Source: a virus. Taken from it: a stretch of 25,455 bases of DNA. The notes below the pieces were generated by a model that was given only the letters and a program-made list of their open reading frames with translations, was not told the origin of the DNA and searched no databases. Both the position numbers and the translations under genes were made by a program. Positions 1 to 25,455 of the stretch are shown here, in pieces. Position 1 is the first letter of the stretch, and each line of letters begins with the position of its first letter. The stretch covers positions 1 to 25,455 of the IMG/VR virus record IMGVR_UViG_3300025652_000488. The stretch is one strand, 5' to 3'.

Positions 1-56
1 CCCGTAGACGGATCATACTTGAGGGTCTCGCGAAGCTGCTCTATCGTAATACTCAT
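1..56 (-). CDS. HNH endonuclease, N-terminal fragment (runs off left edge)
   Basis: Only the first 18 codons are in the window, starting MSITIEQLRETLKYDPSTG. This opening closely resembles the start of many phage-encoded HNH homing-type endonucleases (pattern LRE-L-YDP-TG, normally followed by a Trp-containing strand). The catalytic HNH part lies outside the window, so the activity is inferred from the N-terminal signature alone. The start is supported by an AAGGAGT ribosome-binding site on the minus strand just upstream (about 64-70). It would be the last gene seen of the leftward block, separated from the others by a long noncoding stretch, which suits an independently acquired selfish endonuclease gene. 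A different protein with the same opening cannot be excluded. Confidence 0.55.
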   Translation of the reverse strand, partial: MSITIEQLRETLKYDPST

Positions 57-370
57 TGGCTATACTCCTTCACAGTTGTGCCAGTCATGTGGTCGGGGCG
101 CTACAACGCCGCTGACCACCCCCTGAGGCTACCCCCAGCAAACGTATGCTGTCAATCTCAAATTTTTTTTAGCGGTGGTGTGCGTGCGGGGTTGCACAGG
201 CACACGCGCCGCCAAACGGCGACGGGGTGGGGGTCTGAGCGCCCCCGCTGGCCAGGATGATGCCCGGATCATGGCGAAAGGCGCATAACGCTCATTATGT
301 TAAATAAGTTATGCAGTGTTTACAGTCACTTAGCTTTTTACAATACCTTTAAGTTGTATATGCCTACAAA

Positions 371-385
371 TGCTGCAGTGCAGCA
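371..385. repeat. 15-base perfect palindrome
   Basis: TGCTGCAGTGCAGCA reads as a 7-base arm, one central base and a perfect 7-base inverted arm. It sits in the AT-rich half of the noncoding gap, just before a 12-base direct repeat. A palindrome of this size is typical of a dimeric repressor operator, but no regulator is assigned to it. Confidence 0.5.
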
Positions 386-393
386 AACACCAA

Positions 394-428
394 CTGGACC
401 TATGTTGACTTCCAATCTGGACCTATGT
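394..428. repeat. Direct repeat of CTGGACCTATGT, 23-base period
   Basis: Two identical 12-base copies lie at 394-405 and 417-428. Their start-to-start distance of 23 bases is about two helical turns, so a protein bound at both would be on roughly the same DNA face. Together with the neighbouring 15-base palindrome this looks like a control site for the leftward transcript. The function is inferred. Confidence 0.45.
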
Positions 429-483
429 CACGCGCATGTGCGCCTGTGCTGAGTCGTGTGCGCTGCAGAGCGCTTTCGTGCTT

Positions 484-696
484 TCACGCGCTGTTAGGCT
501 CGGGTATCACCCAGTCTGTCCGCTTGCCCATCGGCACCTCATCGCCGTCTACCGGATCAATGAAGTCGCCGCCCTCGTCGCCGATCAGGTTGGCGTCAAT
601 CTTACGCACGGCCAGCAGGCGTGACGACGGCGCAGCGGTAAGCTCACGCGGCTTTGGCGGCAGCTCAAACGGCGTCGCAGGCAACGTAACTTTCAA
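484..696 (-). CDS. Hypothetical protein, 70 aa
   Basis: A small protein I do not recognise. It has a basic, proline-containing N-terminal part (residues 1-30: LPPKPRELTAAPSSRLLAVRK) and an acidic middle (GDEGGDFIDPVDGDEVP), with a C-terminal DWVIPEP stretch; no membrane segment or cysteines. Its start codon overlaps the stop of the upstream gene in an ATGA junction at 693-696, which is the usual sign of translational coupling in this genome and the main reason to accept it as real. It is the last gene before the 427-base noncoding gap. Its position at the end of the leftward early block gives no clear hint of its job. Confidence 0.6.
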   Translation of the reverse strand: MKVTLPATPFELPPKPRELTAAPSSRLLAVRKIDANLIGDEGGDFIDPVDGDEVPMGKRTDWVIPEPNSA

Positions 697-884
697 TGCA
701 GCCTACCCTTGCTCGCCAGCATATCAACAACGTGACCAGCGGCCTGCCCCAGAGCGACCAAGACCTCCGTCAGGCTCACATCCTCCTCCAGCATGTCTTC
801 CACGATCTCCAGAAGGTAATCCACCGCGTCGTCGACAGTCTCCTTGTCGACCAGCGTCATATCCAGCATCAGTGTTCGCTTCAT
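693..884 (-). CDS. Small acidic hypothetical protein, 63 aa
   Basis: I chose the start at MKRTLMLDMTLVDKE rather than the longer in-frame start at 974. The extension is Pro/Thr/Trp-rich and unlike the rest, while the shorter form begins with a typical phage early-protein opening. The ribosome-binding site is weak (GGGCGA on the minus strand). The body is acidic and mostly helical (DDAVDYLLEIVEDMLEEDVSL), followed by an amphipathic helix (LVALGQAAGHVVDMLASKGR), as in small host-interaction or inhibitor proteins. No family is recognised. It is coupled to the downstream 70-aa gene through ATGA. Reality is likely and function unknown. Confidence 0.6.
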   Translation of the reverse strand: MKRTLMLDMTLVDKETVDDAVDYLLEIVEDMLEEDVSLTEVLVALGQAAGHVVDMLASKGRLH

Positions 885-992
885 TGTGTCGCCCGTTAAA
901 AAAAATGGCCCCAGCTTTCGCCAGAGCCAAGTTGGGGAGGTTGAGGTGAGCTGTGGGAGGACAGGCTCACGCACAGGTTAGCCGCAGTTCAT

Positions 993-1580
993 TCACAGGT
1001 CAATCACATCTTCAACCATAGGTCCAACCCGCGTGATCCTCGCGTCCGGGAAAGAGTTAGCCACCGCTTGCAGGCTGTCAGAGCGCGAACTGAGCAGCGC
1101 ACACACGTCTGACACATGGTAGACAACCCATGACGGATGCTTACGCCTGACGGCCCCCAGATCGCCTGTGGCAAGCAAGCAGTAGACTGTGCCACCCCAC
1201 TCAACCAAATGCCCGTCCACGGCTGGCGGAAGGTGACCCGCAGCGCGCGCGGTGGCATCCATGACGGCGACGGCCTTCACCAGCGACGCCGCTATGCCAG
1301 CGGCTTCCTGATGCCTCTCCTCAACCATTGCCACGTCCAGCTCAACCTTCAGCTCCGCAAACCTCACTGCGAACGCGGGCGGCACACACGACGGCAGAGT
1401 GTCACCCCAGACGGTTACGCTGTCGGCGCTGGCTTTGACCCACGGCCTGACCGCAGCCAGCGTCAGGTGATGGTACGGCTTCCCGTACGTTGAGTTGCTG
1501 CCGACGTCGAACTTGCCCCGTCCGTCCATCGCCTTCTTCTTGGCAGCCTCCGCCGCCTTGCTCACTGGTCGCTTAGCCAT
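993..1580 (-). CDS. Hypothetical protein, 195 aa
   Basis: The start MAKRPVSKAAEAAKKK is chosen because it lies inside the last codons of the upstream gene (8-base overlap), whereas the longer in-frame extension is an Arg/Cys-rich shadow of that gene. The N-terminus is basic (residues 1-25), consistent with nucleic-acid contact. The middle is a long helical segment (residues about 70-125, FAELKVELDVAMVEERHQEAAG then SLVKAVAVMDATARAAGH). The C-terminal half looks like a compact alpha/beta domain (HLVEWGGTVYCLL, SWVVYHVSDVCALLSS, ARITRVGPMVEDVIDL). I cannot name a family. Its place in the leftward early block suggests an early or host-takeover role, by inference only. Confidence 0.65.
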   Translation of the reverse strand: MAKRPVSKAAEAAKKKAMDGRGKFDVGSNSTYGKPYHHLTLAAVRPWVKASADSVTVWGDTLPSCVPPAFAVRFAELKVELDVAMVEERHQEAAGIAASLVKAVAVMDATARAAGHLPPAVDGHLVEWGGTVYCLLATGDLGAVRRKHPSWVVYHVSDVCALLSSRSDSLQAVANSFPDARITRVGPMVEDVIDL

Positions 1581-1818
1581 TGTTCCAGCCCTCTCGCTTT
1601 TGCATTGCCTTCTCCTCCGCCAGCCGACGCCTCTCAGCCTCCGCCGCTTGGTGCAGGCAATGCACGGCCCAGTCCTCCACATTCCACCGCAGTTTGGATG
1701 CGGCCTCGAACTCACACCGAACCATTGTCCTGATGTAAGCCTCTATCTGCTGCGGAGTAAACTGCCACGCCATACCCTCTGGCTCATGCTCACGCTGTGC
1801 AATCATTTCTTCAACCAT
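1573..1818 (-). CDS. Hypothetical helical protein, 81 aa
   Basis: A small protein rich in Glu, Arg and Gln. It opens MVEEMIAQREHEPEGM, contains a segment FTPQQIEAYIRTMVRCEFEAAS and ends in a charged helix (AEAERRRLAEEKAMQKREG) likely to form a coiled coil. It carries two Cys and two Trp in the middle. The ribosome-binding site is GAAGGA on the minus strand, somewhat far from the ATG; a second ATG four codons later is possible. It is the first gene downstream of the palindromic array at 1875-2200, so its expression is the most likely to be affected by that array. No family is recognised. Confidence 0.6.
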   Translation of the reverse strand: MVEEMIAQREHEPEGMAWQFTPQQIEAYIRTMVRCEFEAASKLRWNVEDWAVHCLHQAAEAERRRLAEEKAMQKREGWNNG

Positions 1819-1979
1819 CGTACTCTCATTCCTTCTTTAAAGTTAACTCATGCCGAAGCCGTTCGTCTGGGGCTTGCGTCTGTGACTTTCGCTTCAGCGA
1901 AAAAGGCACTGACGCCTGCCCCGTGTCGGACAAAACAAGAGAGTGTACGCTTTTAGCGGACTCTGTTTAGACAGGGGTG

Positions 1980-2008
1980 TTGACAACTGCGTCGCTGGTG
2001 GTTAAAAT
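1980..2008 (+). promoter_or_regulatory. Near-consensus sigma-70 promoter, rightward
   Basis: TTGACA at 1980-1985 (perfect -35), a 17-base spacer, then TAAAAT at 2003-2008 (5 of 6 to the -10 consensus). The first motif copy (GCGTCGCTGG, 1989-1998) lies between the -35 and -10, and a reverse copy starts at about +16, so a protein bound there would block the promoter. It faces rightwards, against every gene between 1 and 7720. An inverted repeat AAATCTC-GTTA-GAGATTT (2005-2022) spans the expected start point near 2015. Confidence 0.6.
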
Positions 2009-2014
2009 CTCGTT

Positions 2015-2079
2015 AGAGATTTCAGGAAATCCAGTGACGCACTTTTATGATAACACCCCAGTTTGCGGGTGTTTTTTTA
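2015..2079 (+). ncRNA. Candidate small RNA between a promoter and a terminator
   Basis: A transcript from the promoter at 1980-2008 would start near 2015 and end at the terminator at 2052-2079, giving an RNA of about 65 bases. It contains one reverse copy of the array motif (2030-2041), which could pair with forward copies in other transcripts, including RNA of the opposite strand. There is no credible open reading frame in it. The start point is inferred from promoter spacing; no expression evidence is available. Confidence 0.4.
2052..2079 (+). terminator. Rho-independent terminator, rightward
   Basis: AACACCC (2052-2058) pairs with GGGTGTT (2068-2074 region) around a short loop and runs into an uninterrupted T tract (about 2072-2078). 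On the plus strand this is a classic intrinsic terminator. On the minus strand there is no T tract after the stem, so it should stop rightward but not leftward transcription. Confidence 0.7.
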
Positions 2080-2157
2080 TGCCTAATCTGCGTCACTGGA
2101 TTTTAGCTGTTTTCCCACTGACGCAAACACCCATCAAACCCCTTGTTTCATTGACGT

Positions 2158-2418
2158 TTATTCTGCGTCACTGGATTTGGCCTGTTTTTCCAGTGACGCA
2201 ACTTGCTTTTTGAAATCCTTCTCACCCAGTAACTCTATCGCCAGCCCCGTCATCATGAGCCTGACCGTGTACGCTGCGATTGGGTTGACTGGACACTGGC
2301 CACTTTCCCACCTGCGGATCGTGCGCCCGCCGTTGATGCCCATGTCAAACTCATCGGCAAGCGCCTGCTGCGTGTAGCCAAGCGCCATGCGCGCCTGCTT
2401 GAACTCTTGCGGTGTCAT
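2158..2418 (-). CDS. Xre-family helix-turn-helix regulator, 86 aa
   Basis: A cro/C1-type DNA-binding domain fills residues 1-62: MTPQEFKQARMALGYTQQAL, then ADEFDMG, GGRTIRRWESG and NPIAAYTVRL. The pattern 'R..LG.TQQ.LA..F.....TIRRWE.G..P' is characteristic of Xre-like regulators. The start at 2418 forms an ATGA junction with the upstream methyltransferase-like gene and has GGGGAG at good spacing; a start five codons earlier is possible. The last codons, from residue 73 (VASLEKQA..SSDAE), are written by a 12-base-arm palindrome of the neighbouring motif array, so the gene's 3' end is also a potential binding site. It may regulate that array or its own operon, but this is inference. Confidence 0.85.
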   Translation of the reverse strand: MTPQEFKQARMALGYTQQALADEFDMGINGGRTIRRWESGQCPVNPIAAYTVRLMMTGLAIELLGEKDFKKQVASLEKQAKSSDAE

Positions 2419-3014
2419 TGGTTGTCTCCCCATTGTGCGGCCATCGCGTCTGCAATGCCTTGGTATGTCGTGCTGCGTATTTTCCAGCGGTCCGGCGACG
2501 GCGGAAGGTAGTGCAGCCGCTCGCGGACGTTTTTAGGCAGCGTCATCATCTCGTCGTAGACGTCGTTGGTAGGTATCAGGTTTGGTAGGCCATGCAGAAA
2601 TAGCCCCGTCTTCTTCTGCTCCATATGGCCGAACTGATATGGCTGCACGAACTGCGGCGCGTGCATTTTGCCAAGCCTGCGCAAAACGCCGACAGGGTTT
2701 TCCATGCAGACGCGCGGCGACGCTAACTTCATTGCATCCCACAAGGCAACGGTCCAATCAACCGATGCAAGCCGCTCCGCATATTTTGGCTGCCCCTCGC
2801 CGTAGGTGCTATTGCCGGCGACGGTCAGAGCCGTGCAGGGCGGATGCGCAATAATTAAATCCCACTTCTGGCTCAGCATGTCATATACGTCGCCCTGATG
2901 ATGTGGGCCTTCTGCATCCGTTGGTAGCAGGTCGCACGACGTGGCGTCATGGCCGCGTGCGTTAAAAGCGTCACGCACTGTGCCGGAGTATTCGCAGGCT
3001 ACTAAAACTTTCAT
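2415..3014 (-). CDS. Cytosine-C5 DNA methyltransferase-like protein, 199 aa
   Basis: A compact single-domain protein of the Dcm-like fold common in phages. Visible motifs are a motif-I-like VLVACEYSGTVRDAF (residues 3-17), D28 in the second strand, the catalytic-type PPC at 58-60 in IIAHPPCTAL (motif IV) and MENP at 104-107 (motif VI). The C-terminal part ends LPPSPDRWKIRSTTYQGIAD, which recurs in this phage family. At 199 residues it is far shorter than a typical bacterial C5 methyltransferase and lacks a large target-recognition domain, so its target and even its activity are uncertain. ATG at 3014 with AGGAGG upstream is preferred over a TTG one codon earlier. No restriction partner is visible; possible roles are protection from host restriction or regulation. 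Confidence 0.7.
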   Translation of the reverse strand: MKVLVACEYSGTVRDAFNARGHDATSCDLLPTDAEGPHHQGDVYDMLSQKWDLIIAHPPCTALTVAGNSTYGEGQPKYAERLASVDWTVALWDAMKLASPRVCMENPVGVLRRLGKMHAPQFVQPYQFGHMEQKKTGLFLHGLPNLIPTNDVYDEMMTLPKNVRERLHYLPPSPDRWKIRSTTYQGIADAMAAQWGDNQ

Positions 3015-3026
3015 CAATGCTCCTCC

Positions 3027-3248
3027 TTACACTGCACAGATGCGGGCGACAGCCTCACGATGGCAGCGAAAAACCTCAAACGCAGCGGAATCCATCGTCG
3101 GGTGCTTTGTGCCGCCGCAGAGTGTGCCGAAGCGAATGCGCCAATCGTTTTCGTCACGCTTTTCTACTTCACCTTTGGCTCCGTCAGACGCGACCAGATT
3201 GTAACGCTCAGAATACTTGTGGCGGGTTTTTTTGGCTGTGTATGTCAT
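3027..3248 (-). CDS. Small basic hypothetical protein, 73 aa
   Basis: A short protein with a basic N-terminus (MTYTAKKTRHKYSERYN) followed by what looks like a small beta-rich domain (LVASDGAKGEVEKRDENDW, RIRFGTLCGGTKHPTMDSAA) and a C-terminal helix with two Cys. No family is recognised. GGAGAG lies at good spacing before the ATG, and the stop is 12 bases before the methyltransferase start. It is the first gene downstream of a candidate leftward promoter (3292-3320), so it may lead a three-gene unit with the methyltransferase-like and Xre genes. Confidence 0.65.
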   Translation of the reverse strand: MTYTAKKTRHKYSERYNLVASDGAKGEVEKRDENDWRIRFGTLCGGTKHPTMDSAAFEVFRCHREAVARICAV

Positions 3249-3291
3249 CTTATTCTCTCCAGTTGTTCGGGCGAATCACCCTATACGAACG

Positions 3292-3320
3292 ACAATAGGG
3301 CCAGATGACCTACCCGTCAA
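3292..3320 (-). promoter_or_regulatory. Candidate sigma-70 promoter, leftward
   Basis: On the minus strand TTGACG (3315-3320) is followed after 17 bases by TATTGT (3292-3297), matching 5/6 and 4/6 of the consensus. It lies in the 106-base gap between the PrimPol-helicase stop and the 73-aa gene and would transcribe that gene, the methyltransferase-like gene and the Xre regulator. Confidence 0.45.
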
Positions 3321-3354
3321 CTAGCCTTACTGTCTTTTTAATATATTTCTGCGT

Positions 3355-5673
3355 CTAGGTGTCTTGCTCTCCAACGCGGCCAGTCGCCTGCACACCCATG
3401 CGCTCCCTACGCTGGCTCTCTGACCGATACGCGACCTCCTCCAGCAAATCTTTCTCGAACCATTCTGCGATGATCAGCTTGGCCTGCCTCGCCGACTTCT
3501 TGTGGTCTGGGTTTGCAAATGTGTAGCCAGTGATGACTGATCCGACGTAGCGCGCCTTATCCTGCGGCCTGCTTGAGTATCTCTCGCCCTCGACGCCCTT
3601 GTCGATCTCAGTCAGCATCGCGTTGACCACGCGCGTCGTCATGCCGTCCCACAAGTCGGGCAGAGTATAGGCAACGCATACGCCGACGTATTCGCCGTTG
3701 TCCAGCTTGACCGACTTCATGCGGCGGTAGACTGCATGCTCCGCTGGCCGCGTGAGGTTGTTTTTTCCGTCGTCCACACGGAACAGGCCAATGGCGTCGC
3801 TCTCGCTGACGCCCAGCTCAATGGCGTCCTCACGGCTAACCTTGTTGATGACGCGTGCAGCTCTGGCCGCGCCGATCAGTGCGCCAGCCCCTCGGACGCT
3901 GTCGATGGTGGCATCCTCACCGCCGCCAGTCTTGCGAATGTGGTGGATCACGCCGTTGCCGCACGACGTCTCGCGAGAAATCTTGCGGATCATCGCGACC
4001 ACTGCTTGGATGCTTGGGTTTGAGTTTTCGTTGACTTGGTGCATCGACACAAACGGATCAGTGATCACCAGCCCGATGTTGTTCTCCCTGATCTTGTCGC
4101 GGATGGCGTTGGCCAGCGCAGTGTTCTCGATCAAGCCGTCGCGCGTCTCCATCGCCAGCGTGATGCTGATCGTGTCCTCGGCGTCGAGGAACAGCCGGCC
4201 CTTCAACTCTTCGTGTGTCACGTTGTATTCGCGCATGATGCCAGCAAGCCGCAGGTTGATCTCGTCCATGTCGTCTTCGAGGCACGCGAACCAGACTGGC
4301 ACGCTCTCGTGGACGACTTCACCCAGCAGCGGGCGCCCGGTGGCGATGGCTACTGCCTCAACCATTGTCAGCGACGTCTTGCCGATGCCGCCCGCGCTGG
4401 CCGTCACGCTGACAAAATTGCGGCAGTAGTGATTGCCGTAAATCCAGCGGCGTTTTGGCAGGTCGGCCTCGTTGAAATTTGCGACTGGCGTCGGCCACAT
4501 CTGCAACGTGTCGTCCACGTCCACTGTGGCAGGCTCTAGGCGCACTGGCATGTCATCCTCTGGCACGTAGTCAAAGTCGTCAAAGCCGTCGTCCTGTGTA
4601 ACCTCTGGCTGCGCGTGACGCACCTCCTCGAACGGGCTGGGCCGCAGCTCTTTGGCATACTCGCGCACGGCCGACTTCATGTCGCCGTTATGCTCAAAAT
4701 GGCAAAATAAGTCAAAGGCGTCGCCCCAGCAGTAATCGCCTTTCACCGCGCCGATGACTGCGCCGACATCTGAGCCAGATAGGCTGACCCAATACTCGCC
4801 AAAGTTCTTGGTCGCGAATGACCCTGACGACTGATAGCGGCTTGCATACGACTGCGAGTTGCCGTCGCGTGTGTAGCCACACCGCAGCAGCATATCTTCG
4901 ACTGTGTGGCGTGCGTTAAACTCCGCCACCGGGTCGAGATCGTCGCCCGACGCCTCCCGGCGCTTGATGCGCTCGGCCTGACGGACGGCACGCTCATGCT
5001 CTGCCTGCCGCTCGGCGATGGCCGCACGCTGACGGCGGAATTGCACCTCGCCCCAGATGCTGCTGTTCTTCACGTCAAGATAGCCCTCTCCGCGATGGCG
5101 ATCCTGATGGTAGAACAGCGGCTGCCCATGCGCATCGCGCTTTGCTGGCGGCACGTTCGGGAGGAAGATTGGCTGCCCAACCCGCGCGAGGGCCGCATCA
5201 CAGGTCACCCCTTGCTCACCCATCAGGCTGAACAGCGCCAACTGCGTGTCGCCATAGTCAGCGCCGCTGATCGGCTCAAGCAGTGGGATCAGCACTCGCC
5301 ACTTGCGGTTGTCTTCGCTGGCACCTGACGACGAATAGATCAACGCAGACGCATCGCCCGTTGCCCGTTTAACGGCATCCTTCAGATCGACCAGCGACGG
5401 CGAACCTTCGTCAACGTCAATCGCAAGGTAGTGAAATTCGCCACGCTCACGCTGCGATGCGTGCTTGCGGCCGTCGTGTTCGCGGTAAGTCGACGGAATG
5501 ATAAAGCTGGCGTCGGCCTTTTCCTTGGCCTGCGGCTCGGCAACCATTGCGGCGATGGCTGCGAGGCTGATGCTATCATATTGCCGATCTTCGTTGCCGA
5601 TCTTTGTGTCGTGTGCGCCGTGTGCTAAAAGCACGTCAGACTTGCCCACGGCTGAAATTTTAGTTACACTCAT
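3355..5673 (-). CDS. PrimPol-helicase (AEP-like primase fused to RecA/AAA_25-type ATPase), 772 aa
   Basis: Probable replication primase-helicase. The N-terminal domain (about 60-190) contains YLAIDVDEG (D86 and D88, the metal-binding DxD type of archaeo-eukaryotic primases) and RKWRVLIPLLEP. A linker domain (about 250-345) carries HTVEDMLLRCGYTRDG and GDAFDLFCHFEHNGD, seen in other phage PrimPol-helicases. The C-terminal RecA-like ATPase has Walker A ASAGGIGKTS (425-434), ACLEDD (463-468), Walker B LVITDP (535-540) and HHIRK (577-581), followed by the RGAGALIGAARAARV motif typical of RepA-like hexameric helicases. The start MSVTK at 5673 has GGAGA upstream; a 53-residue extension reads through a hairpin and is rejected. 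It would unwind the fork and synthesise primers. No polymerase gene lies nearby. Confidence 0.85.
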   Translation of the reverse strand: MSVTKISAVGKSDVLLAHGAHDTKIGNEDRQYDSISLAAIAAMVAEPQAKEKADASFIIPSTYREHDGRKHASQRERGEFHYLAIDVDEGSPSLVDLKDAVKRATGDASALIYSSSGASEDNRKWRVLIPLLEPISGADYGDTQLALFSLMGEQGVTCDAALARVGQPIFLPNVPPAKRDAHGQPLFYHQDRHRGEGYLDVKNSSIWGEVQFRRQRAAIAERQAEHERAVRQAERIKRREASGDDLDPVAEFNARHTVEDMLLRCGYTRDGNSQSYASRYQSSGSFATKNFGEYWVSLSGSDVGAVIGAVKGDYCWGDAFDLFCHFEHNGDMKSAVREYAKELRPSPFEEVRHAQPEVTQDDGFDDFDYVPEDDMPVRLEPATVDVDDTLQMWPTPVANFNEADLPKRRWIYGNHYCRNFVSVTASAGGIGKTSLTMVEAVAIATGRPLLGEVVHESVPVWFACLEDDMDEINLRLAGIMREYNVTHEELKGRLFLDAEDTISITLAMETRDGLIENTALANAIRDKIRENNIGLVITDPFVSMHQVNENSNPSIQAVVAMIRKISRETSCGNGVIHHIRKTGGGEDATIDSVRGAGALIGAARAARVINKVSREDAIELGVSESDAIGLFRVDDGKNNLTRPAEHAVYRRMKSVKLDNGEYVGVCVAYTLPDLWDGMTTRVVNAMLTEIDKGVEGERYSSRPQDKARYVGSVITGYTFANPDHKKSARQAKLIIAEWFEKDLLEEVAYRSESQRRERMGVQATGRVGEQDT

Positions 5674-5707
5674 AGTACGTTCTCCATTTAGCGTGTTGAC
5701 GTCCTTT

Positions 5708-5745
5708 AAACCCTGCGAGCGTAAATGCCCGCAGGGTTTTTCTTT
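5708..5745 (+). terminator. Rho-independent terminator, rightward (between two leftward genes)
   Basis: AAACCCTGCG (5708-5717) pairs perfectly over 10 bases with CGCAGGGTTT (5730-5739), followed by more T (TTTCTTT). This is a strong plus-strand terminator lying between the SSB-like gene and the PrimPol-helicase gene, both read leftwards. In the leftward transcript the same hairpin is followed only by TTTAAA, so it may be a weak attenuator or an RNA-stability stem there. Confidence 0.65.
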
Positions 5746-5746
5746 G

Positions 5747-6382
5747 TTAGAACGGGATTTCGTCCATTGCGAGATCGTTGGCCGCCGAGCGCGGGATGTC
5801 AGCGAACGGATCAGCGGCAGGCTTCGCATCAAACTCTGCGTGCGCGCCGCCAGTCGGGGCCACCTCGTCGAAATCGTCCAGACCGCCGCCGCCGTAGACA
5901 GCTTTGGTGACTTGCACGATATCTATAAGGAGGGACACCCCGCCATTGCCGCTTGGATCGGTGACTGGATAGGCCGTGACCTTGATATTGCCTTCCGAGC
6001 CGCCCCAGAAGTTGAGGTCCGTCATCGGCTGCTTCATGCCGTCAATTACAGTCGGCTTCGGGTTCTCGTCGCCCTGACCGTTGACGCCATTGCGCTTAGC
6101 CGAGAACATCACATTGCCGTTTTCGAGTTGCTTCATGCCGAAGACCTTCGAGAAGGGGGCTTTCGTCACGCAACTCTCGTAATGTGCCTTCAGCTCTGCG
6201 TGCAGCTTGCCCGCGTCTGCCTTGTTCATCTCCCAGCCGATGGAATACGCTGCGCCCTGTGCGCGTGGGTTGCACTCCTCTGACCGCTTCTCGGCGGTGT
6301 TGTATTTGTATGTCGCAGCAAGGCGTGGGTATGAAAACACCACATTGCGGATCATCACTGGTTTGAAATCTGTTTTTGACAT
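5747..6382 (-). CDS. Single-stranded DNA-binding protein, gp2.5/DUF2815-like, 211 aa
   Basis: The N-terminal 150 residues look like the DUF2815/T7 gp2.5-type OB-fold: MIRNVVFSYPRLA near the start, then AYSIGWEMNKADAGKL, KQLENGNVMFSAKRNG, KPTVIDGMKQPM and GNIKVTAYPVTD. A glycine-rich stretch (GGGGLDDFDE) leads to an acidic tail ending DLAMDEIPF. An acidic tip ending in a hydrophobic residue is the hallmark of bacterial and phage SSBs and recruits partner replication proteins. AAAGGA lies before the ATG. It is encoded between the RecE-like exonuclease and the PrimPol-helicase, where an SSB for recombination and replication is expected. The family assignment comes from pattern memory and the tail, not a search. 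Confidence 0.75.
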   Translation of the reverse strand: MSKTDFKPVMIRNVVFSYPRLAATYKYNTAEKRSEECNPRAQGAAYSIGWEMNKADAGKLHAELKAHYESCVTKAPFSKVFGMKQLENGNVMFSAKRNGVNGQGDENPKPTVIDGMKQPMTDLNFWGGSEGNIKVTAYPVTDPSGNGGVSLLIDIVQVTKAVYGGGGLDDFDEVAPTGGAHAEFDAKPAADPFADIPRSAANDLAMDEIPF

Positions 6383-6396
6383 TGTCGTCGTCCTTT

Positions 6397-7203
6397 TCAG
6401 TTGTTGTCAAAGTTGTCGGCTTGGAGCCAACGGGGTAATTCTAAGGTGTTCACCTTATCTGAATAGCCAGTCTCAAAGCTGTTGACCAGACTGGCTTCTG
6501 CGATCTTCATCAGCGTAGCGTCAACTTCACGCTCCGCATACTGAAGAAAGTCGTCACTCAATTCGCTGACGTTGACAGCGTAAGGTGCTGTTTTCTCAAC
6601 GAAAACGAATGAAAACCGCTTGGCCTCGTAGCCAGCCAAGCGCAAAACTTTTAAATAAAACGCAGCCTGCAACGCGTATGAATACGTGTTCACGTCGCGG
6701 GCTACGTCCCGTGGGAGCGAACTCTGGCACGTTTTGATATCGTAAACAATGCCGCCGCCGCTCATGCGATAGCTGTCCGGGCGGCACTTTAATTCCAGCC
6801 CGGTTTCAGGATCGTCGGCAAAGAAGCTGGCCTCGTTCACCGTGTCGTTGCCCGCCATGATCTGGCCGACTGGGTGGAATAGCACGCTGTCCGCCACCCT
6901 GCGTGCGATGTCATAGTCGCCAGCAGTCAGCAGCAGTTTGCCGCCAGCCTCCGCGTCGGCAAATGCGTCTTTCCATGCATTGCCCCTGCGATCTGCGGGA
7001 CCGCGCATGACGCCTTGGGAGCCTTCGAGACACATGTCATGGACGCAGGTGCCAATGGCCATTGAACTGGTCGGCGTGAAGTTGCTTCGTGCCTTCCAGT
7101 GCGCCAGCGACTTGCCGTGTACAGTCTTCACCGCCGACGACGAGATCGCGTCTGTGGCGTGGTATTGCTCATTGGACATTTTGTCGGATGTGTACATTGT
7201 CAT
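6397..7203 (-). CDS. RecE-like PD-(D/E)XK exonuclease (DUF3799 type), 268 aa
   Basis: Resembles the C-terminal nuclease domain of exodeoxyribonuclease VIII. Features are SNEQYHATDAISSSAVK (residues 10-26, the usual 'YH....ISSS.LK' opening), GTCVHDMCLE (51-60) with the conserved His55, and the PD-(D/E)XK core LELKCRPDSYR (D143) followed by VYDIKT (D155, K157). A conserved helix YALQAAFYL (176-184) follows, as in the family. Such enzymes resect double-stranded DNA 5' to 3' for single-strand annealing. No annealase (RecT, Erf) is recognised nearby; the SSB-like protein may serve that role. The start at 7203 has GGAGG at seven bases and overlaps the upstream stop as ATGA. Confidence 0.8.
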   Translation of the reverse strand: MTMYTSDKMSNEQYHATDAISSSAVKTVHGKSLAHWKARSNFTPTSSMAIGTCVHDMCLEGSQGVMRGPADRRGNAWKDAFADAEAGGKLLLTAGDYDIARRVADSVLFHPVGQIMAGNDTVNEASFFADDPETGLELKCRPDSYRMSGGGIVYDIKTCQSSLPRDVARDVNTYSYALQAAFYLKVLRLAGYEAKRFSFVFVEKTAPYAVNVSELSDDFLQYAEREVDATLMKIAEASLVNSFETGYSDKVNTLELPRWLQADNFDNN

Positions 7204-7592
7204 GCCATTGCCTCCCTTGCTAAATAGCAGAATGCGTCGAAATCCATCTCGACGACAAATTCGGTTTCATGGCCGATCACGCAATCCATCGGCACAACGC
7301 AGCGGATCGGCTTGCGGTCATAACGATAGATCAACGCAGGCGACTTGCCCTCACGCCTTGCGGCAACGCACGTTTGCTCCCACCAAGCCTTCTGGCCACC
7401 GATGGGGCCGTCAGCGTAACGCTTCAACTCCAACGTGAATGGAAAGGCAGGATCGGACGGGATCAGGTCGCCGTGACCACCCTCGCGGTATTGCTCCAAG
7501 TCACGCTTGAAAGAAATGCCAAGCTCGTCGTGCAGCATCTTAGCGATGTCACGCTCAAACGCGGCGCCCTTGTTGCGGCCATTGGTTGCCAT
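7200..7592 (-). CDS. Hjc-like PD-(D/E)XK nuclease, possible Holliday-junction resolvase, 130 aa
   Basis: The layout matches small archaeal-type resolvases: NKGAAFERDIAKML (Glu13 in the first helix), then GHGDLIP with Asp42, and FTLELKRY with the E55-x-K57 core. It is followed by WWEQTCVAARREGKSPALIYRYDRK, an arrangement in which a helix and a strand after the core complete the fold. It probably cuts branched DNA formed during replication and recombination. Length is normal for the family. The gene starts in a TGATG junction with the RHH gene and ends in an ATGA junction with the RecE-like gene, so the three are translationally coupled. Confidence 0.7.
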   Translation of the reverse strand: MATNGRNKGAAFERDIAKMLHDELGISFKRDLEQYREGGHGDLIPSDPAFPFTLELKRYADGPIGGQKAWWEQTCVAARREGKSPALIYRYDRKPIRCVVPMDCVIGHETEFVVEMDFDAFCYLAREAMA

Positions 7593-7720
7593 CAGGTATC
7601 ACGCGCTTGGTTGAGTGCCGCCATGCGGACGAATGCCGTAAACGTAATGCCGAGCTTGTCGGCCGCCGCCTGTATGATTGCGCCGTGCTCGTCGCTGAAT
7701 TGTATCAGTTTGGGTTTCAT
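7592..7720 (-). CDS. Ribbon-helix-helix-like small protein, 42 aa
   Basis: Only 42 residues: MKPKLIQFSDEHGAII then QAAADKLGITFTAFVRMAAL. One short strand (KLIQFS) followed by two helices is the pattern of an Arc/MetJ-type ribbon-helix-helix DNA-binding monomer, which works as a dimer. AGGAGA lies at good spacing before the ATG; the 25-residue in-frame extension has no ribosome-binding site and is rejected. It is the first gene of the leftward operon and sits beside the divergent promoter region, a typical place for a small autoregulator. Regulation is inferred from fold and position. Confidence 0.7.
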   Translation of the reverse strand: MKPKLIQFSDEHGAIIQAAADKLGITFTAFVRMAALNQARDT

Positions 7721-7854
7721 TGTCGTTCTCCTTATGTATGCCACTTGGTAGACTATCAAAATAATATCGTCAACAGTCATTTTATGTATTGCCATGTTTT
7801 TCAGTATATGTAATAAATAGCTTACGAAATGAAATTAACCCCAAGGAGACCAAC
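7721..7854. promoter_or_regulatory. Divergent promoter region
   Basis: This 134-base AT-rich stretch separates the leftward replication operon from the rightward small-gene operon, so both must be promoted from here or nearby. Leftward, TTGACG (7768-7773) is followed at 17 bases by TACCAA, a weak -10. Rightward, TTGCCA (7789-7794) precedes TAATAA at 16 bases. Neither is close to consensus, and phage-modified transcription is possible. The first product leftwards is an RHH-like protein. Confidence 0.5.
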
Positions 7855-7953
7855 ATGAAAATCAGACATTTGCTCTTAGACGCCATCGGCCTGCTCGCAG
7901 TCGGCATCGTGTGCTTCGGCATCCCAACACTCTTCTTCGTCGCAATTCAGTAA
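7855..7953 (+). CDS. Single-span membrane miniprotein, 32 aa
   Basis: Translates as MKIRHLLLDAIGLLAVGIV then CFGIPTLFFVAIQ. A basic tip (KIRH) is followed by one long hydrophobic segment (about residues 6-30), so a single-pass inner-membrane protein is expected. AAGGAGA lies eight bases before the ATG, the best reason to accept so short a gene, and the next gene follows 15 bases later with its own ribosome-binding site. It is the first gene of the rightward operon. Possible roles include superinfection exclusion or a membrane effector, but nothing in the sequence decides. Confidence 0.6.
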   Translation: MKIRHLLLDAIGLLAVGIVCFGIPTLFFVAIQ

Positions 7954-7968
7954 ACAGGAGACTAACCA

Positions 7969-8172
7969 ATGACCACTCGATCAACCCCCGACGAAATTGC
8001 ATTCCTAGAAGGCGCGGTCAGGCGCATTGAGAAAATGGCATCTAACATGCTGCTTGAATACGGCCACGGCGTGCGCCCGTCCTTCGTGTCAGCCGACCTC
8101 GCAGACTACGGCGACAGGATCAGCCGTTACAAGGCAGAGATCGCACGCTTGGAGGCATCACAGCATGGATAA
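7969..8172 (+). CDS. Hypothetical helical protein, 67 aa
   Basis: An almost wholly helical small protein: TPDEIAFLEGAVRRIEKMA, then SNMLLEYGHGVR and a second amphipathic helix YGDRISRYKAEIARLEASQ. The two helices joined by a turn suggest a helical hairpin or coiled-coil dimer. AGGAGA precedes the ATG. Its last bases overlap the start of the next gene by eight bases. I do not recognise a family. Confidence 0.65.
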   Translation: MTTRSTPDEIAFLEGAVRRIEKMASNMLLEYGHGVRPSFVSADLADYGDRISRYKAEIARLEASQHG

Positions 8173-8287
8173 CGCCCTCAGACGCGCAGTTGCAGACGCT
8201 GCCATCATCGGACCCATCACCGCAGCCGCTGCCCACAACGTCAGCCTCTGCGCACTCTACGCCATCATCAATAAAACCAAAGGATAA
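8165..8287 (+). CDS. Hypothetical miniprotein, 40 aa, possible helix-turn-helix
   Basis: MDNALRRAVADAAIIGPITA then AAAHNVSLCALYAIINKTKG. Alternating helices with a central 'GPITAAAAHNVSLCALYAII' suggest a tiny helix-turn-helix-like unit ('ITAAAAHNVS..ALYAII'), but it is too short to be sure. It overlaps the upstream gene by eight bases (ATGGATAA) and ends four bases before the next start. That tight packing, plus rightward coding bias in keeping with its neighbours, supports it. No strong ribosome-binding site is visible, so it is probably translated by coupling. Confidence 0.5.
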   Translation: MDNALRRAVADAAIIGPITAAAAHNVSLCALYAIINKTKG

Positions 8288-8291
8288 ACAA

Positions 8292-8798
8292 ATGACCCTC
8301 GCAACAATCACAATCACAAACCGCCTGCCAACCGACACTGGATTTGCACTGCGCCAAGACGACCGCTCTTACAGTCAAGTATTCGTCCCATCACATATTA
8401 TGCGTGGCGCTAGCATGGAGATTGGCCACACTTACGATGTAGTCCTCGTTGAGAACTCTGAAGCTCTCCGAGCGACGACACCTTGGCGCGTCAGCCAGAT
8501 GGACGTCGGCCCCATTGGAGGTCAGCAACCAGCGCCAGAGAAGACAGCGCCAAAGCCCACGCCATCAGCCCTGATCGACGACAGGATCATGGCCTTGCTC
8601 GAAGGCGTATACATGACGACAGGCGAGATCACGACGGCATTAGAAGCCAGCGGCACGATAGTTCGGGATCGCTTGATGGCGATGTTTAACCGCAACCAGA
8701 TCGTGCGGGCAGATGTTCATGCGCGGCCAAATTTGCAGCGTGCCACGATGTGCCTCTGGGCCATCGACATTGACGCATTTATCGCAGATGGAGAGTGA
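8292..8798 (+). CDS. Two-domain protein with C-terminal winged helix, 168 aa
   Basis: The start MTLATITITNRLP at 8292 has AAAGGA upstream; a longer frame reaching into the previous gene is rejected. Residues 1-75 look like a beta-rich OB or cold-shock-like domain (ATITITNRLPTDTGFALRQD, SYSQVFVPSHIM, GHTYDVVLVENSE). A Pro/Lys linker (QQPAPEKTAPKPTPSA) leads to a C-terminal winged-helix-like domain (DRIMALLEGVYMTTGEITTA, then SGTIVRDRLMAMFNRNQIVR). An OB-like domain joined to a winged helix suggests nucleic-acid binding, perhaps modulation of transcription. The assignment is by pattern only. Confidence 0.6.
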   Translation: MTLATITITNRLPTDTGFALRQDDRSYSQVFVPSHIMRGASMEIGHTYDVVLVENSEALRATTPWRVSQMDVGPIGGQQPAPEKTAPKPTPSALIDDRIMALLEGVYMTTGEITTALEASGTIVRDRLMAMFNRNQIVRADVHARPNLQRATMCLWAIDIDAFIADGE

Positions 8799-8800
8799 GA

Positions 8801-9196
8801 ATGTCCAACGGCATAAACGGGTCCGAATCCCGCACGGTAAACAACCAGATCGTCAAACTAGCAAATGATGGCAAATCTATTGCACAAATCGCGGACGGGG
8901 TTGGCATGACAAGCACTGCCGTCGCCTGCCGCATGACAACCTTGATGCGCAACGGTAAATTGAAGCCTTACTCCGAGCGGACTGGCCGCATCAACACGGA
9001 AGAAGGCCGTTACCGCATCCTGCGCAAGCGCTACAACCGCAACACGGGGAGCATCATGGAAATCCTGACGAGCATCACGTTTGACGAGGCGTCGTGGATT
9101 TACAAGACGGCTCCAGAGGGTCTGACTATTGCTGAGTGGATCGGCGTACTATTGCGCGACGTGATCGCAGAGGAGAACGACAATGACAATGATTAA
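8801..9196 (+). CDS. Helix-turn-helix protein, 131 aa
   Basis: ATG at 8801 is preferred because GGAG lies seven bases upstream; GTG at 8795, overlapping the previous stop, is possible. A helix-turn-helix lies at about residues 18-52 (KLANDGKSIAQIADGVGMTS then TAVACRMTTLMRNGKLKPYS), the 'SIAQIA..VGMTSTAV' form used by many DNA-binding domains. The rest is basic (RYRILRKRYNRN) and then helical and acidic (WIGVLLRDVIAEENDNDND). It follows another winged-helix-like gene and precedes a third, so the rightward operon is rich in potential regulators. Confidence 0.65.
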   Translation: MSNGINGSESRTVNNQIVKLANDGKSIAQIADGVGMTSTAVACRMTTLMRNGKLKPYSERTGRINTEEGRYRILRKRYNRNTGSIMEILTSITFDEASWIYKTAPEGLTIAEWIGVLLRDVIAEENDNDND

Positions 9197-9563
9197 CGCA
9201 TTCAACTTAGACAGATCGCTGGCGACAAAGCACGAAGGTTTGATTGGGCGGGCGATGCAGCGACAGGCGAAGTCGGAGGGCCACTTGCAGGGCGCACCAA
9301 AGAAGGCAATGACAAACATGGGCGCGAGGGCTGACGGCACGCGGTCACTGGGCGAGATGGCCCTAGCGCACTTGCAATCTATCTCGCCGACGCGGATGAT
9401 CCTGACAGACATCACGAAGGCCGTCTCCGGGTCGGAATTGCCGACGTCGCGTTACAGCGTCAAATACGCGCTGCAAGGGCTGATCAACCGTGGGCTGATC
9501 CAGCACGGGTTCTATCGGCGCAACCTGATCGAATACTGGTTTGAAGTGGAGGAAGACCTATGA
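9183..9563 (+). CDS. Winged-helix-like protein, 126 aa
   Basis: A basic, Gln/Arg-rich N-terminus (IGRAMQRQAKSEGHLQG) precedes a helical region (LGEMALAHLQSISPTRMILT) and a C-terminal winged helix (ITKAVSGSELPTSRYSVKYA, LQGLINRGLIQHGFYRRN, EYWFEV). The 'S.YSVKYALQGLINRGLIQ' core is typical of a recognition helix followed by a wing. GAGGAGA lies at good spacing, and the gene overlaps the upstream one by 14 bases. Probable DNA-binding regulator; no named family. Confidence 0.65.
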   Translation: MTMINAFNLDRSLATKHEGLIGRAMQRQAKSEGHLQGAPKKAMTNMGARADGTRSLGEMALAHLQSISPTRMILTDITKAVSGSELPTSRYSVKYALQGLINRGLIQHGFYRRNLIEYWFEVEEDL

Positions 9564-9769
9564 CGCTCCTTACCACGATCTTGCTCGTCCATATCGGCGC
9601 GAACACATACAGCACGACTTACCCGTCGCAGATGGCCTGCGGAGAGGCGCTGGTCGTCATAGCAGAGGCCACACCAGTCGTCGGGGAGCCACGCATCTGG
9701 GCTAGATGCGTGCGCACTTATGCTCCCAGCCAGTCGATCAGACCGCGTGCAAGAGGAGAAATAGAATGA
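9560..9769 (+). CDS. Small protein with hydrophobic N-terminus, 69 aa
   Basis: Starts in an ATGA junction with the previous gene. Residues 1-13 (MTLLTTILLVHIG) are hydrophobic and could act as a short signal or membrane segment. The middle, CGEALVVIAEATPVVGEP then RIWARC, carries two Cys about 23 residues apart, a pattern I recall in short phage proteins that may form a disulfide in the periplasm. The C-terminus is basic. Function unknown. Confidence 0.55.
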   Translation: MTLLTTILLVHIGANTYSTTYPSQMACGEALVVIAEATPVVGEPRIWARCVRTYAPSQSIRPRARGEIE

Positions 9770-10092
9770 CTAAACTTGAAGACCTGAAAGCTGCCCGTGA
9801 TGCTGCCGAAACTGCTTATGATGCCGCTCGTGCTGCTTATACTGCTCGTGCTGCTGCTTATGCTGCTGCTGAGGATGCTTATGCTGATGCTCGTTATGCT
9901 GCTGAAGCTGACAGTGACCTGACCCCAGCCGACGCCGCCGTGCTTTCTTACCTGCGCGGGCAAGTGGACAGACTGCAAGATGAGCGTTACCGCCAGAACG
10001 CACGGCCCAGCATCGTCAACGAGCTGCAAATTGCCATGCGTGACCTGCGCGAGTTTACGTCAGCAAAACGGCAGCAGGGCTTCAACATCTGA
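9766..10092 (+). CDS. Ala/Tyr-rich coiled-coil protein with codon-level repeats, 108 aa
   Basis: Starts in an ATGA junction with GAGGAGA upstream. Residues 8-45 are an Ala-rich helix with Tyr and Asp/Glu/Arg at regular spacing (AAYTARAAAYAAAEDAYADA), likely a coiled coil. The DNA behind it is near-microsatellite: runs of GCT, TAT, GCTCGT and GATGCT between about 9790 and 9905, with GCT nearly the only Ala codon, unlike GCC/GCA use around it. The C-terminal half (LSYLRGQVDRLQDERYRQ, SIVNELQIAMRDLREF) is a normal helical domain. Repeat-length variation between relatives is expected. Function unknown. Confidence 0.65.
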   Translation: MTKLEDLKAARDAAETAYDAARAAYTARAAAYAAAEDAYADARYAAEADSDLTPADAAVLSYLRGQVDRLQDERYRQNARPSIVNELQIAMRDLREFTSAKRQQGFNI

Positions 10093-10100
10093 GAGATCGT

Positions 10101-10195
10101 GTGGGGCGCAGTTAAAATGAGTTTTTCAGATGTAGCGCATTTGGTAGACACGTTTTGACCAGACAATCGCTTTTGCAAGCAGTTGAGCGCCCCAC
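10101..10195 (+). ncRNA. Candidate structured RNA closed by a 9-base stem
   Basis: GTGGGGCGC (10101-10109) pairs perfectly with GCGCCCCAC (10187-10195) across 77 bases in a stretch with no gene. The interior contains TTGGTAGACACG, which resembles part of a tRNA-Leu D arm, and a small CGCT/AGCG stem (about 10168-10189). There is no T-arm motif and no clean anticodon arm, so it is not a normal tRNA. The structure lies in the leader of the 47-aa gene and might also be a regulatory element. Confidence 0.35.
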
Positions 10196-10223
10196 GTCAC
10201 AGCCATAGCAAAAGGAGAGACCG

Positions 10224-10367
10224 ATGCAAGACGAAAAAACAACAGTGACGATCCGAGGCAAATCTGCTTCGTCACATCCAGAGCCACGCAAGTTCGCAGT
10301 CAGCCTGCCAGCGACACCGTGGGACAATGAAAAAGATGAACTAAACCCCATGATCTACAAATCATAA
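10224..10367 (+). CDS. Hypothetical miniprotein, 47 aa
   Basis: Reads MQDEKTTVTIRGKSASSHPE then PRKFAVSLPATPWDNEKDEL and NPMIYKS. AAAGGAGAGA lies at ideal spacing before the ATG, which strongly supports translation. It is hydrophilic, with no membrane segment and no cysteine, and probably part beta, part disordered. It is separated from the previous gene by the candidate structured RNA and from the next by a short AT-rich gap. I do not recognise a family. Confidence 0.6.
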   Translation: MQDEKTTVTIRGKSASSHPEPRKFAVSLPATPWDNEKDELNPMIYKS

Positions 10368-10381
10368 ACAGATTTTATGAT
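10361..10381. repeat. 8-base-arm palindrome at the end of the 47-aa gene
   Basis: ATCATAAA (10361-10368) and TTTATGAT (10374-10381) are perfect inverted arms around CAGAT, overlapping the stop codon. No T tract follows, so it is not an intrinsic terminator; an operator or RNA-processing stem is possible. Confidence 0.4.
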
Positions 10382-10422
10382 CTGCACGCCATACCAACAA
10401 AGCATATAAATAGGAGAAAACA

Positions 10423-10716
10423 ATGGACAATGAATTGCACAGCGAACATAGGAACGCCCGCAGCGGTGTGCTGGCGGAGGCCGATACGCTCATCAACGGC
10501 GATCGCCAAAAGCACTACGGCACGCCGCAGGAGAACTTCGCGGCCATCGCGCAAATGTGGTCGGCATATCTCGGCATCAGTGTATCACCCGCAGACGTTT
10601 GCAACTTGATGGCGTGCCTCAAGATTGCCCGCCTGCGCAATGGCGCTCACAGGGACTCATCGGTTGACGGATGCGGCTATCTTGCGCTGGGCTATGAACT
10701 AGACACCAACGGCTAA
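10423..10716 (+). CDS. DUF6378-like protein, 97 aa
   Basis: Matches my recollection of a widespread phage family with the pattern 'A..LINGDRQ..YGTP.ENF..IA..W...LG..V.P..V...M..LKIARL......DS.VD..GY.ALG.E'. Here it reads ADTLINGDRQKHYGTPQENF, then AQMWSAYLGISVSPADV and CLKIARLRNG, with DSSVDGCGYLALGYEL at the end. The family has no proven activity; it is sometimes compared with MazG-like nucleotide pyrophosphohydrolases. AGGAGA precedes the ATG. It is the last gene of the rightward operon and its 3' end overlaps that of the opposite-strand gene by 18 bases. Confidence 0.65.
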   Translation: MDNELHSEHRNARSGVLAEADTLINGDRQKHYGTPQENFAAIAQMWSAYLGISVSPADVCNLMACLKIARLRNGAHRDSSVDGCGYLALGYELDTNG

Positions 10717-11070
10717 CTCACGCAGCGTCTCGGTCAACGCGGCAGGCGTAAAGTCTGCCGTCTTGACCCTGACAAACGTCTGCGACATCAGCGGGTCGTT
10801 GCCGCGCACAAACAGCACAGTCGGCCCGTGTTTGCCGTCGATGCAGAGCGCGAACCAGTCGGCGCTGCTCTTGCCTATGCGGAACCCCGCCGACGCACCT
10901 CTCGCTGTGTAGCACGTTTTGACCTCTATGGAGATGAGCCGACCATCTGGCCGCACGGCGACAACGTCAAATTGCCCGTCTGATCTGGTCGCCTCACAGC
11001 CCACGCGCTCAAGCAAATAGCAGACGTAATATTCGCCAGAGCGTCCGATGGATGTCGATTGGCGCTTCAC
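10699..11070 (-). CDS. PD-(D/E)XK nuclease-like protein, 123 aa
   Basis: A small nuclease-fold protein: GRSGEYYVCYLLERVGC (Glu13 in the first helix), then GQFDVVAV with Asp35, and ISIEVKT with E49-x-K51, the canonical E..D..ExK set. The C-terminal part (DWFALCIDGKHGPTVLFVRG) continues the sheet. It resembles PD-(D/E)XK endonucleases of the archaeal Hjc or intron-endonuclease type, with branched or specific DNA as substrate. The start is GTG overlapping the o-spanin stop as GTGA; no clear ribosome-binding site, so coupling is likely. It is last in the late block, after the lysis genes. Its 3' end overlaps the convergent DUF6378-like gene. Confidence 0.7.
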   Translation of the reverse strand: MKRQSTSIGRSGEYYVCYLLERVGCEATRSDGQFDVVAVRPDGRLISIEVKTCYTARGASAGFRIGKSSADWFALCIDGKHGPTVLFVRGNDPLMSQTFVRVKTADFTPAALTETLRELAVGV

Positions 11071-11276
11071 TGGCAGTTATCGGCCCACGTCTCATTGTGG
11101 ATGACAATGCCGACCAGCAGATCGCGATCCGCTTGCATCAAGCCGTCGATGGTCTGCGTGCTGCCGAGCCACAGCGGGCTGGCAAGGTCGCAGTAGTTAC
11201 CGCTTGTCGGCGTCTGGGCGCAGCCACTTAGCTGCCCGCTCAGAAAGGCCAACATCGCCCAACGTCTCAATCTCAT
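11067..11276 (-). CDS. o-spanin (Rz1-like outer-membrane lipoprotein), 69 aa
   Basis: The start MRLRRWAMLAFLSGQLSGC gives a lipoprotein signal with lipobox LSGC and lipidated Cys19. The mature part (about 51 residues) ends VGIVIHNETWADNC, close to the 'HNET....C' ending common in Rz1-like proteins, with a second conserved Cys in NYCDLASP. GGAGCGAGAGC precedes the ATG. It begins inside the i-spanin gene in another frame (80-base overlap) and runs beyond it, a well-known spanin arrangement. With the i-spanin it would bridge inner and outer membranes and fuse them as the last lysis step. The longer frame from 11342 is rejected because it lacks a signal at its start. Confidence 0.8.
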   Translation of the reverse strand: MRLRRWAMLAFLSGQLSGCAQTPTSGNYCDLASPLWLGSTQTIDGLMQADRDLLVGIVIHNETWADNCQ

Positions 11277-11436
11277 GCTCTCGCTCCATCCGTTCAAGCG
11301 CAGCATCAAGGCGAACCTCTGCCTGCTTGCGTGCCATCTCATTTAACTTGGCGTCGGCGTATGCAGACCGCCAGTGCAGCAAGCCAGCGACAAAGGCCAG
11401 CAATGCCAGCGCGTAGATTCGCAGGCGCAGGGTCAT
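11197..11436 (-). CDS. i-spanin (Rz-like inner-membrane protein), 79 aa
   Basis: Begins MTLRLRIYALALLAFVAGL, an N-terminal signal-anchor (about residues 5-22). A periplasmic coiled coil follows (DAKLNEMARKQAEVRLDAAL then ERMEREHEIETLG). It starts in an ATGA junction with the endolysin stop. Topology, size and position directly after the endolysin and overlapping the lipoprotein gene all fit an i-spanin. It would bind the o-spanin through its C-terminus. Shorter than lambda Rz, but within the range seen for small spanins. Confidence 0.75.
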   Translation of the reverse strand: MTLRLRIYALALLAFVAGLLHWRSAYADAKLNEMARKQAEVRLDAALERMEREHEIETLGDVGLSERAAKWLRPDADKR

Positions 11437-12110
11437 CGAACGCCCGCCGACCATTTGACTAGACGCTCGCGCAGGATGAACAGCGCCAACGCGCCGATCA
11501 CAAAACAGCCGACCAGTGCAATGATCTGCGCAGTGCCGTCGAGCGAATTTAACGCCCCTACAGCGCCGCCAACGGCTGTGGCACCCTGCACGACGCTAGA
11601 TTGCACCGTGCGGCTCTGTGCGGCGCTCTGACGGCCCTGTGGCGCTTCTGCTGGCGCGACGGGAACTGGCGTCCAGAATAATGCGACTTCGGCCTCACGT
11701 CGGCGCACAAGGCCAGCCAGCACTTTGCCGCCAGCTTTGTTCCAGAGTTTGATCGCGGCTGCTGCTTTGGCCTTGTCGCCAGCGTTGAAGTGGCGAAGGG
11801 CCGATGACTTACGAAAGCCTGTCATGCCGATGTTGTATGCAAGCGAGACCATTGCCGCGAACTCGTTCTCATCGACGGGGGCAGTGATGACGGCCTCGAC
11901 GCCCGCAGCGAACTTTGCGACGGATTGCTCAAGATACCATTCGGCCTCGGCTTCGGTGACGGCCATGCCGGCCTCTGGCTTGATGCCGACGCCAGCACGG
12001 GCCGTCGTGCCGTAGCCAATGGTCCAAACACCTGCCGGGCATTTGTATGCTTCCAGTCGAAGCCCTTCGAACTCTTTGATTAGATCAATGCCAGCTTTGT
12101 TGACTTTCAT
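11433..12110 (-). CDS. GH24 endolysin (T4/P22 lysozyme type) with C-terminal transmembrane segment, 225 aa
   Basis: Peptidoglycan muramidase of glycoside hydrolase family 24. The catalytic set follows E-8-(D/C)-5-T: Glu15 in EFEGLR, Cys24 in AYKCPAGVWTIGYG and Thr30. The Cys variant is known in P22-type lysozymes. Residues 78-110 (VDENEFAAMVSLAYNIG, then GFRKSSALRHFNAGD) are the usual second lobe. After the domain (about residue 148) comes a Pro/Ala/Gln linker and a hydrophobic segment at about 194-213 (AQIIALVGCFVIGALALFIL) with a basic tail (RERLVKW). It has no N-terminal signal or SAR segment, so export would need a holin, or the tail anchor plays a part. It sits between the XhlA-like gene and the spanins. 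Confidence 0.85.
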   Translation of the reverse strand: MKVNKAGIDLIKEFEGLRLEAYKCPAGVWTIGYGTTARAGVGIKPEAGMAVTEAEAEWYLEQSVAKFAAGVEAVITAPVDENEFAAMVSLAYNIGMTGFRKSSALRHFNAGDKAKAAAAIKLWNKAGGKVLAGLVRRREAEVALFWTPVPVAPAEAPQGRQSAAQSRTVQSSVVQGATAVGGAVGALNSLDGTAQIIALVGCFVIGALALFILRERLVKWSAGVR

Positions 12111-12112
12111 AC

Positions 12113-12385
12113 TCAGCCCTTCATGTAATTAAACGCGAACGCAATTGCGCCCGTGACGACGATCCAGAACACACGTTCGGCGAATCGTAACGCCTGACCA
12201 TTGCTGCCGACCCGGCTTTCAACCAGTGTCAAACGTCGACTCTGATTGCTCTGATCCGCATCGAGTGCATCCATCCGCTTAAACAGCGTAATCATGCGCT
12301 CTTCCATGCGAGCCAATGCCACGATGGCGTCGCCGACTTGATCCAACTTCTTCTCAATGCGCTCAAGGCGGGCGTCGTCACTCAT
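12113..12385 (-). CDS. XhlA-like small membrane protein, putative holin component, 90 aa
   Basis: Start MSDDARLERIEKKLDQVGDA at 12385 overlaps the upstream stop as TGATG. Residues 5-65 form a coiled coil (RMEERMITLFKRMDALDADQ). A single transmembrane segment follows near the C-terminus (about 71-88, VFWIVVTGAIAFAFNYM) and a two-residue basic tip. This is the layout of XhlA-type hemolysin/holin accessory proteins, which associate with the membrane next to an endolysin. The position directly before the endolysin supports a lysis role. Whether it forms holes on its own is not shown by the sequence. Confidence 0.65.
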   Translation of the reverse strand: MSDDARLERIEKKLDQVGDAIVALARMEERMITLFKRMDALDADQSNQSRRLTLVESRVGSNGQALRFAERVFWIVVTGAIAFAFNYMKG

Positions 12386-12693
12386 CAGTAAGACCCTTCC
12401 CACACGCGCAATGCGGAAAACTCGTTAGACATCAGCTTGCGCTTCAGGATTTCCTTGACTGCCGGTGTATCATCCCATGACACTCCAGCCTCCTTTAGCC
12501 AAATTCCCAGCAAACCCATGTCGACATTGCCGACGTGCTTGTAGTCCGAGCCAAAGCTGTTCTGCGTGACTTCACGCGCGTGCTTTGCGTCGTTCAGCAT
12601 ATGAGACGCGTCAAACGTCTTCTTGACAATCAGGTTGTCGCCTTCAAAGCTGTATTTCTCGGAAAGTTTAGTTGAGTGTGCGGCTTTTTGCAT
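12385..12693 (-). CDS. Conserved phage protein of unknown function, 102 aa
   Basis: The start MQKAAHSTKLSEKYSFEG is chosen over a longer frame because the extension is Ser/Gln/Arg-rich and runs through the upstream gene; GGAAG precedes this ATG. The body reads KTFDASHMLNDAKHAREVTQ, then DYKHVGNVDMGLLGIWLKEA and a charged helix, ending FSALRVWEGSY. The 'HVG.V....L..WLKEAGV.WDD..AV.E...RK...' pattern recurs in podophage and other tailed-phage genomes next to capsid genes, without a known role. It overlaps the 81-aa gene by 26 bases. A virion-associated or lysis-adjacent role is possible. Confidence 0.65.
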   Translation of the reverse strand: MQKAAHSTKLSEKYSFEGDNLIVKKTFDASHMLNDAKHAREVTQNSFGSDYKHVGNVDMGLLGIWLKEAGVSWDDTPAVKEILKRKLMSNEFSALRVWEGSY

Positions 12694-12913
12694 TGCGAGG
12701 CTTCCGTGACTTGAGTTTCGGTTCAGCCTTCGCCTCTGGCGCGACTGCGACGGCTGGGGATGGCTCACGCACGTCACCCAAGATTGTGATGATGTCGGGG
12801 CGTCCTGCAATAATGCGCGCCACCTCGTCGTCGGGGAGAATTACTGTGTCGCCCTTTTCGATGCGACCCTTGCTACAAACCAGCTTGATGCGGTTCACGA
12901 TGACTTTTTTCAT
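12668..12913 (-). CDS. Small conserved hypothetical protein after the capsid gene, 81 aa
   Basis: MKKVIVNRIKLVCSKGRIEK leads a short beta-rich domain with GDTVILPDDEVARIIAGRPD; the remainder is a Pro/Ala/Lys-rich disordered tail (VAPEAKAEPKLKSRKPRN). Proteins with the pattern 'G....L...EA..L...G.V' followed by a low-complexity tail commonly follow major capsid genes and are sometimes head-completion or decoration-related. That is only a suggestion here. GGAGAC precedes the ATG, and a strong hairpin separates it from the capsid gene. Confidence 0.6.
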   Translation of the reverse strand: MKKVIVNRIKLVCSKGRIEKGDTVILPDDEVARIIAGRPDIITILGDVREPSPAVAVAPEAKAEPKLKSRKPRNAKSRTLN

Positions 12914-12933
12914 GCCGGTCTCCTATGTGGGAT

Positions 12934-12957
12934 GCGGAGGCCATTTCTGGCCCCCGC
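12934..12957 (-). other. Stable hairpin between capsid gene and downstream gene
   Basis: In the leftward transcript GCGGGGGCCA pairs with TGGCCTCCGC (one G-T pair) around GAAA, a GNRA tetraloop. No T tract follows, so it is not an intrinsic terminator. It lies after the capsid stop and before the next ribosome-binding site. It could protect the capsid mRNA 3' end or be a processing site, allowing higher capsid expression than its neighbours. Confidence 0.55.
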
Positions 12958-12966
12958 TGGCTTCAG

Positions 12967-13923
12967 TTAAGAAGTTGTGTTGTCGAAAATGCCGCCGTTG
13001 GCCTTCTCGTTTTTAGCGCAGAGTGTGAGTTCTGTCACGACCTGGCGAGTTGTGTTGTCGCCAGTCTTTGCGAGTGCAACGTTCTTGGTCGGACGCAGGA
13101 CTGCGACTTCCCACATGTTGTCCTGCATGATGAACACGTCGCGCGAGCGGTTCTCACGGGACGGCATGAACTCGACAGTACCCCATGGAGTGACGTAAAC
13201 GGCCAATGACTTGATGACCTTCTCGTCGCCAGCCTGAACTGCGGAGCGCTGGTTGTTGTTGCCAGTGAACGCAAGTGCTTTGTTCATCTGGAAGGCAGAC
13301 AGGTAAACCGTGTCAGGCTTGCCGCCCTCTTCCCAGATCGACTGCATGACGCCGTCAAAACGAGCCTGGTCAAACGCGATGAGAGTTGTGGTCTCATCTG
13401 TGCGTGCGTCTGTGCCGTCGCCGGTTGGGTTTGCGCCTTCATTGGCACCGAAGTCAGTGTTTGTGACCAACCAAGCTGGTGCGCCTGCAAGCTCACGAGC
13501 AGTTGTGGAGTTGCCAGCAACGCGAGCGTTGTTATCGAAAAGTGCCTTTTCGATGTCGAGCTTCTGCTCTTTTGCGATCTTAAGTGTTTGATAAGCAACC
13601 TCTTTTGCGCGGCCAGCTTTGTCCAAACCTTCGTCTGTGTCAGGAACGACAACAGCGTTCTTGAAGATCTGAGTGTAGTTGCCAAGACGAGTAGTGGCGC
13701 CACGAGCTTCGCCTGCGGTTGCATCGCCTTCGATGTGAGCGTTTGCAGCGGAAGCGCGGAGACTGTCTGTCTGCCATTCAACCAATGTGTTCTTGGCGGA
13801 TGTTTTCTTAGCCTTGGAGTAGAATGGTGTCTCTTCTGGTGACACGTTGTAGATCACGTTGGAGAGGTCTTCACGAATGCCTACGGAGTCGTAGGAGTCG
13901 AATGTGTTGGTTGGCTGTGTCAT
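12967..13923 (-). CDS. Major capsid protein, SU10-like (DUF5309), 318 aa
   Basis: HK97-fold major capsid protein of the SU10/DUF5309 type. Supporting segments are TFDSYDSVGIREDLSNVIYN, SPEETPFYSKAKKT and VEWQTDSLRA near the N-terminus, GNYTQIFKNAVVVPDT in the middle, and later VYLSAFQMNKALAFTGNN, VYVTPWGTVEFMPSR and a C-terminal LALAKTGD-like strand (NVALAKTGDNTTRQVVTELT). The opening 'ED....I..ISP..TPF......' is characteristic of the family. AAGGAC precedes the ATG. The order portal, small protein, scaffold, capsid is the standard head-assembly order. The codon choice in this gene looks less GC-rich than its neighbours, as expected for the most highly expressed gene. Confidence 0.85.
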   Translation of the reverse strand: MTQPTNTFDSYDSVGIREDLSNVIYNVSPEETPFYSKAKKTSAKNTLVEWQTDSLRASAANAHIEGDATAGEARGATTRLGNYTQIFKNAVVVPDTDEGLDKAGRAKEVAYQTLKIAKEQKLDIEKALFDNNARVAGNSTTARELAGAPAWLVTNTDFGANEGANPTGDGTDARTDETTTLIAFDQARFDGVMQSIWEEGGKPDTVYLSAFQMNKALAFTGNNNQRSAVQAGDEKVIKSLAVYVTPWGTVEFMPSRENRSRDVFIMQDNMWEVAVLRPTKNVALAKTGDNTTRQVVTELTLCAKNEKANGGIFDNTTS

Positions 13924-13944
13924 TTTTATAGTCCTTTCAAAGAC

Positions 13945-14922
13945 TTAGGAGTTGAGGATCAGACCCAATGCGTCGTCGATTGAGCCTGTGTTCTGCAAGC
14001 GCGACTGCGCTTTTTTGCGAGATGCAACTTGGCTGTCCGTCGTGCGCTTTGCGCCGGCCTTCACAACTGGGCGAGCGTTGCTGCCCTTCTGCTGTGCTTG
14101 CTTGCGGTTGGCGATCAGTTGCCGATATTTGCGTGCGTCGTTCAACGCTCGCACATATCTTGCGTCTGACACGTTGGCCATTTCTTCGGCAGTGAAACCG
14201 TAATCAATCCCAGCCTGCATGATGTCGCCCTTCAGTCGCCCACCCTTTTCGGGGTCCGCGATCTCTGGAATGTACTGCGTCAGAACCTCAACTTGCTCTT
14301 GCAGATACGCTTGGTGCGCCTGCTCCTGCTGAGCCGATGTCTGCTGCTGCATCATTTGGACTTGATACATCCGCTGGTCGTAGTTGGATTTGTCCTCGTC
14401 GTATTGGAGTTTGCTTTCCATGAAACCAATTGGATCTTTTTCAAACAATTCTCGCGACGGTGGGACTGGTGCCTGAACGCCAGCATTTTGGGTTTGTTGG
14501 TATAGCTGCACCATTTGTTGCTGCTGCTGTTGCAAAGCGGCTGCCTGCTGTTCGAGGTGCTTTCGCACTTCGGCAGCTTCTTGGAACCGCTTATTGATTG
14601 CCGCTTGACCCGCCGCAGATTGTTTTAGCTTTTCCAGTGTCCACATCTCTTCTTTTCCGTCAACTTTGACGGGGATGAGATTGGTGTCTTCAGCTCCAAC
14701 TTCTACTAGGTCTTCGTCGTCAATTTGGTCATCGTCGTAATCGTCGGATGCCTCGACGTCATCGTAGCCCTCGCCTGCGGCTTCAACCTCGTCGCCAAGA
14801 CCGTCGTCTTGCGGCTCAGTAATCTGGTCCACAGCTTCGCTAAGATTATCACCCTGCGCCTCTGGTGCGTCGGATGTCGATAGCAGGCTCTCGGCTGCTT
14901 GTTCTAGGGTAGTCGTTTCCAC
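13945..14922 (-). CDS. Scaffolding protein, 325 aa
   Basis: A classic scaffold layout. There is a very acidic, low-complexity N-terminus (residues 20-75, e.g. GYDDVEASDDYDDDQIDDED) and a short conserved segment (IPVKVDGKEEMWTLEKLKQS). A long Gln-rich coiled coil follows (about 105-215, with LQQQQQQMVQLYQQ and YQVQMMQQQTSAQQEQ), then a helical region with YGFTAEEMANVSDARYVRAL, and a basic C-terminus (KRTTDSQVASRKKAQ) of the kind that binds capsid protein in P22. The start is GTG with AGAGGAAG upstream. It lies directly before the capsid gene. No protease motif is seen, so it is probably released or cut by other means. Confidence 0.8.
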   Translation of the reverse strand: METTTLEQAAESLLSTSDAPEAQGDNLSEAVDQITEPQDDGLGDEVEAAGEGYDDVEASDDYDDDQIDDEDLVEVGAEDTNLIPVKVDGKEEMWTLEKLKQSAAGQAAINKRFQEAAEVRKHLEQQAAALQQQQQQMVQLYQQTQNAGVQAPVPPSRELFEKDPIGFMESKLQYDEDKSNYDQRMYQVQMMQQQTSAQQEQAHQAYLQEQVEVLTQYIPEIADPEKGGRLKGDIMQAGIDYGFTAEEMANVSDARYVRALNDARKYRQLIANRKQAQQKGSNARPVVKAGAKRTTDSQVASRKKAQSRLQNTGSIDDALGLILNS

Positions 14923-14926
14923 GGTG

Positions 14927-15169
14927 CTACTTCCTCTGTTTGCGATCTAGAAATTTCTCTGCCTGTATGGCGGCGTCGAGTTTAATTTCGATCTGGTTGA
15001 GCGCACGCATGATCGCGTGCGCCTCTTCACGGGCGGCAACGTCTGCCGCACCACTGTCTGCGAAGGCCTTAATCTGGCCGTCGCGAACCTCTTGCATGAA
15101 CGCCAGGAAGGCGCTGTCGGATTTTAACCGCCGCGCCTCGTCTGCCTTGATGCGTATCTCAGTTGTCAT
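14927..15169 (-). CDS. Small helical protein between portal and scaffold, 80 aa
   Basis: A helical protein: MTTEIRIKADEARRLKSDSA, then FLAFMQEVRDGQIKAFADSG and AAREEAHAIMRALNQIEIKL, ending with a basic KFLDRKQRK tip. A small helical protein in this slot is common in podophages, with no settled function; it could be a head or ejection accessory. Its start overlaps the portal stop in ATGA, and its stop is four bases before the GTG start of the scaffold gene, so the head genes are tightly coupled. Confidence 0.65.
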   Translation of the reverse strand: MTTEIRIKADEARRLKSDSAFLAFMQEVRDGQIKAFADSGAADVAAREEAHAIMRALNQIEIKLDAAIQAEKFLDRKQRK

Positions 15170-17358
15170 TGCTGCATATTACCTTGGGCCATGCCGCCAA
15201 TCATCCGAACTTTATCCTGCTCCGCCTGCACGCGGGCAACGTCAACCGACGTGCCATATTGCCCGTAAACCTTGGCGGCTTCGACGAGCAAATCTTGCGC
15301 CATCTTATCACGATTGAAGTCGTCATCGGAAGCCATTTTCTGCGCATCAAACTGCAATTTTGCCATATCTGACTGCATCTTAGCCTGTGCCTTGATCTGC
15401 TCGGCCTGTAAGAATGCTGCATTCGGATCGGCCTCCTGCCCTTGCTCCGCCTGCGCCTGCTGCTGGGCCTGCAACATCTGACCCTCGATCTCCTGTGTGA
15501 TCGGTGCAAAGTAGCGATCAGCGTTGCGCACACCCGACGCAGCCAGCAAGTCTGCCAGCGTGTTGCGGATGTTTGTCAGCGAGACGAGGCCGTTCTGCGG
15601 GCCGTAATTCTGATAAACCATTGTCTGCATTTGCAGCGCCTGGTTCAGGCCCATCATCTTCTCTTCTTCGCGGCCGGTGCCGAGGCCGACGTTGATGGCG
15701 ACATCCATTTCTGTGTTCCAGACGCGTGGGTCGACTGGGGCGAACGCACCATTGAGGCGCATCATCTGCTCCTCGTCCACGTTTTTGGCATACAGACGCA
15801 GCATGATGCCAAACATATCTTTCACGCCGTCGGCAAGGTTGCGCACCATAACCTCGACTTGCCCCGCAGCGGCCTGCACGGTGGCCTGCACGGCTGCCTT
15901 GGTAGTCGACTGCATGGCGTCTGGGTCGAGGCCCATTGACGCACGAGTGACCCCCGTGCGCTGCTCTACCATGCCGTCGAGGTAAGATAACGCGCTGAGT
16001 GTTTGCCCGGCGACGAATGGCACGGTCAAATCCTGAACTGCGCCAGGCTGGCGCATTCTCACAAGTGCGCCGATCTCGTTATTCAGAAGGTCATCCACAT
16101 CAACCATTCCATCGACGAAGGCCGTGCGCGGATTATTCGTCAAAGCCACGTTGTCTAGGATGCCGCGCAGGATTGCAGTCGCGGCGTCTTGGTCGTCTAT
16201 AACCAATTCGGCCAGCGATCGCCCGTAGAACGCGTGCGGCTCTGGATCAATTTCGAACTTGCTGAACGGAATTTCGTCGCAGACCTCATAGTCCAGCATC
16301 TCGTAAGACGTGCCGCCGCAGATGATCTTGTGCAGCACTGGCACGCCGGTCCCGTCAACGTCGATCCGCATGTAGGCTTCGGTCACGGTGACGTTGCGCA
16401 TTGTTGGATCGTTGATGTCTGAGTCCGACTGATCTGACGAGTAGCCACGACGCTCAAACACTTCGGCCTCAGTCATCTCTGAGCCATCGTCTAGGCTGCC
16501 AAGGTCGAGGACGTCTTCAGGTTCAAAGCCCATCGCGATCAGGTCGCCCGCACGCATCTCGGTGCGGTGTGCGACGAGATAAGCGTCGGCAAGTGTGCGA
16601 GCGGATCGGCTGATGAAGAACTCTTCCGGCGGCACGCTTTCAATGCACAGTTCGCCCTTATCCTGCTGGCGACTAATCTTGACGCTGTGGACCGGCGACT
16701 CAACCTCCATGCCGTTCATGTCAACCGACATTGAATACTCAACGGAATGCTCAATCACGGTGACACTGTCGTCGTCCAGAAGGTAGGTGTATTCGTCGTC
16801 GGACAGGTCCGTGAACGTGTAAATCTCTGCGTGCGGATACGTCATCCAGTAGGTCTTCGTAATGCCCTGCTTTTTGACCAGCGCGTCGTGGAACACGTCG
16901 TTCAGCACACGGTAGCCGTTCAAACGGGTGAACTCGTGGTGGATAAACGCCGTCGCCTGCTCTGCACTGGCGACATCCTCTGGACCTTTTGGCGTAAACT
17001 CAACAGGCTTTGCCGTGCTGAGAAACACACGCATCAGGGATGGCTTCACCGCACGTACAGTATCCCGTACCTTTGTCGATACGACTTTGCTGCGGCCATC
17101 CTCGTGGCCAATGTCCACTCTGCCGTCATAATACCGCTGAGCCTTGATGCGATCCTGGCTGATCTCGCTTTCCACAAAGTCCACGGCATCGCCAATGGCC
17201 GCTTGCACAAGGCTTTCGATCTCCTGGCGCGACTTCGGCTTCAGGCCAGCCTCGGCCGCCTCGGCCTCCGGCACTTCAATTTCTACGTCGTCGCCAATTT
17301 CGCTCTCAAGGATGCTCTCAAGGATGTCGGCTTCGTCCATCATGTCTTCGGGGTTCAT
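15166..17358 (-). CDS. Portal protein, P22/SU10-like, 730 aa
   Basis: Large portal of the podophage type. It has an acidic N-terminus (MNPEDMMDEADILESILESE), then VQAAIGDAVDFVESEISQDR followed by AQRYYDGR, a signature of P22-like portals. Next come SKVVSTKVRDTVRAVKPSLM, FHDALVKKQGITKTYW, ESVPPEEFFISRSARTL and EIDPEPHAFYGRSLAELVID, which are typical wing and stem segments. The C-terminus is a long Gln/Ala coiled coil (QMLQAQQQAQAEQGQE), expected for a barrel. ATG at 17358 with GAGG upstream is preferred over GTG at 17370. It forms the dodecameric DNA channel of the head and binds the terminase, which is not in the window. Confidence 0.85.
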   Translation of the reverse strand: MNPEDMMDEADILESILESEIGDDVEIEVPEAEAAEAGLKPKSRQEIESLVQAAIGDAVDFVESEISQDRIKAQRYYDGRVDIGHEDGRSKVVSTKVRDTVRAVKPSLMRVFLSTAKPVEFTPKGPEDVASAEQATAFIHHEFTRLNGYRVLNDVFHDALVKKQGITKTYWMTYPHAEIYTFTDLSDDEYTYLLDDDSVTVIEHSVEYSMSVDMNGMEVESPVHSVKISRQQDKGELCIESVPPEEFFISRSARTLADAYLVAHRTEMRAGDLIAMGFEPEDVLDLGSLDDGSEMTEAEVFERRGYSSDQSDSDINDPTMRNVTVTEAYMRIDVDGTGVPVLHKIICGGTSYEMLDYEVCDEIPFSKFEIDPEPHAFYGRSLAELVIDDQDAATAILRGILDNVALTNNPRTAFVDGMVDVDDLLNNEIGALVRMRQPGAVQDLTVPFVAGQTLSALSYLDGMVEQRTGVTRASMGLDPDAMQSTTKAAVQATVQAAAGQVEVMVRNLADGVKDMFGIMLRLYAKNVDEEQMMRLNGAFAPVDPRVWNTEMDVAINVGLGTGREEEKMMGLNQALQMQTMVYQNYGPQNGLVSLTNIRNTLADLLAASGVRNADRYFAPITQEIEGQMLQAQQQAQAEQGQEADPNAAFLQAEQIKAQAKMQSDMAKLQFDAQKMASDDDFNRDKMAQDLLVEAAKVYGQYGTSVDVARVQAEQDKVRMIGGMAQGNMQQ

Positions 17359-17359
17359 G

Positions 17360-19264
17360 TTATTCCTCACTAACGACGGCCGGGATTGCTCCGCCGACGC
17401 CCATTTGCGCCAAGAGTTTTATTATAGCCTGCGAGCGCGTGCTTTGCGACTGCCGCTGTGCTTCAGCTAACAGCGCCTGTAGGGCTGTATCGCGTTCAGC
17501 CCCTTTTAGCGAAAGCAGCTTGCCGAGGTCAAGGTTTGCTTGGGATCGCCGCGTCCCGTAAAGCACAGAGTCGATGGCCGAGTTTGTGGCCTCATTCAGC
17601 GTGTTCTTAACGCGCGAGACCGGCCCCGGCATCCGACCAGTGTCTGGAGCGCGGACGGGACCAAGTTCTTCTTCAGCAAGACGCCGCTGGGTAGTCATCG
17701 AACCCGAATTAACTCGCCCGCTAGTCTCAGAAAATGTTTTCTCTGCGCGCAGCGTCTGCATGATTCTGTCAGCTTCTGCGTCGCCGAACAGGATGCGCAG
17801 CTTCTTGTCGTTGAAGCCCGTCATCAACTCGCCCCAAGCGGTGGCGGGAGCATTGCGGGCCGTCCCCATCAAGGCGGCTACATACTCGCGAGCGCCTGTG
17901 CGGTATGCGTCTTTCTGCGCATTGGACAGCGCAGAGAATGATTGGAGCAACTCATCTGGTGATGTTGTGCTGCGGCCCGGCGCAAGTGCGGCACGCCCGA
18001 AGTCGATTTGACGCTCCATCTCCTTCACGTTGCCGTAACCAGTGCGGGTGTCGGTGTAATTCGGCACCTGATCAAGTTCGTCGTCAATCTTTTGGAGTAG
18101 TGGTTTCAGCGACGCCACGACGCCGCCACGACCTTGCCGTGTGGCTGCGCTCATGGTGTCGTTAAGCTGTGTGCGGATGTTGTGCAATTTAGCGGCAGAT
18201 ATTTGCCCGTCGTCGGCGGACAGCATACGCTTGTAAGCGTTAAGGCGTGCCGCCGTACCGCCGACGGCGCTCTCAAGCATGGAGTCAATGGTGCCTAGCG
18301 CATCGCTGACATCCAGCCGACCTTGATATGATGTGGCCGCCTCATAGGCTGGCCCAAGTGTTCCTGTACGCTCGGCCTCAAGGGCAAGGCGCTGGCGGAA
18401 TGCTGCGCTCGGATCGCCCGCGACGTCGGTCACGACATCCTCAATGCGGCCCTCGCTGCCAGCGGCCCGTGATCTCAGCGCCTGCGACACAACTGTCCCG
18501 CCAGAACCTTGCTGCGCTGCGAGGCCCATTGCCTGCGCCTGCGGCCCGCCGGGGACGTCAGCCAGCGTGGCCTCTGGCCCTAAATTGCGCAGATAAGCCT
18601 GAATATCCTCGCCGGTTTCTGCTGTACGCCCGACGCCTTTTGCCGCAACTTGGCTGGCCCGTGAGCCGTAGCCCTCGATGCCACGACCTATGTTCTGGAC
18701 CGCGCGAGTAGCGCCGCCCGCGATTTGGCCGATGACAGGCGCGGCTGCACCCATTGCGGCACCGATTGCGACATCCGATGGCGGGACGCGCGAAATCCTG
18801 CGCTGGAAGCCGCCCTCGCCCTCAAGAAAACTAGGTGCGCCGGCTAAAGCCCCACCCGTCAAAGCGCCAGCCCCCACTGCGCGGAATGGTGTAGACGCCG
18901 CAAGTGCTGGGACAGCCATTGTCGCAGCGCCTGCGCCAATCTGCCCAGCCGTCTTGCCTGTCGCGTATTCTTGCGGGTTGAGCATTTCGGCTGCTAAGTT
19001 TCTAGCGCGCTGCTCTTCAAGAGCCTGGTCGTAATTTTGCCCGTTGGGGACGACTGCTGCCCCTGCGGCACGCAACTCGTCACCACCGCCGAGCGTTAAC
19101 CCTTGGGCAAGGCCACGGTAACGTGCCCCATAGTCTTGGACTGTGTCGCCCGGCATGGCGGCAATCGCGCGTTCAAGCGCCGCCGCCTCTCCGGGTGTTG
19201 GGTTCTCAATCGCCTGCATCTTTTGGATGAAGGCTTCCAGTCGCTGTGCTTGCTGCAATTCCAT
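17360..19264 (-). CDS. Internal virion / DNA-ejection-type protein, 634 aa
   Basis: A long Ala/Gly-rich protein. The N-terminus is helical (MELQQAQRLEAFIQKMQAIE). Residues about 50-190 contain several Gly/Ala-rich hydrophobic stretches (TAGQIGAGAATMAVPALAAS, GAGALTGGALAGAP, VAIGAAMGAAAPVIGQIAG), as in ejection proteins that insert into the envelope. The rest is helical, with the pattern LAALEAERTGTLGPAY-like (ALEAERTGTLGPAYEAA) and KLHNIRTQLNDTMSAATRQG seen in P22 gp16/gp20-type proteins. The C-terminus ends PAVVSEE, three bases from the portal start region. Probably ejected with DNA. No catalytic motif is recognised. Confidence 0.7.
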   Translation of the reverse strand: MELQQAQRLEAFIQKMQAIENPTPGEAAALERAIAAMPGDTVQDYGARYRGLAQGLTLGGGDELRAAGAAVVPNGQNYDQALEEQRARNLAAEMLNPQEYATGKTAGQIGAGAATMAVPALAASTPFRAVGAGALTGGALAGAPSFLEGEGGFQRRISRVPPSDVAIGAAMGAAAPVIGQIAGGATRAVQNIGRGIEGYGSRASQVAAKGVGRTAETGEDIQAYLRNLGPEATLADVPGGPQAQAMGLAAQQGSGGTVVSQALRSRAAGSEGRIEDVVTDVAGDPSAAFRQRLALEAERTGTLGPAYEAATSYQGRLDVSDALGTIDSMLESAVGGTAARLNAYKRMLSADDGQISAAKLHNIRTQLNDTMSAATRQGRGGVVASLKPLLQKIDDELDQVPNYTDTRTGYGNVKEMERQIDFGRAALAPGRSTTSPDELLQSFSALSNAQKDAYRTGAREYVAALMGTARNAPATAWGELMTGFNDKKLRILFGDAEADRIMQTLRAEKTFSETSGRVNSGSMTTQRRLAEEELGPVRAPDTGRMPGPVSRVKNTLNEATNSAIDSVLYGTRRSQANLDLGKLLSLKGAERDTALQALLAEAQRQSQSTRSQAIIKLLAQMGVGGAIPAVVSEE

Positions 19265-19266
19265 TT

Positions 19267-20739
19267 TTACGGCCCCTTCAGGATGTCATCAAGTTCAGCG
19301 TTTGGGTCTTCAAAAACTGGACTGGCGCTTGGGTCGGCAGCAAACACTTGCGGGACGGGTAGTTGATAGCCTGTAGGTCTGCCTAGAGACGCATTAATTG
19401 CCTCCTCGTAGGTTTTCCGCATGTCGTTTTTAAAGGCTATTGTCTCTGGGGTGTCCCCCGGCTTTGCAAAGTAAGTATCTCGCACGGACGCTTTCTCGTC
19501 AGGCGTGGCGGCTGCTCCTGTCGCGATGCGCAGAGCGCCTTCCGCCCATGCTTCAGCAGCGGCGTTGTATATCTGCCCCTGTGACGATGCAAAGAAATTG
19601 CCGGCGATGGGGGTTGACCTCGCAATAGCATCTGGAAGATTGGACGGGTTCCACTGCTGTTCAATGCTGTCGAGAACAGGCGCAGTTTGTGACTGCATGC
19701 TGCTGAATAGCGTTGTCTTGGCCTGCCCTTCAGTTAGCTTTGGCGGGGTGGGGACCGAACCCTCTGGCGTGTCAAGTGGGACCCATTGGCCGGTGGAGCC
19801 GTCCCACTGCACGGCCACTTCAGCGCCGTCAGCGTTTGTTATCGTCGTCACTGTTGGTGCCTTTCGCTGGCTGCCGCCCCCTGTAAGTTCGATGACGGAG
19901 TTGTCCGGCATTACCCGCACGAGCCGCCCGTCAACTTCGCGGATTTCGCCAGTCGCCCCTTTCGCAAGCAACACGCCCGCCGCATCCTTGCCGCTAATCA
20001 TGCCTTGGTCAATCATATCAGCCAGATCACCGCGGCCATTGGCTCGGAGATATTCGACCGTCTTGTTGCGCGCCTTCGCCTCGGTGCGCTGACTGGCGAT
20101 ACCGGCAGCGGCTTTTTGCAGCGTTGGGTTGTTACCCAAGCCAGCGAATGCCTCCGCCATGATCGCCGCCGTGTCCTTGAATGTGTCGCGCTCGTAGAAA
20201 CGCTGGCCAGTTTCCCCTGCCGCGCCTTCCTGCATCTTTTGAATGCCGAGAGTGCCTAGAAGCCCCCGTGGCTGCTGCTCTTCTCGCATCATTGGTGCTT
20301 CTCCTTGCGTGCTGGCACGTCCCTGCGCTGGCTGGTTGCCGAGGGCGGCCATTGTAGCGTCAGCCACATCCTGCCCGTCATTGCTGCCAAGTATCTTGCG
20401 GACATAGTCCTGCGTTTCTTGGAACGGCGGGATGCCGCCGTGCTTGCGAACTGCGCCCGGGCCAGCGTTGTATGCCGCTAATGCCAGATCAGGCCGCCCG
20501 AAGGAGTCCAGTTGCTGGCGGAGATAGCGTGCGCCGCCCGTCATGTTCTGGACAGGGTCGCTGGGATCAACACCGAGTTCCCGTGCCGTGCCGGGCATAA
20601 GTTGGGCAAGTCCGCTGGCTCCTTTGGGGCTGACGGCCCCCGGTTGCCATGCGCTTTCCTGACCAATCATGCGCAGGAACAGGTCAACGGGGACACCTTC
20701 CTGCTGCGCGATCTGCGTGGCTATGGCACGGTAATCCAT
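19267..20739 (-). CDS. Virion lytic transglycosylase (SLT domain) ejection protein, 490 aa
   Basis: The N-terminal 120 residues are a soluble lytic transglycosylase domain. Catalytic Glu28 lies in [20 protein letters not shown], followed by [36 protein letters not shown] and [15 protein letters not shown]. This is the complete motif series ([14 protein letters not shown]) of family-1 SLT enzymes. It would cut peptidoglycan to let the ejection apparatus pass. The remaining 370 residues are mixed alpha/beta with Thr/Gly-rich linkers, no recognised family, ending in an acidic tip ([11 protein letters not shown]). It starts in a TAATG junction with the repeat protein and is followed by the second ejection protein. 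Confidence 0.85.
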
Positions 20740-22766
20740 TAAGCTGCCTCCAACTCTGCGACTAGGCCGTGGTAGTCGACGCGAAGATACCCGTCTTCTC
20801 CTCGCTTGACTAGGTGCGGATGCGTTTCTTGCAACTCGTCAGCCATGACGCCGAACGTCGGCTGTGCTGGGTCCGCGATGCGCTTGCCTTCGTCGTTCCA
20901 GTCCCAATCGTATAGCTTGAAGCCGCCGACTTCGCCGCGTGGCTTGATGTTGGTTTTCAGGCGCGGGTCGGACATTGTAGCTGCGGCCATCGCTCCCGTT
21001 GAGAAGTAATCGAACAAGCCGGGGCTTTCCGACGTCGTCGTCGTGCCGCCTGCGCCCGGTGCCGCGACGCCAAGTGCGGCCAGCGGAGCGTTGAGAGATG
21101 CGCCCGGTGATCCAGTGTAGCCCGAGTATTGGCCGCGGGCCGCGTCGATGAGTGCCTGCTGCAACCCCTGCTGCATGAGGCCCTGCTGCATCTGGTTCTG
21201 CTGGATCGTTTGGCCCGTGTTAAATGCCTGCTGGCCGAGTGCGCCCATCTGACCAGACGCAGCAAGCCGCTGCTGGTTTGCCTGCATGCCCATCTGCTGG
21301 TTTTGCATCATGGCGGCGTTCTGTGCGCCGGCGTTAAACTGGCCAGCCTGATTGAAAGCGTTTTGGTTCTGGAACGCGGCTGCGTTTGCTGCGCCAGCGC
21401 CGAACTGGCCCGCTTGATTGTATGCGTTTTGGTTCTGCAATGCAGCAGTGTTGGCCGCACTAGCGCCGAACTGGCCAGCTTGATTGTAAGCGTTTTGGTT
21501 CTGCAATGCAGCAGTGTTGGCGGCACCAGCACCAAACTGGCTGGATGCTTGTCGGTTGGCCGCGTTTTGCAATGCAGCAGTGTTGGCCGCACTAGCGCCG
21601 AACTGGCCAGCTTGATTGTAAGCGTTTTGGTTCTGCAATGCAGCAGTGTTGGCGGCACTAGCACCAAACTGGCTGGATGCTTGTCGGTTAGCCGCGTTCT
21701 GCATTGCAGCAGTGTTGGCTGCGCCAGCGCCGAATTGACTGGCTTGGTTACGTGCCGCTTGGTTCTGGAACGCGGCAGCATTGGCTGCGCTCGCGCCGAA
21801 CTGGCCAGCTTGGTTGTATGCGTTTTGGTTCGCTTGCTGCGCCGTCAGCATGTTCCCAGCAGTCTGGCCTTGCGCCGTGAGGTTAGCGCCTTGGTTGGCT
21901 ATCCCCGCTTGCATCCTATAGCCGATGTCCTGCCCCGCGAGTTGCTGTGCATTCTCGAAGCCGCCCTGACGGAGTCCTGACGCAGTCTGAGCCGCCTGCT
22001 GTGCAAACGCGCGGTTGGTCTCGGCCTCCGCGATGCCGTGGCGCGACCCGCCGAAAGCGCCCGCAGAGGAAGCCTGCGCATCTCCCACGTTTTGCTGCAT
22101 CTGGCGCGAGCGCTCAATGTCGCCGAGCGACTGCTGGACGACTTGGTTCTCATACGGGTTGGTGTAGGCACCCAAGTTGGAGCCAGCGACCTGCCCCGCC
22201 TGCACGTTTTTCGCTCGGATTGGCGACGCCCCAGCAATGTCCGAAGCATTATAGCCCCGCGACCCAGCCGTAGCCGCATTATAACCCTGTGAGCCAGCTT
22301 GCGCGGCGTTGAAGCCCCGCGACCCAGCCGTAGCCGCATTATAACCCTGTGAGCCAGCTTGCGCGGCGTTGAAGCCCTGTGACCCAGCCGTAGCCGCATT
22401 GTAGCCCTGTGAGCCAGCCATAGCCGCATTATAGCCCTGAGAGCCAGCTTGCGCGGCGTTGTATTGAGCCGCGCCGATCTGCTGCGGCTGAAAGCCCATT
22501 GCCTGCTGCGTGCCTTGCATGGCCTGCTGCAATCCGCCTGCCGCCGCTTGGTTTACGTTGAAGTTACCCTGCGGAGACAGTGGCGAATACTGCCCCTGCG
22601 TTGGCTGCCCGCCCATTGGTGAAGGCTTGCCGCCGCCAATGCCGCCTTTGCCGCCACCAGCCGTGCCGGCGGTGGTGGGCGTGCCGCCGATGCCGCCTTG
22701 GCCACGCTGCGGCTCACCCGCAGGTGTCCCACCGATGTTGAACCCACCTAATGCTGATCCTGCCAT
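20739..22766 (-). CDS. Repeat-rich virion protein with C-terminal S74-type intramolecular chaperone, 675 aa
   Basis: Residues 1-95 are Gly/Gln-rich. Residues 97-175 are eight 10-residue repeats of the [10 protein letters not shown] type. Residues 210-310 are a helical Gln/Ala region. Residues 322-480 are eight 22-residue repeats ([20 protein letters not shown] plus AG), alternating with a variant ending NAANRQASS. The C-terminal 80 residues match the S74-type endosialidase chaperone: [12 protein letters not shown] (Ser599 and Lys604 are the likely dyad), [32 protein letters not shown] and [14 protein letters not shown]. In tail fibres this domain trimerises the fibre and then cleaves itself off. 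Here it ends a low-complexity internal or fibre-like protein, between LysM and transglycosylase genes. Confidence 0.8.
21342..21803 (-). repeat. 66-base tandem repeats coding 22-residue units, incl. 132-base near-identical duplication
   Basis: Seven full 66-base units plus a worn eighth encode the [12 protein letters not shown] repeats. Two higher-order 132-base copies (21451-21582 and 21583-21714) differ at only about four positions by eye, which means a recent duplication or gene conversion. Copy number is expected to vary between relatives by slippage or recombination. Confidence 0.85.
22242..22478 (-). repeat. 30-base tandem repeats coding 10-residue units (60-base higher order)
   Basis: Eight units encode [10 protein letters not shown]-type repeats. 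Positions 22261-22320 and 22321-22380 are identical except for the last few bases, and 22381-22440 is a diverged third copy, so the working unit of duplication is 60 bases (two protein repeats). There are no unique spacers, so it is not a CRISPR array. Confidence 0.85.
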
Positions 22767-22767
22767 G

Positions 22768-24156
22768 TTATGCGTCCTTCTTGACTAGACCGATGGCAAA
22801 GAATTGCACGGTGCGAATTGTGAATGTAACGGCGCCACGCGGCGTGCGCTTCTTGCCGCTTGCAAAGTCAATGTAGCGACGGAACTCATCGTAGTGTTCG
22901 CGCGCCTTGCCTTGCTCAATTTTCTTGGTGCCGCAGTAACGGTAGCCACGGCGGATCGCCTCGCCCCACCACTTGCCGTGAAGCACGTCCATGCACCATA
23001 CGACGGCCTCGCGCTTAGTGCGTGGGCTGAATGCGCCGCTATCGACTGCGTGTGTTGCGATGACGCAACTTTTCTTTGACGAAGACGATGAGCTAGATGA
23101 ACTTGACGACGAGCTTGACGACGACTTGGCAGGTGCCTTCGGAATGTTAATGCTGGCGCCGGCTTGAATCTTGTTGGCGTCTTTGATGCTGGGGTTTGCC
23201 TTCATCAATTCCGAGACCGTCGTGTTGTTTTTCTTTGCGATGGCCGAAAGAGTGTCGCCGCTTTTGATTGTTGACGAAGACGATGGTGACGACGCCGCAG
23301 GCTTTGAGCCAGAATAGTTTGTGACGCCAATTTTGTCGCCGACCCCGCCAAGAACGTCTCCGACTTTGCCGAAATTGCCTACTCCGTCAGCGCCACCTCC
23401 AGACAAAATGCCGCCGCTAGATGAGGGTTCTGAGCCTAGACCATCAGGCCGAGCCACAGGCCGAATGGAAGTTGTGGGGGCCGACGAACCTGTCTGCGTG
23501 TAGACGTTGTTCGCGTCCGGCGTCATGCCGGGGATACCGCCCGTCGCGCCTGCGATGAACTGGCTCGGCGCACTTGTCAAAAACGGATCATTCATGCCGC
23601 CGGGCAAGTATGACGTTGGCGTGTTCATTGTCGTCGTGGATGTGTTGTATGTCCGTGGTGCGCCGGCTTCGGCGACTGCGATCTGGTTATCCCGGTCGGC
23701 GGCTGACTCATCCCGAGCATCTTGCGCCATCGTGCTGTATTTCGTGTAATCCATAGGCGCTTGGCCCGAATAGTTGCCAGACGTCGGATCAATGAAAAAG
23801 CTGTCGATGTAGGACTTCTGACCGGGGCGATTGGCTGCCAACTCGGCCACCATCTGCTCATACATTGGCGCGGAAGAGTAACCCTGAACGCCGTTGGCGT
23901 AGGTCGTCGGTGGGGCCATGCCGCCCATGATGTCTTGTTGCGATGTCGGAGCCGACATGCCGAACGCGTCAGCCGTGCTGGCAGTGTTCTGGAACGCGGC
24001 CTGTTGGTTTGGCGTGAATGCCGCAACCGTTGGGCCGTATTCTGGGACGTAGCCCAACTGAGACACCTTGTCGGCGCGGTTTAGATTTCGCTGTGCGGCT
24101 GCCTCGATATATTCAGGCACCTTCACTTCGCTGGTTGTTGATCCGCCCTTCGACAT
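22768..24156 (-). CDS. LysM virion protein with poly-Ser linker and CxIATH C-terminal domain, 462 aa
   Basis: Starts MSKGGSTTSEVKVPEYIEAA. Residues 1-290 are Ser/Gly/Thr/Asn-rich with no recognised fold, though AFTPNQQAAFQNTAS is a motif common in phage tail or head proteins. A LysM peptidoglycan-binding domain lies at about 296-339 (TIKSGDTLSAIAKKNNTTVS, then NPSIKDANKIQAGASINIP). A run of 16 Ser (345-360) leads to a C-terminal domain starting CVIATHAVDSGAFSPRTKRE, then VVWCMDVLHGKWWGEAIRRG and YRYCGTKKIEQGKAREHYDE. Cys364, His369, Cys388, His393, Cys408 and His421 could bind metal or form disulfides. The gene follows GNAT in a TAATG junction and is likely to act in cell-wall binding during infection. 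Confidence 0.75.
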   Translation of the reverse strand: MSKGGSTTSEVKVPEYIEAAAQRNLNRADKVSQLGYVPEYGPTVAAFTPNQQAAFQNTASTADAFGMSAPTSQQDIMGGMAPPTTYANGVQGYSSAPMYEQMVAELAANRPGQKSYIDSFFIDPTSGNYSGQAPMDYTKYSTMAQDARDESAADRDNQIAVAEAGAPRTYNTSTTTMNTPTSYLPGGMNDPFLTSAPSQFIAGATGGIPGMTPDANNVYTQTGSSAPTTSIRPVARPDGLGSEPSSSGGILSGGGADGVGNFGKVGDVLGGVGDKIGVTNYSGSKPAASSPSSSSTIKSGDTLSAIAKKNNTTVSELMKANPSIKDANKIQAGASINIPKAPAKSSSSSSSSSSSSSSSSKKSCVIATHAVDSGAFSPRTKREAVVWCMDVLHGKWWGEAIRRGYRYCGTKKIEQGKAREHYDEFRRYIDFASGKKRTPRGAVTFTIRTVQFFAIGLVKKDA

Positions 24157-24518
24157 TATTCAAACTCCTTGACGTAAGACGCGTGCTGGTGCTTCCAGCC
24201 TCGTGCCTCTAATGGTTTCTTCCAGCCGAGACGGCCAGACATTGTTAGCGCGCTGCAACCTTGGGCTTTGGCCCACTCTATCACATCGCCGTGCATATCC
24301 ATAATCTGTTCAAGCTCACCGCCGCCGAGAAACACATTCAAAACACGTTTCTTTGGATATACCACAATTTCCGTGACGATACACCCCTTCGGCGTCGGCC
24401 ACAATTGCAGGATGCCTCGCTCAAGGCCGGCGACAATGTCACCAAAGTCATGCGTGCCTCCAGAGTATTCTAGCGCGGCTTCGATCCACGGCCTGCATCG
24501 GTACAGTTCACTATCCAT
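24156..24518 (-). CDS. GNAT-fold-like phage protein, 120 aa
   Basis: A small protein of a family I know from podophage structural modules: YRCRPWIEAALEYSGGTHDF, then LQLWPTPKGCIVTEIVVYPK, VLNVFLGGGELEQIMDMHGD and CSALTMSGRLGWKKPLEARG. The layout (strand, strand with a bulge, 'GR.GW...L...GW') resembles a GNAT acetyltransferase-like fold, but no proven acetyl-CoA site (Q/RxxGxG/A) is present, so enzyme activity is doubtful. It overlaps the C1q-like gene by eight bases and the LysM gene in a TAATG junction, which ties it to virion assembly. Confidence 0.65.
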   Translation of the reverse strand: MDSELYRCRPWIEAALEYSGGTHDFGDIVAGLERGILQLWPTPKGCIVTEIVVYPKKRVLNVFLGGGELEQIMDMHGDVIEWAKAQGCSALTMSGRLGWKKPLEARGWKHQHASYVKEFE

Positions 24519-25167
24519 AAATTCTTGAAATCCCTATAGTCACCGCAGGTGCGGCGGGTGAGAATGCTGTTGCTGGCGTCGCGTGCAAGTAACCATTCAC
24601 GTCAGACACAGCCCAATACGCCTCAAGGTAGTCACCGGCAGCGACGTTGAACGTCGTGGCTCGGCTGACAACTGTTGTCGCGTTGTTGCGGTGCAAGGCT
24701 GCGACCATTGTTGAGTTTGGCGCGTCAACGCCATTTAGCTTTGGCCAAAAGTAAAAGCTGACGGTGCTGCTCGACCCACTTGAAATTTGAGCGGAAAAAC
24801 TCGCCATGTAGTGGCCTGGCTCGTCAAACACGATACGAGACGCCGGCGTCCCGTTCGCTATTCCGTCGGCCGTGTTAGCAGTGAACGTCAACGGATAAGC
24901 CGTCGACGGCGCCGGCGCGGTGACGTCAGCTGTGATCGCCCCATCATACTGGCCATCGGAGAGTAAAATTTGGCGCCATTCGCCGTCTTTACTAACAACG
25001 GGATACTTGTTTATGCGATCCCACATGATCGTGCCGTCGTCTGCGGCACTCTCGCCGCCGGTCTGCTGGACTAGCTTCGATCTGGTTTGTGACAAGTGAT
25101 TCACAAGCCTCCGGGACCATGACGTCCAGTCGCTACCAGTCGGCTCTGGCGGAGAGTGCTGAATCAT
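24511..25167 (-). CDS. Structural protein with C1q-like jelly-roll C-terminus, 218 aa
   Basis: The start MIQHSPPEPTGSDWTSW lies in an ATGA junction with the upstream gene; a 16-residue Arg-rich extension is rejected. The N-terminal 60 residues are helical (WSRRLVNHLSQTRSKLVQQT). Residues about 95-215 look like a C1q/TNF-type beta-sandwich: ASRIVFDEPGHYMASFSAQI, STVSFYFWPKLNG, RATTFNVAAGDYLEAYWAVS and VTIGISRIYG. Such trimeric jelly rolls serve as phage tail or head-fibre knobs. It is encoded between the head-closure protein and the GNAT-like gene, so a virion surface or connector role is likely. Confidence 0.65.
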   Translation of the reverse strand: MIQHSPPEPTGSDWTSWSRRLVNHLSQTRSKLVQQTGGESAADDGTIMWDRINKYPVVSKDGEWRQILLSDGQYDGAITADVTAPAPSTAYPLTFTANTADGIANGTPASRIVFDEPGHYMASFSAQISSGSSSTVSFYFWPKLNGVDAPNSTMVAALHRNNATTVVSRATTFNVAAGDYLEAYWAVSDVNGYLHATPATAFSPAAPAVTIGISRIYG

Positions 25168-25455
25168 CGGCGCCCGCCTTGCACGACGTCGAGACGGTTC
25201 ACCCCAACGCGCCAATCCGAAAGCCGCTGACCCTCAATGCGCATCCTTACCTGTCGGCCGGTGAATCGCAGGCTGGTCGGGTTGCTCATGCTATAGGGTC
25301 CGTAGCTGCGCTCTGCCCCGTTCGGATAGAAACGCGTCTTGAATGTCACGTCCACGTCACCTTGCGTCTTCTCGTCCGGGAGCATCTCAGTAACGCTGAT
25401 TACCTGGTCCCCACTGCCCAACATAAACGGCCCAGTTTCGGCAAATGGCTCAAGC
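25164..25455 (-). CDS. Head-closure / packaged-DNA stabilisation protein (gp10-like), C-terminal fragment
   Basis: The frame is open to the right edge; an internal ATG at 25424 is not the start because the coding pattern continues upstream (LEPFAETGPF). The visible part reads GDQVISVTEMLPDEKTQGDV, DVTFKTRFYPNGAERSYGPY, then NPTSLRFTGRQVRMRIEGQ and DWRVGVNRLDVVQGGRR. The motifs 'D....G.V..TF..R..P.G.E..YGPY......T..R..GRQVR.R.EG....DWR.G..R....GGRR' are what I recall from the C-terminal beta-propeller end of phage stabilisation proteins (P22 gp10-like). It would close the portal after packaging. The bulk of the gene lies outside. Confidence 0.65.
   Translation of the reverse strand, partial: LEPFAETGPFMLGSGDQVISVTEMLPDEKTQGDVDVTFKTRFYPNGAERSYGPYSMSNPTSLRFTGRQVRMRIEGQRLSDWRVGVNRLDVVQGGRR

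Follow-up and report, generated by a model that had tools for sequence, protein, structure and literature searches.

An array of eight iterons in a virus record of 25,455 bases, the whole of which is the window analyzed here, is very probably a replication origin, with iterons that serve as binding sites for the RepA-type helicase-primase encoded by the phage itself. The array exists, its position is conserved among related phages, its sites change in concert, and their motif co-varies one to one with a residue in the wing of the C-terminal domain of the primase-helicase. From these observations, we infer that the protein physically binds the array, that the helicase is loaded there, and that replication starts there. 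In the proposed mechanism, the C-terminal winged helix of the primase-helicase would dock on the eight iterons, on which several copies of the protein may assemble; the RepA-like helicase ring would then be loaded, opening the DNA, and the N-terminal part of the protein would subsequently prime. Among the three readings offered in the original prediction, a replication origin with initiator sites is the supported one, with the primase-helicase as the proposed initiator and a putative origin activity of the array.

The array and its place in related phages

The predicted eight 12-base sites of the TGCGTCACTGGA type between 1875 and 2200 were confirmed (Table 1); they alternate strictly in direction, four being exact, two carrying two mismatches and two carrying four, and their four consecutive pairs are inverted repeats with hairpin-forming potential. 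The clustering is local as claimed: at up to two mismatches, six sites fall within 1870-2205 versus two in the other 25 kb, and a one-mismatch search of the full record gave zero sites with 0-1 mismatch beyond the array. The GC skew across the window showed no clear switch at the array. Judged from the sequences of relatives, the inverted layout with its hairpins is a trait of the window lineage and is not generally required, because class III arrays consist mostly of direct, same-direction repeats.

Table 1. Features of the window and motif forms of the arrays
Feature	Position	Strand	Remarks
Iteron S1	1875-1886	+	diverged, TGCGTCTGTGAC, 4 mismatches to TGCGTCACTGGA
Iteron S2	1905-1916	-	diverged, GGCGTCAGTGCC, 4 mismatches to TGCGTCACTGGA
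Promoter-like TTGACA-17-TAAAAT	1980-2008	+	sigma70-type; S3 inside the 17-bp spacer
Iteron S3	1988-1999	+	TGCGTCGCTGGT, 2 mismatches to TGCGTCACTGGA; within + strand promoter spacer
Iteron S4	2030-2041	-	exact TGCGTCACTGGA, 0 mismatches
Terminator-like hairpin plus T run	2052-2080	+	hairpin 2052-2073; would close an RNA of ~65 nt
Iteron S5	2089-2100	+	exact TGCGTCACTGGA, 0 mismatches
Iteron S6	2114-2125	-	TGCGTCAGTGGG, 2 mismatches to TGCGTCACTGGA
xre-like gene	2158-2433	-	neighbor, outside the system
Iteron S7	2164-2175	+	exact TGCGTCACTGGA; overlaps xre 3' end
Iteron S8	2189-2200	-	exact TGCGTCACTGGA; overlaps xre 3' end
Primase-helicase	3355-5676	-	773 aa; proposed initiator; PHROG matches, RSF1010 RepA-like core, winged helix
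C-terminal winged-helix domain	3358-3639	-	~residues 680-773; proposed origin-binding; AlphaFold, fold matches
Codon of wing residue R757	3406-3408	-	R/K identity tracks motif fifth base T/C
12-bp site forms			window-type TGCGTCACTGGA; L051-type TGCGCCACTGG; class III AGGTGAGGA/AGGTGGGGAA
Motifs, class I C-terminus arrays			TGCGTCAC, TGCGCCAC, TGCGCCGC, TCCGCCAG, CGCGCCAG
Motifs, class III C-terminus arrays			AGGTGAGG, AGGTGGGG, AGGTGTGG, AGGTGTGC
Motifs, Roseobacter phage arrays			TTGTATAAA (CRP-821, CRP-831); ACTACAAA (CRP-811, CRP-823)

The array is present in a near-identical contig (L005/L016) and in a single relative, which bears the three labels L006, L042, and L051. A relaxed motif search returned 31 viral stretches, most of which encode the primase-helicase of the window and carry the array near the 3' end of its gene. 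Alignment searches with the primase-helicase gave about 140 loci. Of the 102 that were long enough to be scored, 90 have an array of repeated sites in the 1.5 kb following the primase-helicase stop codon, and the other 12 showed no clear array; among 249 control pieces taken from these loci, the count was 13. In whole-record scans, the motif was nearly confined to the array place after the primase-helicase gene. The isolated Roseobacter phages CRP-811, CRP-821, CRP-823, and CRP-831 have an array at the same place with wholly different motifs. In the window, three genes spanning about 1.2 kb separate the primase-helicase gene from the array, and in most relatives the two adjoin directly. The conservation test set by the original prediction, namely whether the motif is kept in relatives together with the flanking genes, favors the array; the kept neighbor is the primase-helicase gene and not xre.

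This distribution bears on the suggestion that the array is a multi-site operator of the adjacent Xre-like protein, a reading that the adjacency of xre, which ends within the array, would suit and that we nevertheless consider highly improbable and reject. The relaxed motif scan found an xre match in only three contigs apart from the near-identical one, and most array-bearing relatives lack the gene; around its helix-turn-helix, the Xre protein hardly differs between the window and L006, yet every site has changed; and L006 has extra coding DNA separating xre from the array.

The primase-helicase and its co-variation with the motif

The helicase core matches AAA_25 (E 8e-33), and its closest solved structure is RSF1010 RepA, both in sequence (E 1.6e-9) and in fold (Z 20, rmsd 2.3 over 203 residues). 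The core has a RecA fold of the RepA/DnaB-like type (SF4) and is not an SF3/D5-type AAA+ helicase; sequence and fold agree with a RepA-type hexameric helicase, of which the hexamer is predicted. The PHROG primase/helicase families align mainly to this helicase part. By eye, the N-terminal part resembles an archaeo-eukaryotic primase (AEP) with DxD and following motifs, a reading that no library confirmed, Pfam giving zero primase matches for this part. In the AlphaFold2 model, the C-terminus forms three helices and a beta-hairpin wing (core pLDDT ~80-90) with residue 757 at the wing, and a C-terminal winged helix is therefore present in the predicted structure. A fold search with the isolated domain returned generic winged helices only, with a best Z of 6.0 and a modest Z of 5.8 for the SAMD1 winged helix-DNA complex; the absence of P4 alpha from these matches is uninformative either way. 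No RepC match was obtained among the proteins scanned.

The motif varies among phages and is common to all sites of one array. The array of the closest relative (L006/L051) is about 92% identical to that of the window, and motif position 5 differs at all eight sites, seven of the eight differences being T to C (A to G on the other strand). Window and L051 differ at 28 of 324 columns, of which 20 lie outside the eight position-5 bases; given 28/324, the probability that all eight designated bases would differ by chance is about 1e-9.

Among class I representatives (8 with an A-motif and 25 with a G-motif), a single one of 785 protein columns, residue 757, separates the motifs, with R in 8/8 A-motif and K in 25/25 G-motif proteins; its context is QRR(757)ER in the window versus QRK. 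In class III, exactly one column, also in the wing, fully predicts the base (Q with A, 14/14; K with G, 14/14; R or T with T, 3/3). The class I and class III domains are homologous (hhalign probability 98.9, E 2e-17, over an aligned stretch that is partly linker before the domain), and in each class the predictive residue is a wing residue that precedes a conserved arginine by two positions. Over the two domain classes, the residue-base code reads K-G, R or Q-A, and R or T-T.

On a maximum-likelihood tree of 48 representatives, built from the protein minus its last 160 residues, 13 motif-base changes and 13 wing-residue changes were counted, and all 13 were joint; fourteen loci with no clear array or motif call are omitted from this count, and two loci (L169 and L194) were labeled by the de novo motif AGGTGTGCA, since the generic pattern washed both out. 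Agreement was complete among the ten independent pairs located on well-supported branches (10/10, p=0.002). The tree also implies no fewer than 11 switches of C-terminal class together with motif type. Some motif changes, for example TGCGCCGC, occurred with no matching wing change. In L102 and L123, which represent one event, the motif TCCGCCAG pairs with QYK replacing QRK in the wing, and this pairing is possibly a second residue-base contact.

CRP-821 and CRP-823 have a host strain in common. Their identity amounts to 90-97% in the single-strand-binding protein and the helicase core, falls to 64-77% in the helicase C-terminus plus the array, and is again 87-95% in the next gene; this drop indicates that the C-terminus plus the array is transferred among phages as an apparent cassette. 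Cassette swaps alone are no proof of binding, because recombination nearby could move the domain along with the array, and where the array adjoins the C-terminal codons, co-inheritance contributes to the co-variation. The single-residue/single-base match appears hard to attribute to such hitch-hiking, because it recurs in two classes and because, in the pair formed by the window and L051, it spans about 1.2 kb occupied by other genes. Position and co-variation thus point to repeated sites beside the gene that are probably specific to its own protein.

Clustered inverted repeats can also serve in partition, packaging, or recombination. Such a role, which includes the partition-like site considered in the original prediction, is extremely improbable here: none of the genes seen in the vicinity is a partition gene, the array remains associated with replication genes and not with packaging genes, and the motif co-varies with a replication protein.

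Promoter, terminator, and hairpins

The strong promoter noticed earlier beside the array is real and forms part of the array itself, S3 lying in its spacer. Of 76 class I loci, 43 have a promoter with an iteron in the spacer, and the register never varies; the conserved promoter suggests that transcription may be coupled to origin occupancy. It could instead be argued that the winged helix of the primase-helicase only represses transcription at an operator array, as autoregulation, and that the array is not an origin. The shared register of the spacer site and the site pairs flanking the promoter start region would suit this reading; however, the promoter is missing from many class I arrays (the L104 type and others) and is oriented against the primase-helicase operon, and at least eight repeats beside a helicase gene constitute an iteron-like anatomy, so that repression alone is unlikely. 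Operator and origin roles can coexist, and the iteron in the promoter spacer suggests that origin RNA synthesis or autoregulation may also be built into the proposed origin.

The promoter and the terminator-like hairpin together (1980-2080, + strand) could yield an RNA of about 65 nt antisense to the primase operon. The terminator-like hairpin is conserved in L051 and is present only in some lineages. This promoter-terminator pair and the paired motifs raised the candidate of a structured or antisense immunity RNA of the P4/P1 type, which was rejected as unneeded because mostly same-direction arrays and the wing co-variation were found.

More generally, the hairpins might work in the transcript of either strand, as a structured non-coding RNA or as terminators in series. 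The predicted folding of both array strands is far stronger than that of shuffles (z -8.6 and -7.2), the array includes the terminator-like hairpin, and the inner stem of the third hairpin (pair 3, 2009-2026) is still palindromic in L006 with a different sequence (AAATCTC/GAGATTT in the window versus AATTTCT/AGAAATT). Nonetheless, this explanation is very unlikely: the mostly same-direction repeats of relatives form no such hairpins, the identical base change occurs in all sites and not just within each hairpin, the base is foretold by a residue in a predicted DNA-binding wing, and the array gave zero family matches in Rfam at gathering thresholds. A replication origin read by the primase-helicase is the preferred reading.

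Comparison with known replicons and neighboring genes

The helicase of P4 alpha is of the SF3 type. In P4 alpha, one protein combines primase, helicase, and a winged helix that binds origin repeats, followed by unwinding and priming, and the primase part belongs to the Toprim type of bacteria (PMC4234260, citing Ziegelin & Lanka 1995 and Yeo et al. 2002 for the account of P4 alpha). The same three functions, including a repeat-binding winged helix, are proposed in one protein here; in contrast, the phage protein has an RSF1010 RepA-like (SF4) core, and its array is just downstream of the gene. For SaPI Rep and SCCmec Cch2, the iterons immediately follow the helicase gene and are bound by the C-terminal domain of its product (PMC7581432), which resembles the present arrangement of a helicase C-terminal domain and iterons downstream of its own gene, where binding would be analogous; those helicases are of the D5/SaPI Rep type and act in other hosts, whereas here specificity cassettes are swapped among phages. 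The primase-helicase ORF904 of pRN1 has a C-terminal winged helix and an essential origin element just 3' of its gene, and its authors proposed the same arrangement for some phages (PMC4234260). That element is one large stem-loop with no iterons and is paired with an SF3 helicase, in contrast to the iterons and SF4 helicase of the phage. The phage protein is not placed in the group of P4 alpha, SaPI Rep, and pRN1, because an SF3/D5-type helicase was tested for and was not found.

In the RepA-RepB'-RepC replicon of RSF1010, a separate protein, RepC, recognizes the iterons (PMC4234260), whereas the proposed iteron reader here is part of the helicase protein, as a fused winged helix. In the RepA_N/ori modules of PLE, the Vibrio satellites, the initiator DNA-binding domain and the iterons co-vary and are swapped as a module, and PLE replication required cognate initiator-origin pairs (PMC8263062). 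The initiator differs from the present one, for which the co-variation is narrowed to one wing residue and one base through 13 changes.

We propose, tentatively, that an SF4 (RepA/DnaB-like) helicase-primase may act as its own origin recognizer, with one base of the origin code specified by essentially a single wing residue. If so, an SF4-type helicase with a fused origin-binding domain would be an unusual route to ring loading without a separate initiator; the residue-base code and the swappable domain-array cassette would make phage replicons mutually exclusive, and both may be evolving in response to parasites or competitors that target the origin. A likely origin and initiator can be named for a marine phage group that is widespread worldwide and includes the isolated CRP roseophages, for which the paper describing these phages reports no origin (PMC12629253). 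The origin sequence and the initiator residue have changed in step no fewer than 13 times in this group, making it a natural data set on which initiator-origin recognition, replicon incompatibility, and specificity switching can be tested directly. When bacterial genomes were scanned for the primase, a single match, a MAG contig, was obtained, which fits lytic phages.

Several observations concern the neighboring genes. The last codons and stop of xre (2158-2200) fall in the S7-S8 palindrome, so that the putative origin sequence writes the end of the Xre protein. In L006 (6200-6870), xre ends differently, and the coding region between it and the array is nuclease-like by eye. A protein of about 195 aa (993-1580, - strand) with no assigned function, which gave zero family matches in family scans, follows the array in the window and in many relatives. 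A gene-neighbor search with an 81-aa protein found the near-identical contig only. The small protein at 10423-10716 (+ strand) carries the PHROG label phosphofructokinase; similarly placed CRP genes are labeled either phosphofructokinase or dATP/dGTP diphosphohydrolase, and one of the two labels is therefore probably wrong.

Follow-up and report, generated by a model that had tools for sequence, protein, structure and literature searches.

Genomic context of the promoter unit

The window, by which we mean the whole stretch of DNA analyzed here, is the 25,455-base IMG/VR virus record IMGVR_UViG_3300025652_000488. All genes near the promoter unit described below lie on the minus strand, as the initial annotation had reported for the surrounding several kilobases, and the first likely plus-strand genes begin near 8 kb. 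Read in the sense of the operon, the series consists of genes for a RusA-like protein, an exonuclease VIII-like protein, a gp2.5-like SSB, a primase-helicase (AAA_25), a DNA methyltransferase, and a small HTH protein, after which come an array of short repeats and then small genes that include g996 (Table 1). The record appears to come from a marine phage.

Table 1. Positions of genes and sequence features around the promoter unit in the window
Feature	Position	Strand	Remarks
g996, ~195-aa protein	993..1580	-	No Pfam/PHROG family; far side of array in both phage classes
Hairpin AGAGT..ACTCT	1940..1964		Upstream of promoter; T tracts weak in the window
Sigma70-type promoter TTGACA-17-TAAAAT	1980..2008	+	-35 at 1980-1985, -10 at 2003-2008; 11/12 consensus positions
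Iteron copy 1, TGCGTCGCTGGT	1988..1999	+	In promoter spacer, between -35 and -10
Perfect dyad AAATCTC-GTTA-GAGATTT	2005..2022		Covers -10 and start site
Predicted RNA, 64 nt	2015..2078	+	Start at A2015 inferred; end taken as end of T run
Iteron copy 2	2030..2041	-	In predicted RNA body
Intrinsic terminator	2052..2078	+	7-bp stem AACACCC/GGGTGTT (2052-2058/2067-2073), loop of 8, T run of 7 (2072-2078)
Iteron copy 3	2089..2100	+	Motif scan
Iteron copy 4	2114..2125	-	Motif scan
Small XRE-like HTH protein gene	2158..2433	-	Directly upstream of array (operon sense); HTH_3 E 6e-4 (below cut-off); phrog_14076
Iteron copy 5	2164..2175	+	Overlaps 3' end of HTH gene
Iteron copy 6	2189..2200	-	Overlaps 3' end of HTH gene
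Primase-helicase (AAA_25) gene	3355..5673	-	Start ATG inferred from L097

The nearest named relatives by primase are the roseophages CRP-811 to CRP-831 (about 44-45% over 58% of the query), and one record, IMGVR 3300022072_000133, is nearly the same as the window, differing at 1 base in 1,001 (positions 1500-2500). A megablast of the window against phages gave no match, and the primase profile, run against bacterial and archaeal genomes, recovered no relative and thus no host or prophage context. The GC skew of the window has no switch and is uninformative about an origin.

The hairpin upstream of the promoter has conserved counterparts in the related loci L149 and L176, where T runs on both sides make it terminator-like in both directions, and the replication operon on the minus strand probably ends at it. 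Homologues of g996 were present in 19 of the 26 loci tested and recur beyond the array in phages whose iterons are quite different. As a candidate initiator, g996 was dropped, its predicted fold (mean pLDDT 74) having no match in the PDB at E ≤0.001. Ahead of the g996-like gene, L149 (3440-3640) and L176 (6800-6990) carry a conserved, structured-looking leader with GGACGCAAAGC, which resembles a riboswitch motif by eye and has no match in Rfam. The HTH protein of the window (2158-2433), compared with that of L097 (6356-6769), has kept its N-terminal half and differs wholly in its C-terminal part; L097 also has an inserted gene at this locus, a homologue of the 146-aa gene adjoining the array in L103.

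A promoter and terminator within an iteron array

The initial annotation had described TTGACA, 17 bases, and TAAAAT, followed by a stem and T tract, and this arrangement is indeed present and exceptional for the window. The promoter is the only one in 25 kb with at least 11 of 12 consensus positions, and among the 13 promoters with at least 9 of 12, it alone has a terminator within 110 nt. Under these criteria, which are our own (spacer of 16-18 nt, terminator within 110 nt), no unit of promoter (at least 10/12) and terminator arose in 100 dinucleotide shuffles of the whole window, and promoters of at least 11/12 averaged 0.02 per shuffle. The scan for terminator sites is weak by itself, with 7 found in 6 kb versus 5.4 expected.

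The short RNA that had been proposed here is borne out as a prediction, although its length is 64 and not 65 nt. It encloses no plausible open reading frame, again in line with the initial annotation; a 78-aa GTG frame (1977-2213) crosses the array and the stem. The dyad was also considered as a hairpin at the 5' end of the RNA and rejected: transcription is predicted to begin at the right edge of its loop, so that the transcript would not include the left arm.

The repeats are copies of the motif TGCGTCACTGGA, six of which lie between 1988 and 2200 as three inverted pairs; elsewhere in the window there are two more matches, each with two mismatches. The array overlaps the promoter, and a motif copy falls in the body of the RNA, both as first described, and an iteron overlaps the promoter in every allele that has the unit. 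Between the window and L097 (locus 7211-7635; 92.5% identical), all six iterons share one T-to-C change, and this six-copy switch is, by comparison of the two arrays, concerted evolution of the iteron array.

Conservation of the unit among related phages

Nine alleles possess TTGACA, a spacer iteron, a dyad, and a second iteron: those of the window, L097, L183, L184, and L186 and the L149, L176, L185, and L288 types. To avoid selecting on the promoter, we searched with an anchor independent of it, namely, the right edge of the dyad and iteron 2 only, and obtained 53 stretches (one contig gave two), every one of which has TTGACA 40-42 nt upstream, noting that these stretches represent five alleles over 64 nt and are far from independent. 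A T run of at least six follows in only 5 of the 53, because alleles that have no terminator (L149, L176, and L288) dominate the set. One 40.9-kb contig, IMGVR_UViG_3300046167_000283, has an origin-like unit twice (L301 and L302), as might result from overlapping assembly ends or from two origins.

Counted by allele, TTGACA is kept in nine of nine, and a T-run terminator is found in six: the window, L097, L183, L185, and L186 have a T run of seven by the strict rule, and L184 has an imperfect stem. The stems themselves differ, being AACACCC/GGGTGTT in the window and L097, AACCTCCG/CGGGGGTT in L183, AGCCTCC/GGGGGCT in L185, and AGCTCCC/GGGGGCT in L186. The dyad is perfect, at 7-8 bp, in eight of the nine alleles and has 4 bp in L184; its arms vary together between alleles and comprise at least three different sequences. 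(A MAFFT alignment of eight alleles misplaced the dyads, and these pair counts come from allele-by-allele reading.) The L097 allele, whose primase is 89% identical to that of the window and whose array region matches over 427 columns at the identity given above, has the same terminator and the same -35, a spacer of 15 with TATAAT, and replacements of both dyad arms. The best -10 likewise stands at a 15-nt spacer in L183 and L186, and L184 combines TTGACA, its short dyad, and a terminator without a -10; some alleles may thus have a weak or dead promoter.

In the primase tree, all 12 sampled unit-bearing rows form one clade (support 87/92), whose sisters L251 and L252 are without the unit, and on this tree, from which L288 is absent, losing the terminator once is simpler than gaining it several times. 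Promoter and terminator have been kept among phages whose primases have diverged to 56-63% identity, the opposite of the pattern (promoter and stem unconserved beside conserved flanking genes) that the initial annotation had named as counting against it. At the level of sequence, the promoter unit is real and conserved, and it is terminated in most alleles; evolutionary constraint on promoter, dyad, iterons, and terminator is well supported by this comparison. Because three alleles have no terminator, not every member of the clade would make a discrete RNA, and transcription, rather than a discrete RNA, may be the conserved feature.

The positions of the repeats also admit the reading that the array is not an origin and instead is an operator region, with the motif copies and the dyad as binding sites for a phage regulator that, in a transcription switch, represses or activates the promoter on the plus strand. 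A dyad over the -10 and start and a motif in the spacer occupy classical operator positions, and a gene of the phage-repressor HTH type adjoins the array in the window, L097, L023, L183, and L184. We nonetheless regard this reading as unlikely: there is no HTH match at that place in L149, L176, L185, and L186, all of which have the unit; the HTH core GGRTIRRWE is, by eye, nearly the same in the window, L097, and L023, yet the array of L023 is entirely different; and arrays are kept in phages that have no such promoter.

Arrays and palindromes behind the primase gene

The wider family was sampled by two scans with primase profiles, taking the best 80 loci of each, together with three named phages; counts are of contigs, many of which are nearly identical. 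Among 73 loci from the best 80 of the first scan, 61 have a 9-mer occurring at least three times within 300 nt behind the primase gene, versus 3 of 73 in shuffled sequence, and several of the other 12 are on contigs that end early. The iteron motif varies by phage group, examples being TGCGYCACTGG, ACTACAAA, TTTCATACA, and TTTCTATAG. In the roseophages CRP-831 (L104, 3859-4035), CRP-811 (L105, 4362-4549), and CRP-823 (L106, 3165-3352), an iteron array around CCCTAAAGGG lies directly behind the primase-helicase gene and is a candidate origin.

The sequence TGTAACCCATTGAAAAC, once considered as a family origin box, was dropped as a marker, since it occurs in 40 viral stretches in many unrelated contexts. 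Its sites include L103 627-643, L105 4499-4515, and L107-L146, and several adjoin a tRNA-like 3' end. Searches of open-access papers turned up no title or abstract in which the promoter unit, or the array with its palindrome, is described for these phages, a result that does not establish absence in print, and the accessible part of PMC12629253, on the CRP-811 group, has no match for iteron, repeat, or intergenic.

In class B phages, CRP phages, and L257-L269, an inverted iteron pair surrounds CCTATAGG, CCTATAAGG, CCTAAAGG, or CCTTTAGG. Across 100 partly redundant loci (106 were taken, and 6 with less than 400 nt behind the primase were left out), the TTGACA unit is found in 40, such a palindrome in 45, both in none, and neither in 15; the palindrome turned up in 3 of 100 triplet-shuffled controls. 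Among the 15 loci with neither, L184 has the unit but fails the regular expression, and L165, L169, L204, L214, and L225 have less than 600 nt behind the primase. The promoter-dyad thus appears to occupy the site of the CCTATAGG-type palindrome, a homology of position only.

These comparisons bear on the small RNA that the initial annotation had proposed as free-standing. Since the unit is embedded in an array that promoter-less phages keep at the same place, and stands where they have the CCTATAGG-type palindrome, the reading as a free-standing small-RNA gene is not supported. A further suggestion, that the motif copy in the RNA pairs with other copies, is unlikely to capture the role of the motif. 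Relatives without the TTGACA unit (L251, L257-L269, and class B) still have motif arrays, an argument for a motif that acts at the level of DNA. A regulatory small RNA, whether it acts on mRNA in trans or in cis or as an oop-like antisense to the 3' untranslated region of the replication operon, would account for the conserved promoter and terminator, for predicted RNAs of 62-64 nt in five alleles (84 nt in L184), and for a position complementary to the downstream region of the operon. We nevertheless judge it quite improbable, given that the unit sits in an origin-like array, that the conserved part of the RNA body is an iteron kept elsewhere without a promoter, that three alleles have no terminator, and that Rfam at gathering score has 0 matches in the window and in seven relatives.

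A promoter over a putative origin core

As in iteron origins, multiple short repeats adjoin the replication genes, and the unit is most likely part of a replication origin; its transcription, its function at an origin, and the mechanism we infer. We lean toward a promoter that is superimposed on the origin core and drives a short, terminated transcript against the replication operon, which would tune origin opening, as with lambda pO, oop, and tO. The origin core of the wider family would be an inverted iteron pair around a short CCTATAGG-type palindrome, and in the clade of the window a sigma70-type promoter would stand at the core instead, with iteron 1 as its spacer and the dyad over the -10 and start. 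Polymerases transcribing the minus-strand operon would cross the array toward the hairpin at 1940-1964, opposed by the plus-strand promoter, whose RNA of about 64 nt would end ahead of the remaining iterons and the last gene. RNA polymerase at the promoter would melt or occupy the origin core, the short convergent transcript would limit or time the entry of operon transcription into the origin, and an iteron-binding initiator would feed back on the promoter via the spacer iteron. Transcription is favored over the RNA molecule as the function, and fits better than a small RNA, because the terminator is missing in three alleles and because the lambda oop RNA itself seems, from portions of PMC3985674, to be of little weight for replication.

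Alternatively, the RNA could be a replication primer, made by RNA polymerase at the origin core and extended by DNA polymerase from its 3' end or from an R-loop. Melting at the promoter would indeed hit the origin core, and the predicted transcript ends within the array, but a primer seems to us quite improbable: the phage has its own primase-helicase, the terminator is not universal in the clade, and a primer role for lambda oop was judged unlikely, as DnaG suffices (PMC3985674, in part).

Beyond a promoter that tunes the opening of an origin, it is possible, if doubtful, that in one clade the host RNA polymerase took over origin opening altogether. The promoter would have replaced an ancestral palindrome at the core, its bubble would melt the stretch on which the helicase-primase loads, and the terminator would stop the polymerase within the array. 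If so, the concerted switches of iteron and dyad alleles would mark diversifying origin specificity between competing phages. Related phages having the same kind of replication proteins and either a palindrome or a promoter at the core would offer a natural experiment on the coupling of transcription to origin opening; an iteron pair around a palindrome behind the primase-helicase gene could serve as a signature by which to find candidate origins in many marine phages that remain uncultured, and the unit in the window provides a concrete promoter to test.

Comparison with known systems

The RNA-based prophage origins of mycobacteriophages have in common with the window a noncoding RNA, here predicted, at a phage origin region; they differ in belonging to phages without repA, in which the RNA serves prophage maintenance, and no adjoining iteron array is reported in the relevant portion of PMC7157519. 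The oriV of RSF1010, as outlined in sections of PMC4234260, resembles the present arrangement in its iterons (RepC) and short hairpins (ssi) and in its use of a primase and a hexameric helicase, whereas here, in six of the nine alleles, the hairpin belongs to a terminator with a T run.

In pRN1, a palindrome behind the primase-helicase gene is essential for replication, and its symmetry is conserved although its sequence is poorly so; an origin of this type has also been proposed for Bordetella phage BIP-1 (both from the part of PMC4234260 on such origins). Shared with these is a palindromic structure directly 3' of the primase-helicase gene and near a terminator, with symmetry conserved over sequence. 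The pRN1 origin differs in being one large stem-loop, of about 100 nt and without iterons, while here there are separate short inverted pairs, with iterons around short palindromes and a promoter in one clade.

For lambda, pO is a documented convergent promoter that lies beside the iterons and opposes pR, and its defects impair replication, apparently via excess pR transcription reaching the origin (passages of PMC3985674). The pO-oop-tO unit at ori-lambda and that of the window have in common a promoter that adjoins an iteron origin (here putative) and opposes origin-crossing transcription of the replication operon, a short terminated transcript (here predicted, with a terminator in six of nine alleles), and a regulatory site over the promoter (PMC3985674 and PMC5869508, as far as these describe the region). 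In lambda, however, gene O contains the origin, and cII is overlapped by oop, whereas the window unit stands behind the primase operon. Unlike oop, the predicted RNA of the window unit ends before the HTH gene (2158) and is antisense to untranslated sequence only, not to the 3' end of a coding gene upstream. The window unit is further distinguished by an iteron that forms the promoter spacer and by a promoter placed where relatives have a palindrome, and its likeness to lambda is proposed for the arrangement only.
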